NCBI GenBank assembly: GCA_021201665.1
Contig: JAJQEO010000033.1
Coordinates: forward strand, 1 to 64,000
Origin: Lachnospiraceae bacterium
GTDB lineage: Bacteria > Bacillota > Clostridia > Lachnospirales > Lachnospiraceae
Direction of reading: 5' to 3'
DNA: 64,000 bases
This document shows positions 1 through 64,000 of the stretch, piece after piece; the first letter of the stretch is position 1; each line of letters begins with the position of its first letter. The notes below the pieces were generated by a model. The model was not told where the DNA came from, ran no database searches, and was given only the letters and a program-made list of their open reading frames with translations. The position numbers were made by a program, and so were the translations under genes.

Positions 1-19
1 ACTTTCTTAGAATCTTTTC

Positions 20-56
20 AAGGTTGTCTCACTGTTCAGTTATCAAGGTTCTGTCG
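20..56 (-). other. boxA-like rRNA leader segment
   Basis: Read on the minus strand this stretch contains GAACCTTGATAACTGAACA, which resembles the boxA-like GTTCTTTGAAAACTGAACA motif found in rRNA leaders and spacers of Firmicutes. It lies just downstream of a strong promoter (92..120) and points out of the left edge. Inference: an rRNA operon begins immediately left of the window. No rRNA sequence itself is visible. Confidence 0.4.
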
Positions 57-91
57 CTCTTTCGCCTGTTCTTTAGCGGAGCAACTCTGAA

Positions 92-120
92 ACTATATCA
101 CAGTTTCATGTCTTTGTCAA
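92..120 (-). promoter_or_regulatory. Strong sigma-A type promoter, probably for an rRNA operon
   Basis: On the minus strand there is a perfect -35 TTGACA (120-115), a 17-base spacer and a -10 TATAGT (97-92). The start would be near 85, and the transcript would run through the boxA-like leader and off the left edge. It lies downstream of tRNA-Ser, so it could also re-initiate a tRNA-rRNA transcript. Confidence 0.6.
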
Positions 121-199
121 CAACTTTTTTAACTTTTTTTCATGTCCTGACTGTGAGCCATTATTGATTCATCAGCCATCCATCAGCCAGACCATGTCA

Positions 200-287
200 C
201 GGAGAAGGAGGGATTTGAACCCTCGCGCCGCGTGAACGACCTACACCCTTAGCAGGGGCGCCTCTTCAGCCTCTTGAGTACTTCTCC
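200..287 (-). tRNA. tRNA-Ser (anticodon GCT)
   Basis: The minus strand folds as a class II tRNA: acceptor stem GGAGAAG (287-281) pairs with CTTCTCC, the discriminator base is G at 200, the anticodon loop CTGCTAA gives anticodon GCT (serine, AGC/AGU codons), a long variable arm follows, and the T-loop is GGTTCAAATCC. CCA is not encoded. It has its own consensus promoter 55 bases upstream. Confidence 0.95.
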
Positions 288-348
288 AGAATCTGAATAT
301 CTCTAATTTTAACCCTAAAATTGTCCGCCGCCTCAACAGCGCTTAATC

Positions 349-377
349 ATTATACTCATGTGATTCCTATTTGTCAA
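349..377 (-). promoter_or_regulatory. Consensus promoter of tRNA-Ser
   Basis: Minus strand: perfect TTGACA (377-372), 17-base spacer, perfect TATAAT (354-349). Predicted start is near 342, leaving a leader of about 55 bases before the mature tRNA. Confidence 0.75.
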
Positions 378-408
378 CAATTATTTTTTGAATTATTTTT
401 CGAAAAAT

Positions 409-440
409 AAGGAAAAAAGGGAATCGCAAAAGCGATTCCC
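409..440 (-). terminator. Intrinsic terminator of the msmX-type gene
   Basis: The arms GGGAATCGC and GCGATTCCC form a perfect 9-bp stem with a 4-base loop (419-440), followed on the minus strand by a T-rich run. It lies about 30 bases past the stop codon of the ATPase gene. Confidence 0.85.
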
Positions 441-468
441 CCACTGATATACAACATTTCCTTCCGGA

Positions 469-1575
469 TTAGTTTGTGATTGTAAGCTCCGTATCCTTAT
501 CAAATACATGAATCTTGGATACATCGAGAGCGAACTTCGCAACATCGCCGGTCCTTACCTGTGTACGCGGGTTTACTCTTGCGGTGAAGTTAGCACCTTC
601 TACTGTGAAGTACAGATATACTTCTGCACCGAGAAGCTCATAAACCTCAATCTTTGCTTCGAGTACGGCACCGTCTGCCTTCGCGATCGCGTCTTCCTCA
701 TCAGAGAGATGCTCCGGACGGATACCCATAACAACAGTCTTGCCATTGTAAGCTTTTACCTTCTCAGCCTTCTCAGCCGGAAGCTTGATACTGGTTGAGC
801 CAACCTTCAGGCATACATCGTTGCCCTTTACTTCTACGGTAGCGTCTACCATATTCATCTGCGGAGATCCGATGAATCCTGCCACGAACAGATTGCCCGG
901 CTTATTATAAAGGTTCTGCGGGCTGTCTACCTGCTGCATAACGCCGTCCTTCATAACAACGATTCTGGTACCAAGCGTCATAGCCTCAGTCTGGTCATGT
1001 GTTACATAGATGATCGTAGCACCCAGTCTCTGATGCAGTTTAGAGATCTCAGTTCTCATCTGTACACGAAGCTTTGCATCCAGGTTGGACAGCGGCTCGT
1101 CCATCAGGAACACCTTCGGCTCACGAACGATTGCACGACCCATGGCAACACGCTGTCTCTGACCACCGGAAAGAGCCTTCGGCTTACGGTCAAGGAGCTT
1201 CTCAAGGTCAAGGATCTTTGCAGCTTCCGTTACCTGCTTTTTGATCTGATCCTTCGGAACTTTTCTCAGCTTAAGGCTGAATGCCATGTTATCATATACG
1301 GTCATATGCGGATACAGAGCGTAACTCTGGAATACCATTGCGATATCTCTGTCCTTCGGCTCTACATCATTTACAACTCTGTCGCCGATCTTCAGCTCAC
1401 CAGCCGTGATCTCTTCCAGACCAGCGATCATACGGAGCGTGGTGGATTTTCCGCATCCGGACGGTCCTACGAAGATGATAAACTCTTTATCCGCTACTTC
1501 GAGGTTGAAGTCTTTTACTGCTTCAAACCCGTTCGGATAAGTCTTGTTGATATGGGATAAGCTTAAACTTGCCAT
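469..1575 (-). CDS. msmX: ABC sugar-importer ATPase (MsmX/UgpC type)
   Basis: Cytoplasmic ATP-hydrolysing subunit of CUT1-type carbohydrate importers. The 368 residues show the full nucleotide-binding domain: Walker A GPSGCGKS (near 38-45), signature LSGGQRQRVAMGRAI (near 135), Walker B FLMDEPLSNLDAK with D-loop, and switch His in VTHDQTEAM. The C-terminal third is the TOBE/regulatory domain typical of MalK/MsmX. The length is normal for the family. The ATG start is preceded by AGGGAGG. It stands alone with its own terminator and no permeases beside it. In Firmicutes one such ATPase commonly energises several sugar permease pairs, so the ATPase-less maltodextrin transporter at 12.4-16.1 kb is a likely client (inference). 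msmX, msmK and ugpC are names used for the same family. Confidence 0.92.
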   Translation of the reverse strand: MASLSLSHINKTYPNGFEAVKDFNLEVADKEFIIFVGPSGCGKSTTLRMIAGLEEITAGELKIGDRVVNDVEPKDRDIAMVFQSYALYPHMTVYDNMAFSLKLRKVPKDQIKKQVTEAAKILDLEKLLDRKPKALSGGQRQRVAMGRAIVREPKVFLMDEPLSNLDAKLRVQMRTEISKLHQRLGATIIYVTHDQTEAMTLGTRIVVMKDGVMQQVDSPQNLYNKPGNLFVAGFIGSPQMNMVDATVEVKGNDVCLKVGSTSIKLPAEKAEKVKAYNGKTVVMGIRPEHLSDEEDAIAKADGAVLEAKIEVYELLGAEVYLYFTVEGANFTARVNPRTQVRTGDVAKFALDVSKIHVFDKDTELTITN

Positions 1576-1973
1576 GTCTGAATCCTCCCTGATTCGTTAT
1601 GTTTTGCTGAATGATCAGCGCCTCTGTAATGGGTACAGTATACTAAATTCCATTTTTTTTTGCCATACCATAACTATACAAACATTTTTCTATCTTGTTG
1701 TGAATTCTGCTTATCAAATTTTGTTATTTTGAGGGAACATGGCATTTTGACGAATTTTCGCGATTTTTATATACAGATTGACGAACCCTTGAAATGTGCC
1801 TCTGTTTTGTGTATACTTGTAGCTGCAGATATGCAGTTAATTACCATGATAAAAGCATACAAGGCATCGAGCTTGTTGCAACCAGTATCGGAGGGGTACT
1901 GACCTTCACGGTTATCCCCTGCATATATGGCAGAAAAATTAATCATTATAAAATGCTTCTTGAGGTAACAGCC

Positions 1974-2942
1974 ATGAATTACATCGTACTTGATCTGGAA
2001 TGGAATCAATGTCCATATGGAAAAGCGCGGGAAGTCGCCGCGCTTCCATTTGAAATTATAGAAATCGGAGCCGTACGGCTGAACGAATCGCGCGAGGTCA
2101 CAGGGCGGTTCCGCGAAGTCGTCCGGCCTCAGGTCTACACCTCCCTGCACTTTCGAACGAAGGAGGTCATATCACTGCGGGCAATGGATTTCGAAGGAGC
2201 AAGAAGTTTTCCAGAGGTTGCGGCTGATTTTTTTGCGTGGTGCCGCGAAACCAGTGCGGTTGATACCGCCTTTTGCACCTGGGGGCCGGCCGACCTGACC
2301 GAGCTGCAGCGAAATCTTTCCTATTATAGTATGGAAAGTCCGTTCCCGTTTCCGCTGTTGTATTTTGATATTCAGAAAATTTTCAGCATTGCCTACGAAG
2401 ACCGCAAATCACGGAAATCCCTGGAGTATGCTGTCGATTTTCTGCAGCTCCCGAAGGATGTTTCCTTCCACAGCGCGCTGAGCGACGCGATCTATACGTC
2501 CCTGGTCATGCAAAAGCTTACCAATTCCCAAATCCTCGAAAATTCATCTGTGGACTATTTCCGCACACCTCGTACGAGAAGCCAGGAAATCTATCTGCAT
2601 TACAGCACCTATGATAAGTTTGTCTCGCGGCTTTTTCCTTCAAGAAACCAGGCTATGAAGGACCGCATTGTCACATCCATGAAATGCCCTGTTTGCGGAC
2701 GGGCGGCCTCCAGGAAAATCCGCTGGTTTTCTGCCGGCGGACACAACCATTTTTGCCTCGCGTGGTGTCCTGAGCATGGTTATCTGAAGGGAAAAATCCG
2801 TCTGCGGCAGAATGCGGACCAGCAGACCTACGCAGTCAAAACAATAAAACCAGTTTCCGAGGAGGACGCCGGACTGATTTACGAAAAAAAAGAGGCGGTA
2901 CAGGCAAGACGCCGCGAACACCGCCATTCCCAGGAAGCATAA
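1974..2942 (+). CDS. DEDDh-family 3'-5' exonuclease
   Basis: 322-residue cytoplasmic protein with an N-terminal DnaQ-like exonuclease fold: LDLEWN (Asp/Glu metal ligands near residues 6-8), a second Asp in FDIQKIF, and the final HSALSDAIYT giving the His and Asp of the DEDDh set. The C-terminal part has CPVCGRAASRK and a later cysteine pair suggesting a small zinc-binding module. The start was set at 1974 because GAGG lies 9 bases upstream and the conserved fold begins there. An upstream in-frame stretch to 1794 lacks a ribosome site. It is convergent with luxS, 25 bases apart. Homologues include KapD-like and RNase-T-like exonucleases. The substrate is not known. Confidence 0.8.
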   Translation: MNYIVLDLEWNQCPYGKAREVAALPFEIIEIGAVRLNESREVTGRFREVVRPQVYTSLHFRTKEVISLRAMDFEGARSFPEVAADFFAWCRETSAVDTAFCTWGPADLTELQRNLSYYSMESPFPFPLLYFDIQKIFSIAYEDRKSRKSLEYAVDFLQLPKDVSFHSALSDAIYTSLVMQKLTNSQILENSSVDYFRTPRTRSQEIYLHYSTYDKFVSRLFPSRNQAMKDRIVTSMKCPVCGRAASRKIRWFSAGGHNHFCLAWCPEHGYLKGKIRLRQNADQQTYAVKTIKPVSEEDAGLIYEKKEAVQARRREHRHSQEA

Positions 2943-2967
2943 GGAATCACTGTCTTTTTGCTTCCTT

Positions 2968-3435
2968 TCATTTCGGATAGACAAACCGCCTGTTTCCAGT
3001 CAGCTCGTCCCGGTATTTTCGGATATAATATTTTGCCATATTTAAATTCTGCTCCGAGTAATTGCCGCACTGATCCGGCTGTGCCCCGGGGATTTCTCCC
3101 TCATAAGCAATGATAAAATCACACATATCTGTCACCAGATCCAGGATGTCCTCCGGATTGAGGTCACCAAACATCACCAGATAACACCCTGTGCGGCATC
3201 CCATCGGTCCGAAATAAACGATATCATCCTTACATGCGCTGTTTCTGAGCCAGGTGGCAGCCATATGCTCAATCGTATGCAGCGCCGGCATATCCACCAC
3301 CGGCTCTTTGTTCGGCGCCGTGATGCGCATGTCAAATGTCGTGATGACACAATCCCCTTTCCGGTCTCTTCTGGACACATACAATCCAGGGAGCAGCTTC
3401 AGGTGGTTAATTGTAAAGCTCGCGATTCTTTCCAT
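2968..3435 (-). CDS. luxS: S-ribosylhomocysteine lyase LuxS
   Basis: Cleaves S-ribosylhomocysteine to homocysteine and DPD, the precursor of autoinducer AI-2, as part of the activated methyl cycle. The 155-residue protein has all key features: the zinc ligands His53 and His57 (HTIEH) and Cys123 (in QCGNYSE), and catalytic Cys80 in GPMGCRTGCY. The length matches the family. The start was put at the ATG at 3435, preceded by GGAGG at a 10-base spacing. A longer in-frame reading to 3573 has no LuxS similarity. It is alone on its transcript. Three 40-bp tandem repeats lie upstream. The conserved motif usually reads SEHN and here reads SEQN. Confidence 0.96.
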   Translation of the reverse strand: MERIASFTINHLKLLPGLYVSRRDRKGDCVITTFDMRITAPNKEPVVDMPALHTIEHMAATWLRNSACKDDIVYFGPMGCRTGCYLVMFGDLNPEDILDLVTDMCDFIIAYEGEIPGAQPDQCGNYSEQNLNMAKYYIRKYRDELTGNRRFVYPK

Positions 3436-3570
3436 ATTGCAACATTCCTCCATTCCAATTATTACGCTTTGCCAATTCTCTGCAGTGTTATTTGAAAATA
3501 CATAACTGTTCAGGACAGTATCCCGTACCCTGGCATCTTTAACGACCTCATCTGTTCCGAAAGCTCCATA

Positions 3571-3690
3571 CAAAATCCTTCGGTTTCATGGATTCTCGAA
3601 AATGTATCTGCAGAATCCTCAGGCTTCATGGATTCGCAAAAATGTATCTACAAAACCCTCAGACTTCATTTATTCGCAAAAATATATATG
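3571..3690. repeat. Three tandem 40-bp repeats upstream of luxS
   Basis: Units 3571-3610, 3611-3650 and 3651-3690 are exactly 40 bases each and share a core of the form TTCATGGATTCGCAAAAATG. They occupy most of the 3436..3813 gap between luxS and the recombinase gene. No open frame or known motif was found in them. The rest of the gap holds the hairpin at 3696 and one copy of dispersed repeat D. Confidence 0.85.
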
Positions 3691-3695
3691 GAATT

Positions 3696-3723
3696 CCCCG
3701 CCTCTGTTGTCCTGGAGGCGGGG
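3696..3723 (-). terminator. Hairpin downstream of the recombinase gene
   Basis: CCCCGCCTC (3696-3704) and GAGGCGGGG (3715-3723) form a perfect 9-bp stem with a 10-base loop. On the minus strand the T-run follows only after about 10 bases. On the plus strand a T-rich run also follows. It probably ends the recombinase transcript and insulates luxS. Confidence 0.5.
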
Positions 3724-3740
3724 AAATATTCCTTATTTTT

Positions 3741-3769
3741 TAGTAAGCAACGTAAACCGTTTTACTTTG
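3741..3769 (+). repeat. Dispersed repeat family D, copy 1
   Basis: A 29-base segment beginning TAGTAAGCAACGTAAACCG matches 35591..35619 with about five differences. Both copies are intergenic. Confidence 0.55.
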
Positions 3770-3813
3770 AATTAAGCTTTAAAACTTATTTCTAACCTGC
3801 TTTACAGACATTT

Positions 3814-4551
3814 TTATTTCGTCTGTTTAAAATTAGCTACCAGGTCCTCCATCTCCTTGAGGAGACAGTCAACCTTTCCATAGTATGCGTCGTTATTCAG
3901 AGGATTGTCCATTTCTTCACCGATCTCTGAGAGCACCGCCTTTAGAGACTCAATCCGCTTTTTCCCATTGCCATCCTTGTAAAGGATATAACGGCTGCGC
4001 TCATTCTCCTCCGGCGTCATCTTACGCAGATAGACCTCCACATTCGGCTTCTCCCCGATGTAGCGATATGTGATGGATGGTGAGGCATGATTCAGCAGAT
4101 TCTGAAGGTAGTAAATATCTCCTGTGGACTTATAATAGCGCCACGCGAACGTCTTGCGCATTGTCTGAGCCCCGATCGAAGCCAGTCCCATGCTCTTGCC
4201 TGCCGCTTTCAGCGCACGGTAAGCCTGCTCTCTTGACAATGGGCTCGGCGAACTGGCGTGTCCCAGAATCAGATACGCGTCCGGGTCCTTGCCTTCTGTA
4301 TAGTTCATAATTATTTCCTGCAGCTCCTCCGGAATATGGAAGGTCCGCTTAATATTCTTTGTCCCGATGCAGGCTTCAATGCTTTCTTTGCCGCGGATAT
4401 CCTTGTTCTTAAACTTCAGGATCTCCTGCAGCTGAAGCCCGGTACCTACGCCGATCTCAAACATAATATAGTATTTGTCATCCATCTCGCGCAGCTTCGC
4501 TTTAAATTTTTCCAGTGTTTCTTCGTCTTTGATTGGTGCGACCCAGTTCAT
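3814..4551 (-). CDS. Solitary tyrosine recombinase-like protein with altered active site
   Basis: 245-residue protein resembling the catalytic half of phage-integrase-family recombinases. The box I region reads GTGLQLQEI, so the usual first arginine is Gln40. Box II reads QTMRKTF, keeping Arg132 but with Gln129 where His is usual. His155 in LLNHAS and Tyr164 nine residues later fit the last conserved positions. The family normally has a separate N-terminal core-binding domain, which is absent. No att repeats or excisionase gene are visible nearby. It may be a regulator or relic derived from an integrase rather than an active recombinase (inference). A weak AAGGGATGG site precedes the ATG. Confidence 0.7.
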   Translation of the reverse strand: MNWVAPIKDEETLEKFKAKLREMDDKYYIMFEIGVGTGLQLQEILKFKNKDIRGKESIEACIGTKNIKRTFHIPEELQEIIMNYTEGKDPDAYLILGHASSPSPLSREQAYRALKAAGKSMGLASIGAQTMRKTFAWRYYKSTGDIYYLQNLLNHASPSITYRYIGEKPNVEVYLRKMTPEENERSRYILYKDGNGKKRIESLKAVLSEIGEEMDNPLNNDAYYGKVDCLLKEMEDLVANFKQTK

Positions 4552-4685
4552 CTTTTATCCATCCCTTCTTAATTATTTATGGTAAACGGTATCTTATCCG
4601 TTTATTCCCACACAGGCTTCATCTCCATACAGCCCTGCGTCATTTCAGAAATGATCTGCTGTCATTTCTGCTTTCCGTTATTCTG

Positions 4686-6422
4686 TTATTTATTCCCCTG
4701 TTCTTTTTTGGAGGAAATCCGTTCCTGACGCTCCTGCTCTAATTCATCAATCAGGCGTTCCGTCTCGCGGGCTTTCCACTCCATCTCTTCGGCCTCTTTT
4801 GCGACCCTTTGAGCATCCGCAGCCGCCAGCTCCTCCTGCTCTTTGCGGATACGTTCCTGCTCCATCACTGCTCTGAGCTCAGCCTCAATCTCAGCCGCAG
4901 TCATATTTTCTATTTCTTCTTCCCTTTTTCTTCGTTCCTCCTCCTCCAATCTTCTCCGCCGCCGGATCCGTGCGTCTGCTGTAGCCCGGAAAATCAATAC
5001 AACTATTAACACGATCAAAATTATCAGAATCACTGCTCCCACGGCTGCTACAATAATCAGGTGGTCTGCCGCGTAAGCCCTGAAATACTGATAACCTTCA
5101 CCCAAAATAAATTTTGCCTGATCGAGTACGTCATCCAGTCCCTCTATCAGAATATTTTCCTCCGATGAACCAGCTGCGGCAGCGACATTCGTCCCCACGC
5201 TGTACTGTGTCCGGATCGGAACCAATACTGTATTAAATTTACCAGCCGCCGTACCGACCGGCTGTCCATTATACTCATATGAAAAAAATCTTGTGCTGCC
5301 GTATGCCTCCGTAACCGTAACAGTAAGGTCTTCATTTGAAGTGCCATTCGGAAGCGTGATATGCACACTGCAGTTTTCAAAAGGAACCCTCTTCCACACG
5401 GAAGAAACGAATTTTGATGCAGTGCCGACATAGTCAAGACCCATTATATCATAAAAAGTGGATTTTGAACTAATATTCTCATAATTTTTTGTATAAAAAT
5501 TTTCGAAACCATATTCGAGAATTTCTGTGGATTCTGCATAAGCCTTTCCCGATCCGTTGACCCTTAAGATCACGGATACCAGATTCATGCCATCCTTACT
5601 GCCGTAGGTCACCAGCGTATTCAGGCACTGCGAGGTGTATCCCGTCTTTCCGCCGGTACACCACGACTGGTAGTATTCTGAATCCGACTGGAGCATCTTA
5701 TGGTGATTCAAAAATGACCGTTCCTCCCCTGACAGGTTTGTTTCAGGGATGATGTACTCCTTTGTGCCGACAATCTCGCGGAAGGTCTCATTCTGGTAGG
5801 CCGCCTGCGCAATCAGCGCCATGTCGTATGCACAGGTGTAGTGGTCGTCACTGTACAGACCATGAGGATTGGAAAAATGCGTATTTACGCAGCCAAGTTC
5901 CTCGGCTTTCTCGTTCATCATATCGGCAAAGGCGCTGACGCTGCCGGCAATATACTCCGCGACACCATTCGCGATATCATTTGCGGAAGCCAGCATGATC
6001 CCATACGCGCAGTCGCGCAGGGTCATTTCTTCTCCCGGCTGGATCCCCAGGTGCGTGCTCCCCTCCTCGATGTCATAGACAATCTCAGAAAACGTGATCG
6101 TGTCGTCCAGATCGCAGTTTTCTATCAGGAGAAGCGTCGTCATAATCTTTGTAATGCTGGCCGGGTATTGCTTCTCCGTCGCCTGCTTGCTGTAGAGAAT
6201 CGTCCCCGTATCAATGTCCATGACGATGGCAGACGCCGCCTCTATCGCGGGGCCCTCGGGCCATCCCTCGATCTCATTGGACTCAATTGTATAGTACCAG
6301 GACTCCGGGACCTCCGTCTCCGTCTGGGCAGCCTCTTCCTCCGCCAGGATGATCAGAGATGGTGCCAGTAGCAGCAGCCAGAATGCCAGCAGCCCCGCCG
6401 TCGCCGCTTTCCACTTTTTCAT
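4686..6422 (-). CDS. D-alanyl-D-alanine carboxypeptidase with cytoplasmic coiled-coil tail
   Basis: Low-molecular-weight penicillin-binding protein (peptidase S11, DacA/DacF type) that trims the terminal D-Ala of peptidoglycan stem peptides outside the membrane. An N-terminal hydrophobic signal (residues 7-27) is followed by the three catalytic motifs SITK (Ser89-Lys92), SAN (146-148) and KTG (259-261). A C-terminal PBP5-like beta domain follows, then a transmembrane helix at about 453-478. The last 100 residues are highly charged (Arg, Glu, Lys) and predicted to form a coiled coil inside the cell. This tail is not part of the standard family, which usually ends in an amphipathic anchor. The gene is 578 codons against the usual 380-450. 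Monocistronic on the minus strand. Confidence 0.9.
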   Translation of the reverse strand: MKKWKAATAGLLAFWLLLLAPSLIILAEEEAAQTETEVPESWYYTIESNEIEGWPEGPAIEAASAIVMDIDTGTILYSKQATEKQYPASITKIMTTLLLIENCDLDDTITFSEIVYDIEEGSTHLGIQPGEEMTLRDCAYGIMLASANDIANGVAEYIAGSVSAFADMMNEKAEELGCVNTHFSNPHGLYSDDHYTCAYDMALIAQAAYQNETFREIVGTKEYIIPETNLSGEERSFLNHHKMLQSDSEYYQSWCTGGKTGYTSQCLNTLVTYGSKDGMNLVSVILRVNGSGKAYAESTEILEYGFENFYTKNYENISSKSTFYDIMGLDYVGTASKFVSSVWKRVPFENCSVHITLPNGTSNEDLTVTVTEAYGSTRFFSYEYNGQPVGTAAGKFNTVLVPIRTQYSVGTNVAAAAGSSEENILIEGLDDVLDQAKFILGEGYQYFRAYAADHLIIVAAVGAVILIILIVLIVVLIFRATADARIRRRRRLEEEERRKREEEIENMTAAEIEAELRAVMEQERIRKEQEELAAADAQRVAKEAEEMEWKARETERLIDELEQERQERISSKKEQGNK

Positions 6423-6638
6423 TTTTCACCTCATATCAGAATCGATCCGCCTGACGTCCGGCTTCTCGCTGGCAGATTTGTTACAAAAATATCACATGTA
6501 AACCAAAACATCCAGGAGTTTTTTTTAACTCATTCTGTCAAAGAACAATGTTACTCAAAATTTCTAATAATAGTATAGGGGAAACCTTCGAAAATTGCAA
6601 GCCCTTGCGGAAATAAATATCAAGAAATAACAATCTGT

Positions 6639-6884
6639 TTGACAAGGTGGTTGCCAATAACATGGCAATCCGGTGCAAAAGCTTCCTGCGCCGCGAAAAT
6701 CGCCTTTGCCGTGGATGCGGGAATTTTGGGTTTTCTCATGTACCAGCGGGGAGGGGAATTTCTCGACGGAGACGGCATCGTTGTCAAGGGCGTAGAAAAC
6801 ACGATACGCAATGTCGGAAGGCTCGGCCGGGTAGGCATGCGCGGGACAAATGAGGAAATCATCCGCATGATGACAGGCGAATAA
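6639..6884 (+). pseudogene. 3' remnant of a UPF0597 / L-cysteine desulfidase-like gene
   Basis: About 75 in-frame codons read SGAKASCAAKIAFAVDAG, then GDGIVVKGVENTIRN, then GRLGRVGMRGTNEE up to a stop. This matches the conserved C-terminal end of the UPF0597/CdsB (serine dehydratase alpha-like) family, in which a (D)GAKxSCA motif carries a cluster cysteine. The other 350 or so residues of a full protein are missing upstream, and no ribosome site is present, so this is a decayed fragment. The flanks 6423..6638 and 7012..7318 contain no gene that could be supported. An 18-bp tandem repeat follows directly. Confidence 0.6.
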
Positions 6885-6903
6885 CCTGGTGACTGGAAAC
6901 TGC

Positions 6904-7011
6904 ATGTTGGCAGAGATTCGTATGTTGACAGAAATTAGCATGTTGGCAGAGATTCGTATGTTGGCAGGGATTAGTATGTTGGCAGAGATTCGTATGTTGG
7001 CAAAGAATAAC
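6904..7011 (+). repeat. Six tandem 18-bp repeats
   Basis: Six consecutive units of the form ATGTTGGCAGAGATTCGT start at 6904, 6922, 6940, 6958, 6976 and 6994. The first, third and fifth units are identical and the last is degenerate. The unit is a multiple of three, so it can be read as six-residue peptide repeats, but no ribosome site supports translation. It lies 20 bases after the UPF0597 remnant. Confidence 0.9.
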
Positions 7012-7318
7012 AGTTGGAAGATAATTAATAATTTGGACACATTTTGGCCATATTTCCATGTTAAAAAATAGTTTGATGTTGGATGATTATTCCAACGTCA
7101 TTTCATAACTCACGCCTGGCGACCCCCACACGTCGCCAGGCACTCCCTCATAACTTTTTTCGTTATTTTGGATTTATCTTTTGGCTTTCTTTACCTTTCC
7201 TTTTAATTTTGTTTTTGCCTTTATTTTTTTGCATTATTTTGCTGTTTTATTTCCTTTATCTTCTATTATCATTCTTTGTTTGTACATCCACCTTTATTTA
7301 GCTCCTGTATTCTACATT

Positions 7319-7744
7319 TTATCTGGCGTTAATTCCGCTGATAAAGGCAAGATAGCATGCAAAATCTCCCAGTGCTTTTCGTTCATATCCTTCCGGTTTT
7401 CGCCCTGTGCCATCCGTATCACAGCCAAGCTCATAGCTCCAGGCGGCAGGCTTTCCCTGAGTCTTCAAATGACGTGCCAGCATCGTGAGATTCGTAATAA
7501 ACGAGGTGTGCTGTGAGATCCGGTTTCCATCCTTTTCCATTTTCATCTCGCGGCTCATTGTACTCCAAAGCGCCCTCGTATTAGCATATTTCGCGGCCGC
7601 GACAAGCAGACCATTATAAAATTCAAATGCTTCCTCATCCGCCCCCACTTCACGCACCAGTTCCTGATGAAGCTCAGCCATTTGCTCAAACGTGAGATGC
7701 TTCTGTGTCTCCAGATAATCTTCATAAATATAAGCTTTCGTCAT
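7319..7744 (-). CDS. Protein of unknown function (possibly DUF3232-like)
   Basis: 141-residue soluble protein, start chosen at the ATG preceded by AAAGGAAAAG. It has no signal peptide or membrane segment. The C-terminal third, with TNLTMLARHLKTQGK and RKALGDFACYLAFISGINAR, looks like a conserved helical module that I associate loosely with DUF3232 proteins of clostridia. That link is from memory and weak. It is downstream of, and co-oriented with, another unknown gene (8024..8368). The 279-base gap between them is filled with palindromic repeats. No function is assigned. Confidence 0.6.
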   Translation of the reverse strand: MTKAYIYEDYLETQKHLTFEQMAELHQELVREVGADEEAFEFYNGLLVAAAKYANTRALWSTMSREMKMEKDGNRISQHTSFITNLTMLARHLKTQGKPAAWSYELGCDTDGTGRKPEGYERKALGDFACYLAFISGINAR

Positions 7745-7870
7745 AATCTTTTCCTTTCCGCCGCTTTTGCAGCCTTCATCCATACCTGCGCAATAAATCA
7801 TAACATACAATACTTCTGTTTTCACAGAAAGTCGAAACAATCGGATAAGGGAGTCCTCTCCCTCTATCCG

Positions 7871-7903
7871 GAATTCTCGATTTGCTTCGCAAATCGAAAC
7901 ATA
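7871..7903. repeat. Dispersed repeat family B, copy 1
   Basis: A 33-base segment GAATTCTCGATTTGC...GCAAATCGAAACATA contains a perfect 8-bp stem (CGATTTGC / GCAAATCG, 3-base loop). The same 33 bases occur inverted at 51797..51829 with only loop changes. Confidence 0.75.
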
Positions 7904-7930
7904 CGCCGCATGGTATGCCATAAGGGTGCT

Positions 7931-8021
7931 GCGTGCCAGTGGCACGCGTTTAGAATCAACCGTTGATGTCTGCCAGTGGCAGACGTTTATCCCGACGGAT
8001 CATGCCCCTCGCCAGGGGGCA
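7931..8021. repeat. Array of palindromes including repeat family A copies 1 and 2
   Basis: GCGTGCCAGTGGCACGC (7931-7947) and GTCTGCCAGTGGCAGAC (7968-7984) are palindromes spaced 37 bases apart, each followed by GTTTA. A third imperfect palindrome, TGCCCCTCGCCAGGGGGCA (8003-8021), continues the same period. The arms vary while complementarity is kept, which implies selection on structure or a hairpin-targeted mobile repeat. Similar palindromes occur at 17645 and 35630. Confidence 0.75.
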
Positions 8022-8023
8022 AT

Positions 8024-8368
8024 CTACACCGCCAGGGGAAGCGGATAATCCGGGAAGAGTTCAATCTTCCGCACTTCTACTCCTTTCTCATCAATCACGC
8101 CTGTCACTCGCACCCATTCGCCAGGAAGCTCCATCAGAAGCGCAGGGATCAGATAGCAAAAATGCTGGCTTTTCTTTCTTTTCTTCCCGATCCGGATCTG
8201 CCAGCTCTCAAAGGTACATTCCCGGCAAAGCTTTCCGCATCGGGCAAAGAATCGTTTTACCGCATAGCTGATAGTGTCCCTTTGATAGTCGCAGGGAACA
8301 TAGGAAACATAAGAAGCATCAGACGCAACAGAAATTTCACATACCATAGAACCGTTTTTCATCTTCAT
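8024..8368 (-). CDS. Small protein of unknown function
   Basis: 114 residues if translation starts at the ATG at 8368, which has AGGAG at a 9-base spacing. An ATG two codons upstream is only 3 bases from that site. The product has several cysteines (DYQRD region, RCGKLCREC) and a C-terminal segment PGEWVRVTGVID that reads like a small beta-barrel strand pair. It has no signal or membrane helix. It is the first gene after a structured leader with an internal terminator (8525..8651), so its expression may be attenuated. I do not recognise the family. Confidence 0.6.
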   Translation of the reverse strand: MKMKNGSMVCEISVASDASYVSYVPCDYQRDTISYAVKRFFARCGKLCRECTFESWQIRIGKKRKKSQHFCYLIPALLMELPGEWVRVTGVIDEKGVEVRKIELFPDYPLPLAV

Positions 8369-8524
8369 AAACATTTACTCCTATTCTTTTCTGAAATGGA
8401 AACACAGCTGCGCGGTCGGGAGCTGCCCCATGATGTAATCAGCAGCATCATGTCTCTGTTGGGAAACTCTACGCAGTTCCAACCCCGCAATGGATTCGAG
8501 TAATCGAATAAAGTCAGAGGGAAA

Positions 8525-8651
8525 GAAAAAACACCTCATTCCGAATCGAACAGGTGTCTTGCTTACTGCGTTATGACGCACTACGCCTCACGACTCATCC
8601 GAATGATCCAAAAGCGTAGTTGTGTTTTTTAGTAAATGTTTATTTGGTTAC
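8525..8651 (-). ncRNA. Structured leader or small RNA ending in a terminator
   Basis: From the promoter at 8685-8658 the minus-strand transcript meets three successive hairpins: GCGTAG/CTACGC arms (8619-8581), TGCGT-CATA-ACGCA (8580-8567) and ACACCT/AGGTGT (8557-8531), the last followed at once by a run of T. It therefore should stop about 125 bases from the start, some 150 bases before the next gene. It could be an attenuator or riboswitch-like leader for the two unknown genes downstream, or a free-standing sRNA. It matches no class I can name. The terminator could also serve the GNAT gene upstream. Nothing else is seen in the 8369..8703 gap. Confidence 0.45.
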
Positions 8652-8657
8652 GTGGTT

Positions 8658-8685
8658 ATTCTAACATAAATCTACGGAATGTCAA
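8658..8685 (-). promoter_or_regulatory. Promoter of the structured leader
   Basis: Minus strand: perfect TTGACA (8685-8680), 16-base spacer, TAGAAT (8663-8658). Predicted start is near 8651. Confidence 0.6.
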
Positions 8686-8703
8686 CACTCATTTTATAAT
8701 TCA

Positions 8704-9195
8704 TCATAATTTCTTATACATCACATGAATGTCCTCATAATGGCCGTTTTTCATCAGAAATCCTTCCGGTATTATGCCTAACTCCTGAAATCCTAATCTT
8801 TCATATAAATGCCGCGCATGGATATTACTGTCTACGACCGCATTGAACTGCATGATCCTAAAGCCGTTACTCTTTGCCTTTTCCAGACAGTCCTCTACCA
8901 GCTTCTCTCCGACATGAAGTCCGCGCACATCAGATCTTACAGCAAAGCTGGCATTAGCGATGTGTCCGCATCTTCCGACATTGTTGGGATGTAAAATATA
9001 CATTCCCACCACGGCATTCGTCCCGGTATCTACCGCAATACCTGTATAGGTCTGCTCCTTAAAAAAGAGACCTGCTCCGGTTTCATCCAGGCAATGCAGC
9101 TGCGGAAAGGCAATGCCTTCCTCTACCACCTCATTCCAGATGCGCATGGTTTCTACTAAATAAGAGTCTTCATATTTCTTTATAATAACAGACAC
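8704..9195 (-). CDS. GNAT-family N-acetyltransferase
   Basis: 163-residue cytoplasmic protein with the GNAT fold. The acetyl-CoA pyrophosphate loop is seen in VRSDVRGLHVGEKL (a variant of the R/QxxGxG/A motif), followed by the helix LVEDCLEKAKSNGF and the terminal NIHARHLYERLGF strand-helix typical of the family. The start is the GTG at 9195, with AGGAGG six bases upstream. A longer in-frame reading to 9303 crosses GC-rich hairpins and has no ribosome site. The substrate cannot be inferred. It is followed by the terminator at 8557-8525. Confidence 0.85.
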   Translation of the reverse strand: MSVIIKKYEDSYLVETMRIWNEVVEEGIAFPQLHCLDETGAGLFFKEQTYTGIAVDTGTNAVVGMYILHPNNVGRCGHIANASFAVRSDVRGLHVGEKLVEDCLEKAKSNGFRIMQFNAVVDSNIHARHLYERLGFQELGIIPEGFLMKNGHYEDIHVMYKKL

Positions 9196-9352
9196 GGTGG
9201 TTCCTCCTGTTCTGTTTTTTCCAGACGGATAGCCGCCGGGTGACGCCACCTCACTGCGTTCGGCGGATATCCCGCCCGAAGGGCGTGGATGCCCGCGCCC
9301 CACAATCGAAGATTGGGGGCATATCCCGGCGAGGGCAGGACGCGACCATCAT

Positions 9353-10393
9353 TTAAAAAACGCTGCGCGTTTGGATGGCCGCTGTAGATGTTCCGGCCAG
9401 GAGCTCTCCCTCAAAAATCAGGCGGTTCTTCACCTGCTTCCCTTTGATCAGATCAAACAAGAGACGGATGGTCGCTTCTGCCATCTCTCTGCGGGGCTGG
9501 CGGATTGTAGTGATTGACGGTTCATAATAAGAAGCCATGTCCAGCCCGTCAAAGCCGGCCACCGAGCAGTCCTCCGGGATGCGTTTCCCCGCGTCAAAAA
9601 GTGCCTTGCACGCGCCGATCGCCATGCGATCCGAAATTGCGTAAATACAGGTAAACTCTTCTCCTGAATCGAGTAGCTCCTTTGTCAGACGGTAGCCGCT
9701 CTCCATGGAAAAGGTCTCCAGGTCATCCGGCGTCCACCTGATCAGTTTCTCATCGTACACAAGTTCATGCGCCTGCAGAGCCTCCTGATATCCCCGCTGG
9801 CGCAGCATGCCAACGCTGGCATCCGCTTTAATTGAGGTCAGAAGCGCAATCCGCTTATGCCCGCATTCACAGAGGTAGTCCACCATTTTCCGGCTCTCTT
9901 TTTCATTATCAACCGAAACGGAAGGGTATTCATCTCCCATGTCCGCGGCGTCCGCCGTACTTAAGACAAACGGAACGGAAAGCTGATGCAGCTTTTCATC
10001 CGTACGGTTTGTCACGCCGCCCAGAAACACAATGCCTTTCAGCCTTTTTTCTTTCTCTATGCGCAGAGCGACGTCTACCTCGTCTTCGAATTCTTCCACA
10101 TGCTGAAGCACAAAGGTATAATTATTCTCATTCGTCTCCCGCTCCAGAATGCGGATCATATCGCCAAAGAACGGGTTGCTGATGCCCTTGATCAGCACCG
10201 CGATCGTGTTCGACTCCGAACGTTTCAGATTACGGGCGCTGTTGTTCGGCACATAATTGTATTTTCGGATGGTCTCCATGACCTTTCGCCGGGTCTCTTC
10301 ATTGATATCCGGGTGATTATTGATCGCCCTGGATACCGTACTGACGCCTACACCGCAGAGTCTGGCGACCTCCTTTATCGTGATCTGTTCCAT
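9353..10393 (-). CDS. LacI-family regulator, probably of the maltodextrin genes
   Basis: 346 residues: an N-terminal helix-turn-helix with IKEVARLCGVGVSTVSRAIN (3-22) and the hinge NSARNLKRSESNTIAVL, then a periplasmic-binding-protein-like effector domain. The ATG at 10393 is chosen because it begins the canonical HTH and AAGG lies five bases upstream. It is co-oriented with malQ 160 bases upstream and with the permease and binding-protein genes beyond, so a MalR-like role sensing maltodextrin is likely (inference). A CG-centred palindrome GGTAACGTTTCC upstream of the binding-protein gene fits a LacI-type operator. Confidence 0.85.
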   Translation of the reverse strand: MEQITIKEVARLCGVGVSTVSRAINNHPDINEETRRKVMETIRKYNYVPNNSARNLKRSESNTIAVLIKGISNPFFGDMIRILERETNENNYTFVLQHVEEFEDEVDVALRIEKEKRLKGIVFLGGVTNRTDEKLHQLSVPFVLSTADAADMGDEYPSVSVDNEKESRKMVDYLCECGHKRIALLTSIKADASVGMLRQRGYQEALQAHELVYDEKLIRWTPDDLETFSMESGYRLTKELLDSGEEFTCIYAISDRMAIGACKALFDAGKRIPEDCSVAGFDGLDMASYYEPSITTIRQPRREMAEATIRLLFDLIKGKQVKNRLIFEGELLAGTSTAAIQTRSVF

Positions 10394-10553
10394 GAATACC
10401 TTGATCCTTTTCAAGCTGTCTGCTACATTCTTTTTTCATAATTTTCAATTGCGCGGCTTACATTTTACCATCAATACCTTCTTTGGGCAATCTTTTTTTA
10501 TCAAATGCAGCGTAAGCTGCGGCCTAAGCCCCCTTTCTATAGATATGGGGGTA

Positions 10554-12218
10554 TCAAATACGTCCGTACGTCCCGCACGCACATCGGATTTTATCTGCCA
10601 ACTCCTCCGAAAATTCTCCCGGAAGCAGACGCCACGTCCAGTTTTTCCCGAGTGTAGCCGGATGGTTCATCCGCGCTTCCGCGCCAAGGCACAGATAGTC
10701 CTGCATCGGAATGATCGCGGTATCCGCAACGCTTGCAAGCGTCATGCGGATGAACGCCCATACCGTCTCACGCCGGTCTTCATCCTTCAGAGAAAGGTAT
10801 CTGGCGGCAAGTTCACGATCCTCATCTGTCAGCTCATCGTACCATGCCGCCAGCGTCTGGTTGTCATGCGTTCCGGTATACACCACACAATTCTGCGTAT
10901 AAGTATAGGGCATATAATCGCCCGCCTCACGGGAATCAAACGCAAACTCCACCACCTTCATCCCCGGGTAGCCGCTTTCTTCCACCAGACGTTTGACGCT
11001 CTCCGTCACATAGCCGAGGTCCTCCGCAATAATCTTCAGCTCTCCTGATCTGGTTTCTTTTTCATTAGTGCAATCTTTCGCAAAGCTCCGTGCAATTTCA
11101 GGCACAGCTCCTGATGCTGTTCCGACCTCAGCTCGCCCTTCTGTTTTCCATGTGTTTTCCACTTTCACATTTTCGGCTTTCGTGTTTTCCGCTTCCGTCT
11201 TCTCCTCTGCCGACACATTCTTTTGCCTGAAATACTCCTGTATCGCGTGAAACAGCTTCATCCCCGGCCCTCTCTGCCAGCTCCCTCCGGCAGCCGTTTT
11301 ATCCCCATAAGGGATGGCAAAGTATTCATCAAATCCCCGGAAATGATCAATCCGTACCACATCATAGAGAGAAAAGCAGTGCTCCAGGCGCCCGATCCAC
11401 CAGGAAAAACCCGTTTTCTCATGATAATCCCAGTCATAAAGCGGATTGCCCCACAGCTGCCCATCTGCGGAAAACGCGTCCGGCGGACAGCCCGCGACCC
11501 GCACCGGCCGGCGCTCGCTGTTAAACTGAAAAAGCTCCGGGTTCGCCCAGCTGTCTGAACTGTCAAACGAGACATAAACAGGAATATCTCCGATAATCCG
11601 GATGCCCCGCTCATTCGCGTATTTTTTTACCGCGCTCCACTGCTTTGCAAATTCATACTGCAGAAAACTGTAATAGAGAATTTCCTGCCGACAGCTCTCG
11701 CAGTACTGCTCCATTGCCTCCGGCTGCCGCATGCGGATATCCTCATCCCACTCATCCCAGCTTTTGCCGCCAAAGTGGTTCTTCACAGCCATAAACAGGC
11801 TGTAATCCGCAAGCCATTCCTTCTGATCCTCGCAGAATTGCCGGAATTCCGCATCCTGCCCGACCTTTGCCCGCAAAAAAGCTTTTTTTAAGACCGCAAA
11901 CCTGGTCTGATACAGCTTTGCGTAATCAACGCTCCGGCTTGATGTTCCGAAATCCAGAGTCTCATATTCCTCTTTTTCAAGCAGCTCTTCCCGCGAGAGC
12001 GTATCCAGGTCAATAAAATATGGGTTACCCGCAAACGCGGAAAACGACTGATAGGGGGAGTCCCCATAGCCGGTCGGTCCCAGCGGCAGGATCTGCCAGT
12101 ACCTCTGTCCCGCCTGCGCAAGGCAGTCTATAAATTCATACGCTTCTTTAGAAAAGCAGCCAATTCCATACGGAGACGGGAGGCTCGACACAGGAAGTAA
12201 AATGCCACAGGTTCTCAT
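10554..12218 (-). CDS. malQ: 4-alpha-glucanotransferase (amylomaltase)
   Basis: GH77 enzyme transferring alpha-1,4-glucan segments between maltodextrins in the cytoplasm. The N-terminus LLPVSSLPSPYGIGCF and the loop PTGYGDSPYQS are diagnostic. Catalytic residues are visible: nucleophile Asp291 in RIDHFRG, acid/base Glu399 in IIAEDLGY, and the third Asp in TGTHDNQT. The protein is 554 residues, longer than the usual 500 or so, because of a low-complexity insertion at about 331-392, rich in Glu, Lys, Ala and Asn, between the nucleophile and acid/base regions. Located between the LacI gene and the transporter genes. Confidence 0.94.
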   Translation of the reverse strand: MRTCGILLPVSSLPSPYGIGCFSKEAYEFIDCLAQAGQRYWQILPLGPTGYGDSPYQSFSAFAGNPYFIDLDTLSREELLEKEEYETLDFGTSSRSVDYAKLYQTRFAVLKKAFLRAKVGQDAEFRQFCEDQKEWLADYSLFMAVKNHFGGKSWDEWDEDIRMRQPEAMEQYCESCRQEILYYSFLQYEFAKQWSAVKKYANERGIRIIGDIPVYVSFDSSDSWANPELFQFNSERRPVRVAGCPPDAFSADGQLWGNPLYDWDYHEKTGFSWWIGRLEHCFSLYDVVRIDHFRGFDEYFAIPYGDKTAAGGSWQRGPGMKLFHAIQEYFRQKNVSAEEKTEAENTKAENVKVENTWKTEGRAEVGTASGAVPEIARSFAKDCTNEKETRSGELKIIAEDLGYVTESVKRLVEESGYPGMKVVEFAFDSREAGDYMPYTYTQNCVVYTGTHDNQTLAAWYDELTDEDRELAARYLSLKDEDRRETVWAFIRMTLASVADTAIIPMQDYLCLGAEARMNHPATLGKNWTWRLLPGEFSEELADKIRCACGTYGRI

Positions 12219-12426
12219 CTCTCTTCTCCCTTCTTTTGATCGTCTTTCGCAGCTAAGCCCTTATGTGTAATCCGAAGCTGCGAAACTGCAAATATTGTCA
12301 CAAATTATTCTTATGAATCTGCAACGCAGGCAATGTCCCGATTTTCTTTGAAAGCCGGAGGCGCTGCCGCCGCATCGCCTGACGGCGGATTCTGCATGCG
12401 CTGATCCTCCGGTCAGACACCGTCTT

Positions 12427-12447
12427 CTGCCCATTTTGTATGGGCAG
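12427..12447 (-). terminator. Hairpin just past the permease operon
   Basis: CTGCCCAT and ATGGGCAG form a perfect 8-bp stem with a 5-base loop 10 bases after the MalG-type stop codon. There is no T-run, so it may act as an RNA-stabilising 3' hairpin rather than a strong terminator. Confidence 0.4.
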
Positions 12448-12456
12448 ATTTCTGCG

Positions 12457-13374
12457 TCACCCTTTCACCGCGCCCGCGACCACACCTTCAATAATGTATT
12501 TCTGGCAGGCCATGTAGAACACAACTATCGGAATGATTGCCATCACCAGCACTGCCATCATCGCGCCCCAGTCCAGCTGTCCGTGGCTCTGCTTTAAGTA
12601 CTGCACCGCAATCGGGATCGTGCGGTACTTGTTGACGTTCAAAACCAGGCTCGGCAGCAGGTAATCGTTCCACACCCACATTGCCTCCAGAATGGCTATC
12701 GTCACGGTTGTCGGCTTTAGGATCGGAAAAATCACGCGGAAGAAGGTCTGCAGCGGATTACAGCCGTCAATGACCGCCGCCTCCTCGATCTCCAGCGAAA
12801 TGCTTCGGATAAACCCACTGAACATAAAAACCGCCAGACCGGCTCCAAAGCCCAGGTAAATGACGATAATTCCCCACGGCGTAGCCAGGTGAAGGATATT
12901 CGCAAATTTGGAGAGTGTAAACATCACCATCTGGAACGGCACCACCATGGAAAACAGACAGAGCGTATAGATGAGCTTTGACAGCTTCGTATGTACGCGC
13001 GTCAGATACCATGCGGTCATCGAGCAGAACAGAATAATGGCCAGCACGGATCCCACTGTGATGAACAGAGATATCCCGAAGCAGTTGAAGAAATCGGTAT
13101 CCTCCAACGCATTTTTATAGTTCAGAAGGCCAACCATGACCTTCTCGATACCGGCCCGCCATTTCTCAAAGCCATCCTCGAAAAGGGATTTTGAGCTGAT
13201 GCCGAACGGATATTTGAAAATATACGCTTTCCGCTTAAAGGAGTTCAGAAGCACAACAAAGATCGGCGTGATCCACGCGATACTTAAAACCGTAAAGGCT
13301 GCGGTAAGAATGCCGCCATGTTTTGCTTTTCTGGCCGCGCTCACCTGTTCCATCTGTTTTTTTGCCTTTGCCAT
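12457..13374 (-). CDS. Sugar ABC transporter permease, MalG type
   Basis: 305-residue inner permease of a CUT1 sugar importer. It has about six transmembrane helices, with the first at residues 20-42. The EAA loop that docks on the ATPase reads EEAAVIDGCNPLQTFFRVIFP. The first base of its ATG is shared with the stop of the upstream permease (TAATG), implying coupled translation. Partners are the second permease and the binding protein. No ATPase gene is in this operon. Confidence 0.92.
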   Translation of the reverse strand: MAKAKKQMEQVSAARKAKHGGILTAAFTVLSIAWITPIFVVLLNSFKRKAYIFKYPFGISSKSLFEDGFEKWRAGIEKVMVGLLNYKNALEDTDFFNCFGISLFITVGSVLAIILFCSMTAWYLTRVHTKLSKLIYTLCLFSMVVPFQMVMFTLSKFANILHLATPWGIIVIYLGFGAGLAVFMFSGFIRSISLEIEEAAVIDGCNPLQTFFRVIFPILKPTTVTIAILEAMWVWNDYLLPSLVLNVNKYRTIPIAVQYLKQSHGQLDWGAMMAVLVMAIIPIVVFYMACQKYIIEGVVAGAVKG

Positions 13375-14231
13375 TATGCCTGCACCTCCCTACTTGTCGT
13401 CAGCTTATTCTGGAGCAAAGCGATGACTGCTACCATAATCGTGAAGAGTACCGCCTTCGCCTGCCCGACGCCCTGCCATCCGGTCGTGCCGTACATCGTA
13501 TTGTAGATATTCAGTGCCAGCAGCTCGGACAGCTTGCCCGGGTTGCCGCTGGTCAGTGCCAGGTTCTGGTCAAACAGCTTAAATCCGTTCGTCAGGGTGA
13601 GGAAGGTACACGTGCTGATAGTCGGCATTAGCATCGGGATAATGACATAGCGCAGTCTCTGCCATCCGCTCGCGCCGTCGATCTTCGCCGCCTCGATCAG
13701 TTCCCCCGGTACATTCTGCAGGCCGGCGATATAGATAACCATCATATAACCGATCTGTTGCCAGCAGACGACGATAATCAGTCCCCAGAACGCGTACCAC
13801 TGCGTGGAAACGATCGTCTTGGAAAAATTCTGCAGCACCGCGTTGAAGATCATCAGCCAGATGTAGCTTAAGACGATGCCGCCGATCAGGTTCGGCATAA
13901 AGAACACCGTGCGGAAAATCGTTGTTCCCCTGATCCCTTTTGTCAGAGCCATCGCAATCGCAAAAGCCACCACATTGATAATAGCCATGGATGCCAGCGT
14001 AAAAAGCGCAGTATACCAGATAGAGTGGAGAAACGTGGTATCCAGCACCCCGTTGACATAAAAGATTCTCGTATAATTCTTCAGTCCAACCCAGGTCCAG
14101 TCTGTCACTGTCGTAAATTTGCAGAACGACAGGAAAACGCCGTATACGAACGGTACGATAAACCCGATCGTAAACGCGATCAGAGTCGGAAGCACAAAAA
14201 TCGGAAAATATTTTCTGATGGATTTTTCCAT
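13374..14231 (-). CDS. Sugar ABC transporter permease, MalF type
   Basis: 285-residue permease with six predicted transmembrane helices. Its EAA motif reads EAAKIDGASGWQRLRYVIIPM. The N-terminal helix starts directly after MEKSIRKYF, without the extra helices of the E. coli MalF. It forms a heterodimer channel with the gene downstream and receives sugar from the binding protein encoded upstream. The 466-base gap to the binding-protein gene suggests differential expression within the locus. Confidence 0.92.
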   Translation of the reverse strand: MEKSIRKYFPIFVLPTLIAFTIGFIVPFVYGVFLSFCKFTTVTDWTWVGLKNYTRIFYVNGVLDTTFLHSIWYTALFTLASMAIINVVAFAIAMALTKGIRGTTIFRTVFFMPNLIGGIVLSYIWLMIFNAVLQNFSKTIVSTQWYAFWGLIIVVCWQQIGYMMVIYIAGLQNVPGELIEAAKIDGASGWQRLRYVIIPMLMPTISTCTFLTLTNGFKLFDQNLALTSGNPGKLSELLALNIYNTMYGTTGWQGVGQAKAVLFTIMVAVIALLQNKLTTSREVQA

Positions 14232-14697
14232 AACAAGCCCCGCTTTCTTTTCAGCCTCGCCCGCTGACGCGGGACGTCCCTGTATACCTTTTCCTTCTTG
14301 GTCATCTCATGTCTGCATACCCCGCCTCTGCCTCTGTGCGAAAGCCCATCCGCCATGCAGTCCATTGACGATGCTGTTTCAATCCGGCAGGGTGATTTCC
14401 CCTGCCCGCCGTATAGGGCGCGGCCGTGCCGCTTTAGCGGCGTACTTCTTTTCGCGCCCTGCGCATTAAGAAAGGGGCGGGTGAACGCTTCACCCACCCC
14501 CAGTGATCAGTCATTTATTGTCACAGCTTCTCCCAGTATCTAAATTGTCAGGCGCACTAACTGCTAACTGTTCAGTACCTTCAAAAATACAGGGAAAAGT
14601 CCATTTAAAACCGCTGCGCAATGGGACTTTCCACTGCACAATTCATGTTTTCGCACGACCTTCGCAGCAAGTACAAAAACCTGTTCTGAGTAAGCAT
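14232..14697 (-). other. Gap between permease and binding-protein genes, with hairpins
   Basis: No gene is supported here. Two inverted repeats are visible: GGGTGAA/TTCACCC near 14478-14496, and bulged arms related to AAAGTCC/GGACTTT at about 14592-14632, just past the binding-protein stop. The second is placed where a partial terminator would separate abundant binding-protein mRNA from permease mRNA, as is common in such operons (inference). Confidence 0.4.
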
Positions 14698-16065
14698 TTA
14701 CTCCTCATTTGCCAGTGTCCACTGGTTTGCCCAGCCGTCAACAAATGCGGATACGACTGCATCCCAGTCGCCGCTGCCGTCCGAGTAAGCGGTCAGAGCA
14801 GATACCACATCAGCTCTCCAGTCGTCTACGTTCGGAGTCGCGTTGAAGCTCCATGCTACAGAGGTCTTGCCCTGCTCCGCATAGGTATTTACCATCTGCG
14901 CAAAGCCGTTGCTGGACTCATACTCATCCGTAAAGGTATCAAACGGAGTCGTCAGACCCATCGCATTTGTCAGAGAATCGCGGCCTTCATCAGAAGTGAT
15001 CACCCACTCAAGGAAATCAAGCGTTGCCGCAATGTCTTCCTCGGAAGCCTGGCTGTTGACTGCCCAATAGTTCTCGGTACCAACCGCAAGACCTTCATTC
15101 TCATCATCTACACCAAAGTAAATCGGCATCATGCTGATATCGTCAGCCGTTACCAGATAGCCGTTCTCCTCGTTGGTCAGTGCGGAATACTCCCAGTCAC
15201 CGTTCTGATAGAAGACGGCCTCGCCCATACCAAACTCGGTCTCCGCGTTCAGCGCGCCGGATGCCAGAGTCGCTGCGTCTGCGTCAGAGTAGGTGATATA
15301 CATATCCCATACTTCCTTGAAGTTGTCCAGATACGTCCCGTCGATCTCTGCCTCGCCGCTGATCAGATCCACGCCGTCATCCAGAAACTCATAATACAGA
15401 GGAAGACCCGCAAGATGTCCGGAGAATCTCCAGGAGGAACCGGAATCAAGACCTGCGGAAGCGAAAGCGCCGGCTACCTCAAAGTCTGTCCCCGCATCCG
15501 CGAGTGCCTCATTCAGCTCGTCCAGACGGTCTGTGATGTCTGCCGCTACCGCTTCCAGCGTCTCAAGGCTGTCAATTGCGTCAGAGGACTCGATCACCGC
15601 GCCGTCCAGGCCGCAGTACACGTCAAGGATCGTCTTGTTGTAAATGATACCGTAGCACTCGTAGCAATTCGCGATACCCGCTACCTTGTCATTGTACTCG
15701 ATGACCAGAGAGCTGTCCGTCAGATGCTCGTAAAGTGCGCTGTCAGACAGGTCATAGGTGTAATTATCCCAGGTCTGTGCGTCTGCAGTATTGCCGATCG
15801 TAAAGATCGTCGGAGCCTCTGACTTTGCCATCTCTGCCTGGAGCGTTGTGTCATACTGGCCGTCAGCCGCCGTAAGAACCGTCACTTCCACGCCGGTCTG
15901 CTCCGTGTAAATCTCCGCCAGCTCCTGCCAGGCCTCATCCGTCTCCGGCTTGAAATTCAGCATATATACGCTGCCGGTCTCCTCCGCCTGTGCCGGAACT
16001 ACCGCAAGACTCGCTACCATCGCCGCGGTCATCGTCGCCGCAAGATACTTCTTCATGTTCTTCAT
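14698..16065 (-). CDS. Extracellular sugar-binding protein without a lipobox
   Basis: 455-residue family-1 solute-binding protein for the neighbouring permeases, presumably binding maltodextrin. The N-terminus is a signal peptide ending near VVPAQA-EE. No cysteine occurs in it, so it lacks the lipobox normally used to anchor binding proteins in Gram-positive cells. The mature protein is acidic and shows the usual alternation of a GIIYNK segment and Trp-rich sugar-contact regions. The ATG is preceded by GGAAGG. The first gene of the transporter locus, it has palindromic operator candidates upstream. Confidence 0.9.
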   Translation of the reverse strand: MKNMKKYLAATMTAAMVASLAVVPAQAEETGSVYMLNFKPETDEAWQELAEIYTEQTGVEVTVLTAADGQYDTTLQAEMAKSEAPTIFTIGNTADAQTWDNYTYDLSDSALYEHLTDSSLVIEYNDKVAGIANCYECYGIIYNKTILDVYCGLDGAVIESSDAIDSLETLEAVAADITDRLDELNEALADAGTDFEVAGAFASAGLDSGSSWRFSGHLAGLPLYYEFLDDGVDLISGEAEIDGTYLDNFKEVWDMYITYSDADAATLASGALNAETEFGMGEAVFYQNGDWEYSALTNEENGYLVTADDISMMPIYFGVDDENEGLAVGTENYWAVNSQASEEDIAATLDFLEWVITSDEGRDSLTNAMGLTTPFDTFTDEYESSNGFAQMVNTYAEQGKTSVAWSFNATPNVDDWRADVVSALTAYSDGSGDWDAVVSAFVDGWANQWTLANEE

Positions 16066-16107
16066 TCCTTAACCCTTCCTTTCAAAAAAATGAACTACAC
16101 TGCTGCC

Positions 16108-16124
16108 ATGGAAACATTTTCCAT
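16108..16124. promoter_or_regulatory. Palindrome upstream of the binding-protein gene
   Basis: ATGGAAA-CAT-TTTCCAT, a perfect 7-bp inverted repeat with a 3-base spacer, 43 bases upstream of the start codon. It resembles a catabolite or LacI-family operator but lacks a central CG. Confidence 0.4.
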
Positions 16125-16202
16125 TTTGATCGGAATCGTCTGCGAGTACACTAGCATTCGCATCTGCACAGCAACCGCTCCCGTTTACGGAAATCCATGC
16201 TT

Positions 16203-16238
16203 CCAGAAATCCAGAAATCCAGAAATCCAGAAATCCAG
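16203..16238. repeat. 8-bp microsatellite (CCAGAAAT) in the promoter region
   Basis: Four perfect copies of CCAGAAAT plus a partial one lie between the two operator-like palindromes upstream of the sugar-binding-protein gene. A change in copy number would alter spacing by 8 bases. The 16066..16463 gap contains no gene. Confidence 0.85.
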
Positions 16239-16268
16239 GTTTCCGGAAACCTTGCCGGAACCGATGTC

Positions 16269-16280
16269 GGTAACGTTTCC
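16269..16280. promoter_or_regulatory. LacI-type operator candidate
   Basis: GGTAACGTTTCC is a CG-centred imperfect palindrome like the operators of LacI/CcpA regulators, about 205 bases upstream of the binding-protein start. The LacI gene at the end of the locus is the natural candidate to bind it. Confidence 0.5.
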
Positions 16281-16463
16281 AATTGATGAATTCAATCTAT
16301 CACAAAAAAGAAAAACGCGCAAGCTTTTTTGCGCATCTTCCATCATTTTCGTCTATTTCACAAAATTTTGCTGCTCATTTTTGTGCAATTTTTCTAAATT
16401 CTCATATCCTGCTTTTCCAAACTATGAGAGCCGGACAAAACAGGATTCTTCAGTCGATCTTTT

Positions 16464-17180
16464 TTACTTCACAAATCGTTCCACAATATACCGGTTTGCC
16501 TCCAGCTCCTGTGTATCGTCGAGAGGCGCCAGCTCCTTTGTGCCATATTTTTTCTCCAGAGCGTTTCCAATCAGGTAATCGCAGATATGTGGATTTTTAG
16601 GAAGCAAAGGCCCATGAAGGTAGGTTCCGACGACATTTTTGTAAAGCACGCCCTCCGCGCCATCCCTGCCGTTATTTCCAAATCCAAACAAAACCTTTCC
16701 GAGCGGGCGGTTCTCCCCGATAAACGTCCTCCCACCATGGTTTTCAAAACCGACAATCGGATGGGAAAACTCTTCATTTTCAATCACGATGTTTGAAATC
16801 AGGCGCGGGCTGCCCTGCTCTGTATAAAGATCGACTAGAGAGAGCCCTTCTATTCGCCCCTCCGATGTATCATAATAGTGCCCGAGCAGCTGGTATCCGC
16901 CGCAGACCGCGATTACCGTGCCGCCATTCTCCACATAAGCATGAAAGTCCTCACAGATTGTTTTTAGCTTCTCACACACCAGCATCTGCTCGCGATCCGA
17001 TCCTCCGCCCAAAAGCACAATATCCAGATCTGAAAAGTCTACCTCGTCTGTGATCTGAAACTCGCGCACTTCGGCCTCGATGCCGCGCCATTCACAGCGT
17101 TTCTTCATACACTGAATATTGCCCCGGTCCCCATATAAATTCAGCAGATCCGGATAAAGATGCCCGATCGTTATCTTCAT
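16464..17180 (-). CDS. gatD: Lipid II isoglutaminyl synthase, glutaminase subunit GatD
   Basis: Releases ammonia from glutamine for MurT, which amidates the alpha-carboxyl of D-Glu in lipid II on the inner membrane face. The 238-residue class I-type amidotransferase domain shows HLYPDLLNLYGDRGNI at the N-terminus, nucleophile Cys93 in AVCGGYQLLG, and His189 in GTYLHGP. The start is the ATG at 17180 because GGGAG lies seven bases upstream. An ATG two codons earlier is too close to it. It has its own consensus promoter. Its partner murT lies over 2 kb upstream beyond two regulator genes, whereas the pair usually overlaps. Confidence 0.93.
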   Translation of the reverse strand: MKITIGHLYPDLLNLYGDRGNIQCMKKRCEWRGIEAEVREFQITDEVDFSDLDIVLLGGGSDREQMLVCEKLKTICEDFHAYVENGGTVIAVCGGYQLLGHYYDTSEGRIEGLSLVDLYTEQGSPRLISNIVIENEEFSHPIVGFENHGGRTFIGENRPLGKVLFGFGNNGRDGAEGVLYKNVVGTYLHGPLLPKNPHICDYLIGNALEKKYGTKELAPLDDTQELEANRYIVERFVK

Positions 17181-17311
17181 GATCATTCTCCCTGCATTTT
17201 ATTTACAAATTAATCTAAATTTTACGACAAAATCGCCGGAATCTGGAGCAATATATGACTCCGGACATCCAGTGAATATGCAGATTGCTTCCTGCTTCAC
17301 AGCTGGTATCT

Positions 17312-17340
17312 ATTATAAAGCACTCTGCAACCTGTGTCAA
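17312..17340 (-). promoter_or_regulatory. Consensus promoter of gatD
   Basis: Minus strand: perfect TTGACA (17340-17335), 17-base spacer, perfect TATAAT (17317-17312). It shows that gatD is transcribed independently of murT. Confidence 0.75.
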
Positions 17341-17639
17341 CGCAGCGAAAATTTTCATTAATAATATAAAATTCCTGATTTCGTGTAAATAACAGATAAT
17401 AAAATTTTTGATTTCGTGCAATATATTTAGTAAAAACCTGATGATGAGAATATCAGAGGGAAATATCGAAATGAAGAGAAAATATGATGCGCAAGAGCGG
17501 AAGAAGATTTTGGACAGCTTAGATCTATAAATAGTGTGAAATACCGCCCGGCGAAGGGCATAGCCAGGCGATGATCTGCATCCTCGATTATCTTGACAGA
17601 AGAGTGTCATAATGGTCTCTGCTTCGCTTCGGTCCCTCC

Positions 17640-17682
17640 TGAACGCGTGCCACTGGCACGCAGAACTCTTATGACATATGCC
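17640..17682 (-). repeat. Dispersed repeat family A, copy 3 with extended homology
   Basis: The palindrome GCGTGCCACTGGCACGC (17645-17661), with its flank read on the minus strand, matches about 7913..7955 over some 45 bases with few differences. It sits just past the TetR stop codon. The rest of the 17341..17689 gap is AT-rich. It includes a 19-codon frame at 17471..17530 with a plausible ribosome site but no recognisable product. Confidence 0.7.
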
Positions 17683-17689
17683 GCAGCAC

Positions 17690-18202
17690 TTACTCTCCTG
17701 CCAAAATACTCAGCGCAATTTCAGACATTTCCTTTGGGCTTTCCACCACACCTTCCGAAAGCCATCCAATCAGGATGGAGAACAGTCCTCCGGCTTCATA
17801 GCATTCCGCATAGCGGGCCCGCGTTGTATTCATCAAATCCGGGTGAAGCGACTTGTACAGATAGTCTGTAAATCCTGAAAAGCACTTTACAACCAGGGTC
17901 ATTAAATCTACCTGCGTCAAAACCCTGGCCAGCTTTTCGTATTTCTGGAAATAGGTAAAGAAACTGACAAGTGACTGCTCTATATCTTCTTTTGCTTCCA
18001 TAAGCAGCTGCTGCGAAATTTTTCTGAAATGCTGTATCAGGATATCGTCCTTAGAAGAGTAGTTTCGGTAATAGGTCATGCGGGATACACCGGCTTTTCG
18101 CGCAATATCTGTTACAGATATATATTTATATTCCTTTTGCTCCATTAAACCTGCCAATGCTGTGAAAACACAATCCTTTGTAGCCTCTTTATTCTGTGCC
18201 AT
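17690..18202 (-). CDS. TetR-family transcriptional regulator
   Basis: 170 residues from the ATG at 18202 (AAAGGA eight bases upstream). The N-terminal helix-turn-helix reads ISVTDIARKAGVSRMTYYRN and is followed by YSSKDDIL, the standard TetR DNA-binding layout. The C-terminal ligand domain is all helical and diverges from known members, as is typical. It is divergent from the Crp/Fnr gene. The 410-base gap between them contains two palindrome sets that could be its operators. Together with the Crp/Fnr gene it separates gatD from murT. Confidence 0.85.
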   Translation of the reverse strand: MAQNKEATKDCVFTALAGLMEQKEYKYISVTDIARKAGVSRMTYYRNYSSKDDILIQHFRKISQQLLMEAKEDIEQSLVSFFTYFQKYEKLARVLTQVDLMTLVVKCFSGFTDYLYKSLHPDLMNTTRARYAECYEAGGLFSILIGWLSEGVVESPKEMSEIALSILAGE

Positions 18203-18358
18203 TGCTTTCGTCCTTTCCTTTTTTATGACAGCCTTCTCCCTCTCATAAAGATATGCATGAATGTCTTCTCCCTTTCGCAATTGGCAGAGGCTGTAATTTT
18301 TACTTATCCATCCTGTAGAGTACAAAAGAACCCGCCATCTGTGGGACGAATTTTACGA

Positions 18359-18389
18359 AAATATGTTAATTATAATTATTAACATATTT
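18359..18389. promoter_or_regulatory. Operator-like palindrome in the tetR-crp gap
   Basis: AAATATGTTAAT and ATTAACATATTT form a perfect 12-bp inverted repeat with a 7-base spacer. Its size and position between divergent regulator genes fit a TetR-dimer operator. Confidence 0.5.
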
Positions 18390-18414
18390 CAGAGCTTTTT
18401 AGCAGTGATATAAG

Positions 18415-18450
18415 CCACAATTACAGAAAATTGTGGTATAAACCACAATT
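18415..18450. promoter_or_regulatory. Triple CCACAATT site
   Basis: CCACAATT (18415-18422) pairs with AATTGTGG (18429-18436), and a third CCACAATT follows at 18443-18450. This is an inverted repeat plus a direct repeat, upstream of the Crp/Fnr promoter. Confidence 0.45.
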
Positions 18451-18506
18451 TAGAAGATTCAATTTTAAATTAACTGTAACATCTTTAACATTTTTCAATA
18501 TTTTTC

Positions 18507-18535
18507 TTGAAATATATGAATTTATTTTATAATAT
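18507..18535 (+). promoter_or_regulatory. Promoter of the Crp/Fnr-family gene
   Basis: TTGAAA (18507-18512), 17-base spacer, TAATAT (18530-18535). The start codon lies 78 bases downstream. Confidence 0.6.
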
Positions 18536-18612
18536 ATTACTTAAGTTCACTTTCGTAGTAGTTCAAATGGACCATGTTAAGACAGTTCAAAATTTTTACC
18601 GGAGGTACCTCT

Positions 18613-19281
18613 ATGAATCAGACCTGCCCGTATATGAATAATCCATTCTGCTCCAGTTTGAGTGTTTTCGACCGCAGAGCACTCTGCCCGAACTGTCATC
18701 TGTTTAAATTTAAAAAAAATCAGGATATTGAAGAGCTGCGCAAAGAAATGCACAGGGAAATGAATACGTTAAAACCTTTTGAATATATTACCCTGATGAT
18801 CAAAGGATGTCTTTGTACCAGTCAATCAGCTGAAGATATGCCGAAACAGGCATTTTTGTTATGGGAAAAGGGCGATATTCTGCACGCGGAAAATATCATG
18901 CCGGAGCCTGATCCACTCCTGGAAATCTGGCATTATTATATTCTTACAGAAGGCTGCTTTGCCGTTTTTGAAGCCAAAGTCATAAAGGATTTATTCCTTC
19001 ATTCCTCGACTTTTTCTTCCGCAGTGTTTACAAGTGTAATCAAAACCAGAGAAAGGCAGTCAAAATTCCTGCTTGGCACTCAATTGCAGAATGCCAGGCA
19101 GGCTATCATATATGTTTTAATATATGGAAATGAAAATCATTATCCACCGCTGTCACACCAGCAGATTGCCTATCTGTGCGGACTCGACCGCACGACTGTC
19201 ACAAAAACAATGAAAAAAATCATGCAGGAGGAGGATCTGGATATCTCATTGCATGAATATATCAAGAAGATTTATAACTGA
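18613..19281 (+). CDS. Crp/Fnr-type regulator with N-terminal cysteine cluster
   Basis: 222 residues from the ATG preceded by GGAGG at a 7-base spacing. The C-terminal winged helix reads LSHQQIAYLCGLDRTTVTKTM, typical of Crp/Fnr proteins. The N-terminus carries Cys5, Cys13, Cys25 and Cys28 (CPYM...FC...LCPNC), with Cys66 and Cys68 further on. This spacing could hold an iron-sulfur cluster or zinc. The central cyclic-nucleotide-binding-like fold is poorly conserved, as in Fnr-type sensors. An oxygen, redox or NO sensor is a reasonable guess, not a demonstration. It is the only plus-strand gene between 2.9 and 31.5 kb. It converges on murT nine bases away. Confidence 0.75.
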   Translation: MNQTCPYMNNPFCSSLSVFDRRALCPNCHLFKFKKNQDIEELRKEMHREMNTLKPFEYITLMIKGCLCTSQSAEDMPKQAFLLWEKGDILHAENIMPEPDPLLEIWHYYILTEGCFAVFEAKVIKDLFLHSSTFSSAVFTSVIKTRERQSKFLLGTQLQNARQAIIYVLIYGNENHYPPLSHQQIAYLCGLDRTTVTKTMKKIMQEEDLDISLHEYIKKIYN

Positions 19282-19289
19282 GTCAGGAT

Positions 19290-21137
19290 TCACCCCATCC
19301 CTGCCAAAATATTTCTCGTTGAAAATAATGCCGTATAATTCACCAGTACATACAGATTTCCACATCCGTCCGCAAGCCTTGCCTCAATTGCAGTCTTTAC
19401 ATCCCCGATCATATCACAGGGAATATCCACATATTTCATGCGCAGCCGCATGTCCTGGCAGCGGATGCCGCTGACGGTGATGGAGTGAATGCCTTTCCCA
19501 ATTGTCGTTGGCATTTCTTTTTTCTGACCGTATGCTTCCTGTTCATTCGAATCAGGTGAGGCTAATTTATCAGTATTCTGACGAGTATGATCGGTTGCCC
19601 CAAACCGATCAAAATCTACATCCCACAGCCAGGAGATATCCGTTCCATCCTGCGCGTTATCGTTAATCACGATAATAATATCTTTTTCGCGCTTGTCCTC
19701 CATCACTGCGGAAATATTCTGGTTAAATCCGGCCGGATTTTTCGCAAGGTTCAGGACTACATCTGTCCTGCCGATGTGAAAATGCTCCATCCGCCCGTTC
19801 TGAGGATGAAATGAGGAAAGCACCTCATCAAATGACTTAAACGCAAGTCCGGCACTCCGTCCGGCGGCGTATGCTGCCAGAATATTGTAAATATTATAAA
19901 ATCCATGATAATCAGCCGAAAGAGGACGGCTCTCATATCTGCGAACTTTTCTGTCAGATACATTTTTATTTGCAGCTGTTTTCTCTGCAGCTGCTTTTCC
20001 TGCGATATTTTTTCCTGTACCAATCGGTATTATTTTTTCCACATTCGGAACAGTATCGGCTAACCTGGCAGCATCCATTACACTATTTTTGGTATCAAAT
20101 GAGTTTTCAGTATCAATTTCGTTTTCAGCTTCATTATCATTGCCCGCGTCCTCTTTTATCCTGGATAAACTGATATTTTCCAGCTTCTCCAGCACCTCAA
20201 AGGACAGCCCTTCTGACATATCAATATTAAAGGCTTCAAAATCTACCGCCGGCCTTGCAAAACCGCAGTTCGGACAGCTGTATTTTCCAAGCTGGCTGTA
20301 GTGGTAAAATTCATATTCCAGCCGTGTGCCGCATTTTTTACAGAACCGGCCTTCACGGATCTCATGCTGTTCGCCCTGCTCTTCCTCTGAAAAAACGCGC
20401 TCCGTGATTCCGTATGTCAGATACTCATGCCCGCTCTCCATTGCCAGATATGCCGCAAGCGCATCATCCGCATTGACGATGATCTTCATATCCGGCGCCA
20501 TCGCCATCGCGCGGTTGAGCATATCCATTGTGATGTCAATCTCTCCATACCGGTCCAACTGGTCCCGGAACAGGTTTGTCAGCACCATATAATCCGGCTT
20601 GAAATGAGGAAATACCCGCAATGTGGAGGCCTCATCAATCTCGATACACGCGTAATCCGCGTCCAGAGTGCCACTGTTTCCGGCGGCTAACACAAACGCT
20701 GCCACAACCCCGTCGAGCATATTCGAACCCGTGTGGTTGCATACTACTTTTGCGTTTCTTTTCTTTACCTGCGTCCCGGATACACCAGCTTTCTGTCCTG
20801 ATGATATAGAAGAATACCCGGACATATCAGAATCCTGTCCTGACGAAATGTTACCCATATCTTTTTTAACACGGTCAGACAGAACCTCCTTCTCAATTGC
20901 AGAACAGAGGAGGTTATTTGTCGTTGTTTTTCCATTTGTGCCGCAGACCACAAAAATCTTTTCCCGCACCTGCGCAGACAAATCCTTCAAAATATCCGGA
21001 TCCACCTTAAGCGCGATCTTTCCGGCAAACGTCACCCCCTGTTTACCGGAAAGTCTGCACACAGCGCTGATGACCTTCGCAATCCATATGGCAGCCATCC
21101 TGCGTATTTTCATTTTCATTTCGAGCACAGTTTCCAC
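19290..21137 (-). CDS. murT: Lipid II isoglutaminyl synthase subunit MurT, with insertions
   Basis: Mur-ligase-family ATPase that uses ammonia from GatD to amidate D-Glu of lipid II. P-loop CGTNGKTTTNN starts near residue 65. The MurT-specific four-cysteine zinc ribbon is present (Cys266-Cys269 and Cys288-Cys291), as is the C-terminal domain with LAKNPAGFNQ. At 615 residues it is about 160 longer than usual, because of three low-complexity inserts at roughly 86-127, 318-402 and 510-545, rich in Ser, Gln, Asp, Glu and Lys. The start is uncertain: a GTG at 21137 is assumed, and the ATG at 21119 is an alternative. It lies 123 bases after gyrA and may share its transcript. Confidence 0.88.
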   Translation of the reverse strand: METVLEMKMKIRRMAAIWIAKVISAVCRLSGKQGVTFAGKIALKVDPDILKDLSAQVREKIFVVCGTNGKTTTNNLLCSAIEKEVLSDRVKKDMGNISSGQDSDMSGYSSISSGQKAGVSGTQVKKRNAKVVCNHTGSNMLDGVVAAFVLAAGNSGTLDADYACIEIDEASTLRVFPHFKPDYMVLTNLFRDQLDRYGEIDITMDMLNRAMAMAPDMKIIVNADDALAAYLAMESGHEYLTYGITERVFSEEEQGEQHEIREGRFCKKCGTRLEYEFYHYSQLGKYSCPNCGFARPAVDFEAFNIDMSEGLSFEVLEKLENISLSRIKEDAGNDNEAENEIDTENSFDTKNSVMDAARLADTVPNVEKIIPIGTGKNIAGKAAAEKTAANKNVSDRKVRRYESRPLSADYHGFYNIYNILAAYAAGRSAGLAFKSFDEVLSSFHPQNGRMEHFHIGRTDVVLNLAKNPAGFNQNISAVMEDKREKDIIIVINDNAQDGTDISWLWDVDFDRFGATDHTRQNTDKLASPDSNEQEAYGQKKEMPTTIGKGIHSITVSGIRCQDMRLRMKYVDIPCDMIGDVKTAIEARLADGCGNLYVLVNYTALFSTRNILAGMG

Positions 21138-21260
21138 TCATTCCGGCTGACATACAGGATACTGCATACAGGATACTGAAAGTGCATTGTAAAAAACATA
21201 GTCAGCCATTCTCATTTTTTATCCTGTTCTGTCAGCCACAAACATAGGAAAATCTATGCC

Positions 21261-23942
21261 TTACTCCTCCTCTTCTGCATCCTCTGATGACCCTTCTTCC
21301 GATTCCTCAAATTTCTCTGTTTCTGATTCCTCTACCGGATCCTCATTGTCTTCTTCTGTCTCTTCTTCAGAATACTCTAATGTTTCCTCCATTGTTTCTT
21401 CTGCCACTTCTTCATCAGGTTCCCCTGCTTCTTCTCTCGCTTCCTCTGCCAGCTTCTTCTGGATTTCTTCCTCCGTCATTGAGGCAGATTCTCTTACCTT
21501 GGTAATGCTCGCGACCTTGTCCGCGATGCCGGTTTCCTCATCGGTATCCAGGTTCATCAGCTTCACGCCGCTTGCAATGCGCCCTATCACGGAAATATCC
21601 TCGCAGGGCATCTGGATCAGGATACCGGCGGTACTGATGATCATGACCTCATTGTCGCGGTTCACTGCCTTCACGCCGACCACATCTCCTGTTTTTTCTG
21701 TGATCTTATAGCATTTAATGCCCTTTCCGCCGCGGCCCTGTGTCTTAAACTCACTGACCGGAGTCAGCTTGCCCATGCCTTTTTCCGTGACTAAGAGCAG
21801 ATATTCGCCCTGCACATCCAGCTGCATGCCGACGATCTCATCGCCGTCCTGCAGCGTCATGCCGATCACGCCCATTGATGCGCGGCCAGTGCTGCGGACG
21901 TCCTTTTCATGGAAACGAATACACTGACCGTATTTTGTTACGAGAATAATATCCCTTTTATTATTTGTAAACTTCACTTCAATTAATTCATCATCCTCGC
22001 GGAGAGTAATGGCAGTAAGACCATTTTTTTTCACATTTGAAAATTCTTTAATCGAAGTCTTTTTCACGATGCCGCTTCTGGTCGCCATAAACAGGTACCA
22101 GTTTTCCCTGTAATCCAAAATCGGAATCAGAGCTGTAATTCGCTCCTCCGGCTGCAGCTGCAGCAGATTTACGATCGCCGTGCCACGCGCCGTGCGCCCG
22201 GCTTCCGGAATCTCATAGCCTTTGATGCGGTACACCCGCCCTTTATTCGTAAAGAACATCAGGTAGTGGTGCGTCGTCGTCATCAGCACTTCCTCTATGT
22301 AGTCATTTTCCAGCGTCTGCATCCCGCGGATTCCGCGGCCGCCGCGGTTCTGAGTCTTAAAATTATCCGGCGACATGCGCTTGATGTAGCCAAGCTTCGT
22401 CATAGTGACAATCACTGTCTCATCCGGGATCAGATCTTCAGCGGAAAATTCCGTCGCGTCAAATCCGATCTTTGTCTTTCTGTCATCCCCATATTTTTCC
22501 GCAATCAGGCTGATCTCTGTCTTGATCACGCCCAGCAGCAGCTTTTCATCCGCCAAAATCGCCTTATACTCCTCGATTTTCTGCATCAGCTCCTTATATT
22601 CCGTCTCCAGCTTTTCCCGCTCCAGACCGGTCAGAGCCCGCAGCCGCATATCCACAATCGCCTGCGCCTGCGCATCCGTCAGACCAAACCGTTCCATCAG
22701 GCCGGCCTTCGCGGCCTGTGTATTCTGCGATCCGCGGATAATGCGGATCACCTCGTCAATATTATCCAGCGCGATCAGCAAACCTTCCAGAATATGGGCA
22801 CGTTCCTGTGCTTTATTCAGGTCATACTTCGTCCTTCTGGTGACGACCTCCTCCTGATGATTCAGGTAAAGACGGAGCATCTCATAGATATTCATCACCT
22901 TCGGCTGCGTGCCGTCCAGCGCCAGCATGATTACGCCGAACGTATCCTGCAGCTGCGTATGCTTATAAAGCTGATTCAGAATGACATTCGCATTCGCGTC
23001 TCTGCGGAGCTCAATATTGATCCGCATTCCTTCCCGGTTCGACTCATCCGTGATCGCGGTGATTCCGTCAATCCGCTTTTCCTTCACCAGATCCGCCATC
23101 TTTTCAATCAGCCGGGCCTTATTCACCATAAACGGAAGCTCTGTCACGATAATATGGCTTTTGCCATTGCTCTGCGTCTCAATATTCGTCACCGCACGGA
23201 CACGAATTTTTCCCTTGCCCGTCCGATAAGCTTCTTCGATTCCGCGCGTCCCCAGAATCTGCGCCCCTGTCGGAAAATCCGGACCCTTGATGCAATCCAT
23301 GATTTCTTCAATCGAAGTCTCCCGGTCCTCTTCCACGCGGTTGTCAATCATCTTCACAACTGCGGCAATGACCTCCCGCAGATTGTGCGGAGGAATATTC
23401 GTCGCCATGCCGACCGCAATTCCGTTTGAGCCATTTACCAGAAGATTCGGAAAACGCGCCGGCAGCACCACCGGCTCCCGCTCCGTCTCATCAAAGTTCG
23501 GCACAAAATCCACGGTATCCTTATTGATATCCGCGAGCATCTCCATCGAAATCTTACTTAAACGCGCCTCCGTATAACGCATCGCCGCCGCGCCGTCGCC
23601 GTCCACCGAGCCAAAATTGCCATGCCCGTCCACCAGCGGATAATGCGTCGACCACTCCTGCGCCATATTCACCAGAGCACCATAAATCGAACTGTCGCCG
23701 TGCGGATGATACTTACCCATCGTATCACCGACAATACGCGCACACTTTCTGTGCGGCTTATCCGGCCCATTATTCAACTCAATCATCGAATACAGCACCC
23801 TGCGCTGCACCGGCTTCAGGCCATCCCTCACATCCGGAAGCGCCCTAGCCGCGATCACACTCATCGCATAATCAATATACGACTCCTCCATCGTCTTCTT
23901 AAGGTCCACTTCCTTAATCTGATCAAAAATATTATCCTCCAA
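21261..23942 (-). CDS. gyrA: DNA gyrase subunit A
   Basis: 893-residue breakage-reunion subunit of gyrase. Catalytic Tyr123 is in [11 protein letters not shown]. The quinolone region reads [13 protein letters not shown]: Ser is kept at the E. coli Ser83 position (Ser84 here), but Gly88 stands where E. coli has Asp87. The C-terminal beta-pinwheel has the GyrA box-like [10 protein letters not shown]. The last 70 residues form an extended Glu/Asp-rich tail. It follows gyrB by 119 bases in the dnaA-dnaN-rlbA-recF-gyrB-gyrA order, transcribed away from oriC. Confidence 0.97.
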
Positions 23943-24061
23943 AATCCATCCTCCTCAGAGCTGAAACCTGACTTTACAGATGCTATATCATTAAAAACAA
24001 AATATTCAATCCAGGTGGGAGCGTGTCTGCCCCACTATGCCTTCCCGGTCGTACATTTACA

Positions 24062-27327
<3,266 letters not shown>

Positions 27328-27388
27328 CTTTTCAAAAACCCGCACCTTTTCTAATCAGATAAGGGAATGCTCAGCCGTGTGCGTGATC

Positions 27389-27607
27389 CTACTGTCCTTT
27401 AATCTGTATCCGCACATCCCCGCAGACCACTTCATCCCCGTCACGCAGCTTCTTCCCCCGCTGCATCTCCTTCACACCATTCACAAGGACCTTCCCGTCC
27501 AGAATCATAAGCTTCGCGTCCACACCACTGTCCGCCACATGCGCCGCCTTCAGCGCCTGACCAAGCTTAATATACTCATCCCTGAGTCTGACTTCCACTA
27601 TTTCCAT
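27389..27607 (-). CDS. yaaA: S4-domain RNA-binding protein YaaA/RlbA
   Basis: 72-residue protein made up almost wholly of an S4 RNA-binding module (IKLGQALKAAHVADSG, then LVNGVKEMQRGKKLRDGDEV). In Firmicutes it sits between dnaN and recF and is linked to ribosome assembly. The ATG at 27607 begins the conserved domain. AAGGA lies about 12 bases upstream, slightly far. Confidence 0.88.
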   Translation of the reverse strand: MEIVEVRLRDEYIKLGQALKAAHVADSGVDAKLMILDGKVLVNGVKEMQRGKKLRDGDEVVCGDVRIQIKGQ

Positions 27608-27689
27608 ATCTAATGAGTATCCTTTCTTAACCGAACATAACAATCCATATTTCTGCATAAAACACCGCTATTTGATCAATAGCGTTATA

Positions 27690-27952
27690 TACAGTAAATT
27701 CACGCCCAGGCACAGTCCGACCCAGGACTATTCAAAAAAACGCCGGTCCTTAGCGAAATCAAGCCGACAGGTGCAGATTGAGCTTAGTACCGCTGCGTCC
27801 CCGGATGCGCAGGGGCGGATAAGGTATTTGCTGCTTTCGCAGCATCCGCCCCGCGCTGCGAGCAGCAGGCGTAAACGCCTCCTGCTCGATATTATAAGCG
27901 CGAGCGTGTCCTGGGGCAGACTGTGCCTGGGCGTGTGCTTTTTTACAGTAAA
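27690..27952. mobile_element. MITE-like element with 28-bp terminal inverted repeats
   Basis: CACGCCCAGGCACAGTC... (27701-27728) and its inverted partner (27908-27935) match at 26 of 28 positions. The direct repeat TACAGTAAA stands outside both ends (27690-27698 and 27944-27952), like a 9-bp target duplication, although the distance to the inverted repeats is 2 bases on one side and 8 on the other. The interior is GC-rich and nested with further inverted repeats (GGGGCGGAT/ATCCGCCCC, 27812-27852; GAGCAG...CTGCTC, 27860-27887). There is no open frame. It fills the 27608..27958 gap between rlbA and dnaN. Confidence 0.65.
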
Positions 27953-27958
27953 ATCCTT

Positions 27959-29062
27959 TTAGTCCACAAAATTCACCGGCAATACCATGTAGATATAGCT
28001 CTGCTTCTCATCCCGTATAAAGCACGGCGACTTCGGGTTCATAAAATAAATATCCACTTCCTCGTCATCAATTACGCGCAGAGCGTCCAGCAGAAAACGC
28101 GGATTGAAGCCAATCTTGATATCCTTGCCGTCCAGCTCAATATCCAGAGCGTCGTTCATCGTACCGATCTGCGAGGTGATTTTCATTTCCATCAGGTTAT
28201 CTGTAATATTCAGAATAATCGGACGCTTGTCCCCTTCTTTCACCAGCAGTGTCGCCCGGTCGATACAGCTGATGATATCCTGGCGGTTTACCGTCACTTT
28301 GGTGCCATAGCTGGTGGTAAGCATCTGGTCTACATTAAAATAGCTGCCTTCGATCAGGCGTGATACGATGCGATTCTCTTCGAATTCAAACAGAATGTGA
28401 TTGTCTGTCAGTGAAATATAAATAATATCATCCACCTCGCCGGTCAGTATTTTAGAAATCTCATTCAATGTCTTTCCCGGTACGATGACCTTTTTGTTTT
28501 CATAAGCATCCTTCATCAAAATCGAACGGATGGAAATCCGGTGTCCGTCCAGAGAAATAATGCGCAGCTGGTTTTCCTGGATGTCAAACAGCTCGCCGGT
28601 CAGCGTTTTATTTGCCTCGCTCGTGGAAATGGAGAAAATCGTCTGCCGGATCATTTCTTTCAGGGTAAACTGTGAAATACTGAGCTGATAATCCTTTTCC
28701 ACAAACGGCAGATATGGGAAATCCTCACCGCTCTGTCCCATGATATTGAATTTCGACTTTCCACAGGTGATGACGGTACTGTATTTTTCATCAGAGGTAA
28801 TCGTAACGTCGTCCTCGTCCAGCTTTCGGATCATATCAGAAAAAAGCTTCGCCTCCAGGGCAACGATTCCCTGTTCAGATATAATGCCTTCTACCTTTGT
28901 CTCAATGCCGAGCTCCATGTCGTTTGCGGTAAATTTAATGACGTCAGAAGAGGCGTCAATCAATACGCACATCAGAACCGGCATCGTAGATTTGGACGGT
29001 ACTGCTTTTGTAACAATATTGAGCGCTCGCAGAAGCTCTTTTTTGCTGCATGTGATTTTCAT
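27959..29062 (-). CDS. dnaN: DNA polymerase III beta subunit (sliding clamp)
   Basis: 367-residue ring-forming clamp that tethers DNA polymerase III to template. The three clamp folds are evident, beginning MKITCSKKELLRALNIVTKAV and ending with YIYMVLPVNF, a normal clamp C-terminus. The start was put at the ATG with AAAGGAG seven bases upstream. It is 333 bases downstream of dnaA, the gap holding DnaA boxes. The end is only six bases from a direct repeat of the MITE-like element. Confidence 0.97.
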   Translation of the reverse strand: MKITCSKKELLRALNIVTKAVPSKSTMPVLMCVLIDASSDVIKFTANDMELGIETKVEGIISEQGIVALEAKLFSDMIRKLDEDDVTITSDEKYSTVITCGKSKFNIMGQSGEDFPYLPFVEKDYQLSISQFTLKEMIRQTIFSISTSEANKTLTGELFDIQENQLRIISLDGHRISIRSILMKDAYENKKVIVPGKTLNEISKILTGEVDDIIYISLTDNHILFEFEENRIVSRLIEGSYFNVDQMLTTSYGTKVTVNRQDIISCIDRATLLVKEGDKRPIILNITDNLMEMKITSQIGTMNDALDIELDGKDIKIGFNPRFLLDALRVIDDEEVDIYFMNPKSPCFIRDEKQSYIYMVLPVNFVD

Positions 29063-29157
29063 GGGAAAACTCCTTTCGTCACCCGCCGCAGGATGTGCAG
29101 GCGGGATGCGCATTTATCTATTAATTATAAATAATCCGTAGTCTTATTATTAAGGGC

Positions 29158-29392
29158 TGTGGATATGTGAAAAACCTGTTTTTTTGTTGCAAATAAAGCA
29201 AAAGCAGGAAGGATAACCTTGTTGGAACGGCCGCAGAAGGCTGAGGAAAACTTTGAAATTATCCACCGGCCCTCAGGCTCCTTCTGAAGCTGGTTTTCTG
29301 AACCGCAGGAAGTTTATCCACCGCTATCCTCAGCCTTTCCACACAGATTTCGGTGGTTTCAGGTGTGGATAAGTTGATAACTTTGTGGATAA
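29158..29392. other. oriC, downstream DnaA-box cluster
   Basis: The gap between dnaA and dnaN carries DnaA boxes: TGTGGATAT (29158), TTATCCACC (29259 and 29314), TGTGGATAA (29364 and 29384). The last two are perfect and lie against the dnaA stop codon. Together with the upstream cluster this is the bipartite origin arrangement seen in Firmicutes. The AT-rich unwinding region was not pinned down. Confidence 0.75.
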
Positions 29393-29395
29393 CTT

Positions 29396-30766
29396 TTAAT
29401 TCGGATTGATCTTCTTTTTCAGAATTTCAATCGTATTTTTGGCGTTTTCAGAGGTCTTTATCTCGCCCGCAATTTTTTTCTGTCCGTGTATCACTGTCGA
29501 ATGATCCCGTTTGCCCAGAAGATCCCCCACCCTTTTGGTGCCGGCGTTCGTCATCTCCAGGCACAGGTACATCGCAATCTGCCGTGGATAAGCGATCTCC
29601 GAGCTGCGCTTGCTGCCCTTCAGATCTTCCACTGTGATGTGAAAATGCTCGGCGACAACGGAAATAATCAGATCCGGAGTGATTTCCCTTTCCGTATCCG
29701 GAGAGATGATGTCCTTAAGCGACTCCTCCGCCAGCGCGACCGTAATCTCTTTTTTGTCGAGACGGCTTAGGGCGATCAGCTTGTTCAGCGCCCCTTCCAA
29801 TTCACGAATATTGGATTTAATATTCATGGCAATATATTTGATGACTTCATCATCGATGTTGTAGCCGTCCATCTCCTCCTTTTTCTGGAGAATGGCCATC
29901 CTGGTCTCAAAATCTGGCGCGGAGATATCCGCGATCAGACCCCACTCAAACCGGGAGCGCAGACGCGCTTCCAGCGTCTCAATCTCCTTCGGAGGCTTAT
30001 CTGAGGAGATGATGATCTGCTTCTTATTATTATGGAGGTCGTTAAACGTGTGGAAAAACTCCTCCTGTGTGGATTCCTTTCCTATTATAAACTGGATATC
30101 GTCGATCAGCAGGACGTCCACACTGCGGTATTTCTCCCGGAATTTGGTCATGGAGGTCGCGTTGTTGTTACGGATAGCGGCAATGACCTCGTTGGTGAAG
30201 GTTTCACTGGTCACGTAAATCACACGCATGGACGGATCCTGGTTCAGAATAAAGTGCGCGATCGAGTGCATCAGATGCGTCTTTCCAAGTCCGGCTCCTC
30301 CGTAAATATAGAGAGGGTTATACATCCGGCCCGGAGACTCGGAGACCGCCAGCGCCGCCGCGTGGGCAAACTTGTTATTATTGCCTACGACGAAGGTGTC
30401 AAAGGTGTACTTTGGATTCAGCCCGGCGCGCTCCGCGAGTACCTGATGACTGTCGGCAGCATTTTCCACAGGAAAATTTCCCCTCGGATTTGGATCGGAC
30501 TGCTCTGCCTGCTCCGGGAGGATAAATTCCAGCTCATATTCCTTTCCCGTGCATTCTGCTACCGCTACCTTCAGGGGAAAGGTGTATTTTTTCGTAATGT
30601 AATCCACACCTACCTGTCCGGAAGGGACAAGGATCGTGATCGTATGGTCTGAGACCGCATGAATGATGAGCGGCTGCAGCCAGGTCTTAAACGCAATATC
30701 GGAAAGATCGTGCTCTTCCTTTACGGTCAGAAGAATATCCTTCCATTTTTCTCTGAGTATGTCCAT
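29396..30766 (-). CDS. dnaA: Chromosomal replication initiator DnaA
   Basis: 456-residue AAA+ initiator that binds DnaA boxes and melts oriC. N-terminal domain I (WLQPLIIHAV...), a short variable linker, Walker A YGGAGLGKTHLMHSIAH, Walker B VLLIDDIQF, and the C-terminal DNA-binding signature GKRDHSTVIHGQKKI are all present. GGAG lies seven bases before the ATG. DnaA boxes on both sides of the gene suggest autoregulation. Confidence 0.98.
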   Translation of the reverse strand: MDILREKWKDILLTVKEEHDLSDIAFKTWLQPLIIHAVSDHTITILVPSGQVGVDYITKKYTFPLKVAVAECTGKEYELEFILPEQAEQSDPNPRGNFPVENAADSHQVLAERAGLNPKYTFDTFVVGNNNKFAHAAALAVSESPGRMYNPLYIYGGAGLGKTHLMHSIAHFILNQDPSMRVIYVTSETFTNEVIAAIRNNNATSMTKFREKYRSVDVLLIDDIQFIIGKESTQEEFFHTFNDLHNNKKQIIISSDKPPKEIETLEARLRSRFEWGLIADISAPDFETRMAILQKKEEMDGYNIDDEVIKYIAMNIKSNIRELEGALNKLIALSRLDKKEITVALAEESLKDIISPDTEREITPDLIISVVAEHFHITVEDLKGSKRSSEIAYPRQIAMYLCLEMTNAGTKRVGDLLGKRDHSTVIHGQKKIAGEIKTSENAKNTIEILKKKINPN

Positions 30767-30801
30767 TTTTTTCTCTCCAAAATATGAATCTGCCTTCCTT
30801 A

Positions 30802-30830
30802 ATATTAAACCAAAAATGAGTATTTAGCAA
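30802..30830 (-). promoter_or_regulatory. dnaA promoter
   Basis: Minus strand: TTGCTA (30830-30825), 17-base spacer, TAATAT (30807-30802), 36 bases before the start codon. Confidence 0.55.
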
Positions 30831-30956
30831 TCTTATTTTTTTATATCCGGGCGGAAAGTTCTGCAAAGGTTTGCCGGTGTTCTTCTGAAAAGACACGAGC
30901 GGCATTCTGGAGGCGCTTCGGCACATTATGACATAGCTTGTACGGATATATATTAT

Positions 30957-31237
30957 GTACAGTGGTCAGAGTTGTGCATAAACCTGTGGAAAATGGCTGG
31001 AAAACGAATGGAAAACCTGTGGAAAAAAAAGACAGAAGTCGACATAATTCGACAACTACGGGGGAAAAGAATTCTGGGCTGTGCATAAGTTTTAAACTTT
31101 GTGAACATCTCGTTTTTTCCCGGAAAACAGGAATATTTTCGGATAATCCATTAGCGTAGAAGACCTGATTTCTGAAACTTTTCAACAAGTTATCCACAAA
31201 ATGTGGAAAACTTACGTAAACAAAAAGGTGTGGATAT
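30957..31237. other. oriC, upstream DnaA-box cluster
   Basis: Within the 760-base dnaA-rpmH gap, a perfect TTATCCACA (31190-31198) lies beside TGTGGAAAA (31202) and TGTGGATAT (31229). Looser CTGTGGAAAA sites recur near 30984 and 31017. This is the usual position of the upstream half of a bipartite Firmicute origin. Several open frames on either strand here have no ribosome sites and were not accepted. Confidence 0.65.
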
Positions 31238-31398
31238 CAAACCTGGCGCTTTCTTAAAGATAAAAGTATGGAGGCAGACAATCAGTGGCTGAAATTAATT
31301 TAGAAAGGTAATATAATTTGCTATACAAAAATTTGCAAAACTGCGGAATCCCGGTGAAACCCTTCGATAAAAAAGCCGATAAAAATGATTGGAATTGC

Positions 31399-31427
31399 TT
31401 GACTTAAAAGGGTTTTGTGCATATAAT
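31399..31427 (+). promoter_or_regulatory. rpmH promoter
   Basis: TTGACT (31399-31404), 17-base spacer, perfect TATAAT (31422-31427), 100 bases before rpmH. Confidence 0.7.
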
Positions 31428-31526
31428 TGGTACGATGTCTTCAAAACCGGGGGACAACCCCAGAAACATACCAGAGAGCAGAGATTTGAGATCCTGTCAG
31501 AGAATAAAAAAAGGAGGTGCCGCACA

Positions 31527-31661
31527 ATGAAGATGACATTTCAGCCGGGGAAAAGACATAGATCAAGAGTTCATGGATTTCGGGCAAGAATGAGCACGGC
31601 AGGCGGAAGAAAGGTATTAGCCGCCAGAAGGGCAAAAGGAAGAAAAGTTTTGTCAGCGTAA
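31527..31661 (+). CDS. rpmH: 50S ribosomal protein L34
   Basis: 44-residue basic protein with the invariant L34 pattern [20 protein letters not shown] and [27 protein letters not shown] lies nine bases upstream. The first gene of the right-arm cluster rpmH-rnpA-yidD-yidC-jag. Confidence 0.98.
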
Positions 31662-31809
31662 GTCTTCTGAGAAGAATGGCAGAGGGATTTTTGCATCTGT
31701 TGTTTGCCTCACCAGGTGGCAGATGGCGGATGTGAAGGTCCCTTATTTACGCACAGAATAGGACCGCCGGCGGAACCGCGCAGGATGGCGGTGCCTGAAA
31801 GGTTTTAAT

Positions 31810-32148
31810 ATGGAATATTCGGAATCTCTGAAGAAATATGGAGATTTTCAGCGTGTTTACAGAAAAGGGAAATCGTATGCAAATAAATATCTGGTCATGT
31901 ATGTTTTGAAACAGGACACGCAGAAGAACCATATCGGTATTTCAGTCAGCAAAAAGGTCGGAAACAGCGTAGTAAGACACAGGATTATGAGGCTGGTCAG
32001 AGAGAGCTACCGTCTGCATGAGGCCGGATTTGAGAGGGGTCTTGACATGGTAGTCGTGGCGCGGCCGGCAGTGAAGGATAAGAGCTTCCAGGAGGTGGAA
32101 AGCTCACTTCTGCATCTGGGGAGACTTCATAGAGTGTATAAAGGGTAA
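31810..32148 (+). CDS. rnpA: Ribonuclease P protein component
   Basis: 112-residue basic cofactor of RNase P, which trims tRNA 5' ends. The central helix carries the family pattern GNSVVRHRIMRLVRESYR, and the first beta strand FQRVYRKGKSYANKYLVMYV is typical. 149 bases after rpmH and presumably on the same transcript. Confidence 0.96.
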   Translation: MEYSESLKKYGDFQRVYRKGKSYANKYLVMYVLKQDTQKNHIGISVSKKVGNSVVRHRIMRLVRESYRLHEAGFERGLDMVVVARPAVKDKSFQEVESSLLHLGRLHRVYKG

Positions 32149-32228
32149 CAATTCAGGATGGTATCTTGTATTTGATGCGAGGTATGTATGCGAGATACGT
32201 TTGAAAAGTATAAAGAAAGTGGGAAAAG

Positions 32229-32438
32229 TTGAGAAAAATCCTTATCCGCATGATTCGTTTTTATCAGAAATATCTTTCGCCCCTGAAGAGGACGAGATGT
32301 CCCTATACGCCGACCTGTTCCCAGTATGGACTTGAGGCAATTCAGAAATACGGAGCCCTGAAGGGCAGTGCGATGGCCGCGTGGAGGATCATGCGGTGCA
32401 ATCCTTTTTCCAGGGGAGGATATGATCCTGTTCCGTAA
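32229..32438 (+). CDS. yidD: Membrane protein insertion efficiency factor YidD
   Basis: 69-residue small membrane-associated protein helping YidC. The family signature [20 protein letters not shown] and GGYDPVP are present. A TTG start is used here: the conserved N-terminus [20 protein letters not shown] begins at it and a purine-rich site precedes it. Confidence 0.93.
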
Positions 32439-32516
32439 CGGGATGCGCCGAGAATTTTATGGCCCGCAATTCGCGCGTCAAAATCGTAAAATAGTAATGA
32501 GAGGAAGAAATTCATT

Positions 32517-33782
32517 ATGTTATTGACGAAAAGCACAGCATTTATAATCGGACCGATCGCGACCGTCCTTGGCTATATTATGAATGCAATTTTCTGGCTG
32601 CAGGAAAAAGTCGGAATTCCCAATATAGGTCTTTGCATTATTCTTTTTACAATTGTCATTTACATGCTTATGCTGCCACTGACGATCCAGCAGCAGAGGT
32701 TTTCCAAGCTCCAGGTAAAGATGAATCCGGAGCTGCAGGCGATTAATAAAAAGTACGAGAAGAAAAAAGACGACCAGGCAGCCATGATGAAGATGAATGA
32801 GGAGACCAAGGCTGTCTACGCAAAATATGGTGTACATCCGATGGGGAGCTGTCTGCAGCTGCTGATTCAGATGCCTATTCTGTTTGCCCTTTACCGGGTC
32901 ATCTGGAATGTTCCGGCTTACGTTACTTCCGTGTACAATGCAATTTCTCCTCTGGCAAACGAGCTGCTGGACACATCCGGCGCGGAAGAATTCATGACTG
33001 AAGCAGCGAGCTCCTTAAGTGTCAGCAATTTTGAGATGACTGTCAATAAGCTCATCGATACCATTTATAAATTCAAGACGGCCAACTGGACAGAGATATT
33101 GGATACATTTCCGGATCTGGAGTCAGTGATTAACTCGACCCAGGAAACCATGAACCGGATGAATTATTTTCTGGGGCTGAATATTGCTGATTCACCGATG
33201 GTGATTATGCAGAGCGCTTATTCCGAGAGGGCTTTTCTGCTGATTATCGGTGCCGCACTGGTTCCGATCCTGGCTGCGCTGACGCAGTGGCTGAACGCAA
33301 AGCTGGCCTCTACCGGCAATGAGAATGCCACGAGCAGCAATTCCAATGACACGATGAACGCCACCATGAAATCCATGAATACCGTAATGCCTCTGATGTC
33401 AGCATTCTTCTGTCTGACACTTCCTGTAGGTATGGGTATCTACTGGATCGCCGGCGCTCTGATCCGCAGCGTGCAGCAGGTATTTGTAAACAGAAGCATT
33501 TCCAAGATTGATATTGACGAATTAATCAAGCAGAATCTTGAGAAGGAAAATAAAAAGCGGGCAAAGCAGGGACTTCCGCCTCAGAATCTTTCGAATACGG
33601 CCAGGATTTCTACAAAGGCGATTGAAACTCCGAAGAAGCCGGAGGTTTCTGAGGAAGAAAAGGCAAAGAAAATCCAGGATTCTACCGATTATTACAAGAG
33701 CAGTACAAAGGCAAAGCCCGGCAGTCTGGCCTCAAAGGCGCAGATGGTGCAGCAATATAATGAAAGAACGAAAAAGAAATAG
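32517..33782 (+). CDS. yidC: Membrane protein insertase YidC/Oxa1
   Basis: 421-residue insertase of the Gram-positive type. The first helix is at about 7-28, the conserved cytoplasmic hairpin follows TIVIYMLMLPLTIQQQRFSK, and further helices include MPILFALYRVIWNVPAYV and AFFCLTLPVGMGIYWIAGAL. The basic C-terminal tail is long (about 95 residues) and Lys-rich, as in YidC forms that contact ribosomes. There is an extended acidic loop at about 140-215. GAGAGGAA precedes the ATG. Confidence 0.95.
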   Translation: MLLTKSTAFIIGPIATVLGYIMNAIFWLQEKVGIPNIGLCIILFTIVIYMLMLPLTIQQQRFSKLQVKMNPELQAINKKYEKKKDDQAAMMKMNEETKAVYAKYGVHPMGSCLQLLIQMPILFALYRVIWNVPAYVTSVYNAISPLANELLDTSGAEEFMTEAASSLSVSNFEMTVNKLIDTIYKFKTANWTEILDTFPDLESVINSTQETMNRMNYFLGLNIADSPMVIMQSAYSERAFLLIIGAALVPILAALTQWLNAKLASTGNENATSSNSNDTMNATMKSMNTVMPLMSAFFCLTLPVGMGIYWIAGALIRSVQQVFVNRSISKIDIDELIKQNLEKENKKRAKQGLPPQNLSNTARISTKAIETPKKPEVSEEEKAKKIQDSTDYYKSSTKAKPGSLASKAQMVQQYNERTKKK

Positions 33783-33793
33783 GGGGTGTTTTG

Positions 33794-35356
33794 ATGGATT
33801 CTATCGTAGTATCCGCGAAGACAGTGGAAGATGCCCTTACAGAGGCGTCCATTCAGCTTGGAACAAGCAGGGACAATATTGAATATACCGTGATTGACAG
33901 TGGTTCGAAGGGTCTGATTTTTGGTATCGGCGGCAGAAATGCCACGATTGAGGCAAAGAAAAAGGTTACCGATGAAGACCTGATGAAGGAAATTTTTGAG
34001 GACAAGCCTCAGAAGGCGAAAAAGGAGCCGAAAAAAGAGGATAGAAGAGAGTCCAGAAAGGAAAACAGAGAATCCCGGTCAGAAGGGAAATCTGAGAGCA
34101 GGAAGGAAACTAAAGAAGGAAGATCAGAGAAAAAATCCGAAATAAAGTCCGAGTCTAAGTCTGATACGAGGTCTGATTCCAGGTCTGAAAAGAAGGAAGT
34201 TAAAAAAGAAGAAAAAAGAGAGGCAAAGGATTTCAGAGAATCAAAAGATTCTAAAGATTCTCTGAAAGAAAGTAAGAAAGAGTTTAAGAAGGATTCCAGG
34301 AAGGAAGGAAAGAAAGAAGATAGAAAAGAATCCATAAAGAATCAGAGTAATGATTCTGATAAAGAAGGATCAAAGAAGGCTGGAGCCGTGTTTGAAAAAC
34401 CTGAAACTGTTGAAAGTGCCAAAAAGCCTGAGAATACTGAAAAACCTGAAGGTTCTGAAAGCACAGGTAAAATTGCAATGCCTGAAGGCTCTGAAAGCAC
34501 AGGTAAAATCTCAATGCCGCAGTCTGAATCCGCAGATTCTGAAGAGGATGTCCGCGGAGGCTATGAAAGAAGGAACAGAGGACGCAGAGAATATGACCGC
34601 AGAGACCGGAGACCTGTACAATACGGTTCACATGACAGAGGCGGCAGAGTATATGATAATGCTTCGGATGGCAAACCGGTATCCGCTGCTGTCGCAGAAG
34701 GCACAGACGTAAAAGCAGCAGAGGATGAGGTGAAGATCCCGAGGACCCCGGCTGACCCGGAGGAGGCAAAATCACGCGCAATCGATTTCCTGAAGCTGGT
34801 ACTTAACACGATGGGAATGGAAGTGGAAGTAAAAGCAGAATTTGAGGATGACATTCTCTGTCTGGATATAGAAGGCGAGGATATGGGGATCATGATCGGC
34901 AAGCGCGGACAGACGCTTGATTCGCTGCAGTACCTGACCAGCCTGGTTGTGAATAAGGGAAAGGATTCTTATGTACGTGTCAAGCTGGATACGGAGGATT
35001 ACCGCAACCGCAGAAAGGCAACACTGGAAAATCTCGCAAAAAATATAGCTTATAAAGTAAAGAAGACCAGACGTCCGGTTTTCCTCGAGCCGATGAATCC
35101 TTATGAGCGCAGAATCATCCACTCCGCTCTCCAGAATGATCCGTATGTGACCACCCACAGCGAAGGTGAGGAGCCTTATCGCAAGGTTGTAGTCACATTA
35201 AAGAGAGATCGTGACAGAGGAGGCAATGGCGGCGGCTATTCCCGGTATAATAACCGGCGCGGACGCTATAACCGTGAAAACAGAGATTTTTCTGATATCG
35301 ACCGCACGCAGAGTGAATTTGCTCAGGCAGAAACATCCTCGGATGAGGAAGAATAA
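33794..35356 (+). CDS. jag: RNA-binding protein Jag/KhpB with very long linker
   Basis: 520 residues. The N-terminal Jag domain (1-50, IVVSAKTVEDALTEASIQLG) and the C-terminal KH (near 330-390, IMIGKRGQTLDSLQYL) and R3H (near 400-455, PMNPYERRIIHSALQND) domains bracket a linker of about 260 residues. The first part of the linker is almost all Lys, Glu, Arg and Ser, the second Gly/Arg/Tyr-rich. The C-terminus after R3H is Arg/Gly/Asn-rich, RGG-like. Usual Jag proteins have 200-330 residues. The ATG at 33794 follows AGGGGGTG. Jag/KhpB with KhpA binds small RNAs and affects cell elongation in other Firmicutes. Confidence 0.93.
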   Translation: MDSIVVSAKTVEDALTEASIQLGTSRDNIEYTVIDSGSKGLIFGIGGRNATIEAKKKVTDEDLMKEIFEDKPQKAKKEPKKEDRRESRKENRESRSEGKSESRKETKEGRSEKKSEIKSESKSDTRSDSRSEKKEVKKEEKREAKDFRESKDSKDSLKESKKEFKKDSRKEGKKEDRKESIKNQSNDSDKEGSKKAGAVFEKPETVESAKKPENTEKPEGSESTGKIAMPEGSESTGKISMPQSESADSEEDVRGGYERRNRGRREYDRRDRRPVQYGSHDRGGRVYDNASDGKPVSAAVAEGTDVKAAEDEVKIPRTPADPEEAKSRAIDFLKLVLNTMGMEVEVKAEFEDDILCLDIEGEDMGIMIGKRGQTLDSLQYLTSLVVNKGKDSYVRVKLDTEDYRNRRKATLENLAKNIAYKVKKTRRPVFLEPMNPYERRIIHSALQNDPYVTTHSEGEEPYRKVVVTLKRDRDRGGNGGGYSRYNNRRGRYNRENRDFSDIDRTQSEFAQAETSSDEEE

Positions 35357-35484
35357 GGGTAACTATTCATGATAGGTCTTCGCATTTGCTGCTAAGACCG
35401 TATGAGAATATATAGTTTCATAACTGCAAAGGGAATGAACAGTTACGAATAAGACAGAACAGGCAGAAAATGCAGAAAAGCATG

Positions 35485-35504
35485 GGGGAAGAGAAATCTT
35501 CCCC
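35485..35504 (+). terminator. Terminator after jag
   Basis: GGGGAAGA-GAAA-TCTTCCCC is a perfect 8-bp stem with a GNRA-type loop, followed by TTTCAT. It closes the rpmH-jag transcript. The rest of the 35357..35736 gap consists of three dispersed repeats (D, A, C). Confidence 0.65.
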
Positions 35505-35590
35505 TTTCATGCGCAGCGATGCGAATGTATTTTTATGATTTGGAAATGACCGATGTCGTTTCCTGTAAAATATGGATGATCAGGTACTTA

Positions 35591-35619
35591 TAGTAAACGA
35601 CGTAAGTCGTTTTAATTTG
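35591..35619 (+). repeat. Dispersed repeat family D, copy 2
   Basis: TAGTAAACGACGTAAGTCG and following bases match 3741..3769 on the same strand. Confidence 0.55.
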
Positions 35620-35629
35620 CGCCGTTGCT

Positions 35630-35646
35630 GTGTGCCAGTGGCACAC
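35630..35646. repeat. Dispersed repeat family A, copy 4
   Basis: GTGTGCCAGTGGCACAC, a palindrome with the TGCCAGTGGCA core shared with 7931, 7968 and 17645. The outer arms differ but stay complementary. Confidence 0.7.
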
Positions 35647-35647
35647 C

Positions 35648-35692
35648 TTGTGCAAAGTGACAAAACTTCGGTTCCGGTTTTTCCGGGTCAGG
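35648..35692 (-). repeat. Dispersed repeat family C, copy 1
   Basis: Read on the minus strand this matches 40230..40276: CC(T)GACCCGG, AAAAACCGGAACCGAA and TTTTGTCA...TTGC(A)CAA are shared over about 45 bases. Confidence 0.65.
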
Positions 35693-35736
35693 TTATAATA
35701 TCAGAAGAAGGTATGCCGGGCAAGGAGGAGATAATT

Positions 35737-37122
35737 TTGGGCGACAGTGATACGATTGCCGCGATTTCGACGGCTTTAGGCGGATCCGGCATAGCGATTG
35801 TCCGAATCAGCGGAAGCGATGCGATCCGGGTAGGGGATCTGGTTTTTGTTTCTGCCGGAGGCAGCAAAAGGCTGTCAGATCAACAAACTCATACGATTCA
35901 CTATGGTTATATAAAGGATGGAGACAAGACTGTTGACGAGGTGCTGGTATCTTTGATGCGTGCCCCCCGCAGCTTTACAACAGAAGATACAGTGGAGATC
36001 AATTGTCATGGCGGAGTGTATGCAACCAGAAGAGTACTGGATACGGTTTTAAAAAATGGCGCTCGTCTGGCAGAACCCGGAGAATTCACGAAAAGAGCCT
36101 TTTTAAATGGAAGAATTGATCTTTCTCAGGCAGAATCTGTGATTGATGTGATACAGGCAAAGAACGAGTACGCTCTGCAAAATTCTCTTGAGCAGCTGTG
36201 CGGAGCTCTTGGCAGGGAGGTTAATGCTTTGAGAGAGCGGATTCTTTATCAGACTGCCTTTATTGAATCCGCGCTGGATGATCCTGAGCACTATAGCCTG
36301 GAAGGATATCCCGGAAAGCTTCGGCTTGAGACCCTGGATTTGCTGCAGTCAGTCAATCGTTTGATCGCTACCTCTGATAATGGACGGCTGATGAAAGAAG
36401 GCATCCAAACCGTGATTCTCGGAAAACCGAACGCCGGGAAGTCTTCTCTGCTGAATGTGCTTGCCCGGGAGGAGCGTGCCATCGTGACAGATATCGCGGG
36501 AACCACCAGAGATACGCTTGAAGAGACTATTTCTCTCGGAGGAATTACATTACAGCTGGTAGATACCGCCGGCATCCGCAGTACGGATGATACGATTGAA
36601 AAAATCGGTGTCAGCAAGGCGCAGGATAAGGCTGGCATGGCAGATCTGATTCTTTATGTAGTCGATTCTACCGTCGCGCTGGATGAAAATGATGATAAAA
36701 TTCTTTCCTTATTAAAAGATAAGAAGGTTATCGTTCTTTTAAATAAATCTGATATGGAGCCTATGGTATCCTTGGATCAGGTCAGAGCGTTTGTCTGCGA
36801 CCGGTACCCGGTAATAGAAATCTCCGCGAAGGAGGAGACAGGGCTGGATTTACTTACAAACACCTTGCAGGAGCTTTTTTATCAGGGAAATCTTTCCTTT
36901 AATGATGAAATCTATATTACCAGTGCAAGAATAAAGTCAGAGTTAATAAACGCAAATAATAGTCTTAAAAAAGTGCTGGAAAGTATTTCTATGGGGCTTT
37001 CGGAGGACTTCTTCTCCATAGATCTGATGGATGCTTATGCCGCCCTTGGGCGGATTATAGGCAAAGAGGTTGGGGAGGATCTGGTAAACGAAATTTTCGG
37101 AAGATTTTGTATGGGGAAATGA
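35737..37122 (+). CDS. mnmE: tRNA U34 modification GTPase MnmE
   Basis: 461 residues from a TTG with a perfect AAGGAGG eight bases upstream. This start gives the normal family length and N-terminus DTIAAISTALGGSGIAIVRISG. The formyl-THF-binding N-domain is followed by a helical domain with an inserted GTPase: GKPNAGKSSLLN (G1), GTTRD (G2), DTAG (G3), NKSD (G4). The C-terminus FCMGK keeps the essential cysteine. Works with MnmG to add the carboxymethylaminomethyl group to tRNA wobble uridine. The helical region reads SALDDPEHYS where relatives have an Asp/Glu-rich ALDFPEE-like segment. Confidence 0.96.
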   Translation: MGDSDTIAAISTALGGSGIAIVRISGSDAIRVGDLVFVSAGGSKRLSDQQTHTIHYGYIKDGDKTVDEVLVSLMRAPRSFTTEDTVEINCHGGVYATRRVLDTVLKNGARLAEPGEFTKRAFLNGRIDLSQAESVIDVIQAKNEYALQNSLEQLCGALGREVNALRERILYQTAFIESALDDPEHYSLEGYPGKLRLETLDLLQSVNRLIATSDNGRLMKEGIQTVILGKPNAGKSSLLNVLAREERAIVTDIAGTTRDTLEETISLGGITLQLVDTAGIRSTDDTIEKIGVSKAQDKAGMADLILYVVDSTVALDENDDKILSLLKDKKVIVLLNKSDMEPMVSLDQVRAFVCDRYPVIEISAKEETGLDLLTNTLQELFYQGNLSFNDEIYITSARIKSELINANNSLKKVLESISMGLSEDFFSIDLMDAYAALGRIIGKEVGEDLVNEIFGRFCMGK

Positions 37123-37200
37123 AATGTATGCCAGGTAGCCGTGCCTGCACTTGCACGGATATTTAATTTGAATGACATGTTACATGTGAGGTTTCATAAA

Positions 37201-39078
37201 ATGAGTCAGGTGGAAGAGTTTGTAGATGTAGTGGTAGTGGGTGCCGGACATGCCGGATGTGAGGCTGCTCTGGCCTGTGCGCGCCTGGGGATGGACACCG
37301 TTATTTTTACTGTCAGTGTTGACAGCATTGCTCTGATGCCCTGTAATCCTAATATCGGCGGCACTTCAAAGGGACATCTGGTCCGCGAGGTGGACGCGCT
37401 TGGCGGGGAGATGGGAAAAAATATTGATAAGACCTTTATCCAGTCCCGGATGCTGAATCAGTCGAAGGGTCCTGCTGTCCATTCCCTGCGGGCGCAGGCG
37501 GATAAGTCAGACTATAGCAGAAGCATGCGGCAGGTTCTGGAGCAGACGGAGCATCTGCGGATCAGACAGCTGGAGGTGACTGATCTTCTGGTGGAAAATC
37601 ACTGCCTTGTGGGCGTAAAGACTTATTCAGGCTCCATTTATCACTGCAAAGCTGCCATTTTATGCGCCGGCACTTATTCCAAGGCCAGGTGTATTTATGG
37701 TGATGTGAGTATGTATACAGGTCCAAATGGTCTCGCGGCGGCTAATCATCTCACGGATTCCATGCGTTCCCTGGGTATCGAGCTGCGGCGTTTTAAGACG
37801 GGCACTCCGGCTCGCATCGCTGGCTATTCGATTGATTATTCGCGGATGGAGGAGCAAAAGGGAGATGAAAAAATCGTTCCTTTTTCCTTTACAACAGATC
37901 CGGAAAGTATACAGAAGGATCAGGTTTCCTGCTATCTGACCTATACAAATGAGAAAACGCATGAAATTATCCGAAAAAATATCGACCGTTCGCCGCTTTT
38001 TTCCGGTATGATAGAAGGCACCGGCCCGAGATATTGTCCTTCAATCGAAGACAAAGTGGTTAAGTTTCCGGATAAAAGCCGACATCAGGTATTCATAGAG
38101 CCTGAAGGTATTCACACAAACGAAATGTATATATCCGGTATGTCAAGCTCCCTGCCGGAGGATGTTCAGATCGCCATGTATCGATCTGTTCCAGGCCTGG
38201 AGCATGCACAGATTGTGAAGAATGCTTACGCGATTGAATATGACTGTATTGATGCGAGATCCCTGAAGCTTTCACTGGAATTCCGGGATATCGAAGGACT
38301 TTATTCTGCGGGACAGTTCAACGGCAGTTCCGGTTATGAAGAAGCGGCCGCGCAGGGTCTGATCGCTGGAATTAACGCAGCGCGTAAAATTCAGGGCAAG
38401 GAACCTTTGATATTAGATCGCTCCCAGGCTTATATCGGCGTCCTGATCGATGATCTTGTCACCAAGGAGAATATTGAGCCATACCGTATGATGACCTCAC
38501 GGGCGGAATATCGTCTCCTGCTTCGGCAGGATAACGCAGATCTGCGGCTTACAGAGATCGGATATGAAATCGGTCTGATTTCCGAGGAACGCTATCGTAA
38601 GCTTCTTAAGAAAAAACAGCAGATTTCTGAGGAGATCGAACGTGTTGAGAATACCTACGTCAGTGATCAGGATTCAGTTCAGCAGCTACTGAGTGAGCAT
38701 GGAAGCACCGCACTTCGTTCTTCAGCATCTTTAGGAGAGTTGATCCGCAGACCTGAGCTTTCTTATGGTGAGATTGCCGCGATCGACCCGGACCGTCCCT
38801 CCCTGCCGGAGGACGTGCAGGATCAGGTAAATATTTCTATAAAATATAAGGGATACCTGGATCGGCAGATGAAGCAGGTAGAGCAATTCAAAAAGCTTGA
38901 GACAAAGCGGATTCCAGAATCCGTAAATTATGAAGAAATCTCTGGTCTTCGGCTGGAAGCCAGGCAGAAGCTCTCCAGATATCGTCCCGCGTCAATCGGA
39001 CAGGCATCCCGGATTGCCGGAGTCTCCCCGGCAGATATTTCGGTGCTTCTTGTGTATTTAAAGCATAAAAACGGATAG
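37201..39078 (+). CDS. mnmG: tRNA U34 carboxymethylaminomethyl synthase MnmG
   Basis: 625-residue FAD protein, partner of MnmE. The N-terminal FAD motif is [16 protein letters not shown]. Other conserved runs are [22 protein letters not shown], the cysteine region [20 protein letters not shown] and [16 protein letters not shown]. The helical C-terminal domain needed for MnmE binding is complete. The ATG at 37201 has GAGG nine bases upstream. 78 bases after mnmE. Confidence 0.97.
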
Positions 39079-39095
39079 ACGCGGCAGAAATAATG

Positions 39096-39138
39096 AAAAG
39101 TTATCCACATTTATGGGGATGAATTGTGGATAACTTTT
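39096..39138 (+). terminator. Terminator whose arms are perfect DnaA boxes
   Basis: AAAAGTTATCCACA (39096-39109) and TGTGGATAACTTTT (39125-39138) form a perfect 14-bp stem with a 15-base loop, followed by more T. Each arm contains an exact DnaA box (TTATCCACA and its complement). Placed 18 bases after mnmG, it should terminate transcription. It also presents two DnaA sites 8.3 kb from dnaA. Confidence 0.75.
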
Positions 39139-39261
39139 TTATACACACGGCCGCGAAAGGAATTATACCAGCTAAAGCAAGAAGCGGCCGACACAGGCGG
39201 ATAGGTGAGAGAACTCTCTTTATCAGGTTCAATTGATACTGGTATTTAGATCGGAGTTATT

Positions 39262-40131
39262 ATGAATCAAAAGATCAATTATGAAATGAATCAGACATAC
39301 AATCAGAAAAGCAGACAAGAAGTAAAACGTGAAATAAATCTTGGGATCAAACAAGATATCAAACAAGATATCAAACAAGATATCAATCGAGACCCAGCTT
39401 TGCACGACATAAAATCTGCTTTTAATACCATCGGCATCTCGCTTATCGATGATCAGGCGAACCAGTTTTTTCAATATTACCAGCTTCTTACAGAAGCGAA
39501 TAAGGTAATGAATCTAACTGCGATTACAGACTTTGACGAGGTTGTGCTGAAGCATTTTCTTGACAGTGTTCTTATCTATTGTACATTTGAAAAGTATGGC
39601 TTTAAAGACACTGGAGACGAAGGCTTTAAAAGCATAATTGATGTGGGTACGGGTGCAGGCTTTCCGGGGCTCCCATTGAAAATTGTCTTTCCAGATCTTC
39701 ACATGGTATTACTGGATTCTCTCAATAAGCGTGTGGGATTTCTGAATGATGTGATCGACAAACTGCAGCTTGAAGATATTATTGCAGTTCATTTTCGCGC
39801 TGAGGATGCGGGCAGAAATGCCGAATACCGTGATAGATTTGACCTGTGTGTTTCCAGGGCTGTGGCAAATCTTTCTGTGCTCTCGGAATACTGCCTTCCT
39901 TTTGTAAGGCCGGGCGGTTTATTTGTTTCCTATAAATCTTCGGATATTGATCAGGAATGCGAGGATGCGAAAAAAGCTATTCATATGCTTGGCGGAAAAA
40001 TCGAGCATGTAGATAAGTGCTTTCTTCCCGGAACAGATATTGAACGTTCTTTTGTCTTTATTCGTAAAGAAAAAGAGACTCCGCCAAAATACCCGCGCAA
40101 AGCTGGTACTCCGTCCAGGAGTCCCTTGTAG
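39262..40131 (+). CDS. rsmG: 16S rRNA (guanine527-N7)-methyltransferase RsmG
   Basis: Uses SAM to methylate G527 of 16S rRNA. The SAM site is SIIDVGTGAGFPGLPLKI, followed by VLLDSLNKRVGFL and SRAVANLSVLSEY. At 289 residues it is longer than the usual 240 because of an N-terminal extension of about 45 residues that includes IKQD repeated three times, encoded by 12-bp tandem repeats (39346-39393). The ATG at 39262 has GGAG five bases upstream, so the extension is probably translated. Loss of this gene is known to give low-level streptomycin resistance in other bacteria. Confidence 0.95.
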   Translation: MNQKINYEMNQTYNQKSRQEVKREINLGIKQDIKQDIKQDINRDPALHDIKSAFNTIGISLIDDQANQFFQYYQLLTEANKVMNLTAITDFDEVVLKHFLDSVLIYCTFEKYGFKDTGDEGFKSIIDVGTGAGFPGLPLKIVFPDLHMVLLDSLNKRVGFLNDVIDKLQLEDIIAVHFRAEDAGRNAEYRDRFDLCVSRAVANLSVLSEYCLPFVRPGGLFVSYKSSDIDQECEDAKKAIHMLGGKIEHVDKCFLPGTDIERSFVFIRKEKETPPKYPRKAGTPSRSPL

Positions 40132-40229
40132 GAAGGATATATTAGATTTGCTATTTTTTAATTTCAGCTTATACTTTTAATTTTAGTTTATATTTTTAAT
40201 TGCTGCTATTTATTTCTTAAATTGTTAAG

Positions 40230-40276
40230 CCTAACCCGGACAAAAACCGGAACCGAAATTTTGCCATCTTGCGCAA
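40230..40276 (+). repeat. Dispersed repeat family C, copy 2
   Basis: CCTAACCCGGAC, AAAAACCGGAACCGAA and TTTTGCCATCTTGCGCAA correspond to the inverted copy at 35648..35692. It lies in the AT-rich gap between rsmG and the convergent hydrolase. Confidence 0.65.
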
Positions 40277-40310
40277 AAAAATTGTTTTTAAGTGCCTAAT
40301 TTAAAAATCA

Positions 40311-41243
40311 TTAAATCAATTTGCTGTTTATAATATTTATTACTTTTTCAGGAGCTTCCATATGTGGAAGCTTTTTAGTTGCCTTGATTGTTTTTATATC
40401 CAGATTCTTATACAGGTTTTGATATTCCATGGTGATTTCTTTCGCTTCAGGTTCTTCTTCTCCTAAAATTAACACTTTTCTGGCTGAAGGCCTGTTATTC
40501 GTATTTGTGATGTTGACGTTCAGGTAATGAGCCTTCAGGCATGCGTATAAGTGTTTTCCATTTCCTTTATCCTGATGCGCCGCCAGATAAGCTGCCTTTA
40601 CTGTTGCATCCGTTAATTGAAATGGATTGAAAAAACATTTTTCTGACAGATAATATTCCGCATTTGCTTTTCTGGTTGCGAGATAGTAGCACGCCTTGCT
40701 GACAATCGGAAGATTAAAAAATTGAAGCACAAGCTTTGCGTATTTATCCGGATTTTTTCTCAGTGATCGCAGAGAAGGAGGATTGATCATAAAGATAGAA
40801 TCCATTAAATTTTCATCCATAGCATCTGCTTTCAGTACAAACGTGCTGGACATACCGGAAACCACTACGATGGGCGGTTCTTTGATGACCTTCTTTATAA
40901 AATCAGAAACTAACTGTACATACAGATAATTCGTATATGTCAGTGATGGTTTTTCAGATCTTCCGCATCCTAACAGATCTATGGTGTAGACCTTATATTT
41001 ATCTGAGAGATTTGCGGTAAGCTTTATCCATTCATTTTCTGAAGAAAATATATTCAGATCATGAATCAGTAAAATCGGTTTTCCCTCACCAGATACCTTG
41101 TAAAATATTCTTCCGTGTTCCCAGTTAAAATACCTTCCATTTGTCTTTGTAGTATTGGCTTCAATGGTGGAATCAATATAATTATTGACCCCGAAAAGTA
41201 CGGCCAGAGTTGAAATAGTAAGTTTTAATTTTTTATTAGCCAT
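40311..41243 (-). CDS. Membrane-anchored alpha/beta hydrolase
   Basis: 310-residue protein with an N-terminal hydrophobic segment (about 6-20), then an alpha/beta-hydrolase fold: PILLIHDLNIFSSE (oxyanion strand), TIDLLGCGRSEKP, nucleophile region VVSGMSSTF with Ser in GMSST, a lid-like helical part, and the C-terminal KKLPHMEAPEKV supplying His. The usual GxSxG motif has Thr in place of the last Gly. Substrate unknown. It is AT-richer than its neighbours and runs against the local plus-strand direction, between rsmG and the parS locus. Confidence 0.75.
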   Translation of the reverse strand: MANKKLKLTISTLAVLFGVNNYIDSTIEANTTKTNGRYFNWEHGRIFYKVSGEGKPILLIHDLNIFSSENEWIKLTANLSDKYKVYTIDLLGCGRSEKPSLTYTNYLYVQLVSDFIKKVIKEPPIVVVSGMSSTFVLKADAMDENLMDSIFMINPPSLRSLRKNPDKYAKLVLQFFNLPIVSKACYYLATRKANAEYYLSEKCFFNPFQLTDATVKAAYLAAHQDKGNGKHLYACLKAHYLNVNITNTNNRPSARKVLILGEEEPEAKEITMEYQNLYKNLDIKTIKATKKLPHMEAPEKVINIINSKLI

Positions 41244-41405
41244 TTGCTAAAAAACCTTCTTTCTTTTATGAAATATTTTATTATGCATATACATATATTT
41301 CTGATATTTCTCAAAAATAAAATTTTCTTTTGTTGCTTAATTGATTATACATCTTTTTTCCTATTATGTCACTTCTATTTTTATCTTTAATATTTCAGCC
41401 TTAAA

Positions 41406-41421
41406 TGTTTCACGTGAAACA
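41406..41421. promoter_or_regulatory. parS: parS site 1
   Basis: TGTTTCACGTGAAACA, a perfect 16-bp palindrome identical to the consensus ParB/Spo0J binding site. It lies just upstream of the promoter of the coiled-coil gene and 1.5 kb before soj. Nothing else is seen in the 41244..41606 gap apart from the promoter. Confidence 0.95.
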
Positions 41422-41434
41422 TTTTCTGTATTCT

Positions 41435-41463
41435 TTGACTTTTTGATACTGATGAGTTATGAT
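41435..41463 (+). promoter_or_regulatory. Promoter of the parS-flanked gene
   Basis: TTGACT (41435-41440), 17-base spacer, TATGAT (41458-41463). It starts 13 bases after parS site 1, so ParB spreading from parS could affect it. Confidence 0.6.
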
Positions 41464-41606
41464 AAAAAACAGCTATTATATGATTCGAAAGATTAAAAGA
41501 TATAATACTAAGTAATAACAGCTTCTGACGGAAGCCAGTATCATCTCTCTGGTGGTATTTGCGTGAATTGCAAGCTTCAAAATATTTTCAAAAGGATAAT
41601 TGCAAA

Positions 41607-42623
41607 ATGATTAAAGAATTTATTATAAAAATGCGTGATGAAAATGAACAAAAGATAAGCTCGCTTGAATGTGAGATGAGTGAACTTGTCCGGGATTTAT
41701 CCTTAGCAGAACAGCTTTTGGAAAAAATGCTTCGCGAAAAGAAATCTGATACATATATTTTTTCTCCGCGAACGACGGACTTCCAGATTGATGAAAAAAT
41801 CAGAGCTAAACAGACGGAAATCAGAGAACTGAACCAGAAAATTGATTATGTTCGCCATATGATGGAGGAAAGGCTTAAAAATCGTGATGAATTTAATAAT
41901 CTTTTAAATGAAATTGAGACAAGCGATCATGAAAAATCTTCGCAGGACGATCAAAAAGCAGAATCAAATGCAATCTCAGTAGTAAAAAGCGGTTTAACAT
42001 CTGTATTGTCAAATAATCAGAGTAGAGAATATAATTCATGTGTAACACAGGAGAAATCTTCAATCGTAACAAAAGAAATGCAGAAAAATCCCTCAACTGC
42101 TGATATAAAAATACCGGAGAAGTTTTCATCTGATGAAGGAAAAAAGCTGGAAATTCCTTCAACTGCCGAAATAGAAATACAGAAAAATAGTCCATCTGCG
42201 GAGAGCCAAATACAGAGGAATCTTCCATCTTCGGATGGGGAAAAAGAGGAGAATCTTCCATCAGCTGAAAGCAAAAAAGAGGAGAATCTTCCATCAGCTG
42301 AAAGCGAAAAACAAGAGAATCTTCCTTCTACTGGACCGCATAATCAATCCGTTTCTGGCATTAAAAAAGGTGGAGAATCAGTATTAGAAGCTGGAGAACA
42401 TAAAGCAGAATCCTCAAATTTACAACAATCAGGGGAAGCTATAAGAAACGCTGAAATTAATAAAGAGAAGCTGCTTTCTTTTTTGCAGGCAATCTATAAA
42501 GATACAGAAACCTGTCTTGCTTTAATCAATGGTAATAAGAACCGATGTAAAACTGAACTCAGAAAAATGATGAAATCTATCAGTGAATACAAAAAAATGA
42601 TCGAAACAGACGATGTTTCATGA
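41607..42623 (+). CDS. Coiled-coil protein of unknown function between two parS sites
   Basis: 338 residues from the ATG at 41607 (AAAGGA about 10 bases upstream). Residues 1-100 are a charged heptad-like coiled coil (EQKISSLECEMSELVRDL, KIRAKQTEIRELNQKIDYV). A long Ser/Glu/Pro-rich disordered part follows, with imperfect repeats of the ENLPSAES type (about 200-240). The last 60 residues form a helical segment with KEKLLSFLQAIYKDTETCLAL. There is no signal, membrane helix or enzyme motif. Its position in the parABS locus suggests a link to segregation or origin organisation, but this is position-based inference only. Confidence 0.75.
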   Translation: MIKEFIIKMRDENEQKISSLECEMSELVRDLSLAEQLLEKMLREKKSDTYIFSPRTTDFQIDEKIRAKQTEIRELNQKIDYVRHMMEERLKNRDEFNNLLNEIETSDHEKSSQDDQKAESNAISVVKSGLTSVLSNNQSREYNSCVTQEKSSIVTKEMQKNPSTADIKIPEKFSSDEGKKLEIPSTAEIEIQKNSPSAESQIQRNLPSSDGEKEENLPSAESKKEENLPSAESEKQENLPSTGPHNQSVSGIKKGGESVLEAGEHKAESSNLQQSGEAIRNAEINKEKLLSFLQAIYKDTETCLALINGNKNRCKTELRKMMKSISEYKKMIETDDVS

Positions 42624-42648
42624 ATGCTTTTTGTGAAAAATGGAGGAA

Positions 42649-42664
42649 TGTTTCACGTGAAACA
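42649..42664. promoter_or_regulatory. parS: parS site 2
   Basis: A second perfect TGTTTCACGTGAAACA, 25 bases after the stop of the coiled-coil gene and about 300 before soj. The remaining 42665..42961 gap has isolated -10-like TATAAT and TATACT hexamers but no convincing -35. Confidence 0.95.
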
Positions 42665-42961
42665 TTTTTTGTGGAATAAATAAGAAAAAGGTGCTATACT
42701 CAAAAAGCGATCGAAATAAGCTGTCTGCAATTTCATTGATTTCAGTTGTAAGGCAGATTACATGAGTTGAGAGATAAAGCAGCCTGAGATTTTTGTATAA
42801 TGGCTTATATGATAAAGAAAAGCAGGAATACAAACAGTAGTATAAAAGGTGTATATGATAATCAAATAAAAAGAAAAACACACGGATAAACCTGTAAAAA
42901 CAAGACAGAAATAGAAAATAAGCAGTAGATCAGATTGTGTGTAAAATAAGGGGGAAAATGA

Positions 42962-43738
42962 ATGGGGAGAACGATCGTGGTTGCCAACCAGAAGGGTGGA
43001 GTTGGAAAAACCACAACTACTATCAATCTGTCCGCTGCTCTTGCAGAGACGGGCAGAAAGGTGCTGGTAGTAGATATGGATCCACAGGGAAATACTACCA
43101 GCGGGCTGGGCGTGGATAAAGAAAATGTAGAGAAAACAGTGTACGAGTTATTATTGGGAGAAATCACAGCAGAGGAATGTCTGCTGGAAAATATTCTGGA
43201 TAATTTGTCGCTGCTTCCCTCCAATATTAATCTTTCGGGAGCGGAGATAGAACTGATTGGTATCGAGGAGAAGGAGTATCTTTTAAAAAAGGCATTGGAA
43301 TCTATCAAGGAGCGCTATGAATTTATATTAATCGACTGCCCGCCGTCTCTGAATATGCTGACAATTAACTCTATGTGTGCAGGGAACACAGTTCTGGTAC
43401 CAATTCAGTGTGAGTATTATGCGCTGGAGGGCTTAAGTCAGCTGATTCATACGATTGAACTGGTAAAGGAAAGGCTGAACCCGCAGATAGAGATTGAAGG
43501 TGTCGTCTTTACCATGTATGATGCAAGGACAAATCTGTCGCTGCAGGTCGTGGAAAATGTAAAAGAAAATCTAAACCAGAAAATTTATAAAAGCATCATT
43601 CCGAGAAATGTCAGACTTGCGGAGGCGCCAAGCTATGGAATGCCGGTTACAAAATATGATACCAAATCAACAGGAGCGGAATCCTATCGGTTGCTGGCAG
43701 AGGAAGTGATACATAGGGGAGATGAAGAATGGCAGTAA
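42962..43738 (+). CDS. soj: Chromosome partitioning ATPase ParA/Soj
   Basis: 258-residue deviant-Walker ATPase: NQKGGVGKTTTTINL near the N-terminus, VVDMDPQGNTTSG, and DCPPSLNMLT. It binds DNA nonspecifically and interacts with ParB for origin segregation and with DnaA control in B. subtilis. GGGGG lies seven bases before the ATG. It overlaps parB by 10 bases. Confidence 0.96.
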   Translation: MGRTIVVANQKGGVGKTTTTINLSAALAETGRKVLVVDMDPQGNTTSGLGVDKENVEKTVYELLLGEITAEECLLENILDNLSLLPSNINLSGAEIELIGIEEKEYLLKKALESIKERYEFILIDCPPSLNMLTINSMCAGNTVLVPIQCEYYALEGLSQLIHTIELVKERLNPQIEIEGVVFTMYDARTNLSLQVVENVKENLNQKIYKSIIPRNVRLAEAPSYGMPVTKYDTKSTGAESYRLLAEEVIHRGDEEWQ

Positions 43739-44619
43739 AGAAAACAGGATTGGGAAAGGGGCTGGACTCCCTGATCCCGAAACAGGTCGGAAAAGAGCCT
43801 GCCGCGTCCACACAAAAGCCGGTTATCAAAAATGAAGAATTAAAAATTAAGGTTACTGAGATCGAGCCTAACAGAGATCAGCCCAGAAAGCAATTTGATG
43901 AGGATTCTTTGGCAGAGCTGGCGGACTCGATCCGCCAGTTCGGAGTGATACAGCCGCTGATCGTCCAGAAAATAAACGGCCGCTATGAGATCATTGCCGG
44001 TGAGCGCAGATGGCGTGCGGCAAAGCTGGCCGGATTGAAGGAAGTGCCTGTTATCGTCCGCGAGTTTTCAAAGCAGGAATCTGTGGAAATATCTCTGATT
44101 GAGAATATTCAGCGTGAAAACCTGAATCCTATAGAGGAGGCAATCGCTTATAAACGCCTGCTAACAGAATTTGAGCTGAAACAGGATGAGGTGGCTGAGC
44201 GCGTGTCAAAAAGCAGGACTGCCATCACAAACTCTCTGCGCCTGTTAAAGCTTGATGACCGTGTGCAGCAGATGGTAGTCGATGAGATGATAACTACAGG
44301 ACATGCCAGAGCTTTGCTCGCAATCAGTGATAAAGAATCACAGTATAAGTACGCCATGAAGGTTTTTGATGAAAAAATGAGCGTACGCGAGACCGAGCGG
44401 CTAGTGAAAAACCTGACAGAAAAGAAAGAGAAAAAAGAAACGGAGGATCCGGCGCGCCAGTATATTTATCAGGATCTGGAAGATAAAATGAAGACACTGC
44501 TCGGTACAAAGGTCTCCATCCAGCATAAGAAAAACAACAAAGGGAAAATAGTAATCGATTATTATTCCAATGAGGAGCTGGAGAGACTGATGGATTTATT
44601 CCGGTCGATACACGGTTAG
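43729..44619 (+). CDS. parB: Chromosome partitioning protein ParB/Spo0J
   Basis: 296 residues. The N-terminal CTPase/ParB domain has IQPLIVQKINGRYEIIAGERRWRAAKLAG and the NIQRENLNPIEEAIAY box. The HTH KQDEVAERVSKSRTAITNSLRLL recognises parS. The C-terminal dimerisation zone follows a Lys/Glu-rich linker. Two parS sites lie within 2.4 kb upstream. Translation is coupled to soj. Confidence 0.96.
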   Translation: MAVKKTGLGKGLDSLIPKQVGKEPAASTQKPVIKNEELKIKVTEIEPNRDQPRKQFDEDSLAELADSIRQFGVIQPLIVQKINGRYEIIAGERRWRAAKLAGLKEVPVIVREFSKQESVEISLIENIQRENLNPIEEAIAYKRLLTEFELKQDEVAERVSKSRTAITNSLRLLKLDDRVQQMVVDEMITTGHARALLAISDKESQYKYAMKVFDEKMSVRETERLVKNLTEKKEKKETEDPARQYIYQDLEDKMKTLLGTKVSIQHKKNNKGKIVIDYYSNEELERLMDLFRSIHG

Positions 44620-44655
44620 GCCTGAAGAAGGAGGAGCATATAAGGGGAGAACATT

Positions 44656-45180
44656 ATGGAAAGTAATATTTTAAATTCAATTGGGATTGACCCTGGGATA
44701 CTGGTCATTGCCATGATGGGAATTTTGATACTGGTACTGCTCTACATGGTACATGTATCCATGAAAATGACAAGATTTATGAAGAGATACCGCATTTTTA
44801 TGAAGGGAAAAGATGCGCAGTCACTGGAAAAAGCATTTTCGCAGAAATTTCTGGAGGTTGATTCACTTTCAGAGATGAGCAGAGTCAATAATGATGAGAT
44901 TCATCGTATCAAGGATATCCAGAAGCGTTCCGCGAACAAAATTGGCATTGTCAAATATGACGCGTTTCCCGATGTAGGCGGAAGACTCAGCTTTGCACTG
45001 GCCATGCTCGATGAGAGTGATACTGGATTTGTATTGAATACAATTCACGGAAGAGACGGATGCTATACTTATATTAAGGAAATAGTTAAAGGAGAATCCT
45101 ATATCGTCCTCGGCCCGGAGGAAAAGGAAGCTCTGCGCCAGGCGGTAACCTATTTTAGCGACATGAATGGAGGACAGTAA
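44656..45180 (+). CDS. DUF4446 membrane protein
   Basis: 174 residues with one N-terminal transmembrane helix (about 15-35, ILVIAMMGILILVLLYMV). The cytoplasmic part has a basic segment KMTRFMKRYRIFMKGKD and the DUF4446 core VKYDAFPDVGGRLSFALAMLD. The family commonly follows parB in clostridia and has no known function. GGGGAG precedes the ATG. Its end is adjacent to serS. Confidence 0.88.
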   Translation: MESNILNSIGIDPGILVIAMMGILILVLLYMVHVSMKMTRFMKRYRIFMKGKDAQSLEKAFSQKFLEVDSLSEMSRVNNDEIHRIKDIQKRSANKIGIVKYDAFPDVGGRLSFALAMLDESDTGFVLNTIHGRDGCYTYIKEIVKGESYIVLGPEEKEALRQAVTYFSDMNGGQ

Positions 45181-45181
45181 G

Positions 45182-46477
45182 ATGTTAGACATCAAATTTG
45201 TAAGAGAAAATCCGGAAACAGTAAAACAGAATATCCGCAATAAATTTCAGGATGAAAAGCTTCCGCTGGTAGATGAGGTACTCAGCCTGGATCAGAAAAA
45301 CCGTGATATTAAGAAGGAAGTAGAGGCGCTTCGCGCCGCACGCAACAAAATTTCCAAAGAAATCGGAAAGCTGATGGCGCAGGGGAAAAAGGAAGAGGCG
45401 GAAGAAGTCAAACGTCAGGTTACTGCAAACGCGCAGCGCATTGAGGAATTAAGTGACGAAGAGAAAAAGGTAGAGGCACGCATCCGTGAGATTATGCTGA
45501 TCATTCCGAATATCATTGATTCGTCCGTACCGATCGGCAAGGATGACAGTGAGAACGTAGAGCTTGAACGTTTTGGAGAGCCGGTCGTACCGGACTTTGA
45601 GATTCCTTACCACACAGAAATCATGGAAAAGCTGAATGGCATCGACATGGACGCAGCCGGAAGAGTTGCCGGAAACGGATTTTATTATCTGATGGGAGAT
45701 ATCGCAAGACTGCATTCCGCCGTACTTTCCTACGCACGCGATTTTATGATCGACCGCGGCTTCACCTATTGCATTCCGCCCTATATGATCCGCAGCAATG
45801 TCGTGACAGGCGTTATGAGCTTTGCCGAGATGGACGCGATGATGTATAAAATTGAAGGCGAGGATCTTTTCCTGATCGGAACGAGCGAACACTCCATGAT
45901 TGGTAAATTTATTGATACTATTATCCCGGAGGAAGAGCTGCCGAAAACACTGACCAGCTATTCTCCCTGCTTCCGCAAGGAAAAAGGCGCGCATGGCATC
46001 GAGGAGAGGGGCGTTTACCGCATCCACCAGTTCGAAAAACAGGAAATGATCGTTGTCTGCAAACCGGAAGACAGTATGATGTGGTACGACCGCCTGTGGA
46101 AAAATACAGTAGATTACTTCCGCACACTGGACATTCCTGTTCGCACACTGGAGTGCTGCTCCGGTGACCTGGCCGACCTGAAAGTAAAATCCGTGGACGT
46201 CGAGGCATGGTCTCCGCGCCAGAAGAAATATTTCGAAGTCGGCAGCTGCTCGAACCTCGGCGACGCGCAGGCAAGGCGCCTGAAAATCCGCGTCAGCGGG
46301 AAAAACGGCAAATACTTGGCCCATACTTTAAACAACACCTGCGTGGCACCGCCGAGAATGCTGATCGCATTCCTCGAGAACAACCTGAACGCGGATGGTT
46401 CCGTGCGCATACCGGAAGCACTGCGCCCCTATATGGGAGGCAAGGATCTGATTCCGGTGCCAGTTAATACAAAATAA
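45182..46477 (+). CDS. serS: Seryl-tRNA synthetase
   Basis: Charges tRNA-Ser, using ATP. The 431-residue class II enzyme has the N-terminal antiparallel coiled-coil arm (about 30-105), motif 2 around FRKEKGAHGIEERGVYRIHQF, and motif 3 near TCVAPPRMLIAFLENN. GGAGG lies eight bases before the ATG. The catalytic domain differs from the B. subtilis type (for example SCSNLGDAQARRLKIRV). It may be the divergent form found in some clostridia, sometimes alongside a second SerRS. No T-box leader is present. Only one base separates it from the DUF4446 gene. Confidence 0.95.
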   Translation: MLDIKFVRENPETVKQNIRNKFQDEKLPLVDEVLSLDQKNRDIKKEVEALRAARNKISKEIGKLMAQGKKEEAEEVKRQVTANAQRIEELSDEEKKVEARIREIMLIIPNIIDSSVPIGKDDSENVELERFGEPVVPDFEIPYHTEIMEKLNGIDMDAAGRVAGNGFYYLMGDIARLHSAVLSYARDFMIDRGFTYCIPPYMIRSNVVTGVMSFAEMDAMMYKIEGEDLFLIGTSEHSMIGKFIDTIIPEEELPKTLTSYSPCFRKEKGAHGIEERGVYRIHQFEKQEMIVVCKPEDSMMWYDRLWKNTVDYFRTLDIPVRTLECCSGDLADLKVKSVDVEAWSPRQKKYFEVGSCSNLGDAQARRLKIRVSGKNGKYLAHTLNNTCVAPPRMLIAFLENNLNADGSVRIPEALRPYMGGKDLIPVPVNTK

Positions 46478-46485
46478 AGAACGAT

Positions 46486-46591
46486 AAATACAACTTATGC
46501 TTTAAGGCTAAATAACGAGCCTCAAATACAACTTATGCCTTAAGGTAAAATAACGAATCTCAAATACAACTAATGTTTTAATGCAAAAAAA
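46486..46591. repeat. Tandem 38-bp repeats after serS
   Basis: Units start at 46486, 46524 and 46562, each beginning AAATACAACTTATGC or a close variant. The first two are full (38 bases) and the third decays into an A-run. There are no unique spacers, so this is not a CRISPR array. Confidence 0.8.
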
Positions 46592-46669
46592 AATAAATGT
46601 AGCTTATATTTAAAGCAAAACAAGGAAAAGCAATGCATTCAAATTCTAAAGCAAAACAGAGGAGAACAA

Positions 46670-47545
46670 ATGCATTCATATTTAAGAGCCATCGGTTTTG
46701 GTGCAATAAGCAAAGAGGCGGAAGCCGAAAAAATTCTGGACGAAACCTTCTACGATTTCACCAAACGTGAAATTGCCAAGGGCGAAAACAATACGGCATT
46801 CATACAGATGTGCAAAGAATATGCGCCGAATATGGGAATCATGATCTACGGTAACCTGGATGAAAATGGTTTCCACAGACAGCACTACTTCCCATATTTA
46901 ACCGGTGCGCAGGTCTCTACAAAAGATGAACTGACCATAGAAAAACGTGTAGACGGTATCTCCTACGCCGGCGTCTGCGAAGATGGCCGCGTAGGCGTTT
47001 CCATTATCTTTTATGTGCAGAATATCGCCCAATACCAGCGCGAAACCTTTTTAGATTCCGTATTCCGAAAAAGCATGTCAGCCACCCTCTCCGGCCTTTC
47101 TACCGGGGGAATGGTCCTTTTGCCGGTAAAAAAAGACATGGATCAGATCAGCCGCCAGCAAAAAAGCACGGCAAAGCGCAACCAGCTCCTTTCCGCCGCG
47201 AAAAATGGAGATGAAGAAGCGATCGAAAGCCTGACCATCGAAGACATGGATCTGTATTCCATGATCTCCCGCAGAATGTATACAGAGGATGTTTATTCCA
47301 TCATCGACACCTTTTTCATGCCTTACGGCATCGAATGTGATCAGTACCAGATCATGGGCAATATCCGCCAGTGCGAGAGCGTCGTCAACACGGCCACGGA
47401 CGAAAAGGTTTACCAGCTGGGCCTCGAGTGCAACGATCTCTGCTTTGACATCTGCATCAATGAAAAAGACCTTCTGGGCGAGCCGGAGGTCGGACGGCGA
47501 TTCAAAGGCAACATCTGGCTGCAGGGGCACGTCAACTTTGAGTGA
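46670..47545 (+). CDS. DUF3881 family protein
   Basis: 291-residue soluble protein starting MHSYLRAIGFGAI, which is characteristic of DUF3881, a family largely confined to Lachnospiraceae and relatives. It has no signal or membrane segment, and the function is unknown. AGAGGAG is five bases before the ATG. Followed 18 bases later by the helicase gene. Confidence 0.85.
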   Translation: MHSYLRAIGFGAISKEAEAEKILDETFYDFTKREIAKGENNTAFIQMCKEYAPNMGIMIYGNLDENGFHRQHYFPYLTGAQVSTKDELTIEKRVDGISYAGVCEDGRVGVSIIFYVQNIAQYQRETFLDSVFRKSMSATLSGLSTGGMVLLPVKKDMDQISRQQKSTAKRNQLLSAAKNGDEEAIESLTIEDMDLYSMISRRMYTEDVYSIIDTFFMPYGIECDQYQIMGNIRQCESVVNTATDEKVYQLGLECNDLCFDICINEKDLLGEPEVGRRFKGNIWLQGHVNFE

Positions 47546-47563
47546 GATAATGGGGAAATATTC

Positions 47564-50500
47564 ATGGGTTTTCTGAATTTTTTGCGCGGCTGCACAGATC
47601 ATATAAGGAAAAAACTCAGAAATATTGAAAATATGCCGGTTTCCGGGGACAAAAAATCTTTGGGAGCCGGTATGCCGCAGCATTTGTCGGAAAAACAGAC
47701 GGAAACCGATACGCCGCAGCATTTGCCGGAAAAACCGACGGAGTCCGATATTTCACAGAACTTGCCAGAAAAATCTAACAACGAAAATATAAAAAAGCTC
47801 CGGGAATTCCAGGAGAAAATGGAAACCCTTTTTCAGGAACAACATTATATTTCCAGAAAAGAATACGCGCCGGTGACGGAGGCGTTCCGGACGGTCGCGG
47901 AATCCTTTGATATTATGAAGGAAAATGGTGTGCTGGAAGCTTTTGCTGACGCAAATGAAATTTCCGCGGATGAAATTATTTCTGCAATGAATTTATATCA
48001 CCATACGGCAGAGTACATTGACCGGCATAACGATGACTACGTGAATGCCGCTTTGATACAGGAGAAGGCATACCTGGATCAGATTCTGACAGAGGTAGAT
48101 CCGGAAATTACACTGGATGACGATCAGAGAAGAGTGGTTCTGACCGATGAGGACTATTGCCTTGTAATTGCCGGGGCTGGGGCAGGCAAAACGACGACCA
48201 TCGCCGCGAAGGTGAAATATCTGACAGACAAGCAGAAGATAGACCCTTCCCAGATTCTTATCGTATCCTTTACAAATAAAGCGGTAGATGAGTTAAAAGA
48301 AAAGATCCAGAAGAATTTAGGGATCGAGTGTCCGATCTCGACATTTCATTCAGCCGGGAATGCGATTATTCATAAACACACTCCGGAGGAGAAGCTGAGG
48401 GTCGTGGACAATTCACGACTCTATTTTCTTTTAAGAGATTATTTTCGCGGATCCATCCTCCAGAATGAAAATGTGGTAAATAAGCTGATTTTATTTTTTG
48501 CGTCTTATTTTGACGCTCCTTATGAAGGAGAAGATCTGAACGGTTTTTTTAATCATATCGCCAGGGCAAATTATTCCACTATGCGCAGTGACCTGGAGGA
48601 TTTCAGGCGCGAGGTCACTGACGCGAGGACAAAACGATCCGTAACGATACAGAATGAGACTCTCCGCTCCCACCAGGAAGTGGAAATAGCTAATTTCCTC
48701 TATCTGAACAGGATTGAATATGAATATGAGCCGCTTTATCCATATCATCTTGCAGGAACATACAAGCCTTATACCCCCGATTTTATTATTTCACAGGACG
48801 GAAGAAGTGCTTACCTGGAGCATTTTGGCATCTCTGAGGATGGAGAAAATGACAGATACAGCCAGGAGGAGCTGATACTCTACAAAAAAGCAGTCAACGA
48901 CAAGGTCCGTCTGCACAGACAGCATGGATCGACATTAATCTATACGTTTTCCAATTACCGGGATAAGCGTCCGCTTCTGGAACATTTAAAAGAAGAACTG
49001 GAAAAAAATGGTTTCGAACTGCGCCCAAGATCCAATGAGGAGGTCATGAAGCTCCTGGTCGCGGGTGAAGAAAACCGCTATATCCGCAGGCTTTTAAATC
49101 TGATCTGCCGTTTTATTTCTAATTTTAAGGTGAACGGATATACGGAGGAAGATTTTGACCGGATGTATCATTCCACTCAGAATGTGAGGAGCCGGCTTTT
49201 CCTGGAAATCTGCAACGACTGCTATCTGGAATATGAGCGCTGGCTTAAAGAAAATAAGGCGGTTGATTTTGAAGATATGATCAACGAGTCAGCCAGAATT
49301 CTCCGGGATGTAAAGGAGATGAAGCAGAAGCTTGATTTTAAATACATCATCGTAGATGAATACCAGGATATTTCCAGACAGCGGTTTGACCTGACAAAAG
49401 CACTCTCCGAGGTCACGGATGCAAAAATTATGGCGGTCGGGGATGACTGGCAGTCCATTTATGCCTTCAGCGGATCGGATATCACTTTGTTTACGAAATT
49501 TCAGGAAAAAATGGGCTACGCAAAAATGCTGAAGATCGTCAGGACCTACCGCAATTCTCAGGAAGTCATCGACATCGCCGGAAACTTTATACAAAAAAAT
49601 ACAAATCAGATCCAGAAGCAGCTGATTTCGCCGAAGCACATTGAAGACCCGGTGCTGATTTTTACGTATGACAGCACAGCTAAGGGCAAAAACGGCGACC
49701 GCAGAAGCGGTGAAAATTACGCGGTTGCCCATGCGGTGCAGACAGCACTGGAGCACCTGATGGAGTATAAGAAAAAAGAAGGTAAAAAACCAGGAACCAT
49801 CCTGCTGCTCGGCCGGTTTGGCTTTGACGGCGACCGGCTGGAACGCTCCGGTCTTTTTGAGTACAGCAGCAGAAGCGGAAAACTGAAAAGTGTGAAATAT
49901 CCGAAGCTGGATATTACATTCATGACCGCTCATTCTTCCAAAGGACTCGGATATGATGATGTGATTGTAGTAAACGGAAAAAATGAGACCTACGGCTTTC
50001 CATCAAAGATCGAGGACGATCCGGTTCTGGCCTTTGTGATCAGGGGGGACCGTTCTATAGATTACGCAGAAGAACGGCGGCTGTTTTATGTGGCGATGAC
50101 CAGGACAAAAAACCGGGTATTTTTCATCGCTCCGGAACAGAATCCTTCGGAATTCTTGCTGGAATTAAAAAAAGACTACAAAAACGTCGTTCTGAAGGGC
50201 AGCTGGAACGAGGAGAAGGTCATCCAGACGGCGAAAAAAGCCTGTCCGTTGTGCGGCTATCCCATGCAGTTAAAATACAAAAATGCCTATGGCCTGAGAC
50301 TGTATATTTGCACAAACGAACCGGAAGTATGCGGATTCATGACGAATAACATTCACGGCGGCAAGCTTTCCATCCGCAAATGCGACCGCTGTCAGGACGG
50401 ATACCTGGTCGTAAAAGCCAACAGAAGCGGCGGCTATTTTCTTGGCTGTACCAATTATAACGCAAAAGGGACCGGCTGCGGAAGGACAATCAGTAAGGAC

Positions 50501-51205
50501 ACATTCTATGCCCAGATGGGATATGAACCAGATCCAGAAAAGCCAGCGAATCAAGGAAAGGCAGATAATCAAGGGCGGTCAGATAATCAAGGACAGTCAG
50601 CTCCGAGCGCGAAAGAGCCGGGACGTGCCAGGCAGTCAGATCCGACCGCAGAAAAGCAGGGACATCCAGAGCGGCCAGATACAGCCGCAGAAAAGCAGAG
50701 ACATCCGGAGCAGCCAGATACAGCCGCAGGAAAGCAAAATCATTCGGAGCGGCCGTATCAAATGAAAGAAGAGAGAAAGCAGAATGACCTTCCGGAGGAT
50801 TATGTCAATATAGTGAAGGCAGAGCTGTCACCGATATTATACAATGGCAGGGATCTGAATGATGTAATATTTACAGTACTTCAGGCTTTACAGAATGTCA
50901 GTCTTAAGCGATACTACGGAGTAACAATGCTGACGGATATTCTGGCAGGCCATTCAAATAAAAGGATCATTGACCGAAAACTGGATCAGATACCTGAGTA
51001 CGCGTCACTTAAGGACTTGTCGTATGAGGAAATCCAGGCAATTATCTTCTGGATGATCTCAGAGCATTACATACTCAGGACAAGAGAAGAATACCCGGTG
51101 CTGCATTCAACCTATGAAGGTCTCCATTATTCTGAATTTATTACAGAAGCGAAACTGAAAAAATTGAGAAAATATCTGGAAACCTGTGCGGCAGGGAAGG
51201 AATAG
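47564..51205 (+). CDS. UvrD/helicase-IV-like helicase with zinc fingers and RQC-like tail
   Basis: 1213-residue superfamily 1 helicase. Walker A AGAGAGKTTTIAAKV lies near 203, motif II IIVDEYQD near 595 and motif IV-VI features such as RTYRNSQEV and YVAMTRTKNRVFF follow. Between motifs Ia and II is a helicase-IV-like nuclease insert with TPDFIIS and YLEHFGI near 404-420 (PD-(D/E)xK pattern). After the motor are two topoisomerase-type zinc modules (CPLCGYPM... and CDRCQDG..., near 893-980), a Gln/Glu/Pro/Lys-rich linker (990-1070), and a C-terminal segment (1085-1210) resembling the RQC winged helix of RecQ. It is probably a DNA repair or fork-processing helicase. Confidence 0.85.
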   Translation: MGFLNFLRGCTDHIRKKLRNIENMPVSGDKKSLGAGMPQHLSEKQTETDTPQHLPEKPTESDISQNLPEKSNNENIKKLREFQEKMETLFQEQHYISRKEYAPVTEAFRTVAESFDIMKENGVLEAFADANEISADEIISAMNLYHHTAEYIDRHNDDYVNAALIQEKAYLDQILTEVDPEITLDDDQRRVVLTDEDYCLVIAGAGAGKTTTIAAKVKYLTDKQKIDPSQILIVSFTNKAVDELKEKIQKNLGIECPISTFHSAGNAIIHKHTPEEKLRVVDNSRLYFLLRDYFRGSILQNENVVNKLILFFASYFDAPYEGEDLNGFFNHIARANYSTMRSDLEDFRREVTDARTKRSVTIQNETLRSHQEVEIANFLYLNRIEYEYEPLYPYHLAGTYKPYTPDFIISQDGRSAYLEHFGISEDGENDRYSQEELILYKKAVNDKVRLHRQHGSTLIYTFSNYRDKRPLLEHLKEELEKNGFELRPRSNEEVMKLLVAGEENRYIRRLLNLICRFISNFKVNGYTEEDFDRMYHSTQNVRSRLFLEICNDCYLEYERWLKENKAVDFEDMINESARILRDVKEMKQKLDFKYIIVDEYQDISRQRFDLTKALSEVTDAKIMAVGDDWQSIYAFSGSDITLFTKFQEKMGYAKMLKIVRTYRNSQEVIDIAGNFIQKNTNQIQKQLISPKHIEDPVLIFTYDSTAKGKNGDRRSGENYAVAHAVQTALEHLMEYKKKEGKKPGTILLLGRFGFDGDRLERSGLFEYSSRSGKLKSVKYPKLDITFMTAHSSKGLGYDDVIVVNGKNETYGFPSKIEDDPVLAFVIRGDRSIDYAEERRLFYVAMTRTKNRVFFIAPEQNPSEFLLELKKDYKNVVLKGSWNEEKVIQTAKKACPLCGYPMQLKYKNAYGLRLYICTNEPEVCGFMTNNIHGGKLSIRKCDRCQDGYLVVKANRSGGYFLGCTNYNAKGTGCGRTISKDTFYAQMGYEPDPEKPANQGKADNQGRSDNQGQSAPSAKEPGRARQSDPTAEKQGHPERPDTAAEKQRHPEQPDTAAGKQNHSERPYQMKEERKQNDLPEDYVNIVKAELSPILYNGRDLNDVIFTVLQALQNVSLKRYYGVTMLTDILAGHSNKRIIDRKLDQIPEYASLKDLSYEEIQAIIFWMISEHYILRTREEYPVLHSTYEGLHYSEFITEAKLKKLRKYLETCAAGKE

Positions 51206-51232
51206 CACATAAAATCCATTAAAAAAAGTGCC

Positions 51233-51261
51233 TTGTAATTTTTAATGAGTTATAGTATACT
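51233..51261 (+). promoter_or_regulatory. tRNA-Arg promoter
   Basis: TTGTAA (51233-51238), 17-base spacer, TATACT (51256-51261), 12 bases before the tRNA. Confidence 0.7.
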
Positions 51262-51273
51262 GGACAGGCACAA

Positions 51274-51347
51274 GTCTCTGTAGCTCAGCAGGATAGAGCG
51301 TTCGCCTCCTAAGCGAAAGGCCGTGGGTTCGAATCCCGCCAGGGACG
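51274..51347 (+). tRNA. tRNA-Arg (anticodon CCT)
   Basis: Cloverleaf with acceptor GTCTCTG/CAGGGAC, D-arm GCTCAGCAGGATAGAGC, anticodon stem TTCGC/GCGAA with loop CTCCTAA (anticodon CCT, codon AGG), and T-loop GGTTCGAATCC. CCA is not encoded. The conjugative element begins directly after its 3' end, the usual place of attachment for tyrosine-integrase elements. Confidence 0.95.
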
Positions 51348-51355
51348 CGTCATAA

Positions 51356-51412
51356 AAATGCGGAAGGGAAAATTTTTTCGTTAGATGAGAACGAAGAAAA
51401 GCCTCCGCATTT
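51356..51412 (+). terminator. Nested hairpin after tRNA-Arg
   Basis: AAATGCGGA (51356-51364) and TCCGCATTT (51404-51412) form a perfect outer stem. TTCGTT and AACGAA form an inner one. T-rich sequence follows. It probably terminates the tRNA transcript, and could also be part of the attachment region. Confidence 0.6.
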
Positions 51413-51457
51413 CTTTGTTTTCAGAAAGCCATTTCTGATCCAATCTACATAATTCCA

Positions 51458-51730
51458 TCTAATAATTTTAGATAATTGAAGGATTTTGTCTAATGAAAAA
51501 GGGCGTTTTTCTAATATTTGAAATGAAGCGCTTTTTTCATGAGATTCTGTCTAAAAAAGGTGGGTGCTGCATTTTTATTAAAATGCAAACTGTGCCATTA
51601 CTGTTCAATCCTGCACGTCTGTAATGCGAAGAATCATGGAATCAAAGCTGTCTAAAATTTTTAGATGAATCAAAACATTCAGCTAATGAAATAATGATTT
51701 TTCTAACAGAGCATAAGCCTTTGTTAGAAG
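51458..51730. other. Recurring TCTAA motifs at the element's left end
   Basis: TCTAAT or TCTAAA (or the complement) occurs about nine times: near 51458, 51467, 51490, 51510, 51550, 51651, 51660, 51702 and 51723. Two are inverted pairs (ATCTAAT...TTAGAT and TCTAAAATTTTTAGA). This resembles arrays of arm-type binding sites used by tyrosine integrases. Apart from this, hairpins, and repeat B, the 51348..51904 stretch holds no gene. Confidence 0.45.
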
Positions 51731-51796
51731 CCTACATACCCATCCTGTTCCGTTTGTCAGAAAACGGAATCTGTGGCGGGTTTTTTATGCGCAGAG

Positions 51797-51829
51797 TATG
51801 TTTCGATTTGTGTAGCAAATCGAGAATTC
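51797..51829. repeat. Dispersed repeat family B, copy 2
   Basis: Inverted match of 7871..7903 over 33 bases, stem CGATTTG/CAAATCG retained. It is followed by another hairpin, ACAGGCA/TGCCTGT, near 51853-51871. Confidence 0.75.
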
Positions 51830-51904
51830 TGAGCTGGGTAAGTACAGGCAAAAAATGCCTGTGCTCAAAATTATCCCAAGAGGAAGATTGGAGGTGACTC
51901 GAAA

Positions 51905-52162
51905 ATGAGTGACGCAGCAGACGTACCGGTACAGTACGCGAGGGACAAGCCGAAAGACTGCCGATATTGTTTCTTATGGGAAGGCGGGAAGGTTGGCTGT
52001 CAGGTCGGCGGCATACGGAATTGCGTTTATATCATCCGGCAGGAGCAGATAGTGAATGACAAGTGCTACCAATGTCCCTACAGCAAAGGCGCTCCCTGTA
52101 TCGGCTGGTGTACTGCCGATGCGATAGCAGACATTCGGCAGAAGCGAACTTCTCGCGGCTGA
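51905..52162 (+). CDS. Cysteine-rich ICE protein of unknown function
   Basis: 85 residues with seven cysteines (CRYC, C-QVGG, NCVY, KCYQCPY, PCIGWC), suggesting one or two bound zinc ions or a cluster. No signal peptide. GGAGG lies 10 bases before the ATG. It is the first gene of the element backbone, directly upstream of the replication initiator. The family is not recognised. Confidence 0.65.
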   Translation: MSDAADVPVQYARDKPKDCRYCFLWEGGKVGCQVGGIRNCVYIIRQEQIVNDKCYQCPYSKGAPCIGWCTADAIADIRQKRTSRG

Positions 52163-52237
52163 AATGGAAACGCATTTCTCGTTAGGGCGATGCTGGCGGA
52201 ACTGGCCGGAATTATTGTAGGAGGAGGTGATGATCGT

Positions 52238-53089
52238 ATGCCGGTGATCCGCATTGAAAAAAATACGAATTATACTACCATGAGCAACTACCATCTTCGG
52301 GATAGTGATCTGACACTGAAAGCGAAAGGGCTGCTGTCTCTCTTTTTGAGTCTGCCGGAAAGCTGGATTTACAGTGTAAATGGCCTTGTGGCAATCTGCA
52401 AAGAGGGGCGAAGTGGTATTGCATCCGGTCTTAGGGAACTGGAGGAAAAAGGTTATCTCCGCCGTGAACGGAGACGGGATGAAAAGGGACTGCTTCGGGA
52501 TAATGTTTATGTCATTTACGAGCGGCCGCAGAAGCTAAAAGCGGGAAAGCCAATAGCAGAAAATCTGCTTTTGGATGATGAAGAAGCAGGAAGCGCAGCT
52601 CCGGGAAATCAGGCATTGGAGAATCCAGAAGCAGAAAATCCAGCATTGGAAAATCAGACACTGGAGAATCCAGAAGCAGAAAATCCAACATTGGAAAATC
52701 CAGCACTGGAAAATCCAACGCTGGAAAATCCTGCGGAGGAAAAACCTGCGCAGGAAAATCGCACACAATTAATTAAAGAAGTATTAAGTAAAGAAATAAT
52801 AAATACTGATTTAATAGATAGAGAGTGTGAAAGAGAGCCGCGGCACCGACATGGTGCGTATCGGAATGTTCTCCTGAGCGATGCTGATTATCTTACCTTG
52901 CAGAAAGAATTTCCACGGGATTATGAACAGTGGATCGAACGGCTGTCGGAGTATATGGCTTCCACAGGGAAGTCTTATAAGAACCATCTGGCAACAATCC
53001 GGTGCTGGGCAAGGCGTGAGCGGCAGCAGAATGGAGGAAGAAAGTACAGCCATGACAATTACAGATGTGAGGAAGGAGAGAGCCTGTGA
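52238..53089 (+). CDS. Replication initiator-like HTH protein with pentapeptide repeats
   Basis: 283 residues from the ATG with AGGAGG 10 bases upstream. The N-terminal 90 residues form a winged helix (LTLKAKGLLSLFLSLPESW, GRSGIASGLRELEEKGYLRR) as in RepA/DnaD-like initiators of Firmicute ICEs and plasmids. The middle (about 125-170) is a run of ENPxL-type pentapeptides encoded by 15-bp tandem repeats (52617-52743). The C-terminus has a DnaD-like helical motif FPRDYEQWIERLSEYMASTGK. Overlaps the DnaC-like gene by four bases, so the pair would load a helicase on the element. Confidence 0.75.
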   Translation: MPVIRIEKNTNYTTMSNYHLRDSDLTLKAKGLLSLFLSLPESWIYSVNGLVAICKEGRSGIASGLRELEEKGYLRRERRRDEKGLLRDNVYVIYERPQKLKAGKPIAENLLLDDEEAGSAAPGNQALENPEAENPALENQTLENPEAENPTLENPALENPTLENPAEEKPAQENRTQLIKEVLSKEIINTDLIDRECEREPRHRHGAYRNVLLSDADYLTLQKEFPRDYEQWIERLSEYMASTGKSYKNHLATIRCWARRERQQNGGRKYSHDNYRCEEGESL

Positions 53090-53919
53090 GTGATGTTTTA
53101 GCGGCGTTCTTCAGACGGTACACAAAGACCGCCCCATCCGATGACGAGTATGTCGGAGAGGACGGTCTTTTTTACTGTAAAAAATGCAATACTCCTACGC
53201 AGTGCAGGATCAGAGTGGGAGGGATGGAGCGGGTTGTCTCCTGTATGTGCCGGTGCCGAAAAGAAGATCAGGAAGCTTATGAAAAGAAACTGGAAGAAGT
53301 AAGTCGTCGCAACCGGATCATGAGCCTGAAAGCGACCGGAATACAGGAAAAGGCATTATTCGGGTGGACTTTTGATAAGGCGGATGACAGCCCGGCTATT
53401 CGGGCTGCAAAGAAATATGTCGAGAACTGGACGGATGCCAGGACAAAGAATCTCGGATTGCTGCTATGGGGCGATGTCGGGACAGGGAAATCATTCGCTG
53501 CTGCCTGTATTGCTAACGAACTTCTGGATCGTGGGGTACCGGTGCTTATGACAAACTTTTCGAAAATCCTCAATCAGATGGGAGCCATGTATTCGGAGGA
53601 GCGGTATCTCTATATTGCTTCATTGTCGGCCTTTGATTTGCTGATTATTGACGATCTGGGCATCGAGCGGAACACCGAATATGCACTGGAACAGGTTTAT
53701 GCGGTGATTGACGAACGATACAAGGCAGGCAAACCGCTGATTGTCACGACAAATCTCACTATTGGGGAGATCAAAAATGCCGAAGATGTTTTTCATGCGA
53801 GGATTTACAGCCGGATATTGGAGCTTTGCACACCGGTACAGGTGCGCGGAAAGGATCGACGCATGGAAATCGGGCAGGACAAGCAGAATCTGGTGAAAGA
53901 GTTGGTTGGCGGCAGATGA
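53086..53919 (+). CDS. DnaC/IstB-like ATP-binding protein
   Basis: 277-residue AAA+ protein related to helicase loaders. An N-terminal zinc-like module (CKKCNTPTQC and CMCRC) precedes Walker A LLWGDVGTGKSFAAACIAN (near 125-143) and Walker B LLIIDDLGIE. The GTG start has AAGGAG seven bases upstream and overlaps the stop of the initiator gene. In ICEs of this family it follows the initiator, consistent with autonomous replication of the excised circle. Confidence 0.85.
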   Translation: MSDVLAAFFRRYTKTAPSDDEYVGEDGLFYCKKCNTPTQCRIRVGGMERVVSCMCRCRKEDQEAYEKKLEEVSRRNRIMSLKATGIQEKALFGWTFDKADDSPAIRAAKKYVENWTDARTKNLGLLLWGDVGTGKSFAAACIANELLDRGVPVLMTNFSKILNQMGAMYSEERYLYIASLSAFDLLIIDDLGIERNTEYALEQVYAVIDERYKAGKPLIVTTNLTIGEIKNAEDVFHARIYSRILELCTPVQVRGKDRRMEIGQDKQNLVKELVGGR

Positions 53920-54083
53920 GCTTTCACAAATGATCCTTGCGTTAAAGAGGAGTGACGCGGCACAAGCGGAGAGGCATCAAATGTGCAGCTGCAGCTTTTT
54001 CTGTGCGCGAAATGGCTCATGAAAAAGCTCATGAAAAAGCCATAAGAGAATGTCCAAAAAGCCATAAGAAAATGCGGGAGGTG

Positions 54084-54917
54084 ATGAAAATTTCAAAACG
54101 AGCAACCGTAACGGCGGTCGTCAATCAGAAAGGGGGGACGGCAAAAACCGTCACTTGTGAGAATCTGGGCATCGGCCTTGCCAGTGAGGGCAAAAAAGTG
54201 CTGCTGGTTGACAACGATCCGCAAGGGAGTCTGACTATCAGCCTGGGATATCCACAGCCGGATGATTTATCGGTCACATTGTCTGACATGATGATGAAGA
54301 TGGTAAACGATGAGCCGGTCAGCCCGGGGGAAGGGATTCTCCACCATAAAGAAGGCGTTGACCTGATGCCGGCAAATATCAGTCTTGCAGGTCTGGAAGT
54401 ATCATTGGTGAACGCTATGAGCCGCGAGAGCACGCTGAGCCGCTACCTGGACACGGTTCGCTATCAGTATGACCACATTCTTCTGGACTGTATGCCGAGC
54501 CTGGGAATGCTGACGATCAATGTACTTGCGGCGGCGGACAATGTTCTGATACCAGTCTGTACCCAATATTTGTCCGCCAAAGGTCTTGAGCAGCTTTTGC
54601 AGACAGTGAACAAGGTTCGCAGGCAGATCAATCCTAAACTGAAAATTGAAGGAATCCTATTGACCATGGTCGATGGAAGAACCAATTACAGCAAGGAGAT
54701 TGCCAGTCTGATCCGGGAGACCTATGGAGAAAAACTGAACATCTTCGACACGGAAATACCACGCTCTGTACGGGCTGCGGAAATCAGTGCCGAGGGGAAA
54801 AGCATTTATGAACATGACCCGAAAGGAAAAGTAGCCGCCGCCTATCGGAGTCTTACAAAGGAGGTGTTAGCGAATGCCGAAAAAAGGCGCAAACATCGCA
54901 TTGAGCAGCTACGATGA
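54084..54917 (+). CDS. Element-encoded ParA ATPase
   Basis: 277 residues. VVNQKGGTAKTVTCENLGIGL is a deviant Walker A with Thr-Ala in place of the usual Val-Gly before Lys. LLVDNDPQGSLTISLG and LLDCMPSLGMLTIN follow. It would stabilise the excised element or block its loss. The start is uncertain: the ATG at 54084 has GGAGG only two bases away. It overlaps the ParB gene by 44 bases. Confidence 0.85.
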   Translation: MKISKRATVTAVVNQKGGTAKTVTCENLGIGLASEGKKVLLVDNDPQGSLTISLGYPQPDDLSVTLSDMMMKMVNDEPVSPGEGILHHKEGVDLMPANISLAGLEVSLVNAMSRESTLSRYLDTVRYQYDHILLDCMPSLGMLTINVLAAADNVLIPVCTQYLSAKGLEQLLQTVNKVRRQINPKLKIEGILLTMVDGRTNYSKEIASLIRETYGEKLNIFDTEIPRSVRAAEISAEGKSIYEHDPKGKVAAAYRSLTKEVLANAEKRRKHRIEQLR

Positions 54918-55815
54918 CATCTTCTCTACAGAAGAAAGCCGCGAAGCTGCAACACGCGAACAGATTCAGAAAATTCCCATATCAGAGCTGCATCCGTTTG
55001 AGGGGCATCCGTTCCGCGTGGTGGACGATGAAGCCATGACACGGACGATGGAGAGCATTTCGCAGTTTGGTGTGATCTCGCCGCTTCTCGCCCGCCCTGA
55101 TCCGGACGGTGGCTATGAGATTATTTCCGGGCATCGGAGACATCATGCGGCACAGCTTGTCGGGCTGGAAACTCTGCCTGTTATTGTGCGGGAGATGGAT
55201 GATGATGAAGCGATTATCGCCATGGTGGATTCGAATCTGCAAAGAGAAACGATTCTACCGAGTGAGCGGGCGTGGGCTTACAAGATGAAGCTGGATGCCA
55301 TAAAACATCAGGGAGCAAGGACGGATTTAACTTCTGTGCAAGTTGCACAGAAGTTGCCTGGAAAAACATCAAGGCAGCTTTTGGGCGAGCAGGTAGGACA
55401 GAGTCCTGATCAAATTCGCAGATATATCCGTCTGACCGAACTGATTCCCGAACTGCTTGACATGGTAGATGAAAAGAAAATTGCTCTTAATCCTGCCGTG
55501 GAGCTGTCTTATCTGAGCAAAGATGAGCAGACACAGTTTCTGGAAGCGATGGACTATGCACAGGCAACGCCGTCTCTCTCGCAGGCACAGCGGCTGAAAA
55601 AGCAGAGTCAGGAGGGCGGATGCTCCATGGATTTTATGCGCAGCACGATGAACGAGGAGAAGAAAGGCGACCCGGACCGTGTGGTTTTTAAGGCGGAGGA
55701 CCTTCGGAAGTATTTTCCGAGATCATACACGCCGCAGCAGATGGAAAAAACCATTATTCGTCTTTTGGAACAGTGGCAGCGGAAGAAACAAAAACAGCAG
55801 GATCAGATGCTTTAG
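54874..55815 (+). CDS. Element-encoded ParB-like protein
   Basis: 313 residues. The ParB N-domain shows PLLARPDPDGGYEIISGHRRHHAAQLVG and SNLQRETILPSERAWAY. An HTH-like part follows (LLGEQVGQSPDQIRRYIRL), and the C-terminal 60 residues are Lys/Gln-rich. Its ATG has AGGAGG nine bases upstream. No consensus chromosomal parS occurs in the element, so it must use another site. Distinct from the chromosomal parB. Confidence 0.88.
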   Translation: MPKKGANIALSSYDDIFSTEESREAATREQIQKIPISELHPFEGHPFRVVDDEAMTRTMESISQFGVISPLLARPDPDGGYEIISGHRRHHAAQLVGLETLPVIVREMDDDEAIIAMVDSNLQRETILPSERAWAYKMKLDAIKHQGARTDLTSVQVAQKLPGKTSRQLLGEQVGQSPDQIRRYIRLTELIPELLDMVDEKKIALNPAVELSYLSKDEQTQFLEAMDYAQATPSLSQAQRLKKQSQEGGCSMDFMRSTMNEEKKGDPDRVVFKAEDLRKYFPRSYTPQQMEKTIIRLLEQWQRKKQKQQDQML

Positions 55816-56003
55816 ACTGAGAGGAAGTGGAGAGGATTCGGAAGGAGTCAATATTCACTGCCTTTTTTTATGCACAGGGCTGTGTAAGAAGTTTTCTGGC
55901 TGTCGCCCGCTGCGTGCCATCTTCGTCTTTTGGACGGGATATGTGCCAGATACAGCTTGTGTGAAAAAATGTTAATGAAAACAATCGAAGGAGGAAAAAT
56001 CGA

Positions 56004-56465
56004 ATGGAACTCTATATTGAAGGTGATCTGAATATCAACATTATTGTATCGGATGATGATGGAATACCGGTTGTTCAGGATATCAGCGCAGACGCCTGTA
56101 CAGACACGGAAGAAGAGAAGGACGAGGCGGAAATGATTGTTATGATGCTTTGTCCCGGAGGTGCGCCGAAGGTGTTGACCTATGGGGAAGCCTGTGAAAT
56201 GCTGCCGGGTTTTGCCGATTACTATGTGCCGGTTGATTTTAAAAACAGCAAAAGTGGGTTGACCCTTTATTTTCCGGAAGAAAAAACAATCAAGCTGGGC
56301 AAGGAAGTATATCTGTTTGGCAACGCCGTGATCTGTTCTGAAGACCCGGACGGGGATTTGTGGTCGCTGTCAGGCGGGGATATTTACGAAATCTTCCAGT
56401 ATGCAGAGGAGAATTCCATCACGCTCTGCGCGGATGGTCGTGATCTTCCGGCAATCCAGCTGTAA
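56004..56465 (+). CDS. ICE accessory protein of unknown function
   Basis: 153-residue acidic soluble protein; AAGGAGG precedes the ATG at good spacing. The second half has PVDFKNSKSGLTLYFPEEKT and a segment reading VYLFGNAVIC. No motif is recognised. It begins a run of accessory genes between the partition and coupling-protein genes. The 188-base gap upstream holds no feature beyond short hairpins. Confidence 0.6.
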   Translation: MELYIEGDLNINIIVSDDDGIPVVQDISADACTDTEEEKDEAEMIVMMLCPGGAPKVLTYGEACEMLPGFADYYVPVDFKNSKSGLTLYFPEEKTIKLGKEVYLFGNAVICSEDPDGDLWSLSGGDIYEIFQYAEENSITLCADGRDLPAIQL

Positions 56466-56482
56466 ACAGGAGGAACGTGCAA

Positions 56483-57535
56483 ATGATGGAATATAAAGAC
56501 TTTGTACAAAAGCTTCAGGACGATCTTTCCAGAAAAATGCCGAATATGGTATTTACGCTGAATAAACTGGAGAAGATTCAGAAGGGAACTTACGATGGAA
56601 TTTCAGCCACCCCAAAAGGAAGCAGGATCGGCGTTGTCCTCAGAACAGAAAATCTATATTCAGAAATGAAAAATGATGATGAATATGGACAGATTGTTTT
56701 GAAAGCGGAAGATTTTATAAGAGAAAAGACAGGGATTGTCAAAGAAAAGGATCTTGATGTTCTGTTCAACTATGAGACCTTCAGGGAAAATCTGACTGTA
56801 GAGCTGGTAGGACGTGAACAGAACCGGGAGATTCTGGCAGGAATCCCGCATCGTGACATGGAAGATATGGCATTAATATATCGGGTCACGACAAGCAGCC
56901 ATGAAGCAGGTGACGCTTCGGTTGTGGTTACGAATGAGTTGTTGGAGGCATATGGAATCACACCGGAACAGCTGCATCAGTATGCTTTGGAAAATGCAGC
57001 CGAGAAGCAGCCGTTTATGATTGTTACGATGGAATCGATGATGAACAGACTCATGGGACTGTCGGAACAGGATTCTGGTTTACCAGCAGAACAGGAAGCA
57101 GGTGCCCCTCCCGGGTTTTATATTGCCACCACCTTATCCGGGGTGAATGGTGCGGCAGTGATTGCTTATCCTGATTTCATGGACGAGGCGACGAAAAAGC
57201 TGCAAGGGGATTTTTTTATCCTGCCATCTTCGATTCACGAGGTTTTGCTGCTGAAAGATGACGGAGCTTTCGGATACAGGGAACTGGAGGATATCGTGGC
57301 CGATGTGAATGCGCAAGTAGTTTCTCCGGAGGAAAAGCTTACCGATAAAGTTTACCATTATGACTGCGTAGATAGGGTGTTTGAACTCGCAGATAAGTTT
57401 GAACAGCGAAAGCAGGCACGTGAGGAACAGCCGCGATCCGTACTGGAAGAACTGAAAAACCTCAAGGAAAAGGCAGAGCAGCACAAACCAAAGCCGCAGT
57501 CCAGACCGGCACCAGCCTATGGTGCATCGCTGTAA
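56483..57535 (+). CDS. DUF5688 family protein
   Basis: 350 residues; the ATG at 56483 has AGGAGG nine bases upstream. The pattern YKDFVQKLQDDLSRKMP, then KNDDEYGQIVLKAEDFI and later EAGDASVVVTNELLEAYGI fits DUF5688, a family common in Firmicute ICEs and of unknown function. Soluble, no signal. Confidence 0.75.
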   Translation: MMEYKDFVQKLQDDLSRKMPNMVFTLNKLEKIQKGTYDGISATPKGSRIGVVLRTENLYSEMKNDDEYGQIVLKAEDFIREKTGIVKEKDLDVLFNYETFRENLTVELVGREQNREILAGIPHRDMEDMALIYRVTTSSHEAGDASVVVTNELLEAYGITPEQLHQYALENAAEKQPFMIVTMESMMNRLMGLSEQDSGLPAEQEAGAPPGFYIATTLSGVNGAAVIAYPDFMDEATKKLQGDFFILPSSIHEVLLLKDDGAFGYRELEDIVADVNAQVVSPEEKLTDKVYHYDCVDRVFELADKFEQRKQAREEQPRSVLEELKNLKEKAEQHKPKPQSRPAPAYGASL

Positions 57536-57576
57536 ATCATGAATGGGAAACCCAGGGATGGGGGAAAGGAGAAACA

Positions 57577-57987
57577 ATGAACGCTGGAAATCAAGCCAAA
57601 GCTGGAGTCGCCAGAACGGCTGCTATGGGTGCTACGAAACAGGCCGCTAAAGGAGCTAAAAAGACGGCAGCAATGGGTGCCGCGAAGCAGACTATTATGG
57701 GAGCCGGAAAACCAGTCACAATGGGTGCTGCGAAACAGGCCGCTATGGGAGCCGAAAAACCGGCTGCAGTGAATGTTACGAAACAGGCCGCTATGGAGGT
57801 TGAAAAACCGGTTACTCTGAGTGTTCTCAGAAAAAACGCCGCAGACGCTGGAAACCAGGATACTTTTTTCGGGGCAGAGTTTGGAGGAGAATCGGATCAG
57901 GAGAAGAGTCTCGCCAGAATGAAAGCCTATTATAACGCTTTGTATGAAGGCGGAAGGAAAGGCGGGAAAGCTCATGAAAGAGTATGA
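57577..57987 (+). CDS. Octapeptide-repeat protein of the element
   Basis: 136 residues. Residues 15-78 are eight consecutive 8-residue units of the form AAMGATKQ / AAMGAEKP, ending alternately in Gln and Pro, Lys/Ala-rich and basic. The C-terminal 45 residues are different, acidic then helical (DQEKSLARMKAYYNALYEGG). AAAGGAG precedes the ATG. The basic repeat half resembles linker-histone-like tails and could bind DNA (speculative). It overlaps the next gene by 14 bases. Confidence 0.65.
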   Translation: MNAGNQAKAGVARTAAMGATKQAAKGAKKTAAMGAAKQTIMGAGKPVTMGAAKQAAMGAEKPAAVNVTKQAAMEVEKPVTLSVLRKNAADAGNQDTFFGAEFGGESDQEKSLARMKAYYNALYEGGRKGGKAHERV

Positions 57988-58606
57988 CGTCACGATCACG
58001 GAGACGCTGGAGAAAACAGTCTCCATGAAAGCTGATTCAAAAGAAGAAGCGGAGGAAAAGGTCCGGCAGGGATATTACAACTCGGAATATGTGCTTGACG
58101 CAGACAATTTTACCGAGGTCGATTTTAAGACCGACGATGGCCAGGAGATCTCGCAGGAGGAAAGCAGACTCGATGTATTGCTGGTAAAACCGGGAAAATT
58201 CCCAATACCCTATCAGGTCGGCTCGGAGCTGGAGGACCTGCAGGCGGCTGTGGGAGGTGATATCGAGGAAGTGTATCTGGACGATGAGGATGCCGGAATC
58301 ATCTGTAATGGACAGGGCAAGAACATCGGACTGCCGCTAAACCGCGCACTCAGGGATGCAAACGGACAGATCTATGATATTCTTTCCGGGGATTTCCTGG
58401 TGGTCGGCCTGGGAGAGGAGAATTATTGCTCCCTCACGCCGGATCAGATGGAGAAATATGAAAAGCACTTTCACTTTCCGGAGACCTTCGTGAAGATGGG
58501 GCGGAGCATCTTGGCATTGCAGGTAAGGGAAGAAATGCCGGAGAACTCTGCAAAAGAAAAATTAACCGATGTGAAACGGGCACAGCAGTCGCCAGTATCC
58601 CTGTGA
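57974..58606 (+). CDS. DpnD/PcfM-like and DUF3846 domain protein
   Basis: 210 residues from the ATG at 57974. The first 55 residues (YDVTITETLEKTVSMKADSK...EEAEEKV) match the DpnD/PcfM type. Residues 60-170 (VKPGKFPIPYQVGSELEDLQ, then NRALRDANGQIYDILSGDF) match DUF3846. Both are typical of Gram-positive conjugative elements, and their role is unknown. Confidence 0.75.
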   Translation: MKEYDVTITETLEKTVSMKADSKEEAEEKVRQGYYNSEYVLDADNFTEVDFKTDDGQEISQEESRLDVLLVKPGKFPIPYQVGSELEDLQAAVGGDIEEVYLDDEDAGIICNGQGKNIGLPLNRALRDANGQIYDILSGDFLVVGLGEENYCSLTPDQMEKYEKHFHFPETFVKMGRSILALQVREEMPENSAKEKLTDVKRAQQSPVSL

Positions 58607-58755
58607 CATTGCTGTGCTTCATTTATCTGATCGGAAAGCTCTGAGAAGCTCCCTGTCGGATAAAAAATTTATGTACGCGTCCCTTATTTCGGATAGAATT
58701 TCCAGCAATAGGGGAGCGCATATTTTCTACCAACTTGGAAAGGAGATGATGAAGG

Positions 58756-59244
58756 ATGCAGGAGGAAGTAGAAAACAGGGCGGTCAATCTGGCAATCAGC
58801 ACGACAAAGCTGACGGCACGGACGGTGATGAACGGTGTCAGATTATTTCTGAATCACCGTTCCAAGGTAAAGGTGCAAAAGACCCAGAAAGCTGCCGAAG
58901 GTCCGCACGGGAAACAGACAGTGCAGCAGTTGATCGGGCAGAATCAGGGAGTTTCCACGATTCCGATTGCCGAAACGGATCTGAAAGGATTTGAGAAGGT
59001 GGCCAAAAAGTACGGCGTGGATTTTGCCGTCCGGAAAGATTCGTCGGTCAGTCCGCCGCGGTATACCGTCTTTTTCAAAGCCCGTGATACGGATGCATTG
59101 GCATCCGCTTATAAGGAGTATTCCGCGCAGGCCATGCAGAGGGCAAAGCGTCCGAGCGTGAGGAAGCAGCTGGCGAAGCTGATTGCGTTTACCGCTTCCA
59201 TTCCGAGCAAAGTGCGTCAGAAAAGTCAGGAGCATAGTTTATGA
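58756..59244 (+). CDS. PcfB family conjugation protein (DUF3801)
   Basis: 162 residues. It begins VENRAVNLAISTTKLTARTVM and has TVQQLIGQNQGVSTIPI and FEKVAKKYGVDFAV, all typical of PcfB, which precedes the coupling protein in Tn1549-like elements and pCF10-like plasmids. Overlaps virD4 by four bases (ATGA). Confidence 0.85.
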   Translation: MQEEVENRAVNLAISTTKLTARTVMNGVRLFLNHRSKVKVQKTQKAAEGPHGKQTVQQLIGQNQGVSTIPIAETDLKGFEKVAKKYGVDFAVRKDSSVSPPRYTVFFKARDTDALASAYKEYSAQAMQRAKRPSVRKQLAKLIAFTASIPSKVRQKSQEHSL

Positions 59245-61115
59245 GTAAGAAAACTACAAAGCTCCTGGCTGTTTTTTTGCCCTATTTTCTGATAGCCCTT
59301 GTTGCAACCAATCTGGGTGAAGCCTGGCGGCTTGCCGCTGGCGAGACGACCAGGGAAAAAATCCTCGGTCTTTTGATTTCGGTTCCCACCGCCTTTGGAA
59401 ATCCGCTGCCAAGCTTTCATCCATTTGATTTGCTGGTCGGCCTGCTGTGCGGTACGGGTATGTGGCTTGCGGTTTATCTGAAAGGGAAAAATGCAAAGAA
59501 ATTCCGCACCAACATGGAATACGGTTCCGCTAGGTGGGGGACGGCAAAGGATATCGAGCCGTTCATGGCTCCGAAATTCGAGGATAACATCATCCTCACA
59601 AAGACCGAGTGGCTGATGATGTCAAACCGCCCTAAAAATCCGGCGAACGCCCGGAACAAGAACGTGCTGATCGTCGGCGGCTCCGGCAGCGGCAAGACAA
59701 GGTTCTGGTTGAAGCCCAACCTATTGCAGTTTCACAGCTCATACGTGGTGACGGATCCGAAGGGCAGCATAGTCATCGAGTGCGGCACGGCCCTTCTGAA
59801 GCATGGCTACTGCTTACGGATTTTTAATACGATCAATTTCAAAAAGAGCCAGCATTACAATCCGTTCGCCTATATCCATTCGGAAAAGGATATTTTGAAG
59901 CTTGTTACCACGCTCATCACCAACACGAAGGGCGATGGAAAAGCCGGAGACGAGTTCTGGACGAAAGCGGAGACGCTGCTTTACTGTGCGCTGATCGGTT
60001 ATATCCATTACGAAGCACCAGTCGAGGAACAGAATTTTGCTACTCTGATCGAATTTCTGAATGCGATGGAAGTGAGGGAGGATGATGAGGATTTTGAGAA
60101 CCCGGTGGATCTGATGTTCAAGGAGCTGAAACGGAAAAAGCCAAACCATTTCGCGGTGCGGCAGTACGCCAAATTTAAGCTAGCTGCCGGCAAGACCTTA
60201 AAGTCTATCCTTGTCAGCTGCGGCGCGCGCCTGGCTCCGTTTGATATCGACGAGCTGCGTGAGATTACGTCTTATGACGAGCTGGCACTGGATACGGTCG
60301 GTGACAGGAAAACGGCTCTGTTTCTGATCATGTCGGATACGGATGCCACGTTTAACTTCCTGATTTCCATGATCTATACGCAGCTTTTTAACCTGCTGTG
60401 TGAAAAAGCGGACGACGTATACGGCGGCAGGCTTCCGGTTCATGTGCGCTGCCTGATCGATGAAGCGGCGAACATCGGACAGATCCCGAATCTGGAAAAG
60501 CTGGTGGCGACTATCCGAAGCCGTGAGATTTCCGCATGTCTGGTACTTCAGGCGAAAAGCCAGCTGAAGGCAATCTACAAGGACAACGCCGATACGATCA
60601 TCGGAAACATGGACAGCCAGATTTTCCTGGGAGGTTCCGAGCCGACCACGCTGAAGGAACTGAACACGGCTCTCGGCAAGGAAACGATTGATATGTTCAA
60701 TACCTCGAATACAAGAGGGAACAGCCCATCGTATGGGCAGAACTATCAAAAACTCGGTCATGACCTTGCTTCGATAGATGAGCTTGCGGTGCTGGATGGC
60801 GGGAAATGCATCCTGCAGCTGCGTGGTGTCCGTCCGTTTTTGTCGGATAAGTATGACCTGACGCAGCATCCGAATTATAAGTATACGTCTGACGCTGACC
60901 CGAAGAATGCTTTTGACATCGAAGCATTCCTGCACAGGAAAATGGAGCTGCAGCCAGACGAGATGTTTGATTCGGTCGATATGGATGCCGAAGAGGAGAA
61001 GGATGCCAGACGGAGAGGCGACGCGAAAAACGGTAATGTCAGTAATGCTGAAAAAGCCAGTAAAGTCGGAAAAGCTGAAAAAGCTGAAAAAGCTGGAAAA
61101 AGAAAGGGGAGTTAA
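59241..61115 (+). CDS. VirD4-like coupling protein, CD1115 family
   Basis: 624-residue membrane ATPase that links the DNA-relaxase complex to the mating channel. Two N-terminal helices (about 5-25 and 55-75), Walker A VGGSGSGKTRFW near 152, Walker B RCLIDEAANIGQIPNL near 410, and the VLQAKSQLKAIY motif. The last 30 residues are a Lys/Ala/Glu repeat tail. Coupled to PcfB by overlap. Confidence 0.93.
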   Translation: MSKKTTKLLAVFLPYFLIALVATNLGEAWRLAAGETTREKILGLLISVPTAFGNPLPSFHPFDLLVGLLCGTGMWLAVYLKGKNAKKFRTNMEYGSARWGTAKDIEPFMAPKFEDNIILTKTEWLMMSNRPKNPANARNKNVLIVGGSGSGKTRFWLKPNLLQFHSSYVVTDPKGSIVIECGTALLKHGYCLRIFNTINFKKSQHYNPFAYIHSEKDILKLVTTLITNTKGDGKAGDEFWTKAETLLYCALIGYIHYEAPVEEQNFATLIEFLNAMEVREDDEDFENPVDLMFKELKRKKPNHFAVRQYAKFKLAAGKTLKSILVSCGARLAPFDIDELREITSYDELALDTVGDRKTALFLIMSDTDATFNFLISMIYTQLFNLLCEKADDVYGGRLPVHVRCLIDEAANIGQIPNLEKLVATIRSREISACLVLQAKSQLKAIYKDNADTIIGNMDSQIFLGGSEPTTLKELNTALGKETIDMFNTSNTRGNSPSYGQNYQKLGHDLASIDELAVLDGGKCILQLRGVRPFLSDKYDLTQHPNYKYTSDADPKNAFDIEAFLHRKMELQPDEMFDSVDMDAEEEKDARRRGDAKNGNVSNAEKASKVGKAEKAEKAGKRKGS

Positions 61116-61249
61116 AGCCATACAGCCGGCAAAGTACAGGCTATAACAGGCAACCTTAGATCTGCAAAATGCAGGTCACGACGGATGGTCATTCTGCTGA
61201 ACTGACAGACTGCAGGCAATAACAAATAACCCTACAGGGCGGCAGACAG

Positions 61250-61271
61250 CAGACGGTTTCGTCTGTTTTTT
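61250..61271 (+). terminator. Intrinsic terminator after virD4
   Basis: CAGACG-GTTT-CGTCTG, perfect 6-bp stem with tetraloop, followed by six T. It lies between virD4 and the next gene, so the surface-protein part may be transcribed separately. Confidence 0.75.
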
Positions 61272-61324
61272 CTGCCGCTTTGGAATGATAAAAAACACGC
61301 TGAAAGCGGGAAAGGAGGTGCTTT

Positions 61325-61867
61325 ATGGCTGACTGGAATGAAAGAACGGCTCCGGCAGGACAAACAGCACCGGCATGGCAGGAGGCCGGAAGTGGAAGTG
61401 CAGGTGCTCCGCAGGGACGCACGGATGCAGATGAAGTCACAATCAAATTCGGCAAGGGGCTTGTGGGGGAACCCTTTACTTCCAGAAAAACAGGCAAGCA
61501 GCTGGTGGAAGTATCAATTCCGAACGCGGACCCATCAGATAAGAGACCATGGGCAAGGTTTGTTGTTCCTCCCGGCATGATCCATGACAACAAGTTTGGA
61601 AAGGGTGTCTGGATGAAACTGCCGAGAAACGGAACGACAAGGGTTTCCAGGCCGGTCCTGCAGGGGCAGGATGAGAACGGCAGGAACATCTGGAAAAGGG
61701 AGATCCGCGATGTTCCCAATACGGACCTGAAAGAAATGGTGGAGTTCTACCGCGACAAATCGCGAGGCTCCGTGCTTTCTGATCTTGAAGGAAAACGGGC
61801 GGCTGCGGCGGAGGCTCCGAGGAAAGCTCCCAGGCAGGCAACACGACCAAAAGATCCTGCCAGGTGA
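61325..61867 (+). CDS. ICE protein of unknown function
   Basis: 180 residues, AAAGGAGG before the ATG. The Ala/Gly/Pro-rich N-terminus is followed by a beta-rich core (TSRKTGKQLVEVSIPN, ARFVVPPGMIHD, GVWMKLPRNGTTRVSRP) and a basic tail (APRKAPRQATRPKDPAR). The core could be an OB-like DNA-binding fold, which I cannot verify. No signal peptide. It follows the virD4 terminator. Confidence 0.6.
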   Translation: MADWNERTAPAGQTAPAWQEAGSGSAGAPQGRTDADEVTIKFGKGLVGEPFTSRKTGKQLVEVSIPNADPSDKRPWARFVVPPGMIHDNKFGKGVWMKLPRNGTTRVSRPVLQGQDENGRNIWKREIRDVPNTDLKEMVEFYRDKSRGSVLSDLEGKRAAAAEAPRKAPRQATRPKDPAR

Positions 61868-62007
61868 AGCGGCAGGAGAAAGATGCTTTTGGCAAAGACA
61901 GAGAATATTCATTTCGAAGAAAATGACATGAATGGGCGGCTGTGGTAAAAGGCCGCCTGTTCTTTCTCTGCCGCACAATTACGAATGAGATGAAAGAGAG
62001 GACTTTT

Positions 62008-63888
62008 ATGTTTAAGAAAAAAGCATGGAAACGTGTACTTGCCAGTGTGCTGACACTGGTGACAGTTTTTTCTACCGCATTTTCTCCGCTGATGTCATAT
62101 GCGTCAACGGACACGGCCTTTGAGTCGGAATACCCGGAGCTGGATGAGGTTAAGGATCAGCTTGAGTCAGATGAGATCGTGACGGTCACTGACATTGAAG
62201 TGGAAAATGGAAGCAGCTTTGACGCTTCGACTGATTTTACAGGTATCACCTATGATTCCGGTAAGGTAAAGATTACGCTTCATGAAGCGAAGGACAGCAG
62301 TGGGAATTCTTATTCCTCTGCAACGGCTGGATCGTATAAAGCTGTTTATGCGGTAGTACCTGCGAGCGGCAATCCGTCCTATCGGGTTTCGAGAACCATC
62401 ACGGTTAAGGAGGCACAGACGGAAGCCCAGACACAGACAGATTCTACTTCTGTAGAGGATACAGACAGCGGGGATGATGATTCCGGCGATGGGGAATCTG
62501 CGGATGATGGGGAGGCAGACCTACAGTCGGCTGCGGATTCATCGAGTGAAGCCGTAAGCTATGCAGCGGATGGAACTGACGCAGAGTCTGAAACGGAAGA
62601 AGCAGCAGAAAGCACTTCAGAATCTACAGAAGGAGTCACAGAGGAAGACGCATCGGAAACAGAAACTGATACTGCTGCCGATAGTGACGAGGACTCTGGC
62701 AGCGATTCTGATTCTGACGCAGAAGCATCTGATTCAGCCGAAGACTCTGACTCAGATGCAGACACGGAATCTGAAACCGGAACAGCAGTTTTCTCCCTTG
62801 AAGAGACGGACATGGAGGCTTCCAGTGAAATCTCCACCGAAGGCGCGACGGAAATGACTACGGAGGAGTTTGAGTCCGAGCTGGAAGCGAGCGAGGATCA
62901 GGAGACGGTGGATGAGGAGACCGGTCTGACGCTTTCTGAGGTGCTGGCGGAGGCATCGGAGCAGGGGATTGCCCTGACAGATCTGGATGCTGGCGAGACG
63001 GTGGAATATTCCGTGAGTGTCAGCAGCGTATCAGCAACGGCATTGACTGCCTCATCTTCCACGGAATCGGTTACGATTACAAAGGGGGAAAGGTATTATT
63101 ACGCTGACTACGGCCTGGGTTCGTATTATACTTCCCCATATTATGTTTCCTACGGAAGCATTACAGCAACAGCTTACTGTGTGCAGCCCTCAAAGACGGG
63201 ACCGGACGATGGCACTTATACCATCACAAAGCTGAGCGACAGTAAGACACTGGCAAAGGTCTGCTATTACGGAACAAAGGCCTCCGATGATGATGGTTTC
63301 TTTGCCACCTATTATCCGGATTTTTCAACCGGAAAACGTTTTATTATTACGCACCTTGCGGCAGCTTATGCGAACGGCAGCAGCGACGCTTTTTCCGGGG
63401 CAAACTCTACCGGTCAGGCTCTGGCATTGGAACTGTACAACTATTGCGTATCACAGCCGGAGATCCCTGATGTGGCCATGGAGTTTTCCAACGACGATGT
63501 AACTGCTTATATCGACGGTGACGGACAGCGTACAGAGGAAATCACGTTCAGCGCAGATGAGCTGCAGACGATTACGCTGAATCTTCCAGACGGCGTAAAG
63601 CTGCACAACACAACGATGGGTGAAACAAGTAAGGCAGGCGCGAGTGTTACCATCAGCGGCGGCACGACATTTTATCTGTCCGCGCCGCTCACGCAGGCTT
63701 CGGACGTGTCTGGAAGCTGGTCGTCGAAGATGAAAGGCAGCATTACAAAGGAATATTCCGCCTATAAGATTACGACCGGAAAGACGATTATAAAGACGAG
63801 GATTATGAGATGGACGAGGATGATGAAGATGGTGAAGACAGCGATGATGATGAGCCGGTCTGATGTGATTCCTCGCGTACAGGCATAG
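62008..63888 (+). CDS. Truncated secreted surface protein with SD-rich linker
   Basis: 626-codon frame. Signal peptide at residues 1-36 (KKAWKRVLASVLTLVTVFST...SYAS), an Ig-like domain to about 130, a Ser/Asp/Glu-rich linker (about 145-330, many Ser-Asp pairs) and a domain (370-580) resembling Gram-positive thioester adhesins with Cys391 in TAYCVQPSK. The matching Gln is not obvious. From about 63770 the frame turns into unrelated Lys/Met/Arg-rich residues, while another frame encodes a clean acidic tail. No Cna-B repeats, LPXTG or membrane anchor remain, so the protein is cut short and probably not wall-attached. Confidence 0.75.
   Translation: MFKKKAWKRVLASVLTLVTVFSTAFSPLMSYASTDTAFESEYPELDEVKDQLESDEIVTVTDIEVENGSSFDASTDFTGITYDSGKVKITLHEAKDSSGNSYSSATAGSYKAVYAVVPASGNPSYRVSRTITVKEAQTEAQTQTDSTSVEDTDSGDDDSGDGESADDGEADLQSAADSSSEAVSYAADGTDAESETEEAAESTSESTEGVTEEDASETETDTAADSDEDSGSDSDSDAEASDSAEDSDSDADTESETGTAVFSLEETDMEASSEISTEGATEMTTEEFESELEASEDQETVDEETGLTLSEVLAEASEQGIALTDLDAGETVEYSVSVSSVSATALTASSSTESVTITKGERYYYADYGLGSYYTSPYYVSYGSITATAYCVQPSKTGPDDGTYTITKLSDSKTLAKVCYYGTKASDDDGFFATYYPDFSTGKRFIITHLAAAYANGSSDAFSGANSTGQALALELYNYCVSQPEIPDVAMEFSNDDVTAYIDGDGQRTEEITFSADELQTITLNLPDGVKLHNTTMGETSKAGASVTISGGTTFYLSAPLTQASDVSGSWSSKMKGSITKEYSAYKITTGKTIIKTRIMRWTRMMKMVKTAMMMSRSDVIPRVQA
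63768..63863 (+). pseudogene. Acidic C-terminal fragment of another ICE gene
   Basis: In the frame starting at 63768 the bases encode DYDRKDDYKDEDYEMDED and further Asp/Glu residues, ending PV and TGA at 63863. A stop (TAA, 63765) closes this frame directly upstream. Low-complexity acidic C-termini occur in several ICE proteins. DUF4366 is one possibility, not established. The fragment marks the far side of a deletion junction. Confidence 0.6.
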
Positions 63889-63963
63889 AGCCTGGGCAGC
63901 CTGCGGGCTGCTTAATAGCGAAAAATTTATCAGTTCTTTTTATGATTTTAGATCAAAATCACC

Positions 63964-63991
63964 TTGAATAATCTATAAAAAATGGTATATT
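63964..63991 (+). promoter_or_regulatory. Possible promoter at the right edge
   Basis: TTGAAT (63964-63969), 16-base spacer, TATATT (63986-63991), pointing out of the window. The preceding 63889..63963 stretch is AT-rich with a short GCAGCC/GGCTGC hairpin. Confidence 0.35.
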
Positions 63992-64000
63992 CATGCTTAT

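Follow-up and report, generated by a model that had tools for sequence, protein, structure and literature searches.

Introduction

In Bacillus, noc occupies the interval between rsmG and soj. DivL of Caulobacter is a kinase that has lost its phospho-acceptor histidine and kept a cell-cycle role. Noc is described as a ParB-like protein of the Firmicutes that acts in nucleoid occlusion, and ParB is described as recruiting SMC at parS, both in the available part of one article (PMC7333895). In B. subtilis, the DegS sensor interacts with SMC-ScpA-ScpB, which inhibits the kinase, according to the accessible portions of two articles (PMC3033389, PMC2245950); a third, also accessible in part, names Dervyn and others (2004) as the source of the link between DegS and condensin (PMC3963450). 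Within the literature available to us in part, no earlier genomic counterpart of this binding was found, and nothing relevant was found on parS-linked degSU, parS-linked kinases, or parS in Lachnospiraceae. Here, we analyzed a 64,000-nucleotide stretch of DNA from a Lachnospiraceae bacterium (hereafter the window, whose numbering is used throughout) in which one gene stands between two parS sites.

Results

Exact copies of the 16-bp parS palindrome TGTTTCACGTGAAACA were found in the window at 41406..41421 and 42649..42664, the second lying 25 bp past the stop codon of the only gene between them (41607..42623, + strand, 338 aa from its ATG). Soj (ParA; 42962..43738, + strand, PF13614) and parB (43729..44619, + strand, PF02195, PF17762, and PF23552) follow and were both confirmed by Pfam; the locus thus has the parS 16-mer next to parA-parB that marks a ParABS centromere. 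An earlier note, made from the window alone, had reported both the flanking of a single gene by identical palindromes and its position ahead of soj-parB, and both observations held. Three parS-like sites with 2 or fewer mismatches were present in the window, compared to 0.02 expected from 100 shuffles. ParB loaded at the two sites would be expected to spread across the gene. On the other side of the gene is an alpha/beta hydrolase gene (abh; 40311..41243, - strand, PF00561), found at the same place in relatives; in many loci of the order it keeps this place, even beside intact degS-degU. Part of another ParB-family gene was noted at 54952-55302; over about 116 residues, it is 40% identical to the chromosomal ParB.

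In the family as a whole, 287 parS sites gave the consensus AATGTTTCACGTGAAACATT, a 20-bp palindrome with A at -1 in 92% of sites and T at +1 in 93%. The downstream parS of the window and its T-run have a predicted fold of -10.4 kcal/mol. As a general rule, a role of parS as an intrinsic terminator was not supported, because in a test that pooled all 287 sites, those right behind a stop codon among them, the flanks mainly extended the palindrome to 20 bp and the excess of T had faded by about +5. Starts of parS 0-5 bases past the stop codon of the upstream gene were seen at L107 (2246), L110 (2318), L114 (1030), L123 (1127), L131 (3427), L138 (1158), L175 (1790), and L242 (640); the genes ending there differ in kind, being a kinase-less form, a regulator, or acetyltransferase-like. 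Two regular arrays of seven parS sites each (1 or fewer mismatches) were also found upstream of soj in other genera, one with spacing of about 122 bp (L111, 3861-4608) and one with several spacings of 36 or 72 bp (L059, 1085-1585).

The 338-aa product had no match above cut-off in Pfam or NCBIfam, neither scan matched it to a ParB or HTH domain, and Pfam gave no match to HATPase_c. An identity as YabA (NCBIfam E of 0.73) was dismissed as a chance coiled-coil match. An Rfam scan of 40000-43200 was also without a match. The AlphaFold2 model of the protein (mean pLDDT of 70, over 90 in most of the helices) has helices at residues 2-47, 59-133, 286-306, and 311-335, with 134-285 unstructured and of low confidence, in agreement with the earlier note, which had expected a coiled coil at the N-terminus, disorder in the middle, and helices at the C-terminus. 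The first two helices form a hairpin (41610..42005, + strand) predicted with pLDDT above 90 over most of residues 1-40 and 61-110, and with low confidence from about residue 110 to the end of its second helix. At its tip is the loop IFSPR (residues 51-55; 41757..41771, + strand), invariant in 25/25 aligned proteins of the genus. A repeat-rich, fast-changing linker (residues 134-285; 42006..42461, + strand) leads to a second hairpin at the C-terminus (residues 286-335; 42462..42611, + strand). In the alignment of 25 proteins, the first 110 and last 50 residues were conserved and the linker was very variable in length. Foldseek comparison of the model with the PDB returned 730 matches at E of 10 or less and none at E of 0.001 or less; the best 50 of the 730 were unrelated, mostly coiled-coil proteins, with no histidine kinase among them.

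A profile of the genus family gave weak matches in 28 of 298 family genomes, two of them of the genus. Several of these matches were C-terminal and in long proteins, and the three such proteins that were scanned were sensor histidine kinases with HisKA_3 and HATPase_c. Profile-profile comparison (hhalign) aligned the N-terminal part of the genus family to full kinases with a probability of 96.6% (E of 5.5e-10), rising to 97.7% (E of 2e-12) with larger sets; for the other kinase-less forms, the probability was 99.0% (E of 2.4e-18). Profiles of the N-terminal (sensor) part and of the DHp part were then made from 26 kinases outside the genus and scored against 276 controls (230 shuffled and 46 reversed sequences). 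The sensor profile placed 23/25 genus proteins above the best control and the DHp profile placed 19/25 above it, leaving 2 and 6 proteins, respectively, not above controls; because the genus profile had led to some of these kinases in the first place, the two sets are not fully independent. The corresponding counts for the 21 other kinase-less proteins were 21 and 11. In the genus proteins, the two matches fell at opposite ends, in the order that they have in the kinases. Among 232 ORFs of the window, the bracketed gene ranked first with both (20.4 and 17.1 bits; the next ORFs had 3.1 and 3.6). Against the relationship, a full-kinase profile (A3) searched over the genome of the window did not recover the gene at E of 0.001 or less, in a search less sensitive than profile-profile comparison. 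When sequences of solved structures were searched with a kinase profile, DesK and VraS came first.

Residues 293-328 of the window protein aligned to DHp columns 22-57, in which the phospho-histidine is column 15, with 17.2 bits compared to 12.2 or less in the 276 controls; by this profile, the protein contains the helix pair that follows the histidine in HisKA_3. Pfam HisKA_3 had no hit in the window protein itself and a weak one, below cut-off, in one kinase-less relative (E of 0.062). No histidine was present at the phospho column in the 24 genus proteins that aligned (1 of 25 did not). Nineteen of the 24 alignments start past this column, and in the others it is occupied by N (twice), D, or L, or is a gap. 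The histidine is retained in one (L107) of the 17 kinase-less proteins of other genera that aligned. For the full kinase L225, the model (mean pLDDT of 77) has helices 2-46, 57-164, and 168-196 ahead of the ATPase; the phospho-histidine His143, invariant among aligned kinases, is inside helix 57-164, and a loop occurs at the place equivalent to IFSPR. From the equivalence of helices between the two models, the C-terminal hairpin of the window protein would correspond to what follows the histidine in the kinase: the remaining 21 residues of that helix, the turn, and part of the second DHp helix, within which the protein ends.

These comparisons indicate that the phospho-histidine segment, the ATPase, and the regulator have been lost from this slot in the clade that contains the genus, and that the sensor hairpin, IFSPR loop included, has been kept along with the end of the DHp. 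Since homology is colinear and the locus is syntenic with that of a parS-linked DegS-like kinase, we consider it very probable that the gene descends from a DegS-type two-component kinase and has lost the kinase part, and refer to it as the relic. It had been called an uncharacterized coiled-coil gene; the coiled coil stands, and the gene is very probably a truncated DegS-type sensor kinase.

Searching the order with the alignment of kinase-less proteins gave matches in longer proteins of other families. Five of these kinases were scanned and contained the DegS sensor domain PF05384 (E of 1.5e-37 to 5.3e-43) along with HisKA_3 and HATPase_c. PF05384 was above cut-off in 33/147 genomes of the order and 48/196 genomes of the class, and was not found in the genome of the window. 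In the stretches listed with 1.5-kb flanks, a hydrolase gene or rsmG adjoins degS in 17/30 from the order compared to 0/30 from the class, and parS is within reach of degS in 6/30 compared to 0/30. Twenty longer stretches from the order, consisting of the 17 picked for hydrolase or rsmG beside degS and 3 others, contained degS, degU, parS, and soj in one piece in 14 cases; of the other 6, two had parS without soj, two reached contig ends, and two, among the 3 others, had degS elsewhere, with regulators 43-44% identical. The layout in these other families is rsmG-abh-degS-degU-parS-soj-parB. Within Lachnospiraceae, the regulators of the corresponding place were 53-66% identical to such DegU proteins in 10/11 loci and 41% in L175. 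A second ParB-like gene (44-49% identity), perhaps noc, was seen in the gap between rsmG and the hydrolase gene in other families of the order (L336, 1404-2015; L343, 1258-1821; L345, 1262-1825; L349, 676-1314).

PF05384 had no hit at E of 1 or less in the window protein and none in the Lachnospiraceae kinases scanned, and hhalign of the Lachnospiraceae sensor hairpin against DegS sensors gave probabilities of 0.5-12. Because the sensor is too diverged to be identified as that of DegS, the names DegS-like, for the kinases, and DegS-type relic, for the gene, rest on locus, kinase core, and regulator. On that basis, comparison shows the gene to descend from a DegS-like cytoplasmic histidine kinase whose operon, a kinase with a NarL/DegU-type regulator, adjoins parS-soj-parB in several of the families that make up the order.

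In the Lachnospiraceae, rsmG was found in 276/298 genomes and about 150 of its places were listed; 100 stretches anchored on rsmG were fetched, and 80 named soj loci were added. The fetched stretches were mostly those with rsmG nearest to that of the window, so the survey is biased in that direction. The slot between rsmG or the hydrolase gene and soj was in one of three states, with a full kinase, usually accompanied by a NarL-type regulator, with a short homologue of the kinase-less kind, or with no such gene. Full systems are exemplified by Anaerocolumna sp. MB42-C2 (L209), Lachnospiraceae bacterium A2 (L225), Anaerosporobacter faecicola (L227), and Petralouisia muris (L253), and the kinase-less state by Roseburia hominis An869 (L242), beside parS. 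Blautia wexlerae (L224), Coprococcus catus (L201), and Eisenbergiella tayi (L214) showed no homologue in their upstream stretches. An opposite truncation, with DHp and ATPase, no sensor hairpin, and a regulator following, was seen at L109 (662-1288), L251 (4232-4879), L254 (3437-4153), and L258 (4272-4928). At L175 (1133-1789), the kinase-less form adjoins a diverged regulator, which perhaps works without phosphorylation.

A tree of RsmG, Soj, and ParB was built for 94 loci (80 family loci with long-enough Soj and ParB, the other 20 being dropped, and 14 of the genus), of which 17 were labeled kinase, 29 kinase-less (14 of the genus), and 48 none found. The kinase label takes in L109, without the sensor part, and L163, with an ATPase below the Pfam cut-off and no HisKA_3 hit; none found means not in the stretch, rearranged loci included. 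The genus falls in a clade of 21 rows (support of 100) that contains 20 kinase-less rows and no full kinase. The kinase-less label required 7 changes, of which well-supported branches forced 5; the tree was made by a quick method without a mixture model, and its counts cannot separate gain from loss. Because regain of a kinase in place is unlikely, we read these as several losses of the kinase, with a remnant kept in the clade that holds the genus.

Inside the genus, the gene was found in 23/47 genomes by a single-protein search, and 30/47, including that of the window, had a strong chromosomal ParB match, with a fragment in one more; many of the assemblies are fragmented. The stretch upstream of parB was examined in 30 of these 31 genomes, leaving aside that of the window. 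It contained the complete gene in 24 and a copy cut by the contig end in two (L026, L039), and in 4 the contig stopped before the gene. Every stretch with both the hydrolase gene and soj had the complete gene (23/23). The order rsmG, hydrolase, gene, soj, parB was constant wherever readable, with the hydrolase on the minus strand except in L046.

Substitutions were compared between the window gene and its nearest relative, with dS near saturation: dN/dS was 0.095/1.70 for the sensor, 0.97/1.77 for the linker, and 0.20/1.70 for the C-terminal hairpin. In nine other pairs, the fraction of replacement sites changed was 0.06-0.37 for the sensor, 0.14-0.36 for the C-terminal hairpin, and 0.41-0.66 for the linker, with silent sites changed at 0.54-1.0, many of them saturated. 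By these rates, both hairpins are under purifying selection.

Discussion

The bracketing itself may say little about the gene. Sites of parS could multiply and move within the centromere region, one copy having landed in this genus on the far side of a gene whose place next to parS has other causes, and we judge this to be evenly balanced between right and wrong; it is also compatible with the identity of the gene as a kinase relic. The number of parS sites does vary among the 47 genus genomes, many of them fragmented assemblies (exactly 2 in 18, 1 in 6, 3-7 in 8, and none in 15), and the available part of one article describes inserted parS as tolerated over a wide region around the origin in other bacteria (PMC7333895). 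Outside the genus, parS is downstream of the gene or its regulator in 33/33 loci (17 kinase, 16 kinase-less), before soj wherever the stretch includes soj (that of L102 ends earlier). A site directly upstream was present in 0/17 kinase loci and in 1/16 kinase-less loci (L153), or in 0/18 and 2/15 if L175 is put with the kinases and the L100 site beyond the hydrolase gene is counted; in both L100 and L162, the upstream parS is beyond that gene, and L163 has an additional parS inside the gene. Bracketing therefore counts as a derived character of the genus.

Against mere movement of parS, the two-sided layout persists in the genus despite large sequence divergence, and the flanking pair are the only parS sites with 1 or fewer mismatches in the 4.71-Mb assembly of the window. 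A parS site lies within 1.2 kb on each side in 20/24 genus copies, or in 19/24 if the upstream site has to fall between the hydrolase and the gene, since that of L046 is beyond the hydrolase. Of the copies that are not bracketed, L023 is on a contig that begins about 175 bp upstream of the gene, L035 and L043 have every parS downstream, and L052 has parS inside the gene and none within 1.2 kb upstream. Whether the gene is always found between parS sites in relatives, as the earlier note had asked, thus has a largely positive answer in the genus and a negative one outside it. The same note would have given up a role for the gene at parS if close relatives lacked the gene and kept the sites. No such gene was found in the stretch for 48/94 tree loci, 45 of which keep parS, so the gene is dispensable for segregation in general; this is the situation of the family, and inside the genus the gene is kept.

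Another reading is that the gene is repressed or tuned by ParB loaded at the two flanking sites, the dose of its product then reporting ParB occupancy or origin copy number. A promoter-like site, TTGACT-17-TATGAT (41435..41463, + strand), does begin 13 bases past the upstream parS, where the earlier note had placed a promoter, and in Pseudomonas aeruginosa ParB represses two genes downstream of two intergenic parS sites (PMC7022226, in the part available). As a promoter, however, the site is not above chance: its score of 10/12 was reached in 8/100 base shuffles of the same stretch, the region holds 7 promoter-like sites compared to 8.5 in shuffles, and the best score per locus averaged 8.61 over the window and 17 relatives (18 loci), no better than 8.38 for shuffled sequence. 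The same part of PMC7022226 states that genes beside parS are unchanged upon loss of Spo0J in B. subtilis. We regard tuning by ParB as improbable.

Lower still is the probability that the relic regulates two-component signaling, through mixed HisKA_3 dimers or by docking to and blocking a response regulator. The kept C-terminal hairpin is part of a dimerization domain, and in one other genus a kinase-less form is followed by a regulator (L175); that regulator, however, is itself the diverged one, with 41% identity in place of 53-66%. No NarL/DegU-type regulator was found among the ORFs adjoining the window gene (36000-48000), and the slot regulator has no close match in the genome, the best being 39% identical over the receiver part only. 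None of the 10 matches of the full-kinase profile (A3, E of 0.001 or less) in the genome starts before profile position 204, and so a kinase that shares the DHp was not seen there, in a search that also missed the bracketed gene itself and is less sensitive, on a single genome, than profile-profile comparison. Mixed dimers with a sister kinase are disfavored by this result.

That the gene is a decaying pseudogene in place by chance is hardly credible, for although the kinase half is absent, the linker of the closest pair changes at about half the rate of silent sites, and the kinase-less state arose through 7 changes on the tree with 5 forced, the frame is open in 24/24 complete copies, IFSPR is invariant in 25/25, both hairpins are under purifying selection, and the gene was kept through a clade of several genera.

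We propose that the relic would be a dimeric, non-catalytic remnant of a sensor that still binds the partner of its ancestor. On the simplest reading, partner binding is what would remain, because the sensor is selected in a protein with no enzyme and no adjoining regulator, encoded at the site to which the partner is recruited. The likeliest partner would be the SMC-ScpA-ScpB condensin, recruited by ParB at parS; ScpA was found in 44/47 genus genomes. The relic would then be produced from the same DNA that ParB loads onto, and its role at the origin would be that of an accessory or limiting component of the ParB-parS/condensin complex, no longer via phosphotransfer. With no significant similarity between its sensor and that of DegS, the transfer of SMC binding from DegS rests on locus, kinase core, and regulator. 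By this analogy, binding of the sensor relic to its partner, most likely SMC-ScpAB, is a tentative suggestion. Descent from a DegS-like kinase taken together with a partner-binding relic at the ParB-parS/condensin complex is the best explanation of the whole that we can offer, and we place it slightly short of an even chance. A gene product that is a segregation partner, as the earlier note had proposed, is possible, with indirect support from the interaction of the DegS sensor with SMC-ScpA-ScpB in B. subtilis. The conserved place of the gene may also be inertia of gene order, as the unrelated hydrolase gene keeps the same place.

More speculatively, and on balance doubtful, degS-degU of the order may sit at the centromere since its sensor directly reads condensin loading or origin segregation, and in the genus, with the signaling half discarded, this sensor may have become a dedicated structural or limiting factor of the ParB-parS-condensin complex, made from parS-bracketed DNA. 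The more interesting finding behind the relic is that degS-degU-type systems are associated with the centromere in several families of the order. Together with a clade that has the sensor only, degS-degU beside parS-soj-parB would make a link between condensin loading and two-component signaling directly testable. The relic is in addition a clear case of a kinase that lacks its enzyme half and has a sensor still under selection.

Among the known systems close to the relic is DegS. Both have a cytoplasmic helical-hairpin sensor followed by DHp helices, the locus of the relic is that of Pfam-recognized degS in other families of the order, and in 10/11 cases the regulator of its full-kinase relatives is 53-66% identical to the DegU found there. 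In contrast to DegS, the relic has no phospho-histidine, ATPase domain, or regulator, its sensor sequence is not recognized by the DegS model (PF05384), and a disordered linker takes the place of the H-box helix. The DesK/VraS-type HisKA_3 kinases (PDB 3gig, 3ehf, and 4gt8) are matched by the full kinases of the slot from the DHp on, or in the ATPase only, whereas the relic keeps only the post-histidine part and no ATPase. DivL, compared by description only, is likewise a degenerate histidine kinase that has lost the phospho-acceptor histidine, but it keeps an ATPase-like domain and is membrane-bound. Noc of Bacillus occupies the same rsmG-soj interval as the relic, but the relic has no ParB or HTH domain match.
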